From Anaerolineaceae bacterium (GTDB taxonomy: Bacteria > Chloroflexota > Anaerolineae > Anaerolineales > Anaerolineaceae): a DNA stretch of 64,000 bases. The DNA lies in assembly GCA_002702705.1 (NCBI GenBank), contig PABH01000049.1, positions 124,001-188,000 of the forward strand, written 5' to 3'. The notes beneath the pieces are model-generated. The model was not told the DNA's origin. It worked only from the letters and a program-made list of their open reading frames with translations, and ran no database searches. This document shows, piece by piece, positions 1 to 64,000 of the stretch (the stretch's first letter is position 1; the number at the start of each line of letters is the position of its first letter). The position numbers and the translations under genes were made by a program.

Positions 1-35
1 ACTCACCCCCTTCCGCTGACCCGTTGGGTGAGCCC

Positions 36-1535
36 ATGGCAAGGAAAGTGGTTTTTGTATTAATTGATGCGCTCAGATACGATACTTCCCTAAATGCGGA
101 CATCATGCCAACGTTAAATAACCTTCGTTCTCAAGCCGCATATGCCCGTACTTCTTCTCAAACCCCGTCCTATTCAGCGCCGGGTTATTCCGTTTTGTTT
201 ACCGGAGCCTGGCCTTATTTAAGTGATGGTCCTGCTTTTAACCTGGACTACGACGATATACCCGCCTGGACACAAGATAATCTTTTTACTGCCGCAAAAC
301 GTAATGGATTAAATACGGCTGCTTCCGCATATTATTGGTTTGAAAAATTAATTCCAGCGGATTCTCTGGATGTTGGGTTTTTTACCGCTGGTGAAGATCA
401 GGCTGCGGATCGAGAAGTCGTGGACGCAGCGTTACCCTGGATCCGAAGTAATGATTACCAATTGATATTGATCCATATTGATCAGGTGGATTATGCTGGT
501 CACCATGAAGGGGGACCAGCCGGTCCAAATTGGGATACCGCTGCCAACAGGGCCGATTCCTTATTGGCCGAAATTTTGTCAGCACTTGATTTGGAACAAG
601 ATGTCATCTTTGTTGCTTCCGATCATGGACAGATTGATGCCGGTGGGCATGGTGGACAGGACCCTGTTACCCTGGTAGAACCATTTGTCCTGGCTGGAAA
701 AGGCATTACACCCGGTGATTACGGTGATATCTTAATGGTGGATATTGCACCTACCCTGGCAGCAGTTCTGGGCACCAATATTCCCGCAGCAGCCCAAGGC
801 CAGGTTTTGGTGGAGATGTTATCCGGATTACCAGAGACGGTGTCTGCTGCCCTGCCGCAAGCAATTTTGGCACAGCAGCAGGGTCTGTTAAAAACCTATG
901 AAACGGCGATGGGTATCACCACCCCGACCCAAATCACAGATCAAGATCAAATCGTGTTGTTAACCCAACAACAAATCGAAAAATACAGCAGCCAGCGCTT
1001 AAGCCGGGAAAGAATATGGCGCTTAATCCCCACGTTGATCGTGCTGGCAGGCGTTTTTTGGCTGTTGAAAAAGAACAGCCAAAAAGGGGATATTAATCTG
1101 CTGTTAGGTGCGGTTACATACACTGTTTTATTTCATCTGATTTATTTTGTGGTGCGCGGTAAGGTATATTCATACAGTGCCATCATCAGCCAGAGTGAGT
1201 TAATTGTGGTGAATGGGCTCATTGTTTTGATCTTAATGACAGCCATCTGGTATGGATTTGCTCGCTGGATGAAGTGGTTTGAGCAGGGAAAAACACTGCT
1301 TTTAGATCGTTCTTCTCGTTTGTTTTTTGTCACCATCTTCCTTACCTCTTTACCCGTACTTGTTCATTTCGTGTGGAATGGGCTGTATGTCGGTTGGACC
1401 TTACCTGTTCTCGGCATTCATTACATCGCCTTATTGAGCCTGCTTCAGATCATGTTTTTGGCAGGTGGTGCTTTATTAATTTACCTTGGTTTGATGGTGT
1501 TTTTTGACAGAAAAAATGAAAGGCTTACAGCATGA
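36..1535 (+). CDS. Alkaline phosphatase superfamily protein (type I phosphodiesterase/nucleotide pyrophosphatase-like) with C-terminal membrane domain
   Basis: The N-terminal half has the metal-binding signature of this superfamily: FVLIDALRYD with Asp11, a Ser/Thr-rich nucleophile region (QTPSYSAPGYS), HIDQVDYAGHH, and ASDHGQIDAGGHGG near the end of the catalytic domain. From about residue 330 the protein becomes hydrophobic, with roughly five membrane segments. A membrane-anchored hydrolase of phosphate esters or of lipid or glycan head groups is likely; the substrate cannot be read. The family includes GPI-ethanolamine-phosphate-transferase-like proteins. ATG at 36 is preferred, but the frame is open to the window edge, so the true start could lie upstream. 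The stop overlaps the next start (ATGA), which indicates translational coupling to the GDPD gene. Confidence 0.8.
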   Translation: MARKVVFVLIDALRYDTSLNADIMPTLNNLRSQAAYARTSSQTPSYSAPGYSVLFTGAWPYLSDGPAFNLDYDDIPAWTQDNLFTAAKRNGLNTAASAYYWFEKLIPADSLDVGFFTAGEDQAADREVVDAALPWIRSNDYQLILIHIDQVDYAGHHEGGPAGPNWDTAANRADSLLAEILSALDLEQDVIFVASDHGQIDAGGHGGQDPVTLVEPFVLAGKGITPGDYGDILMVDIAPTLAAVLGTNIPAAAQGQVLVEMLSGLPETVSAALPQAILAQQQGLLKTYETAMGITTPTQITDQDQIVLLTQQQIEKYSSQRLSRERIWRLIPTLIVLAGVFWLLKKNSQKGDINLLLGAVTYTVLFHLIYFVVRGKVYSYSAIISQSELIVVNGLIVLILMTAIWYGFARWMKWFEQGKTLLLDRSSRLFFVTIFLTSLPVLVHFVWNGLYVGWTLPVLGIHYIALLSLLQIMFLAGGALLIYLGLMVFFDRKNERLTA

Positions 1536-2419
1536 CAACGACTTTAATCCATCACGCAGCGAACCGGCAGGGTCTATTCCCGGTGGGATCCCTGGCTGCC
1601 CTTCAAGATTGCGTCTCTGCGGGTGTGCGCTGGGTAGAGGTTGATTTAATTCCATTAGCAGATGGTGATTTTGTTTTATTACATGATCCTGATTTAACCA
1701 CCGCTTCAAATGGAATTGGTTCCGTCATCGAAAAAACAAAAGCGGATTTAAGCGGTTTGTTTTACCGTCAAACGGACGGGTCTATAAGTCCCCATGCTTT
1801 GAGTACGCTGAGTCAGTTGGTGTCTTGGGTAAAAAACCAGGATTCACCGACCCAAATCCAACTGGATCTAAAACCCTATGCCCCATTAACCATCCCTGTT
1901 TTGGAATCATTATTAAAACACCTTCGTCCAATCCAAGAACGGGTATTAATCAGTTCTGTGGCTGATTGGGCTGTGCGTCTCTTGTTTCACCTTGAGCCAA
2001 AAATAAACCTGGGTTTTGACCCCCTTCTTTATTTGGATTTGAAATCTGACACCCCTCGCCCGGCTGGTGTACCGCCGCTGCGGGTAGGAGCCTATGGAAT
2101 GTTAGACGAACATCCCTTATCCAATCAATGCTGGGGAAACGATGGGGCCTATTTTGCTGCACGCGCGGAAGCTTTATATCACCAGGCGCCGCCTGGAACA
2201 GCCTGGTACCTGAATGCCTGGCTGTTGGAAAAAGCCTTGGATGCTGGCTTTGATTGGGTTGACTTTTTACACCAGCGAAAAGCTGTAGTATCAGCCTGGA
2301 CTTTGGACGAACCTCATCTGGGTTTGATTCGCAAACTGATCCAACAAAACGTCGATTTTATTACCACCAATCAAGCGGTTGAAATTAAAAAAGAACTCGG
2401 CGCCCAAATTGTTTTATAA
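1532..2419 (+). CDS. Glycerophosphodiester phosphodiesterase family protein
   Basis: The protein resembles GDPD/UgpQ enzymes, which hydrolyse glycerophosphodiesters to glycerol-3-phosphate and an alcohol in a TIM-barrel fold. Visible motifs are WVEVDL (metal-binding Glu and Asp), LLHDPDL (catalytic His-Asp), IQLDLK in mid-protein, and a C-terminal VSAWTLDE followed by VDFITTN, typical of the barrel end. The usual N-terminal HRG is replaced by HHA, which is unusual and may alter activity. Its 295 residues suit a complete single-domain enzyme without signal peptide, so it is probably cytoplasmic. The ATG overlaps the upstream stop by four bases, so both genes are probably one operon for phospholipid head-group or polyol-phosphate turnover. 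Confidence 0.85.
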   Translation: MTTTLIHHAANRQGLFPVGSLAALQDCVSAGVRWVEVDLIPLADGDFVLLHDPDLTTASNGIGSVIEKTKADLSGLFYRQTDGSISPHALSTLSQLVSWVKNQDSPTQIQLDLKPYAPLTIPVLESLLKHLRPIQERVLISSVADWAVRLLFHLEPKINLGFDPLLYLDLKSDTPRPAGVPPLRVGAYGMLDEHPLSNQCWGNDGAYFAARAEALYHQAPPGTAWYLNAWLLEKALDAGFDWVDFLHQRKAVVSAWTLDEPHLGLIRKLIQQNVDFITTNQAVEIKKELGAQIVL

Positions 2420-2445
2420 TAAATTAAGATATAGGAGGTGGATGA

Positions 2446-3357
2446 ATGAATTTTTGGCAAGATTTTTTAACCGGATTAAGTGATCATCCATCTTTATTTA
2501 TAAACCTCGCTGTAACCGTCCTCGTAATCCTGATGGTTTACGGCATCCGGCGTCTTTTTGTGCGTTTATTTTCCCGCCGGGTGGAAGATACGGTGGCTTT
2601 GTATCAATGGCAAAAGACCAGCGGGTATGTGGCTGTTTTATTAGCCCTGCTGATCCTTGTTCCGTTATGGATTGGTGGAATTACGGATATCCTTACCTAT
2701 TTGGGGCTCATTTCGGCGGGTTTGGCAATTGCACTGCAAGGGTTAATCCTGGATTTTGTGGCCTGGTTGTTTATTCTCACGCGGCGTCCATTTCGGGTTG
2801 GCGACCGCATTCAATTGGGCGAATTTGCCGGGGATGTGATTGATTTACGTGTGTTCCAATTCAGCCTGGTGGAAATTGGGAACTGGGTTGATGCGGATCA
2901 ATCCACCGGGCGGGTTATTAATGTGCCAAATCGAAAGGTGTTTAACGAAGTATTGGCAAATTTTCATGGAGGATTTGAATTTATCTGGAATGAAATTCCG
3001 GTTTTATTAACTTTTGAAAGCAACTGGAAAAAAGCCAAACGAATATTAACAAATATTGCTGAGGATTATGGAAATCAATTGAGTGAAAGTGCTCAAATCG
3101 AAGTAAAAAAAGCTTCACAAAAATATATGATTTTTTATAAAAATCTGACACCCAGAGTGTACACCACCGTTAAAGACAGCGGTGTGTTGTTAACCATTCG
3201 TTATATATGTAATCCCAGAAGGCGGCGTGGAACCATGGAAGAGATGTGGGAAGAAATTCTTAACCAGTTTGCAGACTGCGATGATATTGATTTCGCATAT
3301 CCTACCATTCGTACCTATGATAACCGTGGTGAGGGCAAGCCCCAAGCGAGGGCTTGA
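2446..3357 (+). CDS. MscS-family mechanosensitive ion channel
   Basis: The N-terminus has about three membrane helices. The pore helix is rich in Gly and Ala (GLISAGLAIALQG) and runs into the conserved beta-domain start RPFRVGDRIQLGEFAGDVIDL, the hallmark of MscS channels. The cytoplasmic part contains a VPNRKVFNE segment. At 303 residues it is close to the size of E. coli MscS. A strong Shine-Dalgarno site (AGGAGG, 2433-2438) lies 7 bases before the ATG. It probably opens under membrane tension to release solutes during hypo-osmotic shock. It may be co-transcribed with the two preceding genes (26-base gap). The stop is TGA. Confidence 0.9.
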   Translation: MNFWQDFLTGLSDHPSLFINLAVTVLVILMVYGIRRLFVRLFSRRVEDTVALYQWQKTSGYVAVLLALLILVPLWIGGITDILTYLGLISAGLAIALQGLILDFVAWLFILTRRPFRVGDRIQLGEFAGDVIDLRVFQFSLVEIGNWVDADQSTGRVINVPNRKVFNEVLANFHGGFEFIWNEIPVLLTFESNWKKAKRILTNIAEDYGNQLSESAQIEVKKASQKYMIFYKNLTPRVYTTVKDSGVLLTIRYICNPRRRRGTMEEMWEEILNQFADCDDIDFAYPTIRTYDNRGEGKPQARA

Positions 3358-3377
3358 TCAAAAAGAAATCAGCCGCT

Positions 3378-4196
3378 TTATTCACTTAGCTTGAGATGTA
3401 CCGATAACCAGGATAAACGCTCAATTCGAGCCTGTTCATTTAACCCATGCCCACATTCATACCATGCAATTTGTTTTGGTTCTTGCGCTGTTTCAAAAAA
3501 CGCTTTGGCTTTATCTTCAGGGACATGTTCATCATGTGTTGCAAACTGCATGAACAAGTTTGCAGGGGCTAAATCCGCGATGTGATGGATTGGGTCATAG
3601 TCCTTCATGCGAGAAAGATACAATTCCCGCTCTTGTTCATTTAATTGTGGATAATAGAGATACCAATCTGCAAAAGAAGAAGTACCTGCCATCAAAACAT
3701 AACTATCAGGCCGTGTATCAACGACACCAAACAGTACGCCGTACATGGCACCGAAATCATGACCGATATAAGCAAACCGCTTGGAATCCACATCGGGTTG
3801 GGTTAACAATAAATCACTAAATACGCTTAATTCAATGACTTGATTTAATGTGTTTTCTTCATCTTCATTCTGGGTGCGTTTGAAAAACCAATCGGGATCA
3901 GACCACATGGTTTCAACCAGTAAACAGACCACCCCTTGTTGTGCCAATAGGCGCGCTTCATCTCGGAATTGACTTCGGTTTGAATCGCAGGCTTTGGGTT
4001 CATACCAATGGACAAATAAAGCCGCCGCGTAGGGGCCTTTTCCTGTCGGGCAGATCATTTCCGCTGTCCGCAAACATCCATCCGGCATTGTCACAATTAA
4101 CAAACGGGATAATATACCATTTTCCGTTTTTTCGCTTACCACACGGGGAGGGGGTAGATAATCTGAGTCATATTCAAATCGGGTAATAAAATCCAT
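3378..4196 (-). CDS. Dienelactone-hydrolase-like alpha/beta hydrolase
   Basis: This is a 272-residue protein with an alpha/beta-hydrolase layout. The nucleophile elbow reads YIGHDFGAMYG, so the nucleophile position is Asp147 instead of the usual Ser or Cys. HDEHVP near residue 222 supplies the acid and ECGH supplies His250. An Asp in a GxDxG elbow is known from haloalkane dehalogenases and some epoxide hydrolases, but the overall sequence looks more like the dienelactone hydrolase/DUF1749 type. Substrate unknown. No signal peptide, so cytoplasmic. It converges on the MscS gene and is probably monocistronic. Confidence 0.75.
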   Translation of the reverse strand: MDFITRFEYDSDYLPPPRVVSEKTENGILSRLLIVTMPDGCLRTAEMICPTGKGPYAAALFVHWYEPKACDSNRSQFRDEARLLAQQGVVCLLVETMWSDPDWFFKRTQNEDEENTLNQVIELSVFSDLLLTQPDVDSKRFAYIGHDFGAMYGVLFGVVDTRPDSYVLMAGTSSFADWYLYYPQLNEQERELYLSRMKDYDPIHHIADLAPANLFMQFATHDEHVPEDKAKAFFETAQEPKQIAWYECGHGLNEQARIERLSWLSVHLKLSE

Positions 4197-4331
4197 CTCG
4201 ACCTCTTTTACAAAATATATCCATATTCATTTTACAAGAAATTGGGAATTTTACAGCATTAATTATGATATTTATCTGGATTTCCGCTACAATAGGAATA
4301 GTGATGAACTAGAGGAACTTATTTAATAACC

Positions 4332-5315
4332 ATGTTTAATCAGTTTACGCCCACCTATTTAAAAGAAGCATCCATTGGTTTGTCCAATTATTTCAAAAAT
4401 TGGCGAAAACAATTTCCCCTGCTTCCCCGGCAAATTCAGGATCAGGATTTGTTATACGCTACGTTAAATAATTGGTTTAAACAAGAAAAACCACAGGGCA
4501 TATTTAACACCAAAAACAAGACCTATTTATTAAGTCAATCATCTGAAAATGTTTTTTTTGGGAAACATACCTGGACACCGCTTTACGGGGCTGCATTTGA
4601 TTCTCCGGTATCTTTTGTGGATCAATCGGAATTGTATGCGCTGGCAGGCCAGTCCTGGCTGGATTCTTTTTACATTAATCATTATATGGTGGTTCCAGCC
4701 CTTTCTAACCTGCTTTTTCAGTGGCAAAAATTAGGTTTTGGTATTCAACAAACCTATGCGTTATTGGACTTACAAAAACCGATTAAACCGGCCCCGCTCC
4801 CAGCAGGGTTTGAGATCCGCCCGGCAAACACCAATGATAAACAAAAATTAGCCGAAGTATCACCCTGGATCGCGCTGCGTTTACATGCTGCCCCCGTGTG
4901 GGCACCTTTACCTAACGAACATCTTTCTAACCTGCGGGAAGGTTTTGCTGGTTTACCCGATGAAAAAACAGCCATCACCTGGCTGATTTGTAAAGAAAAT
5001 GACATTCTTGGATTTGCGGTTTTTTATGCCCTGGAATCAGACCTGAGCGACCCCCTCAGTGATCATAACTGGGTTGAACTGGCTGTAGCAGCCGTTCACC
5101 CGCTCTTTCGCGGCCAAGGTTTGGGAAAAGCGCTTTGCAGTGTGGCATTACAAGCGGTTCAAAATCTTGGATATATGGTTTGTAAAACAGATTGGCGCAC
5201 CGCAAATGCAGCCACAGACCATTTTTGGCAAACATTAGGTTTTGAACCAACCGCCTATCGTATTGTTCGCCATATTAATCCGGATTATCTTAATACTAGA
5301 AAAAATGCCTTATAA
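4332..5315 (+). CDS. GNAT-family N-acetyltransferase
   Basis: The C-terminal half is a GNAT domain: VAAVHPLFRGQGLGKALCSVAL matches the acetyl-CoA pyrophosphate-binding motif A (R/Q-x-x-G-x-G/A), followed by GYMVCKTDWRTANAATDHFW and a typical end strand. The N-terminal 150 residues are not recognised and may form a second, degenerate GNAT-like or substrate-binding domain. Substrate unknown. It overlaps the MerR-type regulator downstream by 11 bases, so the two are probably co-translated. Confidence 0.8.
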   Translation: MFNQFTPTYLKEASIGLSNYFKNWRKQFPLLPRQIQDQDLLYATLNNWFKQEKPQGIFNTKNKTYLLSQSSENVFFGKHTWTPLYGAAFDSPVSFVDQSELYALAGQSWLDSFYINHYMVVPALSNLLFQWQKLGFGIQQTYALLDLQKPIKPAPLPAGFEIRPANTNDKQKLAEVSPWIALRLHAAPVWAPLPNEHLSNLREGFAGLPDEKTAITWLICKENDILGFAVFYALESDLSDPLSDHNWVELAVAAVHPLFRGQGLGKALCSVALQAVQNLGYMVCKTDWRTANAATDHFWQTLGFEPTAYRIVRHINPDYLNTRKNAL

Positions 5316-6054
5316 ACGACTAAGCACAGCGAAGATTGCCAAAATTGTAGGCTGTCACCCCAATACCGTCCGTAAATATGAGGAGTGGGGCTTTCTTCCA
5401 CCGATTCCGCGAAGTGCAAATAATTATCGCCTCTTTACGCAGGAACACCTTGACCAGATGCGCCTGGCTCGTTGTGCTTTAAACACTCCTTACCCGGGAA
5501 AAACCATCCGTCAGGCGAGTGTGCAAATCGTCCGCCAGGCTGCCGCTGGTGATTTGGGCGGTGCTTTGGAAAACACCTATCATTACCTCGCCTTAATTCA
5601 ATCGGAACGTAACCAGGCGGAAATAGCAACCCAACTCGTCAAACGTTGGGCTTTGGGTTTCCCCGCTGAAGCAACCCGCTTGAATCTGTCGATTCATAAA
5701 ACCGCTAAATATCTAAATGTCACCACCGACCAATTAAGAAACTGGGAAAGAAATGGTTTGCTTACCGTTCCCCGTAACCCAAAAAATCGCTACCGTGTTT
5801 ATGGTGCGAAAGAAATTGCTCGCGCACGCATCATTCGAATGTTAAGGGTAGCCGGTTATTCACTGTCTTCGATCTTACGTTTGTTAACCCAGCTGGATAT
5901 GGACGCCAATACCGATATTATCCAGGTATTGGACACGCCCCGTGAAGATGAGGATGTAATGCATGCTGCGGATCGTTGGATTTCTACCCTTAAAGATATG
6001 GAAAATAGTGCCCGGACGATGATTACCATTCTCGAAGAGCGCCTGGTTGTATAA
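5305..6054 (+). CDS. Transcription regulator with two MerR-type DNA-binding domains
   Basis: From ATG 5305 (MPYKRLSTAKIAKIVG) the protein is 249 residues. Residues 6-75 form a MerR winged helix: HPNTVRKYEEWGFLPPIPRS followed by NYRLFTQEHLDQM. A second complete MerR motif follows around residues 130-200: TAKYLNVTTDQLRNWERNGLL, then NRYRVYGAKEIARARIIRML. Each has its own R(K/N)YE/WE wing. The C-terminus is short, with no cysteine sensor motif and no effector domain. The earlier in-frame start would add an unlikely hydrophobic peptide inside the GNAT gene. Target and signal are unknown; the closest neighbours are the GNAT gene and the arsenic unit. Confidence 0.8.
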   Translation: MPYKRLSTAKIAKIVGCHPNTVRKYEEWGFLPPIPRSANNYRLFTQEHLDQMRLARCALNTPYPGKTIRQASVQIVRQAAAGDLGGALENTYHYLALIQSERNQAEIATQLVKRWALGFPAEATRLNLSIHKTAKYLNVTTDQLRNWERNGLLTVPRNPKNRYRVYGAKEIARARIIRMLRVAGYSLSSILRLLTQLDMDANTDIIQVLDTPREDEDVMHAADRWISTLKDMENSARTMITILEERLVV

Positions 6055-6130
6055 CGGCCTATTTAAGAATGCCAAATTAAACTATTTTCTAAAATATCCA
6101 AAGTGAAAGACTTTTAAAACTTTAAAAGTA

Positions 6131-6171
6131 TTGACATTTGACACTCTATATCGTAAAATTACGATATAGAG
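6131..6171 (+). promoter_or_regulatory. arsR promoter with overlapping 28-bp ArsR operator
   Basis: A consensus -35 box (TTGACA, 6131-6136) and -10 box (TAAAAT, 6154-6159) are 17 bases apart. A near-perfect palindrome with 13-base arms (CTCTATATCGTAA / TTACGATATAGAG) and a 2-base centre covers 6144-6171 and the -10 box. Binding of the adjacent ArsR here would block polymerase, and metalloid release would derepress. The same core recurs at 6544-6563. Confidence 0.85.
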
Positions 6172-6178
6172 GAATGAT

Positions 6179-6529
6179 ATGAAAAAAAACGCAACTATTT
6201 ATCCATTAACGAACGATGAAAAAAACCTGGCAAACATGTTGAAGGCATTGGGTAACCCGGTTCGTTTTCAGATCATGCAAATTTTAGCTGAGAAAAAAAT
6301 GTGTATAACCGGTGAAATTGTGGAATTCACAACGTTGGCACAATCCACCGTTAGCCAGCACCTTAAAGTGCTGCGTGAAGCTGGGTTAATTTCTGGCGAA
6401 GTGGATGGACCAGCTACCTGTTACTGTATTAATGAAGATAAAGTACGCTGGCTTAAGTTAAGGATTGAAAATTGGCTGCCAAGCTGCTGTCCGGAAGAAG
6501 TACCATCTTCTGATAATGAGTGCTGTTAA
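6179..6529 (+). CDS. arsR: ArsR-family metalloregulator
   Basis: A 116-residue ArsR/SmtB winged helix: LKALGNPVRFQIMQIL, recognition helix TLAQSTVSQHLKVLREAGLI and wing GEVDGPATCYCIN. Cysteines lie at MCITGE, in the CYC wing, and in the tail (CCPEE, ECC), so As(III) could be bound by a non-canonical Cys set rather than the E. coli CVC motif. The dyad over its own promoter and a second copy before the arsM fusion point to autoregulation and control of arsenite methylation. Confidence 0.85.
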   Translation: MKKNATIYPLTNDEKNLANMLKALGNPVRFQIMQILAEKKMCITGEIVEFTTLAQSTVSQHLKVLREAGLISGEVDGPATCYCINEDKVRWLKLRIENWLPSCCPEEVPSSDNECC

Positions 6530-6543
6530 TTTTTTTATTTTAT

Positions 6544-6563
6544 TTATCGTAAAAATACGATAA
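6544..6563 (+). promoter_or_regulatory. Second ArsR operator in front of the arsM fusion
   Basis: A dyad with 8-base arms (TTATCGTA / TACGATAA) around a 4-base centre lies between arsR and the methyltransferase. It shares the ATCGTA...TACGAT core with the operator at 6144-6171. It sits just before the Shine-Dalgarno site (AAGGAG, 6565-6570), so a bound repressor could block a secondary promoter or elongation. Confidence 0.75.
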
Positions 6564-6575
6564 TAAGGAGAAATG

Positions 6576-7952
6576 ATGACAACAAAAACTAACGAATATT
6601 TTTCAAAGGTTGCTTCAAATTGGGATCAACTTCGGAAAGGTTTTTTCCCCGAAGCCATACGTGACCTGGCAATTCAAAAGGCTTATTTACGACCTGACAT
6701 GATCGTCGCCGATATTGGCGGCGGCACCGGGTTCCTTTCCAGGGGTATGGCTAGCCTTGTTCAAGAAGTGCATCTTGTTGATGGTTCTCCGGATATGTTA
6801 TCTCAGGCACAGAAAAATTTGTCCGATTGGTTAAATGTTCACTACCATCTTGCCGATGGCCTGCGGATTCCATTACCCGATCAGAGTATGGATGCAGTTT
6901 TAGCCAATATGTACCTGCATCATTGTGCCGATCCGCTCGGTTCGATTTTGGAAATGGTACGAATATTAAAACCGAATGGTCGTTTGATCATCACCGATAT
7001 GGATAGTCATACGTATACCTGGTTAAAAGAAGAAATGGCCGATACCTGGCTTGGCTTTGATCGAGACCAGATTCGAGAATGGTTTCAAAAAGCAGGATTG
7101 GTTAATATCTTTGTAACCTGTACCGACCAATCTTGTTGTGCTTCTTCTGCCGATCAACCGGTGCAAGAGGATGCAAAAATCAGTACATTTATTGCTGTTG
7201 GTACCAAACGGATGTCCCGTAAACAAGCGGTACAGGAATCATACAGCATGGTTGCAGAAAAAGGATGCAAATGTTCTCAAATTTACAACGAAGAAGAAAA
7301 TAATTGCTGCCCACCCCAGGCTAAGAACCTGTATTATCAGCCGGATCAACTTTCTTTGGTTCCGCAAGAAGCTGGTGACCTGTCTTTGGGTTGTGGCAAT
7401 CCAACTGCGATGGCTGCCCTTAAACCGGGTGAAACCGTCATTGATATTGGCAGCGGCGGGGGATTGGACAGTTTTATCGCGGCAAACAAAGTCGGTTCCA
7501 CTGGCAAGGTGATTGGTGTTGATATGACCGATGCCATGTTAGACCGTGCAACAAAAACTGCCAAAAAAAATGGCTACAGTAATGTCGAATTTCGCAAAGG
7601 GGAAGCCGAGAACATTCCGGTTGCAGATGCAGTTGCCGATGTTATCCTCTCCAACTGTGTGATCAATCTTACCGAAGATAAAGGCAAAACCTTCAAAGAA
7701 GCCTATCGTGTTTTAAAACCGGGCGGCCGCTTGGAAATCAGTGATACCGTTACCACCAAAAGTATGCCCGGCTTATTATTGGCGGACCAGCACCAATGGG
7801 CAGCCTGTGTCAGTGGGTCCTTACCCCTGCCTGAATATCAAGACTTAATTACGGAAGCCGGATTCACCATCATAAAAACCAAACAAAGTGCGGTCACCCC
7901 TATTGATGAATTTACCGGTATTTTTAATGTTACCCTTTCGGCTATAAAATAA
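6576..7952 (+). CDS. arsM: Fusion of a class I SAM methyltransferase with ArsM arsenite methyltransferase
   Basis: Residues 1-210 form one SAM-dependent methyltransferase (VADIGGGTGFLS, then NMYLHHCADPLGSILEMVRILKP in short segments) ending with a CTDQSCC stretch. Residues about 215-458 form a complete second methyltransferase of the ArsM type: GCKC (231-233), CCPP (244-245), SLGCGNPTA (C273), VIDIGSGGGLDS, SNCVINL (C361) and AACVSGSLP (C411). The 50-residue spacing C361-C411 equals that of C174-C224, the arsenic-binding pair of algal CmArsM. ArsM converts As(III) to methylated, partly volatile arsenicals. The role of the N-terminal domain is unknown; it may be a partner or ancestral accessory enzyme. 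ATG 6576 has better spacing to AAGGAG than ATG 6573. It is in an operon with arsR. Confidence 0.9.
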   Translation: MTTKTNEYFSKVASNWDQLRKGFFPEAIRDLAIQKAYLRPDMIVADIGGGTGFLSRGMASLVQEVHLVDGSPDMLSQAQKNLSDWLNVHYHLADGLRIPLPDQSMDAVLANMYLHHCADPLGSILEMVRILKPNGRLIITDMDSHTYTWLKEEMADTWLGFDRDQIREWFQKAGLVNIFVTCTDQSCCASSADQPVQEDAKISTFIAVGTKRMSRKQAVQESYSMVAEKGCKCSQIYNEEENNCCPPQAKNLYYQPDQLSLVPQEAGDLSLGCGNPTAMAALKPGETVIDIGSGGGLDSFIAANKVGSTGKVIGVDMTDAMLDRATKTAKKNGYSNVEFRKGEAENIPVADAVADVILSNCVINLTEDKGKTFKEAYRVLKPGGRLEISDTVTTKSMPGLLLADQHQWAACVSGSLPLPEYQDLITEAGFTIIKTKQSAVTPIDEFTGIFNVTLSAIK

Positions 7953-7954
7953 AC

Positions 7955-7999
7955 AAACAGAGTGGCCTATGAATACTTGCAGGCCACTCTGTTTTTAAA
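7955..7999 (+). terminator. Rho-independent terminator after arsM
   Basis: Inverted repeat AAACAGAGTGGCCT (7955-7968) / AGGCCACTCTGTTT (7981-7994) with a T run on the + strand and a partial one on the - strand. It lies between convergent genes and could serve both. Confidence 0.9.
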
Positions 8000-8012
8000 G
8001 ATCCCCGGATCG

Positions 8013-10007
8013 TTATCGAATCACAAGTGGAATAAAGACCATATAATTTTCTTCAACGGTCAGTACCATTGTTGTTTCAGTAAAGCTTCTTTCCCAATAT
8101 TTACCCGTTGGCAAATCCGGCAGATTGACAGTCTCAAAATCTCCGCTGTAAGAAGCAAAATTGAGAACTTCAAACTGGTCACCAGCAGCAGGAATAAAAC
8201 CATCCAACAAGGTTATATTCAACGTTCCAGCGAAAGCTGCCGAACCCTCAATTACCAATACATCAAATTCCGTTTCAGCTGTTGTTCCACCAATTTCAAT
8301 CTCCAATCCTCCGGCTGAAGTTTGTGTATAATCCCCGGTGACCGTGATTTTTCCTGGCGAGGTTCCAGGTGCTACGGTGCCCGCATTGTTTAAATTACCA
8401 TCCACTGTGCCTATTCCGCTTAAGGTTGCACCCTGCAAATCCAATGGGCCGGTGCTTTCGAGATTACCACCCAAAACAATTTCTGTTCCGCTTGTGGAAG
8501 TTAACCCGTCGGGAAAAACCAATGTTCCGGCTTCGACGAAGATTTCACCAGCATTTGTAAAATCGATATTCATGGTCGTTGTGGTGCTGTCTGTTTTCTT
8601 AACAAATAAACCTTGATTATCAAACAAACCATCCGTCCCACCGTTCATACTGGTTGTAGCCTTTGCCTCAAACGTCCCCTCGTTGGTAAAAGCAGCATCA
8701 TTACTGAGCGTGATCGTGTTGGCTTCCCATTTGGCTGTGGATTGGTTGATCAATGTTTGACCGGAGAGACTTAAACCGCCCACGCCAAACATACGATAAG
8801 TTGAACCTGTCAATACGGTGGTTGTGCCGGTTCCGTCAAAAATACCGCCATACCATAACAACTCTGTGGATACATCCCAATCACCTAGATTGGTTAATTG
8901 GGATGAATTACTAACCCTTAATTTCGGCTGTATCAGGCCAGACAAACTGGCAGGCAAACTCATGTGACACTGTGACAGGGTGATCTTTTCCGATAAAGCC
9001 ATAATCGTTGCAGCTTCCTGAAAAGCCAGCGATCCGCCACCCTGACATGACAGGGTTGTTCCGGTTGTTATAGGGATATTAAACGTGCCGGAAACATCCA
9101 AATTCGCTCCATCGATGAGTACGTTTGAGGTCGTAAGACTGGAACCATTTTGAAATGTATGCTCCACCAGGCTAACAGTATCAGCATTATTAAATATAAT
9201 CCAACTACCGGGCTGTCCGTTGATCGATCCAGTGTGGGTTCCGGAGCGAGACAAAGTAAGTATTCCCGTTTCCATTTGAATAGTTCCAGTATTATTCAAA
9301 ACCACTTTGCTGGTTACCGTACCGCCATCATAGATCATGATCGTACCGGCATTTTCAACCAGGCCATTCCCTGGATAGTCCTCACGTTTAAATAATTCAA
9401 TATCGGCCCCGCCGTTATTAACGTTAAAAGTGCCGTTATTGGTTAATATACCACCGCGATCAATTATAAAACCATAGGCATTGGATTGGTTCATGACACC
9501 CTCATTGATAAAGTGACGCTCATACAATCTTTGGTAGGCTGCCGTTTGAAATGATAAGGATGCACCGCTGTTGAGGGTAGTGGTCCCGCTGCCATCCATC
9601 AGGCCATCATCCGCGCCCACATCACTGCCCCAATACATGGAACCCGTGATTTCCAAATTACCCAAACCGGTTAAGTGTCCAAACAAATCAAAACTGCTTA
9701 CCGTCAATGTGCTGCCAAATCCAATATTCAAGACGCCGTTACTGTTAATTGTGAGTGTGTCTATGGTGGCATCTGTCGTAAGAATCGGATCGATACTGAC
9801 ATTTCCAATCACCACATTATCCCCGCTGCCGGGAACCCCTCCGTTGCAACTACTCCAATTTCCGGCGGTATTCCAATCCGTCGTTGAATCCCCTCCTGTC
9901 CAGATACAAGTAGCGGCTTGGACTGGCTGAAAATTACCCATTAGTAATAATAAAACAACCGCCAGCATCGTCCCGATCCGCAAACCTTTGTTGATTCGTT
10001 TTTTCAT
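8013..10007 (-). CDS. Exported beta-rich (autotransporter-passenger-like) surface protein with C-terminal FIPLVIR tail
   Basis: A signal peptide (KKRINKGLRIG, then a hydrophobic core ending PVQAA) is followed by about 560 residues rich in Gly, Thr, Asn and Ser. Recurrent short units such as FTNEGTFEA, LTNNGTFNV, VENAGTIMI and VDGNLNNAGTVAPG are typical of parallel beta-helix passengers. The C-terminal region (GTSPGKITVTGDYTQ, FEVLNFASYSG) resembles the last passenger segment of autotransporter-like proteins, but no outer-membrane barrel follows; the protein ends MVFIPLVIR. The same kind of tail ends the giant protein at 49135-55764. AGGAGG lies 5 bases before ATG 10007. Likely cell-surface or secreted structural/adhesive protein; no enzyme motif seen. 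Confidence 0.75.
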   Translation of the reverse strand: MKKRINKGLRIGTMLAVVLLLLMGNFQPVQAATCIWTGGDSTTDWNTAGNWSSCNGGVPGSGDNVVIGNVSIDPILTTDATIDTLTINSNGVLNIGFGSTLTVSSFDLFGHLTGLGNLEITGSMYWGSDVGADDGLMDGSGTTTLNSGASLSFQTAAYQRLYERHFINEGVMNQSNAYGFIIDRGGILTNNGTFNVNNGGADIELFKREDYPGNGLVENAGTIMIYDGGTVTSKVVLNNTGTIQMETGILTLSRSGTHTGSINGQPGSWIIFNNADTVSLVEHTFQNGSSLTTSNVLIDGANLDVSGTFNIPITTGTTLSCQGGGSLAFQEAATIMALSEKITLSQCHMSLPASLSGLIQPKLRVSNSSQLTNLGDWDVSTELLWYGGIFDGTGTTTVLTGSTYRMFGVGGLSLSGQTLINQSTAKWEANTITLSNDAAFTNEGTFEAKATTSMNGGTDGLFDNQGLFVKKTDSTTTTMNIDFTNAGEIFVEAGTLVFPDGLTSTSGTEIVLGGNLESTGPLDLQGATLSGIGTVDGNLNNAGTVAPGTSPGKITVTGDYTQTSAGGLEIEIGGTTAETEFDVLVIEGSAAFAGTLNITLLDGFIPAAGDQFEVLNFASYSGDFETVNLPDLPTGKYWERSFTETTMVLTVEENYMVFIPLVIR

Positions 10008-10039
10008 CATTTCCTCCTGAAAATATATTTGAAACCCTG

Positions 10040-10231
10040 TTATTTTTCCTGTGTTTCAACTGCGCTTTTTTTTATGAACTGCTGAATATCTTCCAGTTTT
10101 GAAAAATAAATACGCTGTTTGTTTTCCACGTTTTCGATTTCACCACGCAGCTGCGGTGGTTCTCGGGTTAAAAATTCTGCCCACACCCGCAGTACAAATG
10201 AGATGCTGTGTATCTTTAACGGTTTGGTCAT
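10040..10231 (-). CDS. Small conserved hypothetical protein (about 63 aa)
   Basis: The protein runs KPLKIHSISFVLRVWAE, then PPQLRGEIENVENKQRIYFSKLEDIQQFI. The pattern 'VRVW-E / LRG-IE-V / Y-F-L-I--FI' matches, from memory, a small family frequent in Chloroflexota genomes, often next to secreted-protein or regulator genes; no function is known to me. The second ATG (10231) is preferred because AAGAAAGGG is well spaced to it. It lies 30 bases upstream of the exported protein gene on the same strand, so co-transcription is likely. Confidence 0.65.
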   Translation of the reverse strand: MTKPLKIHSISFVLRVWAEFLTREPPQLRGEIENVENKQRIYFSKLEDIQQFIKKSAVETQEK

Positions 10232-10312
10232 CGCCATCCCTTTCTTAAATAAAAACTGTCGTAAACCAAGATTTACGACAGCCTACCATATCCACCTTAC
10301 AATTTTCTTACA

Positions 10313-11560
10313 CTAAGATTTGTCTGTTTTTAATAAAAGGAAAGCACCTCCTAAACCACCCGCGATAAACGAAAAACCCAATGCGAATGGTAAACCACCC
10401 CAATCCGACAGTAATCCCACCACGAAAGTCGCTGGGGCAGCACCCAGCACCTGAGTAAACAGACCAAAAACGGCAAGGCTGCTGGCCTGAAACGAATCAG
10501 GTACCAGCGATTGTACCTTCACAATTAACGGACTGACGGGTAATGTAATACAAAAACCAGCTAAAAAGAAACATATCAATGTACCCATAACCGATGGTAC
10601 CCATAACCCAAGGCACCCGAATAAACCCGCCAAAATGAGACCCCAACCTGCTACTTCCAGTTGGACAGAATTATTTTTCTTAATAAAACGATCACCTAGT
10701 AATCCGCCCGTTAAAGTCCCTCCCACACTGCCTGTTAAAATCAAGCCACCCGTAATCAATCCGGCTTGAGTTAAATTAAAGTCAAAAAACCGCACAAAAT
10801 AGGTTGGCAGCCAGGAAACCAACGCAGTGGATGCGAAGACGCCGAACCCTGCGGAAATAAAAATAACTGGCAGGGGTGACTGCAATAAATAAGAAAATTC
10901 TGCCAGACGGGGATAATCGATGACGTTTTTTTGACCTTCCGTCTGAGATGAGCCGTCTTGTTTTGATAAAACTGATAACAAAACAGCAGTTATCAGTCCC
11001 AGTAAGCCGGGGATGATCAAAACCCAGCGCCATCCAAACCGTTCTGCCGTAAATCCGGCAAATGTAACGCCAACCGCACTGCCTATATACAGTGCCAGAG
11101 AATAGACAGCCAGCGCCGTACCGCGTTTATGCTCGGGCACGAGTTTTCCAAGATAGGCCTGGTCCACCGGACCGTTCGCTCCATCACCGACACCCACTAA
11201 AAAACGCAGGAACACAAATCCGCTAAAGCGGCTCACCAGGCCGGAAAGGGCAACCCCAATCGCCCAAAAGAAAACAAGCGGACGAAGCACCCGTAATAAT
11301 CCCTTTTGATCCGCCAACCAGGCAGCTGGAAGACTGACCAACGCCCTAGCGAAGGTGAAAAAGGATACCACCATCCCTAACTGGGAATCGCTTAAAACCC
11401 ACTGTGCCTGTAAAACTGGAAAAATGGTCACCAGCGCTCGGCGGTCCACTTGATTTAACAAATTTAATACAGCCAATATGATTAATATTTGGGTTGTTTT
11501 GCTTCGGAATCCGGTTTTATTGTTTTTTTCTTGTGTCTTTCCGATCCATTCTGCCTTCAT
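10313..11560 (-). CDS. Major facilitator superfamily transporter
   Basis: About 415 residues with 12 hydrophobic segments. The first loop has NLLNQVDRRALVTIFPVLQ and the loop between helices 2 and 3 has AWLADQKGLLRVL, a degenerate MFS motif A. FLRFLVGVGDGANGPVDQAYLGKLVPEHKRGTA in pieces resembles sugar-phosphate/anion-cation symporter (ACS) or Spns-like members. Substrate unknown. ATG 11560 gives a 4-base ATGA overlap with the stop of the upstream regulator gene, so the transporter is translationally coupled to it and may be its target or effector. Confidence 0.85.
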   Translation of the reverse strand: MKAEWIGKTQEKNNKTGFRSKTTQILIILAVLNLLNQVDRRALVTIFPVLQAQWVLSDSQLGMVVSFFTFARALVSLPAAWLADQKGLLRVLRPLVFFWAIGVALSGLVSRFSGFVFLRFLVGVGDGANGPVDQAYLGKLVPEHKRGTALAVYSLALYIGSAVGVTFAGFTAERFGWRWVLIIPGLLGLITAVLLSVLSKQDGSSQTEGQKNVIDYPRLAEFSYLLQSPLPVIFISAGFGVFASTALVSWLPTYFVRFFDFNLTQAGLITGGLILTGSVGGTLTGGLLGDRFIKKNNSVQLEVAGWGLILAGLFGCLGLWVPSVMGTLICFFLAGFCITLPVSPLIVKVQSLVPDSFQASSLAVFGLFTQVLGAAPATFVVGLLSDWGGLPFALGFSFIAGGLGGAFLLLKTDKS

Positions 11561-14500
11561 GGCGGACTGCTTTCCACACTGGTCTGGGATCGTTTTAATT
11601 GCCACAGATATGGTTTTAAACCAAATTGTTCTGCCAGTGGCAGCGCTTCTGATAATAATTCGGCAGCTCTCTCATTTTCCCCTTGTTTTAAATAAACTTC
11701 AATCAAAATCGTTAAGATGGCAACAACGTAAGGCTGTGCACCAAGATATTTTGCCAGCAAGAGTAAATTGTTTAATCCGGAGATGTTTGAATCGATTTTC
11801 TGATTGGTACTTAACAGAACTCTTGTTTTTAATATCAATGCATTTAACTGGCGTAGAATGTCTTTATTTTTTTCACTGACAGTCCAAACGTGATCCGCAT
11901 AAGCCGCAGCCTCGTCAAAATCCCTTTTTTCGTAAGATACCCGGCCCAAACCGAGCTGGGCTTCCCCGCATAAGCGTGGATCATTTGCTTTTTCCGCAAT
12001 TTTTAAACCAGCCATGAAAGCCTCTTGGGCTGAACCGTATTCACTTCGATTTAATAAAACCTCACCTAACCAAATTTTGGCAGAAGCCAAATTATTCTGC
12101 TGCCCTGTTTCCTCAGCGTTTTGAATCAGGCACTTAACAATCTTATGTGCGCTAGAAAAATTCCCCCATTGGATATGCATCCGTGCTAATAGGGTATAGG
12201 CTCTCTGCCATATCCACGGCGGAAACGATTCTCCCCTTTGAATGAGATCTCTTGCAACCCGCCAGCCATTCCGATTTAACAAGATTGTCTTTTTAACCTT
12301 ACCTTGCATCAGGACAGTAAATGCCTGCCCCCAATATAACAAGGCCAAAGCCCATGAATTTCCATCACTGATCAAATCAGCTTCCAGTTTTTTTGCCAGC
12401 TCTTCAAAATTCTGCAGTTCTGTACCTGTCATCATATTTAATTGAAAAGCCTGGTAAACGGCTGCTTGTTTTAAAACTGCGGGTAAAAGCGCTACACTAC
12501 GGCTGTAACTGATCATAGCTTCTTCATAATTTCCAGACAAACGTTGGCATTCTGCAAGCCCAAACAATATCTCACCAAACAAAGGTGTATTGTCGAGTTC
12601 CGGCATGTTTTTTATTAATGCTAAGGCACGAGAAAAATAAAGTTCGGCTTGCTGCGGAACATAAACTTTTAAACCATACCACCCTGCATCATTATAGGCT
12701 TTGACCGCACGGTTAAAATCCTCGCCTAAAACAGCGTGGTGAGCAACCAAGGCCGCATTCTCCAACTTGTCTTTGCCAATCAGCGCCAGTTCTTCCGCGA
12801 TACGCCGGTGATAAATCCGCTTGCGTGATTTTGGCAAAGTTTGGTAGATCACTTCGGTATACAAACCATGTGGCAGTGATACTTCTGGTTCATTTCGAGA
12901 ACGAGGTTCCACCACGTAAGTGCGTTCTATCAATGTGTCGATTAAACGGATCAAACTCATCTCGCTGATTTCCAAAACGGTATGCAGTAAATCCATATCC
13001 ATTGCGCCCCCCGCCACAGCCAGCACATCCAAAATGCGTCTCTCTTCCAAATGGACTGCTTTTAACCTGGTTTCGATCATGGTGGATAAATCAGCAATAA
13101 TTTCGTTTTTGTCTTTTCCAAGCCATACCCATTTTCCATCCGGATTGACATATAAATCGCCTGATTCAAATAAATTTTGCAAAAACACCAAAATAAATAA
13201 TGGATTTCCCCCCGTCTTTTTAACGACAAAATCATGGAATCCGGGTATATCGGAATCACTGATTTGGGTGATTAAGGTTTTGATATCTGCGGAGGATAAA
13301 TGAGGCAAGCTTAAACGGAATAATGCGTTTCCATTTTGTTGTTCTAAAAATTGACTTGGTAACCATTGCTCGATCAGTGTTTCCCCACTGCGAAAAACCA
13401 ACAAAATGGTGAGATTTCCAATTAATTCCGCCAAAAGATTCAGTGAAGCTTCATCAGCCCATTGAGCATCATCAACAATAAAGACACTTTGGGAAGAGTG
13501 TTTTCTTAAGAACGTTTTGATTATTTCAGCAGTTTTACCATAATCAGTACCAGCTGTTGAAGAATTTACGCGGCCGATTTCATTTCTTAATAAATTACCC
13601 AGGTTGGGTAAAGATTGGTTTTTGTTGTTTTGTTCGTCCTGCCTGATTTGGAGGAATAGTCCGTATGGTGTATTTAAATCCGCAAGGCCTTTAACGGAAA
13701 ACACAGTCACTCCCAGGTTTTGAATATACCCACGAAAGGCTTCCATCAAACGCGATTTTCCAATGCCCGCTTCACCCTCGATTAAAAAGACTGCGCCTGG
13801 ATTTTTTTTCCAATGATTCACGATCCAGGCATATTCGCGGTCTCGTCCTACTAACGGTAAGTTACTTAAAGAAAAAGGCACTTCATAAATTCGTCCTTCG
13901 TAATTCGGTGGGGGATATAAAGGTGAATCTCCCTGCTGCCATAGACTACCGTTTTGAATTTTTTCTACCAACTCAATAGTGGATGCATCCGGTTCCACAC
14001 CCAATTCTTTCCATAAGACCTTTTGACAATACTCAAAGGTTTGTAGGGCTTTATTTTTCTCTCCGGCATAATAATAAAATAACATCAGACGCACAAAAAC
14101 CGCCTCCCGGCAGGAGTCGGCTTGTAAAATTTTCTGGCAGGTATGAATGGCACGACGATATTGTCCCATCTGGGCGTAGGCCTCGGATAGTTCGGTTAAT
14201 AAAATCAGAAACCGGTCGCGCATACGTTCTCGTTCTGTCATACTCCAATCATCGTATTGGTCTTCAATCAGATAGTCAGCCCGGTATAGGGATCGTGCTT
14301 TTTCAAACACTTCCACAGCGGCTTGATATTGGTTCTGTTCCAACAACATTCGCCCCTGATCCGCCAAATTTTCAAAAACATCCACATCAATCCAACAGCT
14401 GCTAATTTCGCCAGGTTGAGGATATTTATAATCAAACAAATAACCGCCTTCGATCGTCTGAATTTTGACTTCAACGGCTCCTTGTTCTAAAATCCGCCTT

Positions 14501-14724
14501 AATTGACTGATGCGGATATACAAGCGCTGCAGTGCAACTTCCTGCTTTTCGTTTGGCCAAATGGCTTCAACAATTTGTGTGCTGGCTAATGGACGGCCGC
14601 GCTGCAGGATTAACAGCTTAAAAATGGTGCGCACCTGGCGGCTTTGCCAATATTTATGTTGGATAGGCTGATCAGCGATTAAAACTTCAAATGCGCCGAA
14701 TAAATGAATTTTCAGTTCTGGCAT
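11557..14724 (-). CDS. BTAD/AfsR-type transcriptional regulator with AAA ATPase and TPR domains
   Basis: From ATG 14724 (PELKIHLFGAFEV) the protein is 1055 residues. Residues 1-100 form an OmpR-type winged helix (WQSRQVRTIFKLLILQRG, EAIWPNE, LYIRISQLRRIL). Residues 100-270 form a bacterial transcriptional activator (BTAD) domain with TPR-like repeats. An AAA/STAND NTPase follows with Walker A GEAGIGKSR and Walker B VFIVDDAQWADE. The C-terminal 400 residues are TPR-like. Such proteins sense a ligand or partner through the STAND/TPR part and activate transcription in an ATP-dependent way. The 54 residues before this start are hydrophobic and unlike the family. Coupled to the MFS gene by ATGA overlap. 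Confidence 0.88.
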   Translation of the reverse strand: MPELKIHLFGAFEVLIADQPIQHKYWQSRQVRTIFKLLILQRGRPLASTQIVEAIWPNEKQEVALQRLYIRISQLRRILEQGAVEVKIQTIEGGYLFDYKYPQPGEISSCWIDVDVFENLADQGRMLLEQNQYQAAVEVFEKARSLYRADYLIEDQYDDWSMTERERMRDRFLILLTELSEAYAQMGQYRRAIHTCQKILQADSCREAVFVRLMLFYYYAGEKNKALQTFEYCQKVLWKELGVEPDASTIELVEKIQNGSLWQQGDSPLYPPPNYEGRIYEVPFSLSNLPLVGRDREYAWIVNHWKKNPGAVFLIEGEAGIGKSRLMEAFRGYIQNLGVTVFSVKGLADLNTPYGLFLQIRQDEQNNKNQSLPNLGNLLRNEIGRVNSSTAGTDYGKTAEIIKTFLRKHSSQSVFIVDDAQWADEASLNLLAELIGNLTILLVFRSGETLIEQWLPSQFLEQQNGNALFRLSLPHLSSADIKTLITQISDSDIPGFHDFVVKKTGGNPLFILVFLQNLFESGDLYVNPDGKWVWLGKDKNEIIADLSTMIETRLKAVHLEERRILDVLAVAGGAMDMDLLHTVLEISEMSLIRLIDTLIERTYVVEPRSRNEPEVSLPHGLYTEVIYQTLPKSRKRIYHRRIAEELALIGKDKLENAALVAHHAVLGEDFNRAVKAYNDAGWYGLKVYVPQQAELYFSRALALIKNMPELDNTPLFGEILFGLAECQRLSGNYEEAMISYSRSVALLPAVLKQAAVYQAFQLNMMTGTELQNFEELAKKLEADLISDGNSWALALLYWGQAFTVLMQGKVKKTILLNRNGWRVARDLIQRGESFPPWIWQRAYTLLARMHIQWGNFSSAHKIVKCLIQNAEETGQQNNLASAKIWLGEVLLNRSEYGSAQEAFMAGLKIAEKANDPRLCGEAQLGLGRVSYEKRDFDEAAAYADHVWTVSEKNKDILRQLNALILKTRVLLSTNQKIDSNISGLNNLLLLAKYLGAQPYVVAILTILIEVYLKQGENERAAELLSEALPLAEQFGLKPYLWQLKRSQTSVESSPP

Positions 14725-14998
14725 GATTTCTGGTATGAAAAGGGTTTGATGACAGCAATGGTGGACAGGTATTAAATTTGTGACAAATTTTATTAAAAAC
14801 GAGGGATACTTGATTATACATAAAATCAGAATTTCTCCGATATTTAAAAAGACAAGTAATCTCGCTTGTAACTTTCCAAATAACAAATGAATAGAGTCCC
14901 ACCATGAACGCTCTTATCGATAATGGAGCTTACCACGGCAGGCTAAGTCTGTTATTTAAGAACTACAAACCGAAACTTTAAAAACCAACCCGCAGAAA

Positions 14999-15763
14999 TT
15001 AAAAATCCTCAATTTGAATCGTGAAGTGTTCAGCGGGCAAACCGGTAAAAAAGGTCAACGTGCGCAGCCAGGCGCTTTTTTCGTCCAGACTTAATTCGTG
15101 TTCATCATTTGCCCAATTATGTTTATCAATGTACGACTTCATGTGCTCACGCTGCGTTTCCAGGCGTTCCACCGTATCCTTTAATAGAAAGGCGGCGCCC
15201 TGCGGGTAAGGTTCTGCGTAATGTTCCAAGCCCTGTCTTAAATGGTCAAAGCACAACCCGTTTGATTGGTAATATGTCGTTTTGAGATCCTGGTTGCCTT
15301 GATTTAATTCCTCAAACAATGCTGAAAGAAAATTCTCTCCGGCTTGCTGCACGGTTTCACATACCGGGCAAATCCGTTTAGGGTGCAGCCCTGGAAAGCG
15401 TTTTCCGGGTTGATTGGATAATTTTAATTTTCCAAGAATTTTTTGAATTGGATTTTGTTGGTTTTTCCGTTTTAGTCCCTTTTTTAATTCGGCTTCCACG
15501 TTTTTTGCCAATAATTCATAAATAAAGTGAATGCCCAATACCGGACCGCTGGTTGACATTTCAACAGCCGCCAACATCTTGGTATGTTTAGGGCAAAAAC
15601 CATATGCCTGATTGATCGGTTTGCGTACCACCGGGTCTGTCACGTTTTCCCACAAGAAGGTTTCAATTACATGTTTGGCTTTTTCATGTTCCACCCTGCA
15701 AATTGAACACCCTGTTTTTTTTAAAGCTTCATCCAGTTTATTTAAAACCAAGGCAAAGGCCAT
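14999..15763 (-). CDS. DUF6062-like protein with two cysteine/histidine motifs
   Basis: About 254 residues from ATG 15763, with a Shine-Dalgarno site (GAAAGGA) 8 bases upstream. It contains two similar units: GCSICRVEHEKAK...FLWENVTDP...GFCPKH, and CPVCETVQQ...GLCFDHLRQG. Each pairs a CxxC with a later C(x2)H, as in a zinc-binding or redox pair. The first unit matches my memory of DUF6062 (C-x-C near the start, 'YENVNDP', 'GFC-H'). Function unknown. No export signal. It stands alone, divergent from the fluoride-responsive crcB gene. Confidence 0.65.
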   Translation of the reverse strand: MAFALVLNKLDEALKKTGCSICRVEHEKAKHVIETFLWENVTDPVVRKPINQAYGFCPKHTKMLAAVEMSTSGPVLGIHFIYELLAKNVEAELKKGLKRKNQQNPIQKILGKLKLSNQPGKRFPGLHPKRICPVCETVQQAGENFLSALFEELNQGNQDLKTTYYQSNGLCFDHLRQGLEHYAEPYPQGAAFLLKDTVERLETQREHMKSYIDKHNWANDEHELSLDEKSAWLRTLTFFTGLPAEHFTIQIEDF

Positions 15764-15864
15764 ATTAAAATTCCTTTCGTTAACCAAAGAAGCTTTTTAT
15801 GAAAACAACGTTGGGGAAACACCACGCTGGCGGTGGTTTGGGTTATTATAAATTGGCTCACCAC

Positions 15865-15893
15865 TTGACGCAAGCGGCAAGCTGACTTAGAAT
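15865..15893 (+). promoter_or_regulatory. Promoter of the crcB transcript
   Basis: TTGACG (15865-15870) and TAGAAT (15888-15893) are separated by 17 bases. The predicted start, about 15900, coincides with the first base of the fluoride aptamer. Confidence 0.7.
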
Positions 15894-15900
15894 TTCCCTT

Positions 15901-15955
15901 CGAGTGATGAGGCTCACTCTTAAACAAACCGCCTTTGTGCTGATGGCCTCTGCCA
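15901..15955 (+). promoter_or_regulatory. Fluoride riboswitch (crcB RNA motif)
   Basis: The leader has the conserved blocks of the crcB aptamer: GAGTGATGAGGCTCACTC (P1 stem GAGTGA/TCACTC enclosing TGAGGC), then AAACAAACCGCC, then CTGATGGCCTC. The GAUGAGGC...CUGAUGGCCUCU layout matches the well-studied Thermotoga petrophila aptamer closely. The 3' GGCCTC can pair with the GAGGC loop in the ligand-bound pseudoknot. It sits upstream of a crcB gene, the canonical target. Confidence 0.9.
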
Positions 15956-15987
15956 ATTTTATTTTTTCCTTTTGGCAGGGGTTTTTT
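15947..15987 (+). terminator. Riboswitch expression platform: intrinsic terminator
   Basis: CCTCTGCCAA (15947-15956) pairs with TTGGCAGGGG (15972-15981), followed by TTTTTT. The left arm reuses the 3' end of the aptamer. Fluoride-bound and terminator folds therefore exclude each other, giving fluoride-activated transcription of crcB. Confidence 0.85.
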
Positions 15988-16012
15988 ATTACCGGTCTAC
16001 GAATGGGATCTT

Positions 16013-16387
16013 ATGGAACGATTTTTATTAATATCAATTGGGGCTGTTTTTGGAGCAAATTTAAGGTATTGGATTTCCGATTTGGTTAACCAACGTTGGC
16101 AAAACGATTTCCCGATGGGAACTTTTATGGTTAACCTGGTTGGGTGTTTTATTCTCAGTTTTTTTATGACATTAACCGCAGATCGTTTTATCATCGATCC
16201 ACGGCTGCGTTTATTTTTTACCGTGGGCTTTTTGGGGGCTTTTACAACCTTCTCTACCTATAGTTTCGAGAGCATCAATCTCATTTCGAATGGGCAGCTG
16301 GGACTTGGGTTAATCAACCTTTTTGGTAGTGCTGTTCTGGGAGGTTTGGTTGCAGTTTTGGCTGTGTATCTGGCAAAATTAATTTAA
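16013..16387 (+). CDS. crcB: Fluoride-specific ion channel CrcB (Fluc)
   Basis: The 124-residue protein has four membrane helices and the family signatures GAVFGANLRYWISD, MGTFMVNLVGCF and FLGAFTTFSTYSFE. Fluc proteins form antiparallel dimers that export fluoride and resist its toxicity. It has normal single-gene length, so a homodimer is expected. The fluoride riboswitch in its leader confirms the role. Confidence 0.95.
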   Translation: MERFLLISIGAVFGANLRYWISDLVNQRWQNDFPMGTFMVNLVGCFILSFFMTLTADRFIIDPRLRLFFTVGFLGAFTTFSTYSFESINLISNGQLGLGLINLFGSAVLGGLVAVLAVYLAKLI

Positions 16388-16408
16388 CCATTGTTTTTTA
16401 CTTCCCTC

Positions 16409-16440
16409 TTGACTTTCAACCTGACTTGAAGGTGTAAGAT
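16409..16440 (+). promoter_or_regulatory. MerR-type promoter of the P-type ATPase gene
   Basis: TTGACT (16409-16414) and TAAGAT (16435-16440) are separated by 20 bases, the over-long spacing typical of MerR-family activation. The spacer holds an imperfect dyad, CTTTCAA / TTGAAGG, around 6 bases. The arrangement resembles CadR/PbrR/ZntR-controlled promoters. No matching single-domain metal MerR gene is present in the window. Confidence 0.7.
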
Positions 16441-16470
16441 AAACCCAATTCAAATCAAGGAAGTGAAATC

Positions 16471-18675
16471 ATGGCCGAAAACAAACAAGTATATGATATT
16501 CTGGGACTGGATTGCCCGGATTGTGCACGAAAAGTAGCCGATGGCGTAAAAAAATTACCAGGAGTACAGTTAAGTGAACTCAATTTTGCTACTGGTAAAT
16601 TGACCGTGATGGGGGAATCCACACAAGAAACAATCACGGAAAGAGTGCGTGCACTGGGTTATGATGTGGCTGAACCTGAAAATGAAACCGTTGGTCCACC
16701 GAAACGGGAGAAAAACTTTTTTCGATTTTTATGGGGGCGAACTGAAACGCAGTTAGCTCTGCTTGGTACTTTATTGGTTTTTCCTGGCCTGGTTTTTAAT
16801 GAAATTTTACAAATGGAATTATTTTGGGTAAATTTGCTTGCAGTGGCAGCCGTGTTGTCTGCGGGATTACCAGTTGCTCGCAGTGCCTGGCGTAACCTCC
16901 GTTTTAATCACAGTATTGATATTAATTTTTTAATGAGCATCGCCGCGGTGGGTGCAATTGTCATCGGTGCTTATGTAGAAGCAGGTATGGTGATGGTGTT
17001 ATTTGCCTTAGGGGAAGCTTTGGAGGGTTTTACATCAGAACGGGCACGAGCTTCCATTGAATCTCTGATGAACGTTGTCCCACAAACAGCAACCCGGTTA
17101 ATTCTGGTCGGAGATGAGGTACAAGAAGTTGATGTACCGGTGGAAGATCTGGACATTGGACACCTAATTTTGGTACGCCCGGGTGAAACGATCCCAATGG
17201 ATGGAATTGTTCGAGATGGGTTTTCTTCCGTAAACCAGGCAGCCATTACAGGTGAATCCCGACTGGTGGAAAAAACGATCGGAGAAACGGTGTTTGCCAG
17301 TACATTTAACGGGGAAGGGGCATTGGAAATTGAAGTAACCCACCGCTCGGAAGAAAACACCATCAGCCGTGTGATTAAGCTCGTACAGGAAGCGCAGGGA
17401 AAACAAGCTCCAGCTCAGCGATTTATTGATCGTTTTGCTCGCTGGTATACCCCATTGGTGGTCGTTCTGGCAGCATTGGTCGCTGTACTGCCACCGCTAA
17501 TCTGGGGTGAACCTTTCTTAAATCCGACCCAAGGTGAATTTGGTTGGTTGTATCGGGGTTTGACCTTACTGGTAATTTCTTGTCCTTGTGCTCTGGTGAT
17601 TTCCACGCCTGTTAGTATTATCTCCGCCATCAGTAATGCTGCCCGCAATGGGGTCTTGTTTAAAGCCGGGTTACACCTTGAAACTTTAAGCAAAACCAAA
17701 GTATTTGCATTTGATAAAACCGGTACGCTGACAGAAGGACGGCCGATGTTGGTGGCAGCCCGCAGTACTGCGCACCCTGATTTCCAACCGATTTCAGGTT
17801 CCTGTACGGATTGTGCAGACTTGGTTGCGTTGGCACATGCTGTGGAGCGGCGCGCAAAACACCCGCTGGCAGAAGCAATCGCGGATGCAGCCTCCAGTCT
17901 ACAGGTGACAGCACGGTACCCGGCAGCTGATGCTGTCTCCGTACTGCCTGGCCTGGGCGTCAGTGGTCAAGTGAATGGGCAATTGGTACAAATTGGTTCC
18001 CATCGATTAATGGATGATTGTGCAGAACACAGCCAGGAAGATTGTTTTCAACTCAATATGGAAGAACAAACAGGCAATACCCAAGTACATGTTGCTGTGG
18101 ATGGAGAACTGAAGGGCAGCCTATTGGCGACGGATGCGGTTCGGCCCAGCAGCAAACAAGCCCTGGCGGATTTACGAAAATTGGGGATTAAAACATTGGT
18201 GATGTTAACCGGTGATTTGCCAGCTGCTGCTGAGCAGATTGCCGCTGAAGTCGGTGTAACGGATTTTCGGTCTTCTCTTTTGCCGCAAGATAAAGTGAAC
18301 GCGGTGATGGAATTAAAAAACCAGTACGGGCATGTGGTTATGATAGGAGATGGTATCAACGATGCGCCTGCTTTGGCGTTGGCAGACGTTGGGATCGCCG
18401 TGGGTGGTGCCGGCAGCAGTGCACAGGCCATCGAAACCGCAGATATCACCCTGATGCAGGCTGATCTTTCAAAATTGCCATTTGCTTACAATCTCAGCCG
18501 AAAAACGATGCGGATTATTTTGTTCAACATCATTTTTGCGATCGGCGTAAAAGCGGCCTTTATGGTGCTGGCAACCTTAGGTTACAGCAGTATGTGGATG
18601 GCTGTTGTGGCTGATATGGGCATCTCTATCCTGGTGACATTTAATGGGATGCGTTTACTGCGATATCCAAAATAG
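16471..18675 (+). CDS. Heavy-metal P1B-type ATPase (Zn/Cd/Pb exporter type)
   Basis: A 734-residue pump. An N-terminal HMA domain has C15-P-D-C18 (LDCPDCA). It also has the TGES actuator loop, a CPC motif in the metal-binding helix (C371-P-C373), the phosphorylation site DKTGTLTEG (D415), KHPLAEAI in the nucleotide domain, and GDGINDAPALALADVGIA in the P-domain. The CPC motif plus the C-terminal ADMGISILVTFNGMRLLR favours ZntA/CadA-type export of Zn(II), Cd(II) or Pb(II) over copper. AAGGAAG precedes the ATG. Expression is probably induced through the MerR-type promoter just upstream. Confidence 0.93.
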   Translation: MAENKQVYDILGLDCPDCARKVADGVKKLPGVQLSELNFATGKLTVMGESTQETITERVRALGYDVAEPENETVGPPKREKNFFRFLWGRTETQLALLGTLLVFPGLVFNEILQMELFWVNLLAVAAVLSAGLPVARSAWRNLRFNHSIDINFLMSIAAVGAIVIGAYVEAGMVMVLFALGEALEGFTSERARASIESLMNVVPQTATRLILVGDEVQEVDVPVEDLDIGHLILVRPGETIPMDGIVRDGFSSVNQAAITGESRLVEKTIGETVFASTFNGEGALEIEVTHRSEENTISRVIKLVQEAQGKQAPAQRFIDRFARWYTPLVVVLAALVAVLPPLIWGEPFLNPTQGEFGWLYRGLTLLVISCPCALVISTPVSIISAISNAARNGVLFKAGLHLETLSKTKVFAFDKTGTLTEGRPMLVAARSTAHPDFQPISGSCTDCADLVALAHAVERRAKHPLAEAIADAASSLQVTARYPAADAVSVLPGLGVSGQVNGQLVQIGSHRLMDDCAEHSQEDCFQLNMEEQTGNTQVHVAVDGELKGSLLATDAVRPSSKQALADLRKLGIKTLVMLTGDLPAAAEQIAAEVGVTDFRSSLLPQDKVNAVMELKNQYGHVVMIGDGINDAPALALADVGIAVGGAGSSAQAIETADITLMQADLSKLPFAYNLSRKTMRIILFNIIFAIGVKAAFMVLATLGYSSMWMAVVADMGISILVTFNGMRLLRYPK

Positions 18676-19026
18676 GTCTCAAAAAGTTGATGGTCTTTAA
18701 AATACGGCTTAAAAATAAAAAAATCAACCAATAGAATGGCGCTAGAAACAATATCATAAATTAACCTCAGTTTTGGTTTTGATCTTTAATGTCATCGCGA
18801 GTAAATGTACGTTAGGGATACCCTAACCTATATAAGGAAAGAAACAAGGGAGAAATTTTCTAGTTTCTTAGTAGAACCCGTTAGGGGGCGAAGCAATCTT
18901 TTACCCCTGTGGTACAGCGTGCCCCTGTGGTATCTGTTGCGCTTGTATTAAAGATACCCAAGGAGCTTAAGATTGCTTCTCTTCGCTCGCAATGACAGGC
19001 TAATCAATTAGATCGTTATCCAAAAT
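18676..19026 (+). repeat. Non-coding gap with dispersed intergenic repeat pieces
   Basis: No gene seen. It contains an inverted repeat GTTAGGG-ATA-CCCTAAC (18811-18827), two near-copies of CCCCTGTGGTA (around 18904 and 18922), the segment TGCCCCTGTGGTATCTG plus TTGCGC (18920-18942) that recurs inverted at 43036-43060, and TTCGCTCGCAATGACA near 18985, a sequence type common in dispersed intergenic repeats. Confidence 0.6.
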
Positions 19027-19464
19027 TCAGGTTAAATTAGAAAAAGATATATTATTATTCTCACGAAGAGGATTTAATTGAATTATCTCCAATTCAGCCA
19101 GAATAGCCGATAGCATATCGGGCGAAGCGATTTTATTCAAAAATCGGTCAGCGCCTGCACTTAATGCATCTTGTTGTACTTCCTGATTACAGCTCATAAC
19201 AATGATTTTTAATATCGGGCAGTAACGGCGTATGGCCGCAATAATATTCTTCCAGCTGACATGTGGTAAGGGGTTCGATACTTCATTTTGCGGATTTAAT
19301 TCCCAATCAATCAAAATGGTATCGACACATTCGTTTTCAACCTGTGTTAAAAGCTCGGTTAACGTATCCGCTTCATTAATAATCCAATCAGGATGAAAAA
19401 AATTGATATAAAAGCGCAGGGCTTCCCGCACTGGTTGTCGTTGGTCAACAATTAATATTTTCAT
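19027..19464 (-). CDS. Single-domain response regulator (receiver)
   Basis: From ATG 19464 (GAGG upstream) the protein is 145 residues and consists only of a CheY-like receiver: VDQRQP (D7), TILIDWELNP (phospho-acceptor D53), VMSCN (S91) and FLNKI (K111). The loop after D53 is about 15 residues longer than usual. There is no output domain and no kinase nearby, so it is an orphan that may act by protein-protein contact or as a phosphate sink. Confidence 0.8.
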   Translation of the reverse strand: MKILIVDQRQPVREALRFYINFFHPDWIINEADTLTELLTQVENECVDTILIDWELNPQNEVSNPLPHVSWKNIIAAIRRYCPILKIIVMSCNQEVQQDALSAGADRFLNKIASPDMLSAILAELEIIQLNPLRENNNISFSNLT

Positions 19465-19603
19465 ACGTACCTCATTCTTAACAACAAGTTTAAGGTAGGC
19501 TCTCAATTCTAATACCGGTGAAGTTGCTTAACTTTATTTGTCTGCTCGGAAACTATTTCCCTGGTCAAACGGTCAGTGAGTTTGCCGCCGAATCGGATAA
19601 AAC

Positions 19604-20344
19604 TTATTCCCTTTTTAGTTTTCCGATAATCAATTCAGTTTCCGCTTCTTGATCAATCAAGCCATGATGAGCGTATGTTGTAAATACAGCGTACGCAGCT
19701 TGTTTGAATTTTGGATAGAATGGGTGATTTGGCAGCGGTGTAAAAGAAGCCGAATTAAGTGCACCCCAAAAGGCTTCCCAATCTTGTTGGTACTTCATTG
19801 TAAAATGCCAGATTTGTTGCGTGCCAGGTTGAAAATACGATTCAAAAGGTGGGGGTGTGGTGGAAGATGGTGCAAAAATGACGCCATTTTCGGATGTTAA
19901 GATGTCATTCAAATCCTTAATGTGGTTTTGTGGCAGACTGTTGTTTTTAAGTAATATCAGCCAACCTTGGGGGCGCAGGACACGCTGCATCTCACGCAGA
20001 CTCGCTTGGGGCTCAAACCAATGAATTGCCTGTGCCACGGTGATCATATCAACGGATTGTGATTTTAATGATATGGCTTCCGCAAACCCGCAAACAAGGT
20101 GAGCTTCTTTCGTTGTATTTCTGGCCTGTTGCAACATAACCCATCCGGGTTCCATGGCGATTATTTTGCCAGCTATTTTTATCAAACGCCGCGTCAAGAT
20201 ACCCGTTCCACCCCCCAAATCAAGGACTGTATGTTTTTGATTAAGTTTGCAAACCTGAACAATTGTTTGCAGAGCTTGTGAGGCATAATCCCAGCGATAA
20301 AGGGCATAAGCCTGTGCTTTAAAATGATAAGGATTAAGCTTCAT
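19604..20344 (-). CDS. Class I SAM-dependent methyltransferase
   Basis: About 246 residues from ATG 20344. It has the SAM-binding motif VLDLGGGTGILT, an acidic residue at the end of strand 2 (IAMEPG), and the post-motif AQAIHWFEPQASLREMQRVLRP typical of small-molecule methyltransferases of the Methyltransf_11 type (UbiE or TAM-like). The substrate cannot be deduced. Monocistronic. Confidence 0.8.
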   Translation of the reverse strand: MKLNPYHFKAQAYALYRWDYASQALQTIVQVCKLNQKHTVLDLGGGTGILTRRLIKIAGKIIAMEPGWVMLQQARNTTKEAHLVCGFAEAISLKSQSVDMITVAQAIHWFEPQASLREMQRVLRPQGWLILLKNNSLPQNHIKDLNDILTSENGVIFAPSSTTPPPFESYFQPGTQQIWHFTMKYQQDWEAFWGALNSASFTPLPNHPFYPKFKQAAYAVFTTYAHHGLIDQEAETELIIGKLKRE

Positions 20345-20506
20345 ATTTGAGAAGTTTACTAGAAAATTTAATTGCTGTAAATTTTTCCTCAAGAAAAAAA
20401 CCATGCGATTAATCGGATTCGAAACATCTTGTTTTAAGTATTTAATTGTGCCATACTGTGAAAAGCAATTGAAATGGGGTCGTTTTTTTGAGTGATAGGT
20501 TTTAGC

Positions 20507-21511
20507 ATGATGAAAATTAAATTAACTCAATTGGTAATGACTTGGTTTTTGATTGGTTTATTTTTAATTCCAATTCACCCGGTTTCTGCCCAAACGTTAA
20601 CAGCGAACGATCTAAATAGCACTGTAAACGCCTTACGTTCTTCGAACGGCTTGGCCGCCTATCAGGTTGATTCTTCTGTAATGGCCTATGCCCAACAACA
20701 CGCGGATTATATGGCTTCCATTCAAAGCGCCACGCATACCCACAGTGATGGGTCCTCCCCCTGGGAGTCTGGTTACCAGGAAAATGTTGCCAGTGGTTCT
20801 GTCGATTTTGTGACCCTGGATTTTTTGTTTAACCAGGTTTGGGCGGATGCTGTCCATTCCAAAACCATCCTCGGTTATGAGAGCGGCAAACTTGGTGCTG
20901 GAGTTGCATTAGGTGCTGATGGAAATCTCTATTTGGTGTTAAATGTGCTTCCGGGGAATACAGTGGCCAGTCAGCCTCAGCCAACCAGTGATTCTTTAAC
21001 GAGTGACACGCCGACCCAAACACAACCCGCTGCAATTGCACCCACAAGTAATGCTCCCTTGGTAACAGCTACAACCGCATTACGTTCCGACACACCCTTT
21101 GAACATATTGTCGTTACAAATGAAGCCCTTTGGAGTATTGCCATGCGGTATGGGGTAACGATTGATGAGATTCGCCGCTGGAATGGTTTGGCAGCCGGGG
21201 ATAATTTTCTGATTGTTGGGCAGAAATTAAAAATATTTTTACCGGTTACTGCGACCCCAGAAATGACTTCTACCAATACCCCTTTGCCAAGTGCCACTTT
21301 TACCTTTGCCCCTCCTACCAATACCCCACAGGTTACCCCAACCAGAACGAATACCCCAACTGCTACGATTACTCCTACCCAGCCCCCTGATGTGATGGAT
21401 CTAATTACCAAGGGAGATAAAACCACCACCATTATTATTGTGATTGTGGCGGGATTATTGGGGGGATTGTTAGTTCAGTTGCGTGGGCGTAGTGGGCGAT
21501 CATCCAACTAA
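20507..21511 (+). CDS. Exported CAP (SCP/PR1)-domain protein with LysM and C-terminal membrane anchor
   Basis: About 334 residues. A signal peptide ending near HPVSAQ is followed by a CAP domain (residues about 30-150: TVNALRSSNGLAAYQVD, MAYAQQHADYMAS, HTHSDGSSPW, ENVASG). A Ser/Thr/Pro linker leads to a LysM domain (residues about 200-245: NEALWSIAMRYGVTIDEIRRWNG) that should bind peptidoglycan or another GlcNAc polymer. A TP-rich stalk and a hydrophobic C-terminal helix (IIIVIVAGLLGGLL) with a basic tail anchor it. CAP domains bind lipids, metals or proteins; the precise role is unknown. Its 3' end overlaps the convergent gene by 12 bases. Confidence 0.85.
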   Translation: MMKIKLTQLVMTWFLIGLFLIPIHPVSAQTLTANDLNSTVNALRSSNGLAAYQVDSSVMAYAQQHADYMASIQSATHTHSDGSSPWESGYQENVASGSVDFVTLDFLFNQVWADAVHSKTILGYESGKLGAGVALGADGNLYLVLNVLPGNTVASQPQPTSDSLTSDTPTQTQPAAIAPTSNAPLVTATTALRSDTPFEHIVVTNEALWSIAMRYGVTIDEIRRWNGLAAGDNFLIVGQKLKIFLPVTATPEMTSTNTPLPSATFTFAPPTNTPQVTPTRTNTPTATITPTQPPDVMDLITKGDKTTTIIIVIVAGLLGGLLVQLRGRSGRSSN

Positions 21512-22069
21512 TTGGTAACAGCAATACTGATTCTCTGAACGATTTGTCGTAATACCAATTTCTGTTATTGTCGCATCAAATGGAAAAGTTATCATTTCAT
21601 CGGTAATCTGAACAACAGAAGGAATGTGCTCAGGCTCAACTTCGACAGCCACCCCACAATGGGGTACCCATTTTTCCGGAAGGTAATAGGGTATCCCTGA
21701 TAGTATGGAATAAGGTGTAATTTCCTGGTAAATTTGCCGATGCAATTTTAACAACGGTTTTGTAACAACTGGGCCTAAAAATATTCCCCTGGTTGTTGGA
21801 AATACGCCAATATATTGAAACGAGATGGGGATTGGTGCGTTCTTTTCACCAATGGATGTCAAAATCTCATCAATTTTTTCTAAATCCAGGTCGTTATAGG
21901 TTGCCAGGGTAAGATGAGGGCGGGATTCGCTGTGATAGAAGTAGTTCGCTACCCCTCTTTCTGCTAAAACTTCCCATAAAGTCCGAATTTTGGTTTCACT
22001 TTCCGCATCAAAATAAACCCCGATACTATATGGGAATAATTTGGATTGGATTTTCGCAATGTCCTGCAT
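21500..22069 (-). CDS. 2H phosphoesterase superfamily protein (2'-5' RNA ligase-like)
   Basis: A protein of about 189 residues with the two signature motifs of this fold: PHLTLATY (HxTxA) and WVPHCGVAVEV (HxxV variant). Family members hydrolyse cyclic phosphodiesters or act on RNA 2'-5' linkages; the usual bacterial role is unclear. ATG 22069 is chosen; a TTG at 22093 would add 8 residues. Tail-to-tail overlap with the CAP gene. Confidence 0.7.
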   Translation of the reverse strand: MQDIAKIQSKLFPYSIGVYFDAESETKIRTLWEVLAERGVANYFYHSESRPHLTLATYNDLDLEKIDEILTSIGEKNAPIPISFQYIGVFPTTRGIFLGPVVTKPLLKLHRQIYQEITPYSILSGIPYYLPEKWVPHCGVAVEVEPEHIPSVVQITDEMITFPFDATITEIGITTNRSENQYCCYQLVG

Positions 22070-22268
22070 GGTTTTATTATAGTGGAAAACCAAGGTTTTC
22101 CAAGAATTATTTTACCGTCTCTATTAAAATTGAAGATTTGAAGCAAAAAGTCTTTTTGAATACCGTTGGTATTTGATAAAAATTTCGGATGGGATAAAGA
22201 AAACATCTGATAGAATTATTTAACAAACTAATTAATGGTAAAAAAATCAAATAAACACAGGGAACTTT

Positions 22269-23015
22269 ATGGATATTCAATTAACGGTGTGGGTTTTTAT
22301 TATGGTGGGGTTAGCAGCTTTTTTAACAGGTTTTTCCAAAGCGGGATTCGGGGGTATGATGGGCCCGATGATTACCATTTTGGTTTCTTTGGTGATTCCG
22401 ATTGACAAGGCATTGGGCATTTTACTCCCGATCTTAATGGTAGGGGACTGGTTTGCGCTGGCTACCTATTGGCGTAAATGGGATAACCGAAGTTTATTGA
22501 TTTTGCTGCCTGGTGCAATTGTGACCGTCATTATTGGTAGTTATTTCTTGAGCAACCTTTCCAGTTTTTGGATCAAACGCATCATGGCTGGGGTCATCTT
22601 GATTTTTGTGATATTAAAATTTTGGCAAAGCTGGCGTAAACAAGTGTCCGATAAACCCGCCAAACCGATTTGGGGAGTTTTGGGTGGTTCGATTGCCGGG
22701 TTTACCTCCGCTATCGCTCATTCCGGTTCACCACCAATCACCATGTTTTTAATCACGCGCGGTCTTTCTCCGGAAACGTTAGCCGCCACAATGGCTGTAT
22801 CTTTTGCAACCTTAAATATGATCAAACTGCCCAGTTATATTCTTTCCGGTGTGTTAAACTTTGCCAATGTGGTACCTTTTTTGTGGTTGTTTTTGCTGGT
22901 TCCGGTCGGTGTTTTCATTGGACGTAAGGTCACTCGTTACGTAAAAAAAGAAAAATTTGAAAAAATTCTATTGGTGTTGTTGGCGATGACGGCGGTGTTA
23001 TTGTTGTTTGATTAA
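22269..23015 (+). CDS. TauE/SafE-family membrane permease
   Basis: A 248-residue protein with about seven or eight membrane helices. It has the twin family motifs LTGFSKAGFGGMMGPMITI near the N-terminus and a second half with AGFTSAIAHSGSPPITMFLITRGL, typical of sulfite/sulfonate exporter TauE/SafE proteins. They move sulfur-containing organic anions such as sulfite or sulfoacetate; substrate unproven. Monocistronic. Confidence 0.9.
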   Translation: MDIQLTVWVFIMVGLAAFLTGFSKAGFGGMMGPMITILVSLVIPIDKALGILLPILMVGDWFALATYWRKWDNRSLLILLPGAIVTVIIGSYFLSNLSSFWIKRIMAGVILIFVILKFWQSWRKQVSDKPAKPIWGVLGGSIAGFTSAIAHSGSPPITMFLITRGLSPETLAATMAVSFATLNMIKLPSYILSGVLNFANVVPFLWLFLLVPVGVFIGRKVTRYVKKEKFEKILLVLLAMTAVLLLFD

Positions 23016-23112
23016 AAGGTGAGACATTTTCTCATACCTTCGTCATGGTATGTCCCTTATGAAAAATTTTTATGTAGTGGCTTCCAACTGAATGCCACTA
23101 CTTTTCATATAA

Positions 23113-23640
23113 TTAGTCTCTATTCCACAAAACAGGATTACGAATAATATATTCCGTTATCCGATGATAGGATTTTTGATTTCGAATGATGTGTTCCTAA
23201 TAATTTCGCTGCCAGACAGGCAACCCTGGTGTGATACGAATTTGATTGATCCGTTTGGTAACAATCGATTTAAACCCCGCCACCAATGCCCCAATGGATT
23301 GTGGCGCCGGTCCCCATTGTTTCGCGGTAATATTTGCCGTTGTATGGGCATCCGGCCGGATGACCCTACTACGTTGAATGATGACGATTCCATGAAAATG
23401 GTTGGGCATAACCACAAATTCCCTCAATTCAATTTCGCCCCGAATTTCGGATGATTTTTCCCATTCATCACGTACAATAACGCCCATTTCGTTCAAATGC
23501 ATTTTTCCATCACGAATCTCACCAAATAAACATTGGCGTTGATCGGTACAAATGGTGATAAAATATGCACCTGCTTGTGCATAATCATATCCCGGTAAAC
23601 GAATCGAACGGCGATGATGGATGTTCGGGTTGTAGGTCAT
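23113..23640 (-). pseudogene. REP-associated tyrosine transposase (RAYT, Y1/IS200-like) with one nonsense codon
   Basis: From ATG 23640 (GGAGG upstream) the frame encodes a RAYT: HHRRSIRLPGYDYAQAGAYFIT, CLFGEIRDG and the metal-binding VVMPNHFHGI, ending VWQRNY. There a TAG (23197-23199) replaces the second Tyr codon of the conserved NYYEHIIR motif. In the same frame it continues EHIIRNQKSYHRI, then TEYIIRNPVLWNRD to a TAA at 23113-23115. The rest of the frame is intact, so this is a recent single-base knock-out, presumably of the DNA-joining Tyr helix region. RAYTs process REP palindromes rather than move themselves. Confidence 0.85.
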
Positions 23641-23791
23641 TTCCAACCTCCCCTAAACAATACGGATAGATTTTATTTAATTATATTTTATAATTTCGTA
23701 ATTATCTGCGAATTTATCAACCGTCATTGATAGTCGACAAAGCGATATCTTATTCGATAAATAGAATGACCAAACCATTAGGAGGCAGTTC

Positions 23792-24346
23792 ATGCAGCGT
23801 ATTGTGATCATTGGAGCAACCGGATCGGGAAAAACAACCTTTGCGAAAAAACTGGCTGAGGCTTTGGCAATACCACATCATCCCATTGATGATATCCGTT
23901 TTTTGGCGAATTGGGAGATCCGTCCAATGGATGAACTGCGGGCTGACATTACGGATTTAGTAAACCAACCGGCCTGGGTGATGGACGGGAATTATAGTAA
24001 ACTGCGAGACCTGACCTGGGGAAATGCGGATACGGTGATTTGGTTAAATTATTCCTTCCCGGTGGCTTTTAGCCGCCTGGTGAGACGCACCCTCCGCAGA
24101 ATCATTACCCGTGAAGAATTATTTGGCGGCTGTGTGGAAACCTTTCAAAGCCAATTTTTGAGTAAGGATTCCCTCTTTTTGTGGTTTTTTCAGACCTTTT
24201 GGAAACACCGCAAACTCTACCCGCAGGTATTTCAACAACCGGAATTTAACCATGTCAATTTTATAACCTTAAAATCGCCAAGGGATACAAAAAAGTTTTT
24301 GTCACAAGTTTCGACTGTATCCAGCCAACCCATAATTGCTGCTTGA
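23792..24346 (+). CDS. P-loop kinase-like protein (adenylate-kinase/FlaR-related)
   Basis: A 184-residue protein with Walker A IGATGSGKTTFAKKLAEAL at the N-terminus and PAWVMDGNYSKLRDLTW, DTVIWLNYSFP and RLVRRTLRRI, the pattern of small nucleotide kinases annotated as 'DNA topology modulation protein FlaR-related'. The real substrate of this family is not established. AGGAGG lies upstream of the ATG. Confidence 0.8.
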   Translation: MQRIVIIGATGSGKTTFAKKLAEALAIPHHPIDDIRFLANWEIRPMDELRADITDLVNQPAWVMDGNYSKLRDLTWGNADTVIWLNYSFPVAFSRLVRRTLRRIITREELFGGCVETFQSQFLSKDSLFLWFFQTFWKHRKLYPQVFQQPEFNHVNFITLKSPRDTKKFLSQVSTVSSQPIIAA

Positions 24347-24356
24347 AGTTTGGTTC

Positions 24357-25115
24357 TTAAGTTGAAGCGGTACTGTCTTTTAATCCAAACTGGGCTTCAA
24401 AAGAGATAGCTTCACTGGTCAGGTTATATCCTTCTACCGTGTAGCTCTGATCCGAATTTCTCCCGATGGAGAGTTTAACTTCTTCTTCCGGTTTAACCTC
24501 ACTGCTGTAATTGATTTGAATCCAATCTAATTGAGAACCGCGAATTTGTTCAAAACTGAAACAGTCAAAAATCCAGTCGATATACTGAGTGTTATTCACA
24601 TGGCCCATCATATCGACCGCGCTGTATTTTGCTTGAAAACGCCCCATCTCCTGCAGGTTGTTTTGATGTGCAATTTTTTCAAGTTCTTCATTCAACGCAT
24701 ATTTTCCATCATTATCGGGCATTTCCCCCGGCAGCAAATCAGGACGTACAAACCGGCGTTTGTTGGTATCAATTAACAACCAGGCGGTTGAAGCTTTGGC
24801 AAACAGGTTTTCTTCTGCATCGGTGATTAAAAAATCGCGCATGAAAAAGATTTTTTGTTGAATCCCTTTGGGCCAGGTGAGCAAGTGAACTTTTTCTCCC
24901 GGCTGGGGAAAATGGTAAAACTTAATTTTTGTGCGGGATAAAATCCAGGCCAGGTTGTTTTTTTGTAGGGTGAAATAATCATAACCAAGGTGGGTTGCGT
25001 GGTGAACAGCGGCTTCTTCCATTGCCCGGAAAAAGGCGGCTGGTTTCCACCTTAATTGAAAATCGGTTTCGTAGGTTCTTGCTTCAACTTTTTCCAACCA
25101 GATATTGTTTTTCAT
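24357..25115 (-). CDS. Acyl-ACP thioesterase (Fat-type)
   Basis: A 252-residue double hot-dog enzyme. The first domain contains RAMEEAAVHHATHLGYDYFTLQ and WILSRTKIKFYHFPQPGE. The second has the catalytic-region motif AVDMMGHVNNTQYIDW with Asn and His. It releases free fatty acids from acyl-ACP in the cytoplasm and sets chain length. Convergent with the upstream kinase, monocistronic. Confidence 0.9.
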   Translation of the reverse strand: MKNNIWLEKVEARTYETDFQLRWKPAAFFRAMEEAAVHHATHLGYDYFTLQKNNLAWILSRTKIKFYHFPQPGEKVHLLTWPKGIQQKIFFMRDFLITDAEENLFAKASTAWLLIDTNKRRFVRPDLLPGEMPDNDGKYALNEELEKIAHQNNLQEMGRFQAKYSAVDMMGHVNNTQYIDWIFDCFSFEQIRGSQLDWIQINYSSEVKPEEEVKLSIGRNSDQSYTVEGYNLTSEAISFEAQFGLKDSTAST

Positions 25116-25354
25116 AAAATTACCAGTCGTGAACTTTCATTTGTTAATTGATAAAGTATGGTTTGATGTGAATTGACCATGCACCATTAAAAATATTGTT
25201 TCAGATAAGTTATGATTGTAACCCCTTAATCCACTGTCAGGATTGTTTTTTTCGCACTTTTTATTCTTAACCGTACTATTGGTGAAATGAGAATGTGATA
25301 CAGTAAAAAATAATGACATTTTTCCATTGTATGTATATATTATTCTTTGTATAA

Positions 25355-25370
25355 TTCAATTTGTATTGAA
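25355..25370 (+). promoter_or_regulatory. Dyad upstream of arsR (acr3 operon)
   Basis: TTCAA-TTTGTA-TTGAA forms a perfect 5-base dyad 18 bases before the arsR start, a likely ArsR operator. It differs in spacing from the dyads at 26816, 26896 and 27599. Confidence 0.5.
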
Positions 25371-25387
25371 CTAATAAGGGAATTAAA

Positions 25388-25735
25388 ATGGAATCGTATG
25401 AGTTTGTAAAAGATTTGTTTCAAGTCTTGGGCAACCCTACCCGCCTAAAAATTTTTGATATCCTGATGACTGGGGTACATTGCAACTGTGAAATTGCTGA
25501 TATGACCGGATTGGCGATCAATTTAATTTCACATCATTTAAAAGTCCTCCAAGAGGCGGACTTAATCCAATCCGTACGCAGTGAAAAGGACGCACGCTGG
25601 ATATATTATTCTGTTAATGAAGAAACATTAAGATCGATCCAAACGGAAACGGAAAAGTTTTTTGATAATAATCGGATCATTAACAGGGAACCTGTTTGCC
25701 CACCCTGTAATAAAAAAACAAACCAAAAGGAGTAA
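25388..25735 (+). CDS. arsR: ArsR-family regulator (acr3-linked)
   Basis: A 115-residue winged helix (FQVLGNPTRLKIFDILM, ISHHLKVLQEADLI, wing SEKDARWIYYSVN). The HCNCE sequence at the DNA-binding region is a CxC variant of the classical ELCVC arsenite site. A C-terminal CPPC may add ligands. The gene is 5 bases from acr3 and is its likely repressor. Confidence 0.85.
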   Translation: MESYEFVKDLFQVLGNPTRLKIFDILMTGVHCNCEIADMTGLAINLISHHLKVLQEADLIQSVRSEKDARWIYYSVNEETLRSIQTETEKFFDNNRIINREPVCPPCNKKTNQKE

Positions 25736-25740
25736 GACAA

Positions 25741-26760
25741 ATGAGTAAATTTGAGAAATATTTAGCGGTCTGGGTAGCCCTGTGCATGGGGTTGGGTTTA
25801 CTTTTATCAAAATTTATTCCGGGAATTGGCGAAGCCATTAATTCTTGGCAGGTACGCGGTATTTCCATTCCAATCGGGATTTGTTTGTTTTTGATGATGT
25901 ATCCGGCTTTATTAAATTTTCAGGTTGCTGAACTAAAAAAAATCAAAAACGCGCCAAAACCAATTTTGTTAACCTTGTTATCCAACTGGATTGTGGCTCC
26001 GATTGTGGCTGCCGTTTTAGCCAATATTTTCTTAAAAGGCCAGGAACAATTGGTTGTTGCCATCATTTTATTGGGTTCCAGCCCTTGTACGGCCATGGTT
26101 TTGGTGTGGGGAAAACTGGCAGATGGTAATCAGGAACAAAATGTAGTGAATACCAGTTTAAATACACTCACCATTATGGTGTTGTATGTGCCGATTGTGT
26201 CCCTGCTGACTGGCATTCAGGATATTCCGATTGATCGCTGGGCACTGGTGATGTCTGCTCTGGTGTTTATCGGACTACCGTTAATCATTGGAATTTTCAG
26301 CAAACGTTGGATCGTGCAATCGAAAGGTGAAACCTGGTTCCACAAAACCTATCGTCCGATGGTTGGTAAGGTTGCGATTGGGGCATTATTAATGACCCTG
26401 GTGATTTTATTCTCCTTAAATGGTCAGGTGCTGCTTAACAACTTTGACCTGCTGGGTTTGGTTTCAATCCCCTTGTTATTGGGTTTCTTGATTGTCGTAA
26501 CCTACAATTTAATTGTGACTAAAATTGCGGGTTTGGCTTACCGGGAAGCTGTGATCACGGTGCTGATCGGTTCATCCAGCCATTTTGAAATTGCAATTGC
26601 AGCCGCTGTTTCCATGTATGGGGTTGGTTCGTTGGCTGCCTTGGGAACCACCATGGGGCTGTTTTGGGAAGTGCCGATTATGCTGGGTCTGGTGGAGTTA
26701 GCTAAATTCTTACACCGCCGCAATTTCTGGAAAACGCCAAAACCGGCGATGGCAGATTAA
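25741..26760 (+). CDS. acr3: Arsenite efflux transporter Acr3
   Basis: A 339-residue, ten-helix membrane protein with PKPILLTLLSNWIVAPIV and the SSPCTAMVLVWGKLADG motif holding the Cys essential for As(III) transport in Acr3 proteins. The second half has VLIGSSSHFEIAIAAAVSMYG, the family's conserved Glu region. It exports arsenite. Co-transcribed with the upstream arsR; closed by the terminator at 26776. Confidence 0.95.
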   Translation: MSKFEKYLAVWVALCMGLGLLLSKFIPGIGEAINSWQVRGISIPIGICLFLMMYPALLNFQVAELKKIKNAPKPILLTLLSNWIVAPIVAAVLANIFLKGQEQLVVAIILLGSSPCTAMVLVWGKLADGNQEQNVVNTSLNTLTIMVLYVPIVSLLTGIQDIPIDRWALVMSALVFIGLPLIIGIFSKRWIVQSKGETWFHKTYRPMVGKVAIGALLMTLVILFSLNGQVLLNNFDLLGLVSIPLLLGFLIVVTYNLIVTKIAGLAYREAVITVLIGSSSHFEIAIAAAVSMYGVGSLAALGTTMGLFWEVPIMLGLVELAKFLHRRNFWKTPKPAMAD

Positions 26761-26775
26761 AACAAAGTCCGAAGA

Positions 26776-26806
26776 GGTCGTGGAAAATTTCCACGGCCAT
26801 TTTTTT
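26776..26806 (+). terminator. Terminator after acr3
   Basis: GGTCGTGGAAA / TTTCCACGGCC (one G-T wobble, tight loop) followed by ATTTTTTT. Confidence 0.85.
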
Positions 26807-26815
26807 ATAGTGATC

Positions 26816-26835
26816 ATATTCAATCTTTTGCATAT
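26816..26835 (+). promoter_or_regulatory. ArsR-type operator copy 1
   Basis: ATATTCA-N6-TGCATAT, one mismatch from a perfect dyad, in the region upstream of the second arsR. The same 7-6-7 layout occurs at 26896 and 27599. Confidence 0.65.
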
Positions 26836-26895
26836 TAATCACAAAAAACTTGTGATGTTTTGCACTATTGGCGGCATAGAGGTGGGTATAAAATC

Positions 26896-26915
26896 ATATT
26901 CAAGGAAATGAATAT
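26896..26915 (+). promoter_or_regulatory. ArsR-type operator copy 2, over the arsR start codon
   Basis: ATATTCA-AGGAAA-TGAATAT is a perfect 7-6-7 dyad. Its centre is the Shine-Dalgarno site and its right arm begins inside the ATG at 26908. Repressor bound here would block transcript elongation. Confidence 0.65.
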
Positions 26916-27288
26916 AAAAAAATTAGACTTGGATTCGCAAAAAAAACAAGCAAACTATTTCAAGTATTTTACCCATCCGGTCCGAATTGCTATTTTGCAA
27001 ATTTTGGGAAAAGGGGAAGCCTGTGTTTGTCATATGGAAGCCGTGTTGGGTTTACGACAGGCTTATCTTTCTCAGCAGTTGGCTGTTTTACGGGAGGGTG
27101 GGTTGATTACGGATCGAAAGGATGGGTGGAATGTATTTTACCAACTGACCGATCCTCAAATTTTAAATGTACTGCACGCCGTTCACTCCTTAATTTCAGA
27201 TGATTTAGAAACCGAAACATCCCTGGTGCCGGAAAGTTGTTCCTGCCCAAAATGTGCTGTTGTACTTGAAAAAAACAATTGTTGCTAA
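26908..27288 (+). CDS. ArsR-family regulator (CVC type)
   Basis: About 126 residues from ATG 26908. It has FTHPVRIAILQILGKGEACVCHME, with the CVC arsenite/thiol-type sensor, then LGLRQAYLSQQLAVLREGGLI and a wing DRKDGWNVFYQLTD. The tail is Cys-rich (SCSCPKC, NNCC). It is followed 16 bases later by the mini-thioredoxin gene, and the 7-6-7 dyads suggest it controls itself and the permease. Inducer could be arsenic or another thiophilic metal. Confidence 0.85.
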   Translation: MNIKKLDLDSQKKQANYFKYFTHPVRIAILQILGKGEACVCHMEAVLGLRQAYLSQQLAVLREGGLITDRKDGWNVFYQLTDPQILNVLHAVHSLISDDLETETSLVPESCSCPKCAVVLEKNNCC

Positions 27289-27304
27289 AAAAAAAGAGGA
27301 AATG

Positions 27305-27544
27305 ATGTTAACGATAAAAATTTTAGGCGGCGGATGCGCCAATTGTAAAAAACTGGAAATGATCACCCGCAAAGTGGTTGAAAATTTAGCGTTAGAAGCG
27401 GAATTTATCAAAGTAACTGCTCAAAATGAAATTATGGAATATCCCATTTTATCCACCCCCGGCCTGGTCGTTAATGAACAGGTCTTGTCCTACGGCAGAA
27501 TTCCTAACGAAAAAGAAATCGAAAACTGGCTGAAACAAGCCTGA
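27305..27544 (+). CDS. Small thioredoxin-like protein (redox-active disulfide family)
   Basis: About 79 residues with a bare thioredoxin fold: KILGGGCANCKKLEMI (CxxC), then STPGLVVNEQVLSYGR with the cis-Pro. ATG 27305 has the better spacing to GAGGA than ATG 27302. Such mini-thioredoxins are often encoded beside ArsR and DUF318 permeases, as here, and may reduce or pass the substrate. Ends at a strong terminator. Confidence 0.85.
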   Translation: MLTIKILGGGCANCKKLEMITRKVVENLALEAEFIKVTAQNEIMEYPILSTPGLVVNEQVLSYGRIPNEKEIENWLKQA

Positions 27545-27556
27545 TTAAGGTAAAAC

Positions 27557-27590
27557 AGGCGGCATTTATTTAAAGCCGCCTAATTTTTTT
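27557..27590 (+). terminator. Terminator after the mini-thioredoxin
   Basis: AGGCGGC (27557-27563) / GCCGCCT (27575-27581) followed by AATTTTTTTTT. Confidence 0.9.
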
Positions 27591-27598
27591 TTGCAATC

Positions 27599-27618
27599 AT
27601 ATTCATTCTTTTGAATGT
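27599..27618 (+). promoter_or_regulatory. ArsR-type operator copy 3, before the permease
   Basis: ATATTCA-TTCTTT-TGAATGT keeps the 7-6-7 dyad with one outer mismatch. The surrounding TCATATTCA.TCTTTTG matches copy 1 almost base for base. This links the permease to the second ArsR despite the terminator between them. Confidence 0.65.
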
Positions 27619-27639
27619 TTTAAGGAAAGGTAAAGCAGC

Positions 27640-28971
27640 GTGAATCCAATATTACAATACCTAAGTACCTTATTATGGTCCGGCTGGACGGGACTGTTAG
27701 ATTATCTGGCGGCCCATGTTTTGTTATGTTTGGTTCCGGCATTTATTATTGCTGGTTTTATGAGTTCGATGATCCCTAAGGAAGTCATCACCCGTTATTT
27801 GGGTCCAAAGGCTTCCAAATGGATCAGTTATCCGGCCGCATCAATTGGCGGGTTTATATTGGCGGTATGCTCGTGCACCATCCTGCCGCTATTTGCCGGA
27901 ATTTGGAAACGTGGGGCTGGGTTAGGGCCTGCAATCACCTTTTTGTTTGTTGGCCCAGCCATTAATATTTTGGCAATCACCTATACCGGCGCAGCGATAG
28001 GGTTTGACATCGCCGCTGCCCGTTTGATCCTTTCGATTGTTTTTGGGATTGTGATCGGTTTGTTAATGGCATGGATCTTTCGAAAAGAAGAAGCAGAACG
28101 AAATGCGGAGATGTTAAAAAACAATATATTTGACCAAACCGCCCAGGTAAAACCAATGGTATGGGTGTTGTTTTTACTGCTGGTTTCCATTTTAATCGTT
28201 GGCACCTTACAAATTCCGTTATTAACCAATATTTATTATGAAATACAACTGCCTTTTTCAGCAACCAGTTCATTGGTGACGATTTTGACCAATGTAAATC
28301 TTTCGTTTCAGGGTGGGCTGCTGATTATGATGTTGATCGTGATTGGTTTATTGGCATGGAAAGGTTTTGAAGATGTATTTGAAGGCTTTAATAGGTGGAC
28401 TTACGCTGCCTTTTTTGCAATCGGATTAACGATATTAATCGCTGCCCCCGCTGAAGCCGCCGGGAGTATGACATTAGGCATTAATGGGCGTTTTATCGGG
28501 GTTTTGCTCCTGCTGATTGTTATTCCCATTCTAACCGCACGATCTTTTGATGAAGAAGCGTTGTCCGGCTGGGTTTGGGAAACCTGGAAATTTGTAAAAC
28601 AGATCTTCCCCTTACTCATCATTGGTGTTTTTGCGGCTGGTGTTGTGAAAGTGATCATTCCGGAAACCTGGGTGCGGACGATTGCCGGACAAAACACGTT
28701 ATTGGCAAATTTTGTGGGTGTTGTATTTGGTGTGTTTATGTACTTCCCAACCCTGGTGGAAGTGCCGATTGCTAAAATGTTCCTTGATTTGGGCATGGCG
28801 CGCGGTCCACTGCTGGCGTATTTGTTATCCGATCCGGAGTTGTCTATCCAATCCATCCTGGTTTTAAATGGCATTATGGGTAAAAAGAAAACGGTTGTTT
28901 ATGTTTCTATCGTGGCTGTGTTAAGCACCCTGGCTGGTTATTTATTTGGTTTGATGTTAACCGTTCTTTAG
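27640..28971 (+). CDS. DUF318-type permease (ArsP-like)
   Basis: A 443-residue membrane protein with about ten or eleven helices. The key motif is ILAVCSCTILPLFAGIWKRG, followed by FLFVGPAINILAI; the CSC pair and PxxNxLA pattern are those of the predicted-permease family that includes ArsP, the organoarsenical exporter. A second-half repeat GVVFGVFMYFPTLVEVP matches the inverted topology. GTG start with AAGGAAAGG 9 bases upstream. With an arsenic methylation gene in the same window, export of methylated arsenicals is a reasonable hypothesis, unproven. Confidence 0.8.
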   Translation: MNPILQYLSTLLWSGWTGLLDYLAAHVLLCLVPAFIIAGFMSSMIPKEVITRYLGPKASKWISYPAASIGGFILAVCSCTILPLFAGIWKRGAGLGPAITFLFVGPAINILAITYTGAAIGFDIAAARLILSIVFGIVIGLLMAWIFRKEEAERNAEMLKNNIFDQTAQVKPMVWVLFLLLVSILIVGTLQIPLLTNIYYEIQLPFSATSSLVTILTNVNLSFQGGLLIMMLIVIGLLAWKGFEDVFEGFNRWTYAAFFAIGLTILIAAPAEAAGSMTLGINGRFIGVLLLLIVIPILTARSFDEEALSGWVWETWKFVKQIFPLLIIGVFAAGVVKVIIPETWVRTIAGQNTLLANFVGVVFGVFMYFPTLVEVPIAKMFLDLGMARGPLLAYLLSDPELSIQSILVLNGIMGKKKTVVYVSIVAVLSTLAGYLFGLMLTVL

Positions 28972-28993
28972 GAAATTGAAGAAAAAAAGTTTA

Positions 28994-29098
28994 ATGGGTA
29001 AAATTGCTAAAGGAGTTTTACCACCACTGATGAAGACGGAATTTCAAAAGTCTACCTATACCAGCTGCGGTTGTGAGATTTGTTTATGCACATATTAA
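28994..29098 (+). CDS. Candidate 34-residue Cys-rich peptide
   Basis: A short frame between the permease and the Trx-like gene starts ATG 28994 (MGKIAKGVLPP) and ends with SCGCEICLCTY: four Cys in eight residues. Its end overlaps the next start by 13 bases in another frame. No good Shine-Dalgarno site is visible. It could be a metal-chelating peptide or chance. Confidence 0.3.
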   Translation: MGKIAKGVLPPLMKTEFQKSTYTSCGCEICLCTY

Positions 29099-29784
29099 AC
29101 AAACGTAAAATCCTATCGGTATTGGTTATATTAATTGGTTTTATGGTTTTAGGGCATTGGCAAACACAAAGTGCAGTATTTGCTGAAGCGACGAAGACCC
29201 TAAAAGCCTGCCATATCTGCGAAACCATTCTGCCGGATTCAACTGCCACTCCCACACCGGATGGCTGTGCCATTGACTGCCTGGATACGACCCCACCTCC
29301 CGCCCAGCAGGATGATGAGAATAAAAAAGCCACTCAGCAAAATAACGAAGCCGAAATTGTGGTCGTTTTTTATTGGATGGACGGCTGCCCCCACTGCGAA
29401 GAAGTGATGGAAACCACCTTGCCCGTTTTAAAACAAAAATATGGCGATAACCTGGATATCCAAGAAATTGAATTAATCAGTGTGGAAGATGTAAATCAGC
29501 TGTATGACTTGGGAGAACAATTTGGCCTTGAGAGAGAAAAAATTGAAGTACCGTTTGTTGTTTTTAATGGGAGTGCACTCTCCGGCCAGGATCAGATTAA
29601 CAAAACCTTACCTGATTTGATTCAACGTGAGGCGGAAATTACTCATCCAAATATTTATTTGCCGAATGATGAAAAAGCACCAAATACGAGTCTCGCGATT
29701 GTATTGATTTTTGCGGTTGTCATTTTGATCGGTTTGGTGGTTGGTGGGTTGGTAAAAAAAGGTTTTCCCTTTAAGACAAAGTAA
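29086..29784 (+). CDS. Membrane-bound extracytoplasmic thioredoxin-like protein
   Basis: About 232 residues from ATG 29086 (a TTG at 29080 adds two). An N-terminal signal/anchor is followed by a Cys-bearing segment (ACHICETILPD, GCAIDC), a thioredoxin fold with FYWMDGCPHCEEVM, the cis-Pro at EVPFVVF, and a C-terminal membrane helix (LAIVLIFAVVILIGLVVGGLV). The active site faces outside. Its place after the permease suggests thiol redox support of metalloid export or of cofactor delivery. Confidence 0.8.
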   Translation: MHILNKRKILSVLVILIGFMVLGHWQTQSAVFAEATKTLKACHICETILPDSTATPTPDGCAIDCLDTTPPPAQQDDENKKATQQNNEAEIVVVFYWMDGCPHCEEVMETTLPVLKQKYGDNLDIQEIELISVEDVNQLYDLGEQFGLEREKIEVPFVVFNGSALSGQDQINKTLPDLIQREAEITHPNIYLPNDEKAPNTSLAIVLIFAVVILIGLVVGGLVKKGFPFKTK

Positions 29785-29813
29785 TTCAGACCAAGGTCGT
29801 TTATAATTTAATC

Positions 29814-30887
29814 ATGAATCAAAATTCCCGCACAAACTTTTCGCCGGATTCTCCTTACAGGAGATTGGCCGCCGCCTTAGACGCTTTGCCAAATCGTTAT
29901 CCACCTGCGGAAGATGAATCCGATTTGTATTTGCTGGCGAAAATATTTACGCCAGAAGAAGCGGCCTTAGCCGCTTTATTAAAACCTGCGATGGAAACCC
30001 CGGCTGAAATCAGCGAACGTCTGGGTCTCGAAATGCGCCCTACCACGCTGCTGTTAAAAGAGATGGCGAAAAAGGGCTTGATTCAGTTAGGAAAAACCGA
30101 ACAGGGCAGATTGGGTTTTGGAATTATGCCGTTTGTGGTTGGTATTTATGAAGCCCAAATTGGTCGAATCGATGCTGAAATGGCACAGCTTTTTGAGGAT
30201 TATTACCAAAAGTCCTTTGGTAAGTCTCTTAATATCCAACCGCAGGTGCATCGTGTTATTCCGGTTAAAGAGAGTATTCCCAATACCATGGAAATACACC
30301 CATATGAAAGTGTAACCGACTTAATTACCCAGGCAGGTTCCTGGGGTGTGGTTGATTGTATTTGCCGCACCCAACAAGCTTTGATCGGTAACCCGTGTGA
30401 ACATCCTTTGGATGTATGTATGGTGCTCAGCGAGAAACCGCAGGCTTTTGATAACAACAGCACCATTCGTGCCTTAAGTTTTGAAGAAGCACAAAACACA
30501 CTGCAGCGTGCTGCCAATGTGGGCTTGGTACATTGTGTCAGCAATCAGCAAGAGGCAATCTGGTATATCTGCAACTGCTGCACCTGTTCCTGTGCCATTC
30601 TCCGGGGGATGGCCGAAATTGGGGTTGCAAATATGGTGGCCAGCTCATCTTTTATAAACACGGTAAACCCGGATTTATGTTTGGCCTGTGGAACCTGTGT
30701 TCCGGTATGTCAATTTAACGCACTTGAATTAAATGATGTGATTACCGTAAACGAAATTCGCTGTGTTGGCTGCGGTGTATGTGTTCCGGTCTGCCCGGAA
30801 GAAGCGCTGCACCTTATCCGCAGAGAGAACGAATCGATCCCTCCAAAGTACGAAACCGATTGGCAGCAGGCACGGACAGTTCATTAA
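29814..30887 (+). CDS. 4Fe-4S protein with N-terminal winged-helix-like region
   Basis: A 357-residue protein. Residues about 45-100 look like a winged helix (TPAEISERLGLEMRPTTLLL, KEMAKKGLIQLG). Residues about 175-270 carry Cys groups DCICRTQQALIGNPCEHPLDVC and ICNCCTCSC. The C-terminus is a two-cluster ferredoxin: CLACGTCVPVC and CVGCGVCVPVCP. It is probably a cytoplasmic electron-transfer or redox-sensing protein. Partner unknown. It is 29 bases downstream of the Trx-like gene and ends in a terminator. Confidence 0.8.
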   Translation: MNQNSRTNFSPDSPYRRLAAALDALPNRYPPAEDESDLYLLAKIFTPEEAALAALLKPAMETPAEISERLGLEMRPTTLLLKEMAKKGLIQLGKTEQGRLGFGIMPFVVGIYEAQIGRIDAEMAQLFEDYYQKSFGKSLNIQPQVHRVIPVKESIPNTMEIHPYESVTDLITQAGSWGVVDCICRTQQALIGNPCEHPLDVCMVLSEKPQAFDNNSTIRALSFEEAQNTLQRAANVGLVHCVSNQQEAIWYICNCCTCSCAILRGMAEIGVANMVASSSFINTVNPDLCLACGTCVPVCQFNALELNDVITVNEIRCVGCGVCVPVCPEEALHLIRRENESIPPKYETDWQQARTVH

Positions 30888-30895
30888 TTCATTAT

Positions 30896-30930
30896 AAAAA
30901 ACCACCCTCAAATAACAGGATGGTTTTTCT
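30896..30930 (+). terminator. Terminator after the Fe-S gene
   Basis: AAAAACCACCCT / AGGATGGTTTTT (one mismatch) followed by CTTTT. Confidence 0.8.
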
Positions 30931-30945
30931 TTTAAGCGGGTTTGT

Positions 30946-31629
30946 TTAATCAACCAGCAAACGATCAGGTAATTTTTTTGCAGTCTCGATACATGCCAAG
31001 ACATCTTTTTGGGAGTACCCAGCCTTGGTTAGTTTGTTCTCCTGATTAACTTGTAAAGTTCGTTGATACAAATCAGCGGCATCACTTTCAGCAAGTTCCT
31101 TGATAGAGTGGATACCGGTACTGTGCAAAAGGCGCACAAAAATTGGACCAACCCAGCCCGCCCTGACCAAATCACTTAATTGAGCCAATTCATTAATTTC
31201 TTCGATCGGAACTTGCAGTTCATTTGCCAATTCAATACGCTGGTTTGGAGTCAGGCAACGATCAAAAAGGTGTTGGCTGTTATTAATACCAATTTGTGCC
31301 AGCTTTTGAACGGTTTGGGAATTAATACCAGGGATTTCTTTAAGATATATTGGGCTTGCTAGATAACTACGAGCTTGCCGGCGAAGAATGGTCAGATAAT
31401 CTACTGGGATGCCAGTAGTTTGACTGAAGGTTTCGACCTTCTTTTTTGTGCTAAGCTGGTTTACCAAATCTTGCATGGTAAAAAGACCGGCTGTTTGTAA
31501 TTTATCAAAGTATAAATCCAAATTGTCCCTTAAAATTACCCGGGATGGCAATAAATCCTGTTCCTTCAGCAGCGTACAAAATTCATCTAATTTAATTTGT
31601 GATAGATCTAAGCCATAAGAGACTGCCAT
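30946..31629 (-). CDS. DUF4332-like helix-hairpin-helix protein
   Basis: From ATG 31629 (GGAGG six bases upstream) about 227 residues. It has two HhH-type units: YLKEIPGINSQTVQKLAQIGINNSQHLFDRC in the middle and RLLHSTGIHSIKELAESDAADLYQR near the end, as in DUF4332. Such domains resemble DNA-binding HhH repeats, but the role is unknown. It follows DUF2812 on the same strand by about 30 bases and may share its transcript. Confidence 0.75.
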   Translation of the reverse strand: MAVSYGLDLSQIKLDEFCTLLKEQDLLPSRVILRDNLDLYFDKLQTAGLFTMQDLVNQLSTKKKVETFSQTTGIPVDYLTILRRQARSYLASPIYLKEIPGINSQTVQKLAQIGINNSQHLFDRCLTPNQRIELANELQVPIEEINELAQLSDLVRAGWVGPIFVRLLHSTGIHSIKELAESDAADLYQRTLQVNQENKLTKAGYSQKDVLACIETAKKLPDRLLVD

Positions 31630-31660
31630 TATTTCCTCCAAGCCATTGTGAGCATAATCG

Positions 31661-32212
31661 TTAGTGCTTTTTCGTCTGAGAATTTCCTTTTTTTAATGTA
31701 TTGATGCGTTGTAAAAGTTTTACCATAGCGTAGGCATATACAAAAAAGAATAAACCCATAAAAATTCGTACACCGTTGTATAGCCATCCAAATGGACCAG
31801 TAAAAGGTGAATTGATATTTAACATCATAAAAAAGATCGGTAAAAAGATGGTTAAGTAAAGCATTAACCGCTGGTATTTAACTAATTTTGAATCTTTATC
31901 TGTGTAAATTTCCGGAATGGTTGATCCGACCTGTTCCGTACGGAAATACTGCCAACCACCAAATTCGCTAACCAATTCCCAACCAGCATCTGCAAACAAT
32001 TGGATATACTCCTGGTATTTTTTTCGATCATCAAAATAAAAATCTAAGCGGTAAACCATCTTTTTTGGTTCTCCAACCTCAAATGTGTAATTTGCAATAA
32101 AATTAGCGGAGATCAGGTGGAAACCTTGACTTGCCATTTCTTCCAGCCAGGCTTCTTCTTTATCATCATTCCAGGCCCAGAACCACTTGTATTTTGTAAT
32201 CGTTTGTGTCAT
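31661..32212 (-). CDS. DUF2812 membrane protein
   Basis: A 183-residue protein. The N-terminal soluble DUF2812 domain has KYKWFWAWNDDKEEAWLEEMA, GFHL and YRLDFYF, then FADAGWELVSEFGGWQYFR. Two membrane helices follow (residues about 125-170). DUF2812 genes are regularly paired with PadR regulators, as here (12-base gap). Function unknown. Confidence 0.85.
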   Translation of the reverse strand: MTQTITKYKWFWAWNDDKEEAWLEEMASQGFHLISANFIANYTFEVGEPKKMVYRLDFYFDDRKKYQEYIQLFADAGWELVSEFGGWQYFRTEQVGSTIPEIYTDKDSKLVKYQRLMLYLTIFLPIFFMMLNINSPFTGPFGWLYNGVRIFMGLFFFVYAYAMVKLLQRINTLKKGNSQTKKH

Positions 32213-32224
32213 TTTCTCTTTCTC

Positions 32225-32548
32225 CTAAAAATTTTGAAGTTTTTTATGTCCAAAATTCACTAAGATTTCCGTACGGCGAAGATGTTCTTTGATAACCAAT
32301 AAACCTTTGTCCGTAATCTGGTATATTTTTCTGCGATTATCTTCACCAACTTTTGTAATCAATCCTGCTTTTTCCAGCGTTGAAAACGCGGTATATAACG
32401 TGCCAGGGCCAATTGTGATTAACCCATCACTAATTTCTTCCACCTGCTGCATCAGTGCATACCCATGTAACGGTTCGATTAATGACAGCAGGATATAACT
32501 GGTTGTTTCGGTTAGCGGAAGAAACTTATCAATATTCGGAGTTTTCAT
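32225..32548 (-). CDS. PadR-family transcriptional regulator
   Basis: A 107-residue PadR winged helix: TSYILLSLIEPLHGYALMQQV, GPGTLYTAFSTLEKAGLI and wing DNRRKIYQITDKGL, with a short C-terminal dimer helix. It probably represses its own operon with DUF2812 through the duplicated element upstream. Confidence 0.9.
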   Translation of the reverse strand: MKTPNIDKFLPLTETTSYILLSLIEPLHGYALMQQVEEISDGLITIGPGTLYTAFSTLEKAGLITKVGEDNRRKIYQITDKGLLVIKEHLRRTEILVNFGHKKLQNF

Positions 32549-32562
32549 AGATTGCCTTTCTT

Positions 32563-32627
32563 TATAGCGATTGTCAATATATCGTATATAGATATAATAA
32601 CAAACGATATAGCGATTGTCAATATAT
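32563..32627 (-). promoter_or_regulatory. padR promoter with duplicated 20-bp element
   Basis: On the - strand TTGACA (32622-32617) and TATTAT (32599-32594) are 17 bases apart. The 20-base sequence around the -35 box occurs twice in the same orientation, at 32608-32627 and 32563-32582, 45 bases apart (about four helical turns). ATATCGT / ACGATAT (32579-32585 / 32604-32610) adds an inverted repeat. The second copy is not needed as a promoter, so the repeats are probably operators. Confidence 0.75.
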
Positions 32628-32759
32628 AATCGGTCTTTTTGGGTAGATTTCTGTAAAAGTGGTTAACGAAAAGAATCAGCCTAAGCTTGTTTGTTTATCG
32701 CCTTGTTATAATAAATCACGCTATAATCAGTTTAATGATGTAATCTTATTGGAGGTAAA

Positions 32760-33152
32760 ATGCAATTTTTAATTATTATTGCCTTATTGATTGCGGTGAT
32801 TGCCGTTGTTTTTGCACTTCAAAATACAGCTGTCGTCACAATCACGTTTTTAGCCTGGACGGTGGATGGATCTCTGGCACTGGTTGTTTTATTGGCGGTG
32901 TTAACCGGTGTTTTAATCAGTGTTTTTGTCTCCTTGCCTTCCATCGTCAAAAACAGGATAGCTGCTTCAAACCGCAAAAAAAAGATCAACGAGTTAACGA
33001 ACCAGGTTAACAAACTGGAAGAAAAACTGGAAGCAAAACAACAAGAGTTGGATCTTTACCAGGCTCCGCCCGAATTACCGCTTGAGCCGGTGTTGGAAGA
33101 ACCACTTCCTCCAGAGAAGACAACGCAAACTCCTTCAATCACAGAAGAATAA
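32760..33152 (+). CDS. LapA/DUF1049-family membrane protein
   Basis: A 130-residue protein with two N-terminal membrane helices (LIIIALLIAVIAVVFALQNT, then VVTITFLAW and LALVVLLAVLTGVLISVFVSL), then a cytoplasmic coiled coil (KINELTNQVNKLEEKLE) and an acidic Pro-rich tail. This is the layout of LapA-domain proteins. GGAGG precedes the ATG. Exact role outside Proteobacteria is unknown. Confidence 0.85.
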   Translation: MQFLIIIALLIAVIAVVFALQNTAVVTITFLAWTVDGSLALVVLLAVLTGVLISVFVSLPSIVKNRIAASNRKKKINELTNQVNKLEEKLEAKQQELDLYQAPPELPLEPVLEEPLPPEKTTQTPSITEE

Positions 33153-33171
33153 CAAAAGTCCGAATTTAAAT

Positions 33172-33208
33172 AAACAGAGCTGGTTTATCTGCCAGCTCTG
33201 TTTCCTTT
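33172..33208 (+). terminator. Terminator between lapA-like and SH3 genes
   Basis: AAACAGAGCTGG / CCAGCTCTGTTT (12-base perfect stem) followed by CCTTTTT; T run also on the - strand side, so it may act in both directions. Confidence 0.9.
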
Positions 33209-33224
33209 TTATATTGAAGAAACC

Positions 33225-33857
33225 TTATGGAATGGGTTCGAGGAAATAAAAAGTGCTATTGATTGCTGCCTCTGCTGACCAACCGCTGGTTCCCGAATCA
33301 AGCTGAACCTGCCACCAGAGATAAGCGCCATTCTGATAAGGGTAACATTCCGGACCACCGATAATTTCAAGATTACTGCCTGCCAGATTGGTTTGTAGGA
33401 TATTATTTCCCAAATCTGGTGAAGAGCGCATATGCAAGTTACTGGTCACGCGGACTTTGTCCCCAATCTTTATTCGGGTTGGTGCAGCCAAAGCACAATC
33501 TGATGAAATGGTTTCTTCGCTTTGAGCGGTTGGTTCCGCCGTAGGCTCAACCGTTGGCTCTGTTGTTGGCTCAACCGTTGGCGTTGGAACCAATGTTGGC
33601 TCTGCTGTGGGTACTTCGGTTGGACCCTGTGTGGGCTGAGCTGTTGCTGTGGGTTCCGCTATAGGGGCGGAGGTTGATTCTAATGTTTCCGCAGCTTCCT
33701 GACCAACCACAACGGGGATATTTACGGTGTGGTTTTCTGTAGTTTGATTCTTGGTAGGCGTATTAAAAAACAAAAACCATAACAACAATAACAGCAAAAT
33801 GATGGCAACAATCAGTTTAAACCAATCGTAACCAATAAAACCTGTTTTTTTCTGCAT
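33225..33857 (-). CDS. Membrane-anchored SH3b-domain protein
   Basis: A 210-residue protein with one N-terminal membrane helix (IVAIILLLLLLWFLFF). A long PT/E-rich stalk with repeats of the type TVEPTAEPT follows. A C-terminal bacterial SH3 domain (residues about 125-205: KIGDKVRVTSNLHMRSSPDL, WWQVQLDSGTSGWSAEAAI) faces outside and probably binds cell-wall material. Three bases after the HhH gene, so one operon. Confidence 0.8.
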   Translation of the reverse strand: MQKKTGFIGYDWFKLIVAIILLLLLLWFLFFNTPTKNQTTENHTVNIPVVVGQEAAETLESTSAPIAEPTATAQPTQGPTEVPTAEPTLVPTPTVEPTTEPTVEPTAEPTAQSEETISSDCALAAPTRIKIGDKVRVTSNLHMRSSPDLGNNILQTNLAGSNLEIIGGPECYPYQNGAYLWWQVQLDSGTSGWSAEAAINSTFYFLEPIP

Positions 33858-33860
33858 GGC

Positions 33861-34334
33861 TTAACCTGCCTTCGATTGTTTTTGGTCTGCAAATAACTGC
33901 GCCTGCTGGATAATGGCATCTTCATCCGCCAGGCGTTCGATCACTGCACCCAACACTTCCCGTAAATATTCTGTATTTTTTGATGCTAATTGTTCAAATG
34001 TGTATACACCAGCTTCATTTAATTTTTTCTCAATCACAGGACCAATCCCTTTGATTTTTTGAAGTTTATCTGGTGTCGGGGGAACAATGGGTTCAGCAGC
34101 CTGAACGGGTGCCGTTACCTGCGGTTTTGTTTGTTTAAGCTGCTTTTTGAGTTCTTCATTTTCCGTAATTAAGGCCTTGATTTGGCTGTCCCAATCCTTT
34201 TGTTTATCCTGACATGTTTGTAAAGCTGCCTGGTTTTGCTGCAGTCTTTTCCGCCAGTATAACCAGTCAATAACCCATTCCACCAACCAGCCAACCAATA
34301 AACCTAAAATAAATGCAACAATCGGACTCATCAC
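33861..34334 (-). CDS. Membrane-anchored coiled-coil HhH protein
   Basis: A 157-residue protein: N-terminal helix (VAFILGLLVGWLVEWVIDWL), coiled coil (residues 30-70), Pro-rich linker, then a C-terminal helix-3-turn-helix (LQKIKGIGPVIEKKLNEAGV, TFEQLASK) of the type annotated 'predicted flap endonuclease-1-like 5' DNA nuclease'. No catalytic residues are visible, so a binding role is more likely. First gene of the operon with the SH3 protein. Confidence 0.8.
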   Translation of the reverse strand: MMSPIVAFILGLLVGWLVEWVIDWLYWRKRLQQNQAALQTCQDKQKDWDSQIKALITENEELKKQLKQTKPQVTAPVQAAEPIVPPTPDKLQKIKGIGPVIEKKLNEAGVYTFEQLASKNTEYLREVLGAVIERLADEDAIIQQAQLFADQKQSKAG

Positions 34335-34423
34335 CCTGCCCTCCTTTTGGATATTTATATACTTTATTATACGGTTTTAAGAGGATAATTTATACCGAAT
34401 AATGTACGAATCCGATTGTATGG

Positions 34424-35485
34424 TTATGTTTTTTTGTTCGATTGCTCCAAATCAAGCAAGTATTTTTTTCGCCACAAACCACCACCATATCCGGTCAATT
34501 GTCCGTTTTCTCCAACGATCCGGTGACAGGGGATCAAAATTGCCAGACGGTTATCCCCGTTCGCTCGACCGACCGCTCTGACAGCCTTAAGTCGTTTGAT
34601 CATAAATGCCAGGTCTTTATACGAGCGGGTTTCCCCATAAGGGATCTTTCGTAATTGATCCCACACATCTTTCTGGAAAACCGTGCCCGGAACCATCAAC
34701 GGCAGATCAAATTGTTGTAACTGGCCTGAAAAATAAGCGTTGAGTTGTTTTTCCAATTCGTTTAATAATGGATTTTTACCGGGCAAGGTTTCGGCCTTCA
34801 AATGAAATTTTAATCGTTTCAGCTGGGTTTCGAGCATGCGGCGGTCACTAAATTCCAATAAACAGATTTCCTTTTGGGTAGAACCAGCCAACATCGGGCC
34901 TAAAGGCGTTTCCAAACGCGTAATTTGTATTACCGTTTCTGCTAAACTATGGGTTGGTGCTTTGCCAATATGTTTTTTATAAGAATCCTGAAAACCGCTT
35001 AACGACTGGTACCCCGAATCAAAAGCCGTGGGGGTAACAGCATCTCCTTTTTGGAGATGTCCAAAAGCGTGATTAATCCGCAAAGCACGGAGATAACCTT
35101 GAAAGGTGATACCGTGGTTTTGTTTAAACCAACGCCGCACTCGATTTGGTTCAAGCCCCCGTTTTTGTAAATCAGCATCTTTTAACGGTGTTTGAGGGTT
35201 ATTGTGAATTTCTTCCAAAAGACTAACAATCCAATCCGGTTGTTTGCCAGGGTTTTCCATCGGACGGCAGCGTTTACAGGGACGAAAACCATAATCCAAT
35301 GCATCTTTGGCAGATGCAAAAAACAAAACATTTTCTCGTTTTGGTTTTTTCGCAGGGCAGGTTGGGCGGCAAAAAATGCCCGTGGTTTTCACACCAGTGT
35401 AAAAAATACCGTCAAAATGACTATCTTTTTCTTCAAATGCACGATACATAATTTCGGGATCGGGTAGGTTTCGGTTCATAAGCAT
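34424..35485 (-). CDS. ada: Ada-type DNA repair protein: methylphosphotriester acceptor, AraC HTH and O6-methylguanine methyltransferase
   Basis: A 353-residue three-part Ada. Residues about 15-70 form the zinc domain with four Cys (FCRPTC, CKRC). Residues about 85-180 form an AraC-type helix-turn-helix (PTAFDSGYQSLSGFQDSYKKHIG). The C-terminal part is MGMT with VRAVGRANGDNR and the active-site IPCHRIVG. It repairs methylated DNA by irreversible transfer to Cys and activates the alkylation response. Start may be ATG 35485 or ATG 35479, two codons later. Confidence 0.93.
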   Translation of the reverse strand: MLMNRNLPDPEIMYRAFEEKDSHFDGIFYTGVKTTGIFCRPTCPAKKPKRENVLFFASAKDALDYGFRPCKRCRPMENPGKQPDWIVSLLEEIHNNPQTPLKDADLQKRGLEPNRVRRWFKQNHGITFQGYLRALRINHAFGHLQKGDAVTPTAFDSGYQSLSGFQDSYKKHIGKAPTHSLAETVIQITRLETPLGPMLAGSTQKEICLLEFSDRRMLETQLKRLKFHLKAETLPGKNPLLNELEKQLNAYFSGQLQQFDLPLMVPGTVFQKDVWDQLRKIPYGETRSYKDLAFMIKRLKAVRAVGRANGDNRLAILIPCHRIVGENGQLTGYGGGLWRKKYLLDLEQSNKKT

Positions 35486-35801
35486 CTTTCTTATTGTTTA
35501 ATTTGGTTGCTCACTATTTGGAGTATAAGAAAATTATGGATGGATCACAACCGCAAACTTGTCATTGAATAGGGCGATTTGTAAAATCGTATTCATTACT
35601 AGTGTGTTTTTTATCCCTCGGGTATGTTCTTACATTAATATTCCCCTCATACTGCACCCCTTTTGCCTTTTGTCATCCATTGATGAATTGCCGTGGTGGA
35701 TGGATATATTTAAGATTCTGATGTGGCCTTGGTTTCCCTTGTCAGGTAAAATGAGAGGTAAATATTTCCGATTAAATTAATACAGACAAGGAAATGATTT
35801 A
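35486..35801 (+). other. Gap without a supported gene
   Basis: Holds the divergent promoter region of ada and the former leader of corA. A 73-residue hydrophobic frame at 35559-35780 has no ribosome site and no family resemblance. A Shine-Dalgarno-like AAGGA (35789-35793) precedes the corA relic start. Confidence 0.5.
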
Positions 35802-36046
35802 ATGATCCGTTTGTTTTTACATTCACCCCAAGGTACAATCTCCACCGACCTGCCGGTTGAGCAATTTCCACAGGTCTTAGAACAGCCTGATTTTCTTTTA
35901 TGGGTAGACCTTTTGGTATGAATTTTTCCCAACCGTTGTTCCAACCGGATTCGTGGATTGGGATTATCACCTTTATTATTTTAATAATCATGATCTTAAC
36001 CTCGCTTGGTATGTTTATCTGGGCAAAACGCTGTCGATGGGTATAA
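35802..36046 (+). pseudogene. corA: corA Mg2+/Co2+ transporter relic with internal deletion
   Basis: ATG 35802 opens MIRLFLHSPQGTISTDLPV and continues to FLLWVDLL, the normal start of a CorA protein, but reaches a TGA at 35919-35921. From 35912, in another frame, the sequence encodes FGMNFSQPLFQPDSW, then a hydrophobic helix and GMFIWAKRCRWV to a TAA at 36044-36046: the CorA C-terminus with its diagnostic GMN pore motif. About 240 or more central codons are missing and the two ends are joined out of frame near 35909-35915. The gene is non-functional. Confidence 0.85.
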
Positions 36047-36059
36047 CCGGGTTGGTCAA

Positions 36060-38498
36060 ATGAAAATGGAAACCAAACACGAAGCGCAGATCATCTCTGT
36101 CCGCAGCCTGGTTGAATTTGTATTACAGTCCGGGGATATTACCCCCGGCGGTTTTCAACGGCGTGACCGTGCCCAACTGGGCACGAAAGGCCATCAACGG
36201 GTGCAGCGTTCCCGCCCTGAGGGTTATCAATCGGAAGTGGAGATCGCCTACCTTGTTGAAGGTCTTGCTCCCTTGTGGGGACTTGCCCCCTCGCGGGGAC
36301 TTGCCCCCTCGCGGGGTCTCGATCTGCCTCTCGAAGTTCGCGGCCGGATCGATGGTCTGTATGCCAATACAGAACCGGTAATTATTGAAGAGATCAAAAC
36401 TACCACCCTGAGTCTTGAATTGGTCCACGAGCTGCATAATCCACTGCATTGGGCGCAGGCGCAGTGTTATGCCTACATGTTTGCACGCCAGCAAAATTTA
36501 AGTGAAATTGGCATTCACCTGACCTATTACCACCTGGACAGCCAGACGGAAAAAACCTTTAAACGCCAGTATTCTTTCACCGAGCTGGAGACCTTTTTTA
36601 ACGACCTGATCACACAATATCTGGATTGGTTTCGTAAAATTCTGACCTGGCAGGTTCAGCGCGACCAATCCATTCAAACACTCGATTTCCCTTATGAGGC
36701 GTATCGTCCAGGGCAACGTGAGATGGCTGTGGCGGTTTACAAAGCCATCCGGGATCAGGAGAACCTCTATGTCCAATCACCGACGGGGGTGGGAAAAACC
36801 ATTGCAGCCCTTTTCCCGGCGATTAAAGCTGTGGGGATGGGGCTGGCTGAAAAGATCTTTTACCTGACAGCCAAAACGCCCGGACGTTTGGTGGCAGAGG
36901 AAACACTCGAAGATCTGCGTCAGGCCAACCTACATTTTAAAAGCGTGACCCTGACGGCAAAGGAAAAGATCTGTTTTTGTCCGCCGGTGAATTGTGATCC
37001 GGAAGTATGTATTTATGCTCGTAATTATTTTAGCAAGGTCAAAACAGCACTGGGAGAATTTGATCAGGTTCAGGCATTTACCCGTCCGGTGATCGAGCAG
37101 AATGCGCGAAAGTATGAGATCTGCCCTTTTGAGTTTTCGTTGGATCTGGCTTTGTGGGTCGATTGTATTATCTGCGATTATAACTATGCCTTTGATCCGC
37201 GGGTTTACCTGCACCGCTTTTTTGATTTTAATACGGAAGCCTATATCTTTTTGGTGGATGAAGCACACAACCTGCCGGACCGAGCTAGATCGATGTATTC
37301 TGCTGAACTGGACAAACAGACCGTGCTGGCGCTTCAGCGTACGCTAAAAGGACATTTGCCGCTTTTGGTTAAAAAACTGAGTGTCATCAATAAAATCCTG
37401 CTGGAGATTCGCAAAACCTGCCAGGCAGAAGGACTTCAATCGCTCGTAAAACACGAACTGCCTGAAACTCTGCTTAAAGCCATCAGGGAATTTAACCAAA
37501 AGGCGGAAGACTGGTTGGTTTTAAACCAGCCCACACCCTTCCGGCAGGAACTGCTCGACTTTTATTTTGCGTGCAACAATTATCTCCGGACAGCCGAGTA
37601 TTTTGACAGCTTTTACGTATCCTACTTTGAACGGCAAGGCAAAACGGATCTCAAAGCCAAACTTTTCTGCCTGGACCCGGCCCCAATGCTGGCGGCACCG
37701 CTGGAACACAGCCGGGCGACCATCTTTTTTTCGGCAACCCTGCTGCCGATGGATTATTTTAAAAAGCTCTTAACTGGTGCCGCAGCTCATCCCCATTGTA
37801 TTTTCCAATCTCCTTTCCCGATTGAGAATGTCAATTTGTTAATCCATAATGGAATCGCCACCCAATACGCACAACGCGCCGATTCCTACCCGGCGATATC
37901 CGCAGCAATTGAAACCATCTGCCGTGCGCAGGCTGGCAATTACCTGGTCTTTTTTCCATCCTATGCTTATCTGGCAGCGGTGCTGACGCTGCTCCAAGAA
38001 AGGCTTTTGGAGAGCCAAGCTCAGTCAAACTTGCGGCTCCTCGTTCAGGATCGGGGTATGACGGAAACCGCGCGCGAGGAATTCCTGGCTCAGTTTTCGG
38101 CCAATAACGAGGGGACACTGGTCGGGCTGGCGGTTTTGGGTGGTATCTTTGGCGAAGGAATTGATTTGGTGGGAGATCGGTTGATTGGTGTTTTGGTGGT
38201 GGGTGTGGGTGTGCCGCAGGTCTGCCTGGAGAACGATTTGATCAAGGATTATTTTGATCAGCAAAATGGACACGGTTTCGCCTATGCCTACCAATATCCG
38301 GGGTTTAACCGGGTGCTGCAGGCTACGGGGCGGGTTATTCGCACAGAGACCGATCGTGGTGTGATCGTATTAATGGGTAAACGCTTTACCCAGGCACGCT
38401 ACCGCCGTTTGTTTCCAACACATTGGCGGGGGGTTCAGATCGTAGAGGGTGAAGGCGAGATAAAGGAAAAATTGGAACACTTTTGGTTACGTTCCTGA
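36060..38498 (+). CDS. DinG/XPD-like helicase with N-terminal PD-(D/E)XK nuclease domain
   Basis: About 812 residues. Residues 1-190 carry a nuclease-like fold with GRIDGLY and IEEIKTTT (D...ExK). The helicase part has Walker A QSPTGVGKTIAALFPA, four Fe-S-type Cys (ICFCPPVNCDPEVC and EICPFE), the DEAH box FLVDEAHNLPDRAR, FFSATLLPMDYF and the C-terminal QATGRVIRTETDRG. This is a superfamily 2 Fe-S helicase fused to a nuclease, probably for DNA repair. ATG 36060 is chosen, since the earlier in-frame ATG lies inside the corA relic. The nuclease part carries a triplicated 18-base repeat. Confidence 0.88.
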   Translation: MKMETKHEAQIISVRSLVEFVLQSGDITPGGFQRRDRAQLGTKGHQRVQRSRPEGYQSEVEIAYLVEGLAPLWGLAPSRGLAPSRGLDLPLEVRGRIDGLYANTEPVIIEEIKTTTLSLELVHELHNPLHWAQAQCYAYMFARQQNLSEIGIHLTYYHLDSQTEKTFKRQYSFTELETFFNDLITQYLDWFRKILTWQVQRDQSIQTLDFPYEAYRPGQREMAVAVYKAIRDQENLYVQSPTGVGKTIAALFPAIKAVGMGLAEKIFYLTAKTPGRLVAEETLEDLRQANLHFKSVTLTAKEKICFCPPVNCDPEVCIYARNYFSKVKTALGEFDQVQAFTRPVIEQNARKYEICPFEFSLDLALWVDCIICDYNYAFDPRVYLHRFFDFNTEAYIFLVDEAHNLPDRARSMYSAELDKQTVLALQRTLKGHLPLLVKKLSVINKILLEIRKTCQAEGLQSLVKHELPETLLKAIREFNQKAEDWLVLNQPTPFRQELLDFYFACNNYLRTAEYFDSFYVSYFERQGKTDLKAKLFCLDPAPMLAAPLEHSRATIFFSATLLPMDYFKKLLTGAAAHPHCIFQSPFPIENVNLLIHNGIATQYAQRADSYPAISAAIETICRAQAGNYLVFFPSYAYLAAVLTLLQERLLESQAQSNLRLLVQDRGMTETAREEFLAQFSANNEGTLVGLAVLGGIFGEGIDLVGDRLIGVLVVGVGVPQVCLENDLIKDYFDQQNGHGFAYAYQYPGFNRVLQATGRVIRTETDRGVIVLMGKRFTQARYRRLFPTHWRGVQIVEGEGEIKEKLEHFWLRS
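36261..36314 (+). repeat. Three tandem 18-base repeats inside the nuclease-helicase gene
   Basis: Three in-frame units encode GLAPLW-GLAPSR-GLAPSR. The last two are identical (GGACTTGCCCCCTCGCGG) and each holds a small CCCCTCGCGGGG palindrome at the joint. They sit a few residues before the nuclease active-site Asp. Confidence 0.9.
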
Positions 38499-38573
38499 GG
38501 TGATCTTGGTTTCGATTGGGATTAAAATAAACTTATTGAGTTTTTTCTAACAAGGTTGAAGACGAGGCAATTA

Positions 38574-39731
38574 ATGAAAGATTTTTTTCTACTCGATCCA
38601 AGTATCATTTTTCTCAACCACGGTTCGTTTGGCGCTTCTCCAAAACCTGTTTTTGACACCTACCAGACCTGGCAGCGCAAACTGGAAAAACAGCCGGTTT
38701 TGTTTCTTGGGCGTTCATATCATCAATTATTACAAACAGCGAAGGAATCTTTGGCGGCTTATCTGGGTACCCAACCCCAAAACCTGGTGTTTGTACCTAA
38801 TGCAACCTATGGGGTCAATCTGATTGCCCGTTCTTTGGACCTCCAACCTGGGGACGAAATTTTAACCAGTAATCATGAATATGGGGCTTGTGATTACACC
38901 TGGGAGTTCCTGAGTGCCAAAAAGGGTGTACGTTATATTCACCGTGCGATTCAATTTCCATCCCAAACCGATCAGGAAATTGTTGAAATTTTTTGGCAAG
39001 GGGTCACCCCCAATACCAAACTGATTTACCTCAGCCACCTCACTTCTCCCACCGCACTGCGTTTACACATAGAAGAAATAAACCGCCGGGCAAGGGAAGC
39101 GGGCATCCTGACGTTGATTGACGGTGCACACGCACCCGGGCAAATTCCGCTTGACCTGGACAGCCTGCAGGCTGATTTTTATACCGGAAATTTGCATAAG
39201 TGGTTAATGGCACCCAAGGGCGCTGCCTTTTTATATGCCCATCCACGGGTGCAGCATCTGGTAGAGCCATTGGTCATCAGTTGGGGATTAAAAACCGAAC
39301 CGCAGTTCTCCAGCGGGTCACCCTTTATTGACCGCCTAACCTGGACGGGAACCCACGATCCTTCAGCCTATCTCTCCGTACCAGCGGCGATTCAGTTTCA
39401 GCAGGAACATAACTGGCCTGAGGTTCAAGCCGCATGCCATTTACGTTTGAAAGAATATATGCCTGAATTTTCTGCCCTGACAGGCAAGCCTGTTTTATAT
39501 GCTCAGGATCACCAATATGGACAGATGGCGGCGATTGAACTGCCGCTTGTGCGCGATCTATTAGCCTTCAAAACCGAGCTTTATGACCAATACCGGATTG
39601 AAATTCCGCATATTTTATGGGAAAACCGCCACTTTTTGCGAATCAGTTATCAGGTCTATAACCAACCGGAAGATTTAACCCGGTTGTTAGATGTTTTAAA
39701 GATACGTTTGCCACACTGGGTCCGTGGGTAA
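38574..39731 (+). CDS. Class V PLP-dependent aminotransferase (isopenicillin-N epimerase/cysteine-desulfurase type)
   Basis: About 385 residues from ATG 38574, with GACGAGG 6-7 bases upstream. It has FLNHGSFGASPKPV at the start, TYGVNLIARSL, the PLP-binding TLIDGAHAPGQIPLDL (Asp) and the Schiff-base Lys in NLHKWLMAPKG, and later WTGTHDPSAYL. This matches the isopenicillin-N-epimerase-like subgroup. Likely substrate is an amino acid; exact reaction not predictable. Monocistronic. Confidence 0.88.
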   Translation: MKDFFLLDPSIIFLNHGSFGASPKPVFDTYQTWQRKLEKQPVLFLGRSYHQLLQTAKESLAAYLGTQPQNLVFVPNATYGVNLIARSLDLQPGDEILTSNHEYGACDYTWEFLSAKKGVRYIHRAIQFPSQTDQEIVEIFWQGVTPNTKLIYLSHLTSPTALRLHIEEINRRAREAGILTLIDGAHAPGQIPLDLDSLQADFYTGNLHKWLMAPKGAAFLYAHPRVQHLVEPLVISWGLKTEPQFSSGSPFIDRLTWTGTHDPSAYLSVPAAIQFQQEHNWPEVQAACHLRLKEYMPEFSALTGKPVLYAQDHQYGQMAAIELPLVRDLLAFKTELYDQYRIEIPHILWENRHFLRISYQVYNQPEDLTRLLDVLKIRLPHWVRG

Positions 39732-39870
39732 ATACAAGGTAAAAACGATTACCGGTCTGAAATAAAAAAAATTATTAATAGAGCATTTATCATTCAAAAT
39801 AGTAACAAGGTGATTAACTTCAAAACCTGAGTCTCTGTTTCAGTTATCCCATTTAAACTGAATTTTACGC

Positions 39871-41784
39871 TTACCCTTCCAGTTTAACAGCAAGCTCTTC
39901 CCACTGTTCCATGATTTCCCCCAATTGGTCCTGGGTTTGCTGGTAATCCAAACCAAGCTGCTGTACCAGTTTGCCATCTCCCGGCGGGTTTTGCAGTTTT
40001 AACGCCAGGTTTTTTAAGTCTTCTTCCAGTTGGATGATCTTAGTTTCAAGCTCTTTCATTTTCATTTCCAACCGCTGTCTTTCATTTTTGGAAAGACCCT
40101 GATTACTGGTTGTGTTTTTTGCAGTATCAGTCTGGGTTTTTGCTGGTTGTTTGAGTGTTTCCTGTTGTTCAGTCTGCGTTTGCTGGTAAAGTTTATATTC
40201 GCTGTAAGACCCTTGATATACTTCCAGTTTTTTTTCACCCGCGTTTACATTCCAGATTTGAGTCGCCAAGGCATCAATTAAAAACCGGTCGTGGGAAACC
40301 AACAAGATGGTGCCGTTAAAATCAGCTAACATGGCTTGCAGCACTTCCTGAGAAGGTAAATCGAGATGATTGGTCGGTTCGTCAAGCAGCAGCAGGTTTG
40401 CGCCGCGTAATCCCAGAATGGCCAGCGCCAGCCGACCACGTTCACCGCCGGAGAGTAAATTGACCGTTTTAAACACATCTTCACCGCTGAATAAAAATTT
40501 TGCCAGGTAGTCGCGGATTTCTCCCATCCGTTTCCCTGGCGCAGCCGCTTCGATCTCCGCCATTAATGTTTTTTCAGGGTCCAGGTCTTCATGGGCCTGG
40601 GCAAAATAACCAATCTCCAGGCTGGCACCCAGTTCCACCTGACCGGAAAAGGGTGGGATTTGCGCCAGGATGGTTTTTAAAAAGGTAGTTTTTCCGGCAC
40701 CATTAGGGCCAATGATAGCGGCGCATTCTTTGCGTTCCAATAATAAATCGGGTGCTCGGAAGAGCGGCTGGCCTTCATCGGCGTAGCCAATTTCCAAATC
40801 ACTGGTTTTTAACACCAGGTTGCCGGAACGTCCAACCGGCTCTAACTGCAGGCGCATTTGACGGCGCAATGTGGGCGGGGGCGTGATTTTGGCTTCATTT
40901 ACCATCCGCTCCAAACGCCGCCGGCGACCCTGAGCCTGCCGGGTATTTTGACCGGCAATATTACGCCGGATGTACTCTTCTTCCTTTTGAATAAATTCCT
41001 GCTGCGATTCATATTCCGCCAGACGGCGTGCATAGCGTTCTTCGCGCTGCTGCAAATAGGCGCTGTAGTTGCCGCGGTAGGTTTCCAACTGTGGGGTCAT
41101 TTCCCAAATGCGGTCGGTTACCTGATCCAAAAAATAACGATCGTGGGAGACAATTAAGACAGCTCCCGTCCAGTCTTTCAGGTAGGATTCCAGCCATTCC
41201 ACTGCAGCGATATCCAGGTGGTTGGTTGGTTCATCCAGCAGCAGCAAATCCGGTGCTTCCAATAACAATCGGGCTAATAATGCGCGGGTGCGCTGGCCAC
41301 CTGAAAGCTGCTGTAAAGGGCGGTTTAAGTCTTCCGTTTTAAAACTTAACCCTGCCAGGGTTTGCCGGATTTTTGTTTCATAAAGATACCCACCCAGCCG
41401 TTCAAATTCATCCTGCAAACGGCCGTAGGTTTGGATCAGATCCGTTTCCTGACTCTGACCCATCTCGGTTTCCATTGTACGCAGTGCTTGTTGACGTTCG
41501 ATCAGATCTGAAAAGACGGTTAAACACTCATCCCACAAGGTATGTTGTGATTCCAAACGAGCGTTTTGCGGCAGGTAGCCAATTCGTAATCCTTTTGTCA
41601 CTTGCAGCAGTCCTTCGGACGGTTTTTCTTCTCCGACCAGAACCCGCATTAAGGTGGTTTTGCCAACCCCATTAGGTCCGACCAAACCAATCCGCGCCTG
41701 GTGGGGAATATTAAAAGATAAACCATCAAAAATATCCACCGCGCCGTATGATTTTCCCAAATTGGAGACTGTCAGAATAGCCAT
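39871..41784 (-). CDS. ABC-F family ATPase
   Basis: 637 residues with two ABC cassettes and no membrane part: Walker A GLVGPNGVGKTTL and IIGPNGAGKTTF, signatures LSGGQRTRALLARL and LSGGERGRLALAI, and LLLDEPTNHLDI/LP in both. A long interdomain arm (about residues 240-310, Arg/Glu-rich) and a C-terminal coiled coil (KMKELETKIIQLEEDLKNL) are of the Uup/EttA type. ABC-F proteins act on ribosomes, some giving antibiotic protection. No leader attenuator is visible, so a housekeeping role is likely. Confidence 0.92.
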   Translation of the reverse strand: MAILTVSNLGKSYGAVDIFDGLSFNIPHQARIGLVGPNGVGKTTLMRVLVGEEKPSEGLLQVTKGLRIGYLPQNARLESQHTLWDECLTVFSDLIERQQALRTMETEMGQSQETDLIQTYGRLQDEFERLGGYLYETKIRQTLAGLSFKTEDLNRPLQQLSGGQRTRALLARLLLEAPDLLLLDEPTNHLDIAAVEWLESYLKDWTGAVLIVSHDRYFLDQVTDRIWEMTPQLETYRGNYSAYLQQREERYARRLAEYESQQEFIQKEEEYIRRNIAGQNTRQAQGRRRRLERMVNEAKITPPPTLRRQMRLQLEPVGRSGNLVLKTSDLEIGYADEGQPLFRAPDLLLERKECAAIIGPNGAGKTTFLKTILAQIPPFSGQVELGASLEIGYFAQAHEDLDPEKTLMAEIEAAAPGKRMGEIRDYLAKFLFSGEDVFKTVNLLSGGERGRLALAILGLRGANLLLLDEPTNHLDLPSQEVLQAMLADFNGTILLVSHDRFLIDALATQIWNVNAGEKKLEVYQGSYSEYKLYQQTQTEQQETLKQPAKTQTDTAKNTTSNQGLSKNERQRLEMKMKELETKIIQLEEDLKNLALKLQNPPGDGKLVQQLGLDYQQTQDQLGEIMEQWEELAVKLEG

Positions 41785-41910
41785 AAATCCGAAATTTACC
41801 CTTGCGATAAAGAATCAAACCGCGCAAAGTATACCACAGCGGCATACCATCAGTGGAAATTTTTGCCCGTTGAGTAAATACGGTTTATTAATAAAAGCAG
41901 AACCCTTAAT

Positions 41911-42864
41911 TTAGACTAACCCGATCTCTTTCAATCGCTGGAATAAAAAATCACCTGCGGTAATATCTTCAAATAATTTCGGATGATCTTCATCAATACA
42001 ATTTTCGAGAACGTTAAGTTTCATATCACTGACAGGGTGCATAAAAAACGGGATCGAATAACGGGCTGTGTGCCATTCTTCCCTGGGTGGATTGGCGACC
42101 TGGTGAACGGTTGATTTCAATTTGTTGTTGGTGTGGCGGGATAACATGTCCCCAACATTAATAATGAGTTCATCCTCTTTGGCAGTGGCGTCAATCCATT
42201 CCCCGGCTCGATTTAATACCTCGAGTCCTTTCCCCTGGGCACCCATTAATAAAGTGATCAGATTGATATCAGTATGGGCTGCGGCACGTAGTGCACCTTT
42301 GGGATCTTCGGTGATGGGCGGGTAATAAATTGGGCGCAAAATGCTGTTACCTTCCATGACATATTCGTCAAAATAGTTTTCATCCAATCCGATATATAAC
42401 GCCAAAGCCCGCAGCAGGTAGACACCCGTTTTTTCTAACATTTTGTAGGTGAAATTACCCGTTTTATTAAATCCGGGCAATTCGTTTACCTCGACATTTT
42501 CAGGATATACGCCTTTATATTTCGACTGGTCGTCTAATGGTTGGCCAAAGTGCCAGAATTCTTTTAAATCCCCCACTGTTCTTCCTTTGGCGTGTTCTTT
42601 ACCAAAAGAGGTAAACCCTCTTTGCCCGCCGATGCCTTCGATTTCGTATTTTAATTTTGTTTCTAACGGAAGGGCAAAAAAATCTCTAATTTCTCGATAT
42701 AAATCTTCAACCAGTTTGGGTTCTAGAAAATGGCCTTTTAATGCCACAAAACCAATTTCTTCAAATGCTGTTCCAATTTGTTTCACAAAGTCGGTTTTAC
42801 GCTCCGGGTCTCCATTGGTGAAATCAGAAAGATCAACAGATGGTATTTCACGGATGATTTTCAT
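41911..42864 (-). CDS. Isopenicillin-N-synthase-like Fe(II)/2-oxoglutarate dioxygenase
   Basis: A 317-residue protein with the two family domains. The N-terminal DIOX_N part is IREIPSVDLSDF, FEEIGFVALKGH. The Fe-binding facial triad is AAHTDINLITLL (H, D) and KSTVHQV (H). The co-substrate RxS appears as TARYSIPFF. It should oxidise a small molecule with O2. Substrate unknown; no biosynthetic neighbours. Its presence implies at least microaerobic metabolism. Confidence 0.88.
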   Translation of the reverse strand: MKIIREIPSVDLSDFTNGDPERKTDFVKQIGTAFEEIGFVALKGHFLEPKLVEDLYREIRDFFALPLETKLKYEIEGIGGQRGFTSFGKEHAKGRTVGDLKEFWHFGQPLDDQSKYKGVYPENVEVNELPGFNKTGNFTYKMLEKTGVYLLRALALYIGLDENYFDEYVMEGNSILRPIYYPPITEDPKGALRAAAHTDINLITLLMGAQGKGLEVLNRAGEWIDATAKEDELIINVGDMLSRHTNNKLKSTVHQVANPPREEWHTARYSIPFFMHPVSDMKLNVLENCIDEDHPKLFEDITAGDFLFQRLKEIGLV

Positions 42865-43518
42865 TTCCTTTACCTCTCTTGCTAATTATTAAGCAATGTA
42901 ATATTTTTCCCTCATGAAACAGCGATGGCCGGTATTGTATTAGTATACCCACAAACAAGGGGCTAACAAACCAAGCGTATATTACGTTAACTTATCCCTG
43001 GGGTAATTTGTGCCCTTTGGGTAACTAAAATGAAAGCGCAACAGATACCACAAAGGGGCAAGTCTCCGCTAGGAGGATACAAAAACCTTGAGAAATCCTG
43101 CCTCCGACGACCCAAGGTCACACGGTGACACCAGGGATCTTTGTCATTGCGAAGGAGCGATTTTGTTAAGTTGTTTTTTACATATAACTTGCTTTTTGGT
43201 TTAAGCTGCCAGAATTACACAATTAAAGCGACTGAAGCAATCTAAATAACAAGTAGGCCAAAACGAACGATTTAAAAAATGAATACTTTGGGCGCTAGAT
43301 TGCCACAGCCGCTTTTACACGAAAGCTCAATCCATCTCCCAAAATAACAAGACTCGCGGCTTCGCGATGACACAAGGTTATACCGTGACAAAAAAGAGCG
43401 ACACCAAAGCAGAAATAATATTAAGACTATCGTACAAAAGGTACCGGTGGATTTAATCCATCAATTGTTGTTGTTAACTGATGAAGAATTAACAAAAAAT
43501 TAAAAAGGCAAATGAGGA
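42865..43518 (+). repeat. Long non-coding gap with dispersed repeat pieces
   Basis: No gene longer than 60 codons is supported. It holds GCGCAACAGATACCACAAAG plus GGGCA (43036-43060), an inverted near-copy of 18920-18942; a GTCATTGCGAAGGAGCGATT segment near 43143; and GACTCGCGGCTTCGCGATGA near 43351 with an internal CGCGG-CTTCGCG hairpin. These are the kind of intergenic repeats shared with the 18.7-19 kb gap. The rest looks unconstrained. Confidence 0.6.
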
Positions 43519-44070
43519 TTAAAAAAACTGATCCAAAATTTCTTGTTTGCGTAAGTGAACCTGATCCAGTCCGGACACTGCAACAACTTCTCCCCACGGC
43601 CAGCGCTGTAGGCTTTTTTCTAATAATTCCGGACGCATCACCATAATCGCGAGATGATACTGCCGCGAATCGAGTGCGGGTAAGGCTGCCGACCAGCCTT
43701 GTTTTCGGTTTAATTCCAAGGGTCCAATCTCATCCACAACCAATACTTCCGTTGGAGTAGCGGAAGATAAGACTTGATTTCCCCAGGTTATCACCGCCGG
43801 GTCAAATGTCCAATTTAAAGGCCGGTGCTCTGCGGAGGGATCTTCCGGTTTTGGGTCATATACAGCCAGGTGTCTTGTTTCCCCGGTTGCCAGGTTAACT
43901 GCCGTTATGCCGGTTTTTTGATCACCCTCAAATACAGCCGGTGAAGTCAGACCGGATAGTTTTATCCCTTGTTGACGAAAAGCCGAAATCAATTCACCAA
44001 TCAGTGTGGTTTTTCCAGCCCCCCTTGCTCCTGTGATAATGATTAAATTCCCTTGCGTGTTTTTATCCAT
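43519..44070 (-). CDS. THEP1-type nucleoside-triphosphatase
   Basis: 183 residues with Walker A ITGARGAGKTTLIGELI, a TSPAVFEGDQKTGI segment, and Walker B VLVVDEIGPLEL, the characteristic motif of the NTPase_1/THEP1 (DUF265) family. These hydrolyse NTPs slowly; the in vivo role is unknown. It starts 4 bases after the membrane sensor-like gene, so the two form an operon. Confidence 0.88.
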   Translation of the reverse strand: MDKNTQGNLIIITGARGAGKTTLIGELISAFRQQGIKLSGLTSPAVFEGDQKTGITAVNLATGETRHLAVYDPKPEDPSAEHRPLNWTFDPAVITWGNQVLSSATPTEVLVVDEIGPLELNRKQGWSAALPALDSRQYHLAIMVMRPELLEKSLQRWPWGEVVAVSGLDQVHLRKQEILDQFF

Positions 44071-44074
44071 GACT

Positions 44075-44692
44075 TCACCTATGATTCATCTGGTTCCAAA
44101 TCAGTAAAATTAATCCCAACAGACTGGCTGCTGATAAAATTCCAATTTGGAATTTTATTTGCTTGTCTTGATGATTGGTGTTTTTTAAATCATCGAATGG
44201 CAGTGATACACCTACCACCCAATCATATCCTTGAACCGAAACCGGAGACCAGGCATTCAATTGTTGTGCTTTATCCTCATGCCAGGAAAACACACCCGAA
44301 CCCGTAGTTTGGGTTTGAAGGACGGTCAAAAAATCCGGTGCAGTGATGGAACTTAAAGGCACTGCGGGTTTGTTTTCCAAGCCCCAATACATGGTTTCCT
44401 CGGCGATCATCCAGGCGTAGCCTGTTTGCAGCACTTGTACCGGCTGGATGACGGTTACCAATGTTTCTTGTAAATAAATATCTCGCAGAGTGTCACGGTT
44501 GTAATCCAACTTTAATGACAATGATTCGTCTACCGAACGCGCCAGTTGACTTGTTATGCTCTGTAATAAGGATAGGGTTGTTTTAATTTGCATTTGCTGC
44601 TGTTGATAGGATCCATATAATAAAGAAGCCCAGGCTAAACCCAGGCTAATAAGGGCAAATATCAGGGAAAATCGGGTAAGTTTTTTATTCAT
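44075..44692 (-). CDS. Membrane protein with extracytoplasmic Cache-like sensor and no output domain
   Basis: About 205 residues from ATG 44692. One N-terminal helix (FSLIFALISLGLAWASLLYG), an outside domain of about 140 residues (SLKLDYNRDTLRDIYLQ, TGYAWMIAEETMYWG, WSPVSVQGYDWVVGVSLP, the last typical of Cache/PAS-like periplasmic sensors) and one C-terminal helix. It resembles the sensor half of a histidine kinase or chemoreceptor, but stops after the second helix. It may signal through the THEP1-type NTPase encoded next. Confidence 0.65.
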   Translation of the reverse strand: MNKKLTRFSLIFALISLGLAWASLLYGSYQQQQMQIKTTLSLLQSITSQLARSVDESLSLKLDYNRDTLRDIYLQETLVTVIQPVQVLQTGYAWMIAEETMYWGLENKPAVPLSSITAPDFLTVLQTQTTGSGVFSWHEDKAQQLNAWSPVSVQGYDWVVGVSLPFDDLKNTNHQDKQIKFQIGILSAASLLGLILLIWNQMNHR

Positions 44693-44923
44693 GAAAGTTC
44701 TGCCAAAACTGATTATAGTCGAAGATAAGTGAAAAAGAAAAATGAGGTACAATTGTCTGGACTAGTACGCCGTGCTCAGTTTTTTTGTTTTAATTTGTAA
44801 AAAACATTGTCCAAGTTTGCAAAATTTTATCTAAATAGGAAAAACTCAGAGAAAATAAAAATCGTTTTACCCTCTGTAGACTTTCGATTTTAAAAATTGG
44901 TATTTTTAATAGGAGCGCTTTCC

Positions 44924-45496
44924 ATGGAAGTATTAAAAGAACGGATTTTAAAGAGCGGGGCAAATCTGGGGGGTGGTATTCTAAAAGTTGATGGATTTAT
45001 TAACCATCAGGTCGACCCGGTTTTAATGGATGCATGTGGGAAAGAGTTGGCGAGACGTTTTCAACACGTAGGCGCTACCCGTATCTTAACCGCTGAAATT
45101 TCCGGTATCGCGCCAGCCGTTATGACAGGCAATTACCTTGGTTTACCTGTGGTGTATGCCCGCAAGACCAAGCCGGTTACCATGCCCGACACCGTTTATC
45201 TCACGACGGCTCCTTCCCATACCAAAGGTCGCATGGTGGAGTTAATTGTATCTCCGGAATATCTTGCCCGTGGTGAAAGAATACTCATCATTGATGATTT
45301 TTTGGCTTCCGGCAACACCATTCAAGGACTGGTGCGATTAACTCAGGCTGCCGGCGCCGAATTGGTGGGGATTGGCACGTTAATTGAAAAGAGCTTTGAA
45401 ACCGGACGTGAAAAATTGTCTGTTTTGAACATTCCCATTGAATCTTTGGTGATCATCACCAGCATGGACGATGGTTTATTGGAATTTGCGGACTAA
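44924..45496 (+). CDS. xpt: Xanthine phosphoribosyltransferase
   Basis: 190 residues from ATG 44924 (AGGAG upstream). MEVLKERILKSGANLGGGIL, TAEISGIAPAVMTGNYL, VVYARKTKP and the PRPP loop ILIIDDFLASGNTIQGL are those of Xpt. It makes XMP from xanthine and PRPP, which feeds GMP synthase encoded 3 bases downstream. No purine riboswitch was recognised in the 170-base leader, only weak AT-rich hairpins. Confidence 0.92.
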   Translation: MEVLKERILKSGANLGGGILKVDGFINHQVDPVLMDACGKELARRFQHVGATRILTAEISGIAPAVMTGNYLGLPVVYARKTKPVTMPDTVYLTTAPSHTKGRMVELIVSPEYLARGERILIIDDFLASGNTIQGLVRLTQAAGAELVGIGTLIEKSFETGREKLSVLNIPIESLVIITSMDDGLLEFAD

Positions 45497-45499
45497 ATT

Positions 45500-47056
45500 A
45501 TGAATGATACGATGGTGGTTTTGGACTTTGGTTCACAGTACAGCCAGCTTATTACACGCCGAGTGCGTGAGGTGGAGGTGTATTGTGAAATGTTTCCGTG
45601 GGATATAGACCCCAAAAAAGTATTGGCGCTCAACCCGAAAGGGTTTATCCTCTCCGGCGGCCCAAATTCCGTTTATGCGGATGGAGCACCGCAGCTGCCG
45701 CAGTATGTGTTGGATTCCGGACTGCCGGTTTTGGGAATTTGTTACGGCATGCAGGCGCTGACCTTTGCCCTGGGTGGAAAAGTAGCTCCGGCAAACGAAT
45801 GAGAGTTTGGACCAGCCGAAATTACCACCATTACACCGAATTCTTTAATTCCGACCGGATCACAACCGGTGTGGATGTCTCATGGGGATCGCATTGAAAC
45901 CATGCCGGATGGTTTTGAACGCCTGGCTGTCAGCCCGAACAGCCCTTACGCAGCGATGGGTGACTTAAAACGCGCTTATTTTGGTGTGCAGTTTCATCCC
46001 GAAGTGCGCCATACCCCGGGTGGTTTAGAACTATTACGCCGCTTTGTGGTGGATATTTGCGGTTGTGAGCCGACCTGGACCGCTGAATCGATCATCGAAC
46101 AAAGTGTGGAACGTATTCGTGCCCAGGTAGGTAATGAACGTGTTTTGGTTGGTGTCAGCGGCGGTGTTGATTCATCGGTTGCGGCGGCCCTTGTGTTCCG
46201 TGCAATTGGCGATCAATTGGTGGCTGTTTTTGTCGATAACGGTTTGCTGCGGAAAGATGAACGCCTGCAGGTGGAGCAGGCTTTTACCCAAAACTTAGGC
46301 GTTGAATTGATAACCATAGACGCCATTGAAGAATTTATGGATGAATTGGAAGGTGTAACCGATCCTGAGAAAAAACGAAAAGTGATCGGACGCACCTTTA
46401 TTCGCGTTTTTGAACAGGCGGCATTAAATGCGGGAAATCCAGGCTTTTTGGTGCAAGGCACCATTTATCCGGATGTAATTGAATCCAGTGCGCCGGATCG
46501 GAATAAAGGACACGTTATTAAATCCCATCATAATGTAGGTGGTTTGCCGGAAGATCTTTCGTTTCAATTGGTGGAACCGCTGCGTTATTTATTTAAAGAC
46601 GAAGTTCGGGCGGTGGGTGAGGCCCTGGGTTTGCCGGTTGAATTGGTTTGGCGGCAGCCTTTCCCTGGGCCGGGGTTGGCGGTGCGCTGCCTGGGCGATT
46701 TAACCATGCAGCGTCTGGCAACCTTACGCGCGGCCGATGCGATTTTCACGGCTGAACTGGAAAAAGAAGGTTTGTTGGGAAAACGCAGGAAAGCGGATGA
46801 CCCCGGTATTGCTCAAGCCTTTGCCGTACTGCTGCCGGTGAAATCAGTGGGTGTGATGGGGGATGTGCGCACCTATCAGGAAGCTGTTGCATTACGGGCG
46901 GTGGCAACCGACGATTTTATGACCGCCGATTGGGCACGTTTGCCCTATGATTTGCTGGGCCGGGTTGCCAACCGTATTGTGAACGAGGTGCCGGGCATTA
47001 ATCGCGTCACCTACGACATCACCAGCAAACCACCAGCCACCATTGAGTGGGAGTAA
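45500..47056 (+). pseudogene. guaA: GMP synthase (glutamine-hydrolysing) interrupted by one in-frame TGA
   Basis: The whole 518-codon frame matches GuaA from MVVLDFGSQYSQLITRRVRE to KPPATIEWE. The only defect is TGA at 45800-45802 (codon 101), in PANE-stop-EFGPAE, where GuaA has NEREFG; CGA to TGA would explain it. The glutaminase triad is C81 (GICYGMQ), H166 and E168 (FHPEV), so the stop separates Cys from His/Glu. The synthetase domain ([14 protein letters not shown]) follows intact. Without readthrough only a truncated glutaminase and, if reinitiated, an ammonia-dependent synthetase could be made. GuaA is normally essential in de novo GMP synthesis, so sequencing error, readthrough or a second copy must be considered. 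Operon with xpt. Confidence 0.85.
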
Positions 47057-47104
47057 GTTTTCTCGGATATAATAGAATCTTCCAATGGATGAGAGGAGGT
47101 AGAT

Positions 47105-47299
47105 ATGAATGATCGCGATGGTTGTTTGATGGGGTTATTAAAATTGTTTTTGTTGGACAAGCTGTTTGATTGGCTTCAATCCCGTTTTGGTTTTGGACGA
47201 GGCTGCTCAGGCTGCGGTTGTGGTGTCATTTTTTTGATTATCTTCCTGATTTTGGCTGGTTCAATTATTTTTGGTACCGATTGGTTCCGCTTGTTTTAA
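47105..47299 (+). CDS. Small Cys-rich membrane protein (64 aa)
   Basis: AGGAGG precedes ATG 47105. The peptide has an amphipathic start (LLKLFLLDKLFDWLQSRFGFGRG), a Cys cluster (CSGCGCG) and one membrane helix (VIFLIIFLILAGSIIFG) ending GTDWFRLF. I recall similar short proteins in Chloroflexota but no function. It follows guaA by 48 bases and ends at a strong terminator. Confidence 0.7.
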   Translation: MNDRDGCLMGLLKLFLLDKLFDWLQSRFGFGRGCSGCGCGVIFLIIFLILAGSIIFGTDWFRLF

Positions 47300-47304
47300 A
47301 AACC

Positions 47305-47340
47305 AAAAAAAGGACGGCTTGTTTTTAAGCGGTCCTTTTT
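47305..47340 (+). terminator. Bidirectional terminator
   Basis: AAAAAAAGGACGGCTT / AAGCGGTCCTTTTT around GTTTTT, between convergent genes, with one mismatch in the stem and T runs on both strands. Confidence 0.85.
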
Positions 47341-47342
47341 AA

Positions 47343-49022
47343 TTATCCCTGGTAGCGTGCCACCCGATTGCGTCCGGCTGCTTTTGCCTGGTAAAGCGCT
47401 TGATCTGCCTGGTTAAATAATTCTGTTAACCGCACGGAGGGGTCTTCGGTGCAGGCGACCCCCAGACTGACGGTGATATGAACCTGATTTCCTTCAAATG
47501 AGAAGGTTTTTTCCATAATCCGTGTCCGGAACCGTTCAGCGACCAACAAGGCCTGTTTACATTTTGTTTCGGGCAGCCAGATGACAAATTCCTCACCTCC
47601 GATACGCCAGATTAAATCAAATTGGCGTAATGTTTCACGCATTAAGGAGGCCAGAGTCACCAAAACCTGATCACCAGCCAAATGCCCAAACTGGTCATTC
47701 ACTGCTTTAAAGTGATCGATATCCAGCATGATAAAAGCCGATTTTTTTTCGCTGAGGTTGGAGCGGGTGAGATCATCCTGAACGATTTTATCAAAGTGAC
47801 GCCGGTTGTATAAACCGGTTAAGGGGTCCGTGATGGACAATTGCTCCAGGTTTTTTTGTACTACCTGCTGTTTTTCCAGTTTTTCTTCGAGTATTTCACT
47901 TTTGGCGCGATATTGTTCAGCGTCTTTCCGAGTTGATTCAACCTGATGCATAATTTCCAGGCTCTTAATTCGTTGTTTTTCTCTGTCATCAAAAACTTGC
48001 TGTTCAATGCGGTAGAATTGTTCAAAATGTTCCAGTGATAAGGCAAACTCGGATTCTTGTTTATAAACTCGGGAGAGCAAGCGGTGAAGTTTGTATAACT
48101 CTCGTTTTGCGCCAATATCTTCTGCCAGGGATAGCCCCATCTTTAAATAAGACAAAGCTGTTTCCGTTTCTTTTTCTTCAATACTTATTTCCCCCAAACG
48201 GATCAGCGCATTCAGTTCAAGGAAGCGTAAATTATATTTTCTCGTTAGTGATAAGGCCTTCTCATACGATTTTTTTGCCAATTGAATATTTTTGGTAGTC
48301 TGATATACCCGGCCGAGATTCATTAACGTATCAGCTTCACCAAAAGAGTCATGACTTTGTTTGTAATAATCAACCGCCTTGCGGCCATAATCCAATGCTT
48401 TTTCGTATTGTTTTATTTCTAAATAAAGTTGGCAAAGGTTGTTATAGATTTCAGCGTAGGTCTTGGATTGTTTTTCAAAGCCTTCCAGCACTTCGATCGC
48501 CTGAAAAAAATAACGTTCAGCCCATTCAAAATGGGCCATATTTAAATATTGAAGGCCGAGGTTGTTATAGATGGTGGCGATCCAGAAGGTCTCCTCTGTT
48601 TTTTCTAGAATTTCAAGTGCCTGCCAGGAAAACTGAAAACCTTCTGCTGTATTGCCCAAATGAAAATTAGCTGCTGCCAGTATATTTAACAACCGGCCGT
48701 GCATCACCTCATCTTTATGTTTTAATAACATCGGTAATGCGCGGTAAACGCAGTTGATCACATGTGAGTAATTTCCGGTGTGAAAATATAAAACTGCTTT
48801 GGAAAAACAACTGTTTAACAAATAAGCAGCCACTGATTCATCTTGTTGGTACAGTTTTTCGCCTAGTGTAACCGCATCTTCTAAGATCGCAATTGCCCGA
48901 ATCGGATTTTCGATTTGTGTTTTTTGAGCGAGATCATTAATCCAAATCAATTTTTCGATTGAATCAGGTTCTGTATTTAATTTTTTTTCGTAATCTGATA
49001 ATTCTTCCGTCATATAATTCAT
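47343..49022 (-). CDS. TPR-containing diguanylate cyclase
   Basis: About 559 residues. Residues 20-370 hold TPR repeats (for example FWIATIYNNLGLQYLNMAHF, ADTLMNLGRVYQTTKN), then a coiled coil, then GGDEF: DPLTGLYNRRHFD, IMLDIDHFKAVNDQFGH and the active-site RIGGEEFVIWLPE, with an RxxD inhibitory site (RQFD) five residues before. It should make cyclic di-GMP and be product-inhibited. ATG 49022 is chosen; an upstream ATG at 49076 would add a hydrophobic N-terminus. Similar layout to the cyclase at 56113. Confidence 0.88.
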   Translation of the reverse strand: MNYMTEELSDYEKKLNTEPDSIEKLIWINDLAQKTQIENPIRAIAILEDAVTLGEKLYQQDESVAAYLLNSCFSKAVLYFHTGNYSHVINCVYRALPMLLKHKDEVMHGRLLNILAAANFHLGNTAEGFQFSWQALEILEKTEETFWIATIYNNLGLQYLNMAHFEWAERYFFQAIEVLEGFEKQSKTYAEIYNNLCQLYLEIKQYEKALDYGRKAVDYYKQSHDSFGEADTLMNLGRVYQTTKNIQLAKKSYEKALSLTRKYNLRFLELNALIRLGEISIEEKETETALSYLKMGLSLAEDIGAKRELYKLHRLLSRVYKQESEFALSLEHFEQFYRIEQQVFDDREKQRIKSLEIMHQVESTRKDAEQYRAKSEILEEKLEKQQVVQKNLEQLSITDPLTGLYNRRHFDKIVQDDLTRSNLSEKKSAFIMLDIDHFKAVNDQFGHLAGDQVLVTLASLMRETLRQFDLIWRIGGEEFVIWLPETKCKQALLVAERFRTRIMEKTFSFEGNQVHITVSLGVACTEDPSVRLTELFNQADQALYQAKAAGRNRVARYQG

Positions 49023-49085
49023 TTGCCCATTGATCGAAATAATCAATAGACTTATTATAGTAAAAAAAGGGATCAAAACCTATAA

Positions 49086-49118
49086 AAAAACGGTGAATCA
49101 ATTTGACTCACCGTTTTT
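49086..49118 (-). terminator. Terminator of the giant Ig-repeat gene
   Basis: AAAAACGGTGA / TCACCGTTTTT (11-base perfect stem) with a T run on the - strand, just after the - strand stop at 49135. Confidence 0.85.
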
Positions 49119-49134
49119 CATAACCTCCGAAAGG

Positions 49135-52100
49135 TTAACGTATAACCATTGGAATAAACACGTGGTAAGTATCAGGCAGAATCTCCAGATTCAAAATATT
49201 TGAAGTGCCTTCTGCATAGGCGGAAGTTTCAATGTATCTGGCTGTGACCGGGTAGTTTCCTACGGTCAGGTCGGAAACCTGTTCGCTGACCGCTACACCA
49301 TTCACCAGGGTAACCGGGCTGCCGAAGGCGGTGCCATTGATGTAAAACTGGATTGTCCCTTCCGGTGTTCCTTCACTGGGTGCAATACCAGCAGCAGTGG
49401 CAGTCCACTGTAAATTACTTCCAACAATGGCGGAGGTTGGCCCGCTGATGGTTACTGAAGTGTTTGCCTGCGTTACGACTGGGCCGGGTTCTTGAACGGC
49501 GGGGGCAGGATTATAGTTGCTGTTTCCACCAAAATTGGCTTCTAAATCTGGGTTGCCGCTGTTGGATGGAATAAGTTCGCAGCTTCCCTGACCGTTTTCA
49601 TCCAATGTAACTACGCAGCTGTCCGTGCCGTTCGTGACTTCAATTGTACCGCTGGGGTATCCGGTACCTGGAGCATCTACCTGAGCCTGTACGGTAACGG
49701 TCACGGGTTGGCCTACCACCGGATTTTCTGGTGTAAAGTCCATTGAAACGATTGAAACACTGGCTGGTGTGACAGTTGGTCCGGTTTCAGCTTGGGAGGT
49801 GGATTGGGCGTAGTTTGAATCACCTTGATAAGTTGCATAAAAATCAGGTGAACCCACTGCGCTAGGTGAAAGGAAACAGGATCCGATTCCACCAGTCAAC
49901 GCGGCAACACATTCATCCGTACCGTTGGAAACCAGGACATTTCCGGATAAAACAGGCATGTCCATTAACATCATCTGCATCAAACTTTCCGGCAGATCAG
50001 CTGGGGTGGGATCGGGGTCTATAATTACGGAAACACTAACCTCCACGGGCTGGCTGACGACCAAAGCTGTTTCCGATATGTTCGTAATTGTTGTAATGGT
50101 TGGAGCTTTGCCGACAATGGGACCGGGAATTTGACCACTGGTTGCACTCTTGAAATGGATGTCGCCGATATAGGTTGCTTGTAAATTCACTTGACCAATA
50201 AAGGAGGGTGTCAATTCACAGCTTCCTTGCGCCGCTCCATCCAAATTAACAACACAATAATCAAAACCGTTGGTTACAGTCACTGTACCAGTTGGCAGTC
50301 CATTTCCGGGCGCTTTAGGTGATACACTGACATCTACCAAGGTCGGCTGTCCTAAATACAAGCTGGTTGGATCGTAATGTTCAATGATAACAATCGATTC
50401 AGATTTGGAAACGATTGGTCCAGCAGCGGGATCATCAACGATGGGATTAAAGTTGCTATCTCCGGGATAGTTTATCGTAATCGTTTCTGCTGAGGGCGTG
50501 GTAACCGTCGTAGGTGCGTAGGTACAACTTCCTGAACCTTCATTTAAGGTGATTGTACAGCCTTCGCTGCCGTTACTAATCGTCACCGTTCCGGAAGGGA
50601 TTCCATGACCGGGTGATTGGACACCAACGCTCAGACTGACGGTTGTTATCTGCCCAACGACGGGGTTGGTTGGGTTAAATATCAGGTTTAGGATTTCCGT
50701 ATTCGCTTTGATTACGATAGCACCGGTGACAGAGTCGGATGTTGAGGTTTGGTAGTTGGTATCGCCCTGGTAAACGGCTGTAAAGGTCATGCCGGTGTCT
50801 GCTGCCGTTGGGGATGTCGGGCGTAAATTACAAGAACCGCTGCCTGATGAAAGGGTAACTGTACATTCATCGCCGTTCTCGTTACTGATGACCACAGAAC
50901 CAGTCGGTGTGCCGCTGCCGGGTGCAACCGAAACGACCGAAACGGATACCAGGGTATCTTCTCCAACAACAATTGTTCCATTGTCAAAAGCGGTGATTGA
51001 TGTTGTTGTAGCGGCTTGGGAAACGGTTGGACCTGTTACAGGATCAGAAACAACTTCGTTAAAATTGGTATCTCCGGAATAACTGGCGGTCAAATCACCG
51101 GAAGCGATGGTGGTTGGTTTAAAGGTGCAAGTGCCGCTGCCGCTGCCATCCAATGTGATTTCACAGGTATCACCTAAACCATTACTGATCTCGACCGTTC
51201 CGCTGGGGATGCCAACCCCGGGCAAAACAGCGGAAACGGTTATAGTTACTGTGGTTTCTTCACCAACCACAAGGGTCATATCTGCAATCGAATCGAAATG
51301 AATACTTGCATCGGCTTTGTTCACATTGTGGGCATTGGTAAATTCAAAAGGAGCCTCGTCACCAACAGATGAATATTCTAGATAATAATCGTCACCACTG
51401 TAATCGACTGTGATGGTATGGTCACCAACCGATAACGTATTAATAGTGGGGGTTGTTGCTTGTCCACTACCGTTCAGGGTTAATGCGCCTCCTAATGGAT
51501 TTCCATCCAAATATACCTGGACTGTTCCCGAAGGTTGAATCAGGTTTGTGGCGTGACTTACGGTCACTGTGAAATCAACGGCTTGACCAAAAACAGAAGG
51601 ATTCACAGACGCCTGAACATCTGCTGAAGCGTAGGCTTTGAGAATTTGGTGCGAATATGGTGTAGATAAATTATCAGTGGAACCAAAATTAGGGCTGTTG
51701 CTCGTAAAAACAGCCGTCCAGTTATGTGTTCCTACCATCAGGGTTGTGAATTGTAAGACCTTTACTGCCTCACCGTTCACAACGGTTACACCAGAACCAT
51801 AATTCGCATTCTGTAATTTGAACTGAACGCTACCTGTTGGGACAGCAAGGCTTGGTGAATCAGCAACAATGGTTGCTGTGATCGTCACAGTATCGCCGTA
51901 ACGCGAAGGATTTGGATCGGTTAAAAGGGTCAGGCTGGTACCGACTTGAATCACCTCTTGCGTGATGTTTCCGGAAACGCTGGTGTTGTAATTTGAATCA
52001 CCGAGATATTCAGCCCGTACTGTATAATTCGATACATCCAGATCCCAAATGCTGCTGCTTTGTGCTAAACCGGAGATCAGGGCAACCGGTTCACCAAAAG

Positions 52101-55100
52101 CCACGTTATCAATATAAAATTGTATAAAACCGGTTGGTGTGCCTGTGCCAGGAGAATCTACACTAACCGTAGCTGTAAAATCGATTTCCTGACCATATAC
52201 CGATTGGTTATCGGAAGATACAACAACGGTAGTGGTATCTGCTTTGGCATAAGTTGGTCCGGGTGAAAATATATCAGAGGTGCTGTTAAATTTAGTATCT
52301 CCAGCATAGCTTACGGAAATATCCGGCTGTCCTGGGTTTGATAAGGTCAGATCACAAGACCCAACCCCTGCAACTAAAGAAACTACACAAGAATCCTCAC
52401 CATTTGAGAATGTTACTGTTCCAGTTGGTGTGCCGCTTGCTGGTGCTTTTGGACCAATTTCAACACTCATCGTAACCGGCTGCCCAAAGACCACACTCGC
52501 TGGATTGAACGAGAAATCAACAATTTCCGAATTTGCTTTTGAAACATTGGGGCCTGAAACAGATCCTGAAATCCCGTTCAGGTTACTATCACCTGAATAG
52601 GAAGCCGTTAAATCTGGCTGTCCGGTAGAAGTTGGTGTCAAATTGCAGCTACCACTACCGTTAGCTAAAACAATCGTACATTCATCCGTACCGTTGCTAA
52701 TGGTTACGTTTCCAGTTGGTGTGCCGCTTCCAGGGCTTACCACTGCCAAGGAAACGCTGACAGAAACAGGTTGTCCGACGACAACGGAATCTGGTGTAAA
52801 GCTAAAGCTCGTGATTTCAGTATCTGCTGCGGAGACCGTTACCGGATCTATAAAATCTTGCGGTGTGGTTGAGAAATAATCATCACCACTATAAGAAACG
52901 GTTATGGTATGACTGCCGTTATCCAAACTTAACCCCGTTACATTGTATTGACCGCTGCTATCGAGGGTGAAAGGTCCCGCTACCGGGCTTGAATCAACCA
53001 AAAGGGTGATTGTTCCGGTTGGAGTTCCCAGGGTTGAAGGATTGGCAGAGACCTCCACCAATGCGCTAAAAGTTTCTCCGCTGTTAACTTCGGTTTGATT
53101 GGGTGTTAATGAAATGACTGGGTCAGCTTTATTAACAACCTGTTGTAGATTACCCGTACCTGCTTCAAATTCGCTGGAACCAGCGTAATCAACATCTACA
53201 TCATGAGTTGTTGGCCAAATTGAAGTATATGGTACTAACAACGTTGCTTGTCCACTGCCATCCAGGTTTTTAACACTACCGTAATTGGTACCATTGAGTT
53301 TAAATTGTACTTCTCCGCTTGGGGTGGCTGTACTGGGGGCTTGTGCAGTAACTGTCACCGTAAAGGTTACATTATCCCCATACACGGAGGGATTCAAAGA
53401 AGACGTCACTGTTACAACGGGGATCGCTTTGGTTACCGTAACCGGATTTGTAAAACTTGGTGATAAAGAGCTAAAGGTTGCATCTCCGCTATACTGTACT
53501 ACAACCGTATGGCTGCCAAAATCGAAACTTAAGTTGCTAACCGTTGCTTCTCCACTTCCATCTAGTGTTAATGGACCAGCAAATAAAGACCCATCAACAA
53601 GGATGTTTACGGTACCGGTTGGTGTTCCGATTGCAGAAGGGCTTCCTGAAACGGTTACCACTGCATCAAACGATTCTCCACTGACAACAGAACTTGAATC
53701 CGGTGTAAAACTGATACCCGGGGTGGCTTTATTCACAGTTTGGACCACAGTATTCGATGAACTTGTTTCAAAACTGGAAGACCCCGAATATTCAGCGGTC
53801 ACATTATGACCTCCAATTGTCAGGTCATTGTAGTCTAATACAATTTGGGCTACTCCACTGCCATTTAATGTCACTGGGGTGCCAACGTTCGTTCCACCGA
53901 TTTTAAATTGAATATCTCCATCGGGGGTGCCCGTTCCGATTACATTGGAAGTGACAGTTGCGGTAAAGGTCACATTTTGCCCGAAAGAAGATGGGTTACT
54001 GCTGGTGCTTAAAACCGTTGTGGTTGTTGGTTTTGTGATCGAAATCCGGATCGTTCCGGTATCAACAGAACCTTCGGAATTGGTTGCTCGGATCACAAAA
54101 TCATAATCGCCGACGGTGGTGGGTGTTCCGGACAATAAACCTGTATTTGAACCCAATGTTAAACCAGGTGGTAAAGAGCCGGAAAATACGGAATAAGTAG
54201 GTTCTGGAAAACCATCCGCAGCAAATACAAAATAACTATAAACAACGTCAATCATCCCATCCGGTGGATTCTCATCCATAAAAAGGGTGGGAGCCGCTGG
54301 GATAAAGTTCGCATCTAAAGCTGCATTATTATTACTGTTCGCATCAATTACATCCCCAGGTGGTGTAATCGAGACAATATTAATCACGCTGTCAGATAAT
54401 CCCGCATTCACGGTTGCATCCAAAGTATACGCAACGGAAGCAGAAGCCGGTAAATCAATCGAATCGCTGATATTTCCGGACCCGCTGGCCGTACAAGTGC
54501 CGCCCCCGCTGCCTGCACAGGTCCAGGTAACGGAAGTTAACTCTGTTGGCAAGGTATCTGTTACGGTAACACCTGTCGCACTTTCAATGGAACTATGATT
54601 TGTTACGGTGATGGTATAGGTCGGTGTGCCACCATCGCTAATGGAGGTTACACCATCTGTTTTCGTTACCGATAGGTCAATTAATGTGTCCGTGGTAACC
54701 GTTGTGGCGACCAATGGACCCAATAATTCCGGTTGGCTGTCTGCAATAATGGAATAAGCACCATGACTTATGGTTCCGGTTGCCCCGGAATTGACGTGAA
54801 CAACCATATCAAATGAACCACTTTCGTCAATCGTTAAAGTTCCAAAATTACAAGTTACGGTGCCGCTGTTTTCCGAACAATTGGTTGTATCTGAAACAGA
54901 AACAAAACTTGTATTTGCCGGAATGGTCGTTTCAACGATGGTATTTAATGCATCGGCAGTGCCTTTGTTACGATAGGTGTAGGTATACGTAAGATCTGAA
55001 TCTGGGTTTACCAGTTCCGGGGCTGTAGCTACCACAGATATGCCCGGAATTTCGGAACCAAAAGCATCAATATAAACCCAACCTCTATGTCCACCTAATG

Positions 55101-55764
55101 AACAGGCAGAAGCGATTGCTTCTAATTCAATTGTATCGCCAATGGACAAATCTGTTAAACCAGGGGCAATATCTACTACCTGCCAGTCCGTGTATTTATA
55201 ACTTCCACTGGTCTGCCAGGGAACCCCGGGTTGATTAGCGTAGGCAAAATTTTCATATAAAATTGTATTCCCTTTGGTAACATTCCGGACGGCAATATAA
55301 AACCAGGGTTGTTCGTCGGGAGTATGTCCAGGGTCTTCCATAACAGGCGCAAAAGCAAAACGTATGTGAACTTTTCCATCCGCATCATCTACATCGCGGG
55401 AAGTTACTTGAGCCTGTTGTTTTAATACATTTGCATTCGTTCCAGAAACGTTATAATTGACGACCGCGGCGTAATTTCCATAACGAGGGTATTTCACTGC
55501 GCTTACGACACCATCGGATTGGGAAAGTGGTGTAACACCGTATCGCACATATGTTTGATCTGATCCGCCGGTATTCCTTACAATGCTTGCACTGGTAAAA
55601 GGTGCAGATCCGATTAATCCCGGATTTGAGAAGGTTTCTTTCGTCCAACTTGTGAAATCACCTGTTTCAAAACTTCCGTTATCAAACAAAGCTGAAACGT
55701 TGCTGACGGTAATTAACAAAATTATGGACAATACAATAAACAAACTCCATTTTAGTTTTTTCAT
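49135..55764 (-). CDS. Giant exported protein with about 16 bacterial Ig-like repeats and C-terminal FIPMVIR tail
   Basis: 2209 residues. Signal peptide (KKLKWSLFIVLSIILLITVS). An N-terminal domain (FDNGSFETGDFTSW...) resembles carbohydrate-binding or lectin-like jelly-rolls. A DUF11-type domain (DLSVTKTDGVTSISDGGTPT) and a putative-Ig (He_PIG) domain (DGFPEPTYSVFSGSLPPGL) follow. Then about 16 Ig-like (Big_3-type) units of 85-110 residues, each with 'VxVGQPVTVSVxV', 'GTPTGTVxxxNG' and 'YxGDxNF' marks, joined by KA or QA. The end is a short segment and YHVFIPMVIR. Probably a long surface adhesin or stalk. No sortase signal or porin-type barrel. Confidence 0.88.
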   Translation of the reverse strand: MKKLKWSLFIVLSIILLITVSNVSALFDNGSFETGDFTSWTKETFSNPGLIGSAPFTSASIVRNTGGSDQTYVRYGVTPLSQSDGVVSAVKYPRYGNYAAVVNYNVSGTNANVLKQQAQVTSRDVDDADGKVHIRFAFAPVMEDPGHTPDEQPWFYIAVRNVTKGNTILYENFAYANQPGVPWQTSGSYKYTDWQVVDIAPGLTDLSIGDTIELEAIASACSLGGHRGWVYIDAFGSEIPGISVVATAPELVNPDSDLTYTYTYRNKGTADALNTIVETTIPANTSFVSVSDTTNCSENSGTVTCNFGTLTIDESGSFDMVVHVNSGATGTISHGAYSIIADSQPELLGPLVATTVTTDTLIDLSVTKTDGVTSISDGGTPTYTITVTNHSSIESATGVTVTDTLPTELTSVTWTCAGSGGGTCTASGSGNISDSIDLPASASVAYTLDATVNAGLSDSVINIVSITPPGDVIDANSNNNAALDANFIPAAPTLFMDENPPDGMIDVVYSYFVFAADGFPEPTYSVFSGSLPPGLTLGSNTGLLSGTPTTVGDYDFVIRATNSEGSVDTGTIRISITKPTTTTVLSTSSNPSSFGQNVTFTATVTSNVIGTGTPDGDIQFKIGGTNVGTPVTLNGSGVAQIVLDYNDLTIGGHNVTAEYSGSSSFETSSSNTVVQTVNKATPGISFTPDSSSVVSGESFDAVVTVSGSPSAIGTPTGTVNILVDGSLFAGPLTLDGSGEATVSNLSFDFGSHTVVVQYSGDATFSSLSPSFTNPVTVTKAIPVVTVTSSLNPSVYGDNVTFTVTVTAQAPSTATPSGEVQFKLNGTNYGSVKNLDGSGQATLLVPYTSIWPTTHDVDVDYAGSSEFEAGTGNLQQVVNKADPVISLTPNQTEVNSGETFSALVEVSANPSTLGTPTGTITLLVDSSPVAGPFTLDSSGQYNVTGLSLDNGSHTITVSYSGDDYFSTTPQDFIDPVTVSAADTEITSFSFTPDSVVVGQPVSVSVSLAVVSPGSGTPTGNVTISNGTDECTIVLANGSGSCNLTPTSTGQPDLTASYSGDSNLNGISGSVSGPNVSKANSEIVDFSFNPASVVFGQPVTMSVEIGPKAPASGTPTGTVTFSNGEDSCVVSLVAGVGSCDLTLSNPGQPDISVSYAGDTKFNSTSDIFSPGPTYAKADTTTVVVSSDNQSVYGQEIDFTATVSVDSPGTGTPTGFIQFYIDNVAFGEPVALISGLAQSSSIWDLDVSNYTVRAEYLGDSNYNTSVSGNITQEVIQVGTSLTLLTDPNPSRYGDTVTITATIVADSPSLAVPTGSVQFKLQNANYGSGVTVVNGEAVKVLQFTTLMVGTHNWTAVFTSNSPNFGSTDNLSTPYSHQILKAYASADVQASVNPSVFGQAVDFTVTVSHATNLIQPSGTVQVYLDGNPLGGALTLNGSGQATTPTINTLSVGDHTITVDYSGDDYYLEYSSVGDEAPFEFTNAHNVNKADASIHFDSIADMTLVVGEETTVTITVSAVLPGVGIPSGTVEISNGLGDTCEITLDGSGSGTCTFKPTTIASGDLTASYSGDTNFNEVVSDPVTGPTVSQAATTTSITAFDNGTIVVGEDTLVSVSVVSVAPGSGTPTGSVVISNENGDECTVTLSSGSGSCNLRPTSPTAADTGMTFTAVYQGDTNYQTSTSDSVTGAIVIKANTEILNLIFNPTNPVVGQITTVSLSVGVQSPGHGIPSGTVTISNGSEGCTITLNEGSGSCTYAPTTVTTPSAETITINYPGDSNFNPIVDDPAAGPIVSKSESIVIIEHYDPTSLYLGQPTLVDVSVSPKAPGNGLPTGTVTVTNGFDYCVVNLDGAAQGSCELTPSFIGQVNLQATYIGDIHFKSATSGQIPGPIVGKAPTITTITNISETALVVSQPVEVSVSVIIDPDPTPADLPESLMQMMLMDMPVLSGNVLVSNGTDECVAALTGGIGSCFLSPSAVGSPDFYATYQGDSNYAQSTSQAETGPTVTPASVSIVSMDFTPENPVVGQPVTVTVQAQVDAPGTGYPSGTIEVTNGTDSCVVTLDENGQGSCELIPSNSGNPDLEANFGGNSNYNPAPAVQEPGPVVTQANTSVTISGPTSAIVGSNLQWTATAAGIAPSEGTPEGTIQFYINGTAFGSPVTLVNGVAVSEQVSDLTVGNYPVTARYIETSAYAEGTSNILNLEILPDTYHVFIPMVIR

Positions 55765-56051
55765 TCCATCCCGCTCTTTTCTTAATCTAAAAAATTTTCA
55801 GATTACTGAATTGTCAAAGATTGATAAATGTTGATTCATTTATTTCTAACCACTTACCATTATTGGCTGAAAAAACGAACAATGGAATAAAAAAAGAATA
55901 AAAAAAGAATATATATCCTGTGAATCAAAAGGATTTTTTTGTAGAGGAATTTATCAATAAGAGTTTGGTCTTTATTAATATATGAAAAATTAAAAATGGG
56001 TACAAACCAAATCACCCTTGTAGATAATTTATCAATTAAGTCTATTAAATT
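55765..56051 (+). other. Gap without a supported gene
   Basis: AT-rich region between the giant gene start and the next terminator. It presumably holds the giant gene's promoter on the - strand; no clear boxes or repeats were recognised. Confidence 0.4.
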
Positions 56052-56089
56052 CGAAAAACGCGGGGGAGAAATTCCGCGTTTTTCGTTTT
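56052..56089 (-). terminator. Terminator of the second GGDEF gene
   Basis: CGAAAAACGCGG (56052-56063) / CCGCGTTTTTCG (56074-56085), a 12-base perfect stem downstream of the - strand stop. Confidence 0.8.
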
Positions 56090-56112
56090 GAGAGGTTAGA
56101 AGAGAGTATAGT

Positions 56113-57804
56113 TTATTTTAGGTTTTTCCAAACAAAAGCACGGTTGCGTCCGGCTTGTTTGGCGGCATACATGGCTTGATCTGCGTGGTCAATCAGGCTG
56201 TCCAGCGTGCTTTCCGGTTCAAAAGAGGATAAACCGATACTGACTGTGATATGGATATGTTCGTTTCGGATTTCGAAATCAGCGTCTGCAAATTGGCGGC
56301 ATAAACGCTGCGCCACACCTTTGGCCTGTTCTTCATCGGTTTCTGGCAGCAGAACTACAAATTCCTCACCACCAAAACGCCCGATAATATCCACTTCACG
56401 TAAAAATTCTTCCAGACAACGAGCTACCCATGTTAGCACCTGGTCACCTGCCAGATGTCCCAGACGGTCATTGATCTTTTTAAAATGATCGATATCAATC
56501 ATCATGATACACATGGGATGGCGATAACGGCGTACGCGGCGCATTTCGATGATGGCTAATTCATAAAAGAATCGACGATTGTTTAATGAGGTGAGTGCAT
56601 CCAGGTTCGCTAACCGGCGGTACTTATCTTCAGACTGTCTTAAGGCTTCTTCTACCCATTTTCTTTCCGCAATCTCTTTTTCCAACTGCTCGTTTTTGGT
56701 CTGGATAATGCGAGCTTCTTTCTGGATGGCCTGCGTACGATATACGGTTTCGATCGTCTTAAACCGCAGTTCATTTTTTTCTTTAGCGATGCGCTGATCC
56801 AGTTCATAAAAGGCTTTTAAATGTTCATAAGCCTGGGGATAATCTTCCATGTTGGCAAAGATTTGAGAAAGTTTGTTATAAGCACGTAAACAGCCTTCAT
56901 CATAACGATATTTTCGTGCCCAACCCAAGGCCTCCAACAAACGATCAGCCGCTTCTTTGGTATTCCCTAATTGAATATCGACTTCACTGATCCAGATCGC
57001 TGCTGCAATCTGGTCGGCCTGGTAACCATGTTTTTGGGAGAGTATAAGGCTTTCCTCAAAATGTTCTAATGCCCGGTTGATATTTCCCTGGTTTAATTCA
57101 TATTGACCACGCTGGCGAAGTAGATCAATCTTAATATAATCACTGCCAATTTGTTCTGCGAAGCGGAGACTGCGCTCAGAGTACTGCCGATAGATATCAT
57201 CTTCGCCCATTAATTTATAAACAGCAGCCAAATTACAATAGGCATAGGCTAACATCTTTAAATCGTCACTGCTCTGAAAAATTTGCAAACTCTTTTTAAA
57301 TTCATTCAATGACTGGTTTAAATCCCCGGCAAATAAATAAGCAATGCCAATATTTAATAAAATTTCACCCATCGGAATGGGATTCATCAGGTTTCTGGCG
57401 ATCGTTAAACCTTTTAACAAAGTGTCCATGGCTTTGCTGTATTCATTCATTGCCAGATAAATGGCCCCCATATTACATAATGTACGGCTTTGGCGTTCCG
57501 TATTTTTCTGGTCATTATAAATTGTGAGTGCCTCTAATGATTGAGATAAAGCCAGATAATAATCACCACGGTTTAAATTGAAATGCGATTGATTAAACAA
57601 ACTGTCTGCAACCCCGCGTTGATAGGGTTCCAGGCGAAATTTTCCGGTAGTTGAAAGGAGGTGGGCTTCTTTTGAAAGAGTCAAGCCTTCGCGGGGATCA
57701 ATACTTTCCAGGTGCCAGGCCCGTTCATTTAATAAATCAATATCTTCTTTTGTTTGCGATATTATCTTCTCTTTGCTTTTCGGAGAATTGATAGAGATTG
57801 TCAT
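56113..57804 (-). CDS. TPR-containing diguanylate cyclase
   Basis: 563 residues. About eight TPR units (for example TLCNMGAIYLAMNEYSKAMD, IGIAYLFAGDLNQSLNEFK), a coiled coil (EQLEKEIAERKWVEEAL), then GGDEF: DALTSLNNRRFFY, MIDIDHFKKINDRLGH, RFGGEEFVVLLPETDEE, with the RxxD site REVD. A cyclic di-GMP synthase of the same build as the gene at 47343; the two flank the giant surface protein, suggesting duplication and perhaps control of surface attachment. Confidence 0.9.
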   Translation of the reverse strand: MTISINSPKSKEKIISQTKEDIDLLNERAWHLESIDPREGLTLSKEAHLLSTTGKFRLEPYQRGVADSLFNQSHFNLNRGDYYLALSQSLEALTIYNDQKNTERQSRTLCNMGAIYLAMNEYSKAMDTLLKGLTIARNLMNPIPMGEILLNIGIAYLFAGDLNQSLNEFKKSLQIFQSSDDLKMLAYAYCNLAAVYKLMGEDDIYRQYSERSLRFAEQIGSDYIKIDLLRQRGQYELNQGNINRALEHFEESLILSQKHGYQADQIAAAIWISEVDIQLGNTKEAADRLLEALGWARKYRYDEGCLRAYNKLSQIFANMEDYPQAYEHLKAFYELDQRIAKEKNELRFKTIETVYRTQAIQKEARIIQTKNEQLEKEIAERKWVEEALRQSEDKYRRLANLDALTSLNNRRFFYELAIIEMRRVRRYRHPMCIMMIDIDHFKKINDRLGHLAGDQVLTWVARCLEEFLREVDIIGRFGGEEFVVLLPETDEEQAKGVAQRLCRQFADADFEIRNEHIHITVSIGLSSFEPESTLDSLIDHADQAMYAAKQAGRNRAFVWKNLK

Positions 57805-57915
57805 TCGAACTCCATGGTCACTTTAAAAATGTTTAAGGTTAACGTACCAGTAAAAAAATCCTTTCCCCTCTATAATAAGAATGAAGTGTTAATGATATAA
57901 AGATAAGGATTTTGC

Positions 57916-58623
57916 ATGATAAAAAAACAGGCATTATTTTTACTGATCTTGATGTTAACAGTTGCATGTAACGTACCAACCCAAGAAGTGCAGACGGAAC
58001 AGCTTCCAACCGTACCATTGGCGGTAATTCCTTCGGATACTGCTGTTCCTCCAACACCAACCATAACCCCTGTTCCCCCTTTTTCTCCGGACGTGGATTC
58101 CGGTAATGTAATGTATGATTTTACAGCGCAGTATTGCAGTGCCAAGTGGGGTAATAATGGCGAATTTTTTGATTGCCCGATTAATGATTTGGAAACGAAA
58201 TCGGGTGTTGTTCAAAAACTGGATGATGCCAAATTAGAAGGCGGCATTCCGATTAACGCGCCAACATTATTAACCATCCCCGGATATGATCAATTAATGG
58301 GCATCTTTGGGCGGTATCCGGCGTACCAGGTTCAATCGGGCGATCATTTCATGGCGCACCTGGCCTGTTTGCCTGATGGGGGTGAATGCCATGTTGAATT
58401 TGCATTGGAGTATTACCGCCAGGATGGTACGTATGTCAGTTTACCCTTTTCGGATATTGAATTAAACAGCAGTAATGGTTTTGATTTAATGCCAGTAGAT
58501 ATTGATCTGAGTTCACTGAGTGATCAAAGTGTGGATTTTGTTTTGGTTGTCCGCAATATTGTCGATGAGCCGCCCGGGTATCCGGTTTGGATCTATCCGC
58601 ATATAACCAGGAAAACTCCTTAA
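57916..58623 (+). CDS. Predicted lipoprotein of unknown function
   Basis: 235 residues. A type II signal peptide (KKQALFLLILMLTVAC) ends in a lipobox with the lipid-carrying Cys near residue 18. A Pro/Thr-rich spacer is followed by a beta-rich domain with Cys pairs (QYCSAKW, FDCPINDL, LACLPDGGECHVEF). No family recognised. Its stop overlaps the convergent SDR gene by 4 bases. Confidence 0.75.
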   Translation: MIKKQALFLLILMLTVACNVPTQEVQTEQLPTVPLAVIPSDTAVPPTPTITPVPPFSPDVDSGNVMYDFTAQYCSAKWGNNGEFFDCPINDLETKSGVVQKLDDAKLEGGIPINAPTLLTIPGYDQLMGIFGRYPAYQVQSGDHFMAHLACLPDGGECHVEFALEYYRQDGTYVSLPFSDIELNSSNGFDLMPVDIDLSSLSDQSVDFVLVVRNIVDEPPGYPVWIYPHITRKTP

Positions 58624-59327
58624 CTGCTCCCGTAAACTGGCAAAGCCACACCGGTTACATCTCGAGCGGCAGAGGATGTCAGGAAATAAATGGCCTCCGC
58701 CAGAGATGCCGGAGAAACCCAACGGCTGAAATCCGCTTTTGGCATAGCCTCTCGGTTTTGGGGTGTATCAATCGTGCCCGGTAAAATACAATTGACCCTC
58801 ACACCGGAAGATTTTAATTCGGCTGCCATACTTTCCGTGAAACGAATCACGGCACTTTTGGCAGCGCTGTAAACGGCCATATTGGCTGCCCCTTTTAGCC
58901 CTGCACCGGATGAAATGTGCACAATTGCACCGTTTTTATTTTCTAACATGAGGGGAATCGCGAATTTTGAGGTAATAAATACTGATTTTACATTTAGATT
59001 GAACATCAGCTCATAGGTATCCAAATCGGTTTCATGCAGCGGAGGGCCAGCTCGAAATCCGCCAACTGTGTTGACCAAAACATCCAATCGGCCAAATTTT
59101 TCTTTGATACGGGATATAACTGTTTTCATTGATTCGGAATCGGTACCATCGACCCCTTCAAAGATGAGGTGGCGATCATTGTTTTCCAAAAAGGCAAATT
59201 GTTTCAATAATCGCTCTTTGGCATGATCCACCAAAACCAAATGCGATCCATTTTTTTCAAACAGGCTGACCACCGCAGAACCTAAATTTCCACTGGCACC
59301 GGTAATTAATACAATATTATTTTTCAT
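58620..59327 (-). CDS. Short-chain dehydrogenase/reductase
   Basis: 235 residues with the Rossmann motif LITGASGNLGSAVV, VNTVGG, the catalytic Ser in HISSGAGLKG and YSAAK (Tyr and Lys), and the end ARDVTGVALPVYGS. A classical SDR, NAD(P)-dependent; substrate unknown. Confidence 0.9.
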   Translation of the reverse strand: MKNNIVLITGASGNLGSAVVSLFEKNGSHLVLVDHAKERLLKQFAFLENNDRHLIFEGVDGTDSESMKTVISRIKEKFGRLDVLVNTVGGFRAGPPLHETDLDTYELMFNLNVKSVFITSKFAIPLMLENKNGAIVHISSGAGLKGAANMAVYSAAKSAVIRFTESMAAELKSSGVRVNCILPGTIDTPQNREAMPKADFSRWVSPASLAEAIYFLTSSAARDVTGVALPVYGSS

Positions 59328-59557
59328 TGTTTATACCTCCATTTTTATTATTGGGTTTCTTTTTGGCCAGCCAAATTTTGAACAGAAGCCCTGTTTTTTT
59401 ATTGGCAGTAAGAGGCAAGGCCACTCAACAATATATACTAAGTATAAGAAGTAAATGAAAAAAGGCGAACAAACAGTATATCTGTAAAAGCTCTTTTTTG
59501 ATATCAAAGCCTTAACGGAGTACACTTCTAATAAATAATCCTTCAGGGTGTAGTTAA

Positions 59558-60310
59558 ATGAAAGATACTGAGATAACTATATTCAAAAATAATAACAGCT
59601 TAGCCCAAGCAGCAGCCAAAGATTTTCAAGAAACCGTGGTTTCCGCTGTGAATGAACGGGGTATTGCTTATGTGGCTTTTTCCGGCGGCAGCACGCCTCG
59701 CAGTTTGTTTAAGCTGCTGGCACAGCCTCCTTTTTCGGACATGATTCCCTGGGATAAAATTCATTTTTTCTGGGCGGATGAACGACTGGTAGATCCAACG
59801 GATTCCGAAAGTAATTATGGTCAGGTTCAGCAGCTTTTATTTCAGCACGTAGCGGTTGATCCCGAAAAAATTCACCCGGCAGTAGAGGCGTCATTAACAC
59901 CAGAGACCCTACCCGAAGAAATCGCCCAGCATTATGCGGACACATTCAAACAATTCGCTCCGAAGGGTAGGCAATTTCCGCGTTTGGATTGGCTTCTGTT
60001 GGGGATGGGTGCTGATGGACACACGGCTTCTCTATTTCCCGGATCGGAAACAGACCCGGCGGAAGTGGTAATCGCTGTGGAGGCAAATTACGAAGGCCGG
60101 CCTGTTCACCGCGTCAGCCTGACACCGCGCATTTTAAACGAATCCAGGCAGATTGTATTCCTGGTAAGCGGGGTGAATAAAGCCGATATTTTATTGGAAG
60201 TATTACACGGTATGCCTGATCCTGTTAACTTGCCTGCTCAGCGTATTCATCCTAATAATGGCCGTCTGGTCTGGATGGTGGATAAGGCGGCTGCGGTTAA
60301 TTTGGAATAA
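59558..60310 (+). CDS. pgl: 6-phosphogluconolactonase
   Basis: 250 residues with AYVAFSGGSTPRSLFKLLA, IHFFWADERLVDPTDSESNYG and LLLGMGADGHTASLFPG, the diagnostic motifs of the Pgl/DevB family. It hydrolyses 6-phosphogluconolactone in the oxidative pentose phosphate pathway. No zwf or gnd nearby. Confidence 0.93.
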   Translation: MKDTEITIFKNNNSLAQAAAKDFQETVVSAVNERGIAYVAFSGGSTPRSLFKLLAQPPFSDMIPWDKIHFFWADERLVDPTDSESNYGQVQQLLFQHVAVDPEKIHPAVEASLTPETLPEEIAQHYADTFKQFAPKGRQFPRLDWLLLGMGADGHTASLFPGSETDPAEVVIAVEANYEGRPVHRVSLTPRILNESRQIVFLVSGVNKADILLEVLHGMPDPVNLPAQRIHPNNGRLVWMVDKAAAVNLE

Positions 60311-60443
60311 TCAAAGCCGGGTACAGGGGAGACGGACGAATCTTCTTCAACAATCCAAATTGAGGGATAGTATATACCAGGGTTTTGTTGATTGACTGAA
60401 ATTGGATAAAATGGGTCAAAGTTTTTATTAAAAGGAGCTTCTC

Positions 60444-61004
60444 ATGGATCCTGTTGATCAAGCCGTCCAAACCCAACTTAATAATATACAAACCCGCACC
60501 GGAAAAAGTTTAGATGACCTTTATGCACTTCTTTCAGACTCCGGTCTTAAAAAACATGGAGAAATGCGTGACTTCTTGATTCAAAAACTTGAATTAGGAT
60601 ACGGAGACGCAAATTTATTGGCCCATATGTACCGCGCTAAAACGGAGGAACAACCAGCTCCACCGGATGATCCGTTGGATCTGTATTACACTGGAAAAAA
60701 CGCTGCTTTACGCCCGATTCACGAAAAAATTATGGAAGAAGTTGAGAAATTTGGGGAATTTGAAGTTTCACCCAAAAAGAAAAACCTCAGTTTGCGACGC
60801 AGCCGTCAATTTGCAATACTTGGTCCAGGTACCAAAGGCCGGATTGAAGTTGGCCTGAACATGAAAGGTGTCGAAGGAACAGACCGCTTATTAGCCCAGC
60901 CGCCCGGTGGCATGTGTCAATACAAAGTCTTTTTGAGTGATATTTACGAAGTTGATGAAGACCTGATCGGTTGGATTCGCCAGGCCTATGACGTGGCAGG
61001 GTGA
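60444..61004 (+). CDS. DUF4287/DUF5655 protein
   Basis: 186 residues. Residues 1-65 match DUF4287 (QTQLNNIQTRTGKSLDDLYAL, GLKKHGEMRDFLIQ) and residues about 80-184 match DUF5655 (RPIHEKIMEEVEKFGEFEVSP, KKKNLSLRRSRQFA). This combination is common in Actinobacteria and Chloroflexota; DUF5655 resembles a transporter-associated or nucleic-acid-binding fold. Function unknown. AAAAGGAG precedes the ATG. Confidence 0.8.
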   Translation: MDPVDQAVQTQLNNIQTRTGKSLDDLYALLSDSGLKKHGEMRDFLIQKLELGYGDANLLAHMYRAKTEEQPAPPDDPLDLYYTGKNAALRPIHEKIMEEVEKFGEFEVSPKKKNLSLRRSRQFAILGPGTKGRIEVGLNMKGVEGTDRLLAQPPGGMCQYKVFLSDIYEVDEDLIGWIRQAYDVAG

Positions 61005-61050
61005 ACAACACGGAGAAATAAATCATTAATAGTTCTAGTTCAGGCTTTTA

Positions 61051-61614
61051 TTACCAGGACACAATATCAAAATCCTCATTCCAATTGGCTGGGTTATTGT
61101 GGATATATAACCGGATGCGGTTCAGGTCTTTATCGTTACGAATAATATGTTCGTAATAATTGCGCTGCCAGATGGACGAGCCTTGGGTCCCAAGGTTATG
61201 ATTAATTCGTTTGGATACCGCCGATTTTAACGACCCAATTACCGCACCCAATGACCCGGGTTTTGTTCCGTTCGGTCAATCTTGTAGGGGCGAGGCATGA
61301 TGTAGCGAGGCTTGCCTCGCCCCTACAAGATATTCGGTTGAATCCAAAATCGTAATAATCCCATGAATATGATCGGGCATTACCACGAATGCATCTGTTT
61401 CCACATGAGGAAAATGGTTAGGAATTTCTTGCCAACAATCCACCACGATTTCACCATTTTTATTACATATCATCTCTTGATCTCAAATAACACCAAATAC
61501 CGCTTCCTGAGTTAAGGCACAGACCGTAATAAAATAATTTCCGGGTTGAGAATAGTTATATTCTTTTAATCGGATTGATTTTCGATGATGAGAGGATGAA
61601 TTAGGCACTTCCAT
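61051..61614 (-). pseudogene. Second RAYT transposase relic, two in-frame TGA codons and a hairpin insertion
   Basis: From ATG 61614 the frame reads HHRKSIRLKEYNYSQPGNYFIT to AVFGVI, then TGA (61483-61485) at the Arg position of FGxIRD; CGA to TGA would explain it. It continues through VVMPDHIHGIITIL (metal site), runs into a palindromic element at 61279-61331, meets TGA (61276-61278), then resumes in the same frame with AVIGSLKSAVSKRIN and the intact NYYEHIIRND motif to the stop at 61051. All three pieces keep one frame, so decay is recent or the hairpin length kept the frame by chance. Confidence 0.85.
61279..61331 (+). repeat. Perfect 19-base-arm palindrome (REP-like) inside the RAYT relic
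   Basis: ATCTTGTAGGGGCGAGGCA (61279-61297) and its exact complement (61313-61331) flank a 15-base loop. The TGTAGGGGCGAGGC type of palindrome is common as a dispersed intergenic element. It replaces normal RAYT sequence between the HxH motif and the GALVxGFKS-like segment. Confidence 0.9.
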
Positions 61615-61620
61615 AAACAT

Positions 61621-61939
61621 CTCTTAGACACAAAAAAATAAATTTTCCCGCATAGAATTATTTTTAATCTTAGGCATTAAACACATATATGTCAATCAAA
61701 TTGGTTTTGAAATACCCTATTAGGTTCCCTTCTTAATTAAATTTTTATTGCGCTGGTTCACACTAAGGCTTATAATCGTACCCATCCAGCCTATGGACGG
61801 TGTCTTACAATAAAAAAAAGGTGAAGCTGTGGTGAGGAACACGGCTTTTTCTATATATCCCAAACACGCCAAAACAGCTTCGGGAGAATGTGTCATCGGA
61901 TGGATGGCATCGTTTTCCGTATCCGTTTCAGGAGGAACC
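61621..61939 (+). promoter_or_regulatory. Aspartate kinase leader: promoter and structured 5' region
   Basis: A -10 TATAAT (61771-61776) with a weak -35 TTGCGC (61748-61753, 17-base spacer) predicts a leader of about 155 bases. In it GAAGCTGT (61823-61830) pairs with ACAGCTTC (61874-61881), and TGTCATC-GGATG-GATGGCA forms a second hairpin near 61891-61909. I could not match it to lysine, SAM or threonine leader classes. The segment 61621-61740 shows nothing further. Confidence 0.45.
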
Positions 61940-63361
61940 ATGAAAACCTTAGTGATGAAATTCGGCGGTACATCGGTCGGCAGCCCGGACGCCATTCAGC
62001 AGTGTGCCGAGATCATCAGCCATCAAAAAAAATCCTGGCAAAACCTGGTGGTTGTTGTTTCCGCGATGAGCGGCATTACCAACCTGTTGATTCAATGTGC
62101 CCGTTCCGCTGCGAACAATGACTATCTTAACGCCAAACAAGTGATGGCAGATATTGAACAAAAACACTTAAATACAATTGATGCGTTGATCCCGGACGGT
62201 GCGGAAAAAAGTGCATTGGAAGTTGCCATCAGACAGCACCTGGCTTTATTGGATAATTATATTGAGAGTATCCGGGTCATGGGTGAAGTTACCCCACGGG
62301 GGATGGATACCATCTCATCATTGGGTGAGCGGATCAACGCCCAGATTGTGGCAGCTGTGTTACGCAAGGATGGCCTTTCCAGCCAGGCTGTCGAGGCTAC
62401 CCGTTTGATCATCACGGATAATACGTTTCAAAACGCGGCCCCGCACATGGATCTGAGCCGGGAAGCCACCCAAAAGGTTTTACCGCCGCTTTTCCAGCAG
62501 GGCATTGTGCCGGTGGTAACTGGTTTTCTCTCAGCCAATCAGAGCGGCATTACCACCACGCTTGGTCGTGGCGGTAGCGATTATACCGCTGCTATTTTGG
62601 CGGACTGCCTGGATGCGGATGAGGTCTGGATCTGGACCGATGTGGATGGTGTCCTTTCTGCCGATCCGCGTATTGTACCTTCCGCACGGCCTATTCCGGA
62701 ATTGTCTTTTGCCGAGGTTGGAGAACTGGCTTATTTTGGTGCAAAGGTATTACATCCCAAAACCATTCGTCCGGTCGTCAGCCGTGATATGCCGTTGTGG
62801 GTTAAAAACACCTTTAACCCGGATTTTCCCGGAACACGCATCAGCCAGAACCCTCAGCGGATACAGGGTGAAATAACTGCTGTCACCACCATTCGTGATT
62901 TAAGTATATTAACCGTGGAGGGACGCGGTATGCTGGGTGTACCCGGGATCGCTGCCCGCTGTTTTGGAGCGGTTGCCCGGCAGGGTGCGAGTGTGTTGAT
63001 GATTTCCCAGTCTTCATCGGAACAGTCGATTTGTTTCACCATTCCGGCAGAACATACGTTAGAAGTGATCCAGTCGATTGAGGAAGAGATGTCCCTCGAG
63101 TTACATCGCGGGGATATAGACCGGGTTTGGGCCAGAGAAAATGTGACCATCGTATCGGTGATTGGTTCCGGAATGCGCGAAATTCCGGGCGTATCGGCTC
63201 GTATTTTTGGAGCGTTGGGGAAAGCCAATATCAATGTGATCGCCATTGCACAGGGTTCATCCGAATACAGCATTTCGTTGGTGGTTAATGACAAGGATGC
63301 AAAAGAAGCGGTGCGAGCCATTCATGCGCATGGGATTGAAAATGTAGGTTGGGAGGTTTAA
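61940..63361 (+). CDS. lysC: Aspartate kinase
   Basis: 473 residues from ATG 61940 (AGGAGG at 61930-61935); an earlier in-frame start at 61829 would lie in the structured leader. Motifs: VMKFGGTSVGSPDAI, VVSAMSGITNLL, TLGRGGSDYTAAILA, VWIWTDVDGVLSADPR. Two C-terminal ACT domains (ILTVEGRGMLGVPGIAARCF, VIGSGMREIPGVSARIFGAL) are the feedback-binding sites. It phosphorylates aspartate, the first step to Thr, Met, Lys. The 0-base junction with thrC suggests a threonine-branch enzyme. Confidence 0.93.
   Translation: MKTLVMKFGGTSVGSPDAIQQCAEIISHQKKSWQNLVVVVSAMSGITNLLIQCARSAANNDYLNAKQVMADIEQKHLNTIDALIPDGAEKSALEVAIRQHLALLDNYIESIRVMGEVTPRGMDTISSLGERINAQIVAAVLRKDGLSSQAVEATRLIITDNTFQNAAPHMDLSREATQKVLPPLFQQGIVPVVTGFLSANQSGITTTLGRGGSDYTAAILADCLDADEVWIWTDVDGVLSADPRIVPSARPIPELSFAEVGELAYFGAKVLHPKTIRPVVSRDMPLWVKNTFNPDFPGTRISQNPQRIQGEITAVTTIRDLSILTVEGRGMLGVPGIAARCFGAVARQGASVLMISQSSSEQSICFTIPAEHTLEVIQSIEEEMSLELHRGDIDRVWARENVTIVSVIGSGMREIPGVSARIFGALGKANINVIAIAQGSSEYSISLVVNDKDAKEAVRAIHAHGIENVGWEV

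Positions 63362-64000
<639 letters not shown>

Follow-up and report, generated by a model that had tools for sequence, protein, structure and literature searches.

The described systems closest to the C-terminal tail considered here are GlyGly-CTERM/rhombosortase (TIGR03501), LPXTG/sortase (TIGR01167), the signal of the type IX secretion system (T9SS) and two entries of a model library. In GlyGly-CTERM, as in the Chloroflexota tail, a C-terminal tag is all that the many exported proteins have in common. The accessible part of PMC3237569 describes the GlyGly-CTERM tag as a motif, a transmembrane helix and a basic cluster; the Chloroflexota tail, in contrast, has no helix. The same difference separates it from LPXTG, which ends the Georgenia and Oceanitalea homologues of a subtilase that bears the tail in Chloroflexota. 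The T9SS signal is, in the accessible part of PMC11285876, a domain of 67 to 108 residues found in outer-membrane bacteria; its likeness to the tail is that the extreme C-terminus matters and an extension is tolerated, whereas the Chloroflexota tail takes up 8-10 residues and occurs in genomes without an Omp85 match. The two library entries are the NCBIfam 20.0 models NF050076 (sort_motif_YLP) and NF053834 (ultrashort_CTERM), both titled "YLP-box putative sorting motif-containing protein", 11 and 10 positions long and with curated cut-offs of 15 and 10 bits, respectively. Compared by model name, length and cut-off, they describe the same place, length and core as the tail, and so the tail is already described, its commoner form having been named a putative sorting motif by NCBI. 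A search of a paper library, which included the peptide letters and was made under terms other than the name YLP-box, listed no paper on it.

The window analysed here is a stretch of 64,000 nucleotides of an Anaerolineaceae genome (contig PABH01000049.1). The initial annotation had reported that two unrelated exported proteins of this window, P0001 and P0002, end at their very last residues in nearly the same tail (Table 1), and both points held: the two ends were confirmed by reading the sequences and lie far beyond chance (see below), and Pfam and NCBIfam scans found no domain common to the two carriers, leaving the signal peptide and the tail as the only shared features found. It had also given the P0001 frame as 8013-10007, where 10007 is in fact a second in-frame ATG, the frame running 8013-10010. 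P0002 comprises 16 Big_3_5 stretches together with DUF11, while the profile scans of P0001 gave no Pfam or NCBIfam family over cut-off. As further annotated, LPXTG, PEP-CTERM and T9SS were absent: none of these models matched either protein (E up to 1), no GlyGly-CTERM model did so, and neither tail has a transmembrane helix. Thus, the window tails show neither the combination of motif, helix, basic end and sortase that marks LPXTG proteins, nor a PEP-CTERM or GlyGly-CTERM end, nor the signal domain of T9SS cargo. Elsewhere in the window, the plus-strand frame at 45500-47056, which we take to be a GMP-synthase-like gene (guaA), is broken by one in-frame TGA (45800-45802) and otherwise reads through.

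Table 1. The two tail-bearing proteins of the window and their parts (window positions).
Feature	Position	Strand	Remarks
P0001, exported repeat protein, 665 aa	8013..10010	-	solenoid of beta-strands by prediction; matches no known family above cut-off
P0001 signal peptide, ~32 aa	9915..10010	-	assigned by eye; cleavage probably after VQA
P0001 C-terminal tail, MVFIPLVIR	8016..8042	-	stop codon 8013-8015
P0002, giant exported Ig-repeat protein, 2209 aa	49135..55764	-	Big_3_5, DUF11
P0002 signal peptide, ~25 aa	55690..55764	-	assigned by eye; putative cleavage site
P0002 C-terminal tail, HVFIPMVIR	49138..49164	-	stop codon 49135-49137

P0001 had further been called beta-helix-like. A structural model built from two sequences was nearly all beta-strand, with ten-residue mean pLDDT values of 67-93 across residues 231-550 and values below 50 in the last 59 residues (607-665), tail included. 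A Foldseek search of the PDB gave no match at E 0.001, the best being autotransporter passengers at E 0.014 or weaker, and so the beta-helix-like fold is only a prediction. A 180-aa tail protein modelled from one sequence was uninformative (mean pLDDT 58). Relatives of P0001 comprise two partial plasmid matches (28% and 35% identical) and a homologue in G168 (L220:10000-11754:-, 39% identical), in which YLPLIVK aligns opposite FIPLVIR, tying the FIP form of the tail to the YLP form. The two YLP-box models surfaced when 30-residue fragments were scanned at E 10 and did not appear in a full-length scan at E 0.01; in the fragment scan NF050076 matched 61 and NF053834 51 of 114 tail proteins (E up to 10, not all over cut-off), and neither matched the FIPLVIR and FIPMVIR fragments of the window. 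The window tails therefore miss the score of these models and share with them a short, extreme C-terminal position on an exported protein; since the models are known and the YLP and FIP forms are tied by alignment, we class the window tail with that known putative motif, as one of its divergent forms.

To set the tail against chance, we searched the window genome (G000, 5.89 Mb) with a degenerate DNA pattern encoding the tail and a stop codon and used the reversed pattern as control, which gave 44 matches versus 5. Thirty of the 44 were inspected, and 21 were found to close long open frames (at least 225 aa), 4 to carry TGG in place of the stop and 5 to close frames of 7-32 aa. The codons matched vary between genes, as seen by reading, indicating that it is the peptide, not the DNA, that is kept. 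On four whole contigs of the same genome (990,912 bases, 810 called genes), a strict motif, [YF][LIVM]P[LIVMF]{3}[RK] ending at the last residue, occurred nine times, compared to a mean of 0.0035 and a maximum of 1 when the last 60 residues were shuffled (2,000 shuffles). A looser motif found 14 genes on these contigs, which hold 17% of the genome, and by extrapolation the genome would encode roughly 80 tail proteins. We then assembled 1,914 genes from stretches of seven Chloroflexota genomes, using a home-made gene caller and a home-made signal-peptide caller; the stretches were picked around pattern matches, without regard to export, with the exception of the four whole contigs. Across these ~772,000 residues the strict motif fell at the last residue in 95 cases, one to three residues short of it in 3 and elsewhere in 7, and when its residue classes were permuted into 840 orders, four nearly identical orders scored 76-79 and the next best scored 2. 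Positions that had played no part in the selection were also biased, with V, I or L at position -8 in 81 and F or Y at position -10 in 40 of the 114 tail proteins. The last residue was R in 80 and K in 23 of them, five carried one or two further residues after the tail, and five had a transmembrane-like stretch within their last 80 residues. Chance is thus excluded as the source of the shared tail, whose consensus at the carboxyl end is [VI]-[YF]-[LI]-P-[LMV]-[VIL]-[VIL]-[RK]. Tail genes also occur in clusters of three, at G000:C16:154910-166050 and G000:C51:76441-90745.

The tail is confined to exported proteins, and to these as a module joined to quite different bodies. Enrichment on exported over cytoplasmic proteins, as the initial annotation had anticipated, was pronounced: the strict tail was found in 73/227 genes of the signal-peptide class, compared to 3/786 genes lacking a hydrophobic N-terminus, with 6/310 in the signal-peptide-like class, 13/519 in the transmembrane class and none in the 72 lipoproteins of the 1,914-gene set. 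Inspection by eye of the 13 transmembrane-class carriers revealed a signal peptide in 10, an unclear N-terminus in 2 and a gene cut by the stretch edge in 1. Of the three carriers without a hydrophobic N-terminus, one runs off the stretch edge, one starts near a contig end and the third, L150:8946, combines a perfect tail with an N-terminus in which no signal peptide is visible. One of the 14 loose tails of the four contigs, a weak YVPLITN, belongs to C30:103491, which by eye has a lipoprotein-like start.

In other bacteria, choice-of-anchor domains lie in front of sorting signals that can stand in for one another. In the 114 tail proteins, NCBIfam scans (E up to 0.01) identified choice-of-anchor domains Q (7), J (4), T (3) and Z (3), as well as tandem-95 and DUF11 repeats; an alignment of the choice-of-anchor Q proteins was too poorly conserved to serve as a search query. 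Pfam matches were frequently to Ig, cadherin, fibronectin and PKD domains, with carboxypeptidase-regulatory domains also present, and the enzymes included subtilases and an alpha-amylase. This exported amylase (L189) has the tail, which is absent from the five homologues among the matches listed, of which four were classed as non-exported and the fifth as a lipoprotein.

The initial annotation had stated that variants of this tail are common on exported Chloroflexota proteins, and this proved real, the variants being seen across genomes of the phylum and among the subtilase homologues described below. Within the class, genomes with at least 20 pattern matches span at least six families. We also counted the excess of matches over the reversed control in 301 genomes of the phylum. 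In the window's own family this excess was large in G000 and G168 and small in G104, G176 and G290; it was also large in most of family f23, in a single genus of f33 (G070) and a single genome of f59 (G166), and there was none in families such as f18 and f28. These counts miss variants, as indicated by a Herpetosiphon aurantiacus subtilase homologue that ends in IFMPLVSKS, and by genus g50 of f33, which is tail-poor by the pattern although NF050076 matches in its genome G034. A variant-like tail, F[VIM]PFV[VF][KRQ], was noted in G080 (f2, g7), where the pattern gave 9 matches versus 7 for the reversed control.

The most telling comparison came from a single secreted subtilase family, which we followed across named genomes (best 80 of 559 relatives), calling the tail with a loose pattern tolerant of as many as five additional residues. 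Among these best 80 of 559, 22 loci were titled as Chloroflexota; 6 were cut, and of the 16 complete subtilases, query included, 15 had the tail, the 16th ending in SIFIPLLPNN. Within the same best 80, none of 50 complete subtilases from other phyla had it (54 loci, 4 cut), and of four loci with no phylum in their title, one did (RI_153). Instead, 15 of the 50 other-phyla proteins close with a hydrophobic stretch and a basic terminus, 2 of them with LPSTG and 13 glycine-rich, and of the remaining 35, 3 have an SLH-like end, 5 a GFE tail and 27 no recognised anchor. Thus, 18 of these 50 homologues from the best 80 of 559 end in LPXTG-, GlyGly-CTERM- or SLH-like anchors and 32 have none that is recognised, so that the notion that the tail replaces an anchor rests on a minority of them. 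Ten of the other-phyla ends were scanned with NCBIfam: the Georgenia and Oceanitalea ends both passed the LPXTG cut-off, five of seven gammaproteobacterial ends passed that of GlyGly-CTERM with the other two just below it, and the one Acidimicrobiia end gave a NEAT-protein profile only, its SLH look being a judgement by eye. None of the 635 genes in the 54 other-phyla loci among the best 80 of 559 carried the tail, compared to 18 of 212 in the Chloroflexota loci, of which 16 were the subtilase homologues themselves, so that little is gained from the genes flanking the Chloroflexota subtilases.

To summarize, the tail is used in Chloroflexota where homologues from other phyla carry known kinds of anchor, and with 15/16 versus 0/50 it behaves as an alternative surface-sorting signal; one and the same subtilase carries phylum-specific C-terminal solutions, that of Chloroflexota being the tail. 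An undescribed sorting or anchoring signal, as first proposed, is therefore borne out comparatively, by the choice-of-anchor domains and the subtilases, as regards sorting or anchoring, and falls on "undescribed", given that NF050076 and NF053834 exist. Two other kinds of end were observed in this family. Helix-free GFE tails (DLIFQHGFE, DLIFMHGFE, GIFGHGFED) close the Lysobacterales/Lysobacteraceae subtilase homologues L288, L294, L298, L302 and L273; no NCBIfam tail model fits the three that were scanned, and they are possibly an analogous, undescribed C-terminal tag. Two Desulfobulbaceae ends, LFFPLRGKDGKTSIINLN and LFFPIKGKEGKTSVILLK (L274:12851-12940 and L284:12824-12913), are alike and have no NCBIfam match.

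We consider it probable, judging from the comparative sequence evidence, that the tail is a portable surface-sorting or anchoring tag of Chloroflexota. A protein would be made with a Sec-type signal peptide and cross the membrane, whereupon its last 8-10 residues, lying outside the folded domains, would be picked out, in the envelope, by a factor dedicated to them, and the protein thereby retained at, or attached to, the cell surface or wall. Recognition outside the cytoplasm, retention or attachment as its outcome and the singleness of the factor are what we infer here. As neither a transmembrane segment nor a lipidation site adjoins the tail, by what means it would keep a protein at the surface is not readily apparent.

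Several candidate readers were assessed. Exosortase was rejected, exceeding its cut-off in only 1 of 30 genomes, as was a route by way of an outer membrane: Omp85 was matched in none of the 30 (controls matched in 7/14), which fits a single-membrane envelope and makes a type IX-like outer-membrane route unlikely. A class C60 sortase could in principle read the LP core, as LPLV and LPMT resemble LPxT, LPMT and LPLT variants do occur among the tails, and the sortase family (PF04203) is present in 40/51 genomes, the window's own included; yet no sortase was matched in the tail-rich G168 (97% complete, 26 tail proteins read) or in G200, and the motif is not followed by a transmembrane helix, making this the least probable of the readings considered. 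Nine families recur near tail genes in at least 3 of the 7 genomes, one of which is the C25 (gingipain/PorU-like) cysteine peptidase, the others appearing by eye to be large or housekeeping-like. The four f33 genomes of the sortase panel (G034, G043, G070 and G078) each have a C25 domain and a sortase domain separated by ~1 kb.

The initial annotation had suggested looking for a co-occurring membrane protease or export gene, and of this a protease was found in association, with nothing fixed as the machinery. In the 301 genomes a strong C25 match (E <= 1e-50) was present in 24/30 genomes with a tail excess of at least 3 versus 18/271 others (p 7e-19), and within the class a C25 match at E <= 1e-20 was present in 42/45 genomes with an excess of at least 5 versus 105/184 (p 1e-6), and C25 in 61/73 with an excess of at least 3 versus 86/156 (p 3e-5), all p-values that overstate the association since the genomes are related and differ in size. 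In a panel of 30 genomes, C25 was found in 13 of 15 classed as having the tail, in G034 as well, and in none of 14 others; weak cases among the 15 were G276, with two matches only, and G057, in which, as in G288, the three places inspected were short, unlikely or stop-less frames, so that both G057 and G288 were left out as evidence against C25. By way of control, the M6 peptidase was present in 14/301 genomes, 2 of them with a tail excess. In G012 and G061 a C25 gene is only ~0.1 and ~1.2 kb away from a further tail gene, and the C25 proteins of G012, G061 and G166 bear the tail themselves. Paired C25 genes within a few kb of each other, of ~1030-1100 and ~740 aa, were also noted in Anaerolineae genomes, for instance in G384:C14, G411:C129, G344:C6, G370:C101 and G088:C9.

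These observations give some ground for a reading in which the secreted C25 peptidase is itself the reader, cleaving near the tail and joining the protein to an envelope molecule, in effect a PorU-like sortase step that needs neither a type IX system nor an outer membrane. Besides its co-occurrence with the tail and its place near tail genes, all three C25 proteins read matched the NCBI PorU model, with 279, 186 and 174 bits (about 173-279), in regions that extend beyond the catalytic core, and the nearest solved structure was PorU for the G061 protein and gingipain R for that of G168. None, however, reached the PorU cut-off of 420 bits. PorU orthologues keep an Arg 32 residues after the catalytic Cys (accessible part of PMC4560394), and in the three proteins the catalytic GHG and Cys are present while this Arg is absent in all, Ser standing at +32 and Gly facing the Arg where HMMER aligns the G168 protein. 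Being tailed, the C25 proteins may be mere cargo, though PorU too is a C25 protein that bears its signal uncleaved (accessible part of PMC11285876), and a tailed C25 therefore fits cargo and PorU-like enzyme alike. Three of the 45 tail-rich class genomes, all incomplete to some degree, have no strong C25: G407 (26 tail matches versus 0 reversed, 87% complete, C25 E 8e-6), G488 (9 versus 2, 97% complete, C25 E 6e-4) and G321 (8 versus 0, 83% complete, no C25). Conversely, C25 occurs in the majority of genomes of the class that show no tail excess. C25 thus co-occurs with the tail and, as its reader, is associated only, not proven; we regard this reading as unlikely, and as similarly doubtful the wider proposal that tail and C25 might together form a stripped-down, outer-membrane-free counterpart of type IX attachment, made of an ultrashort peptide and a secreted PorU-like transpeptidase.

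Two further readings dispense with anchoring. The tail may be a secretion or release signal, which would help proteins through or out of the envelope instead of keeping them on it; it is carried by soluble enzymes, subtilases and an amylase among them, and an anchor-like segment is rare beside it (5/114), but many of its cargoes are adhesin-like repeat or choice-of-anchor proteins and, with Omp85 at 0/30, there is no known second membrane that would need such a signal, so that we think it improbable. Still less likely is a cap for chaperone docking or protease protection, serving survival or folding with no role in location: the tail is a short hydrophobic segment at the C-terminus and closes on a basic residue (R or K in 103/114), which would suit a cap, and yet the strict form is absent from all 72 lipoproteins, which fold in the same place, and homologues from other phyla do without the tail. 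A surface-sorting or anchoring tag thus remains our preferred explanation.

What had been a model-library name becomes, once homologous subtilases are compared, a functional claim that can be tested. The signals compared here consist of a motif with a helix (LPXTG, GlyGly-CTERM) or of a whole domain (type IX), whereas the tail consists of about nine residues, and a surface tag of this size would be a useful tool. If the pairing of tail and C25 were true, it would tether dozens of adhesins and hydrolases to the Chloroflexota surface. Many of the roughly 80 tail proteins extrapolated for the window genome are adhesin-like or hydrolases, and knowing the reader of the tail would help explain how Chloroflexota build their surface.
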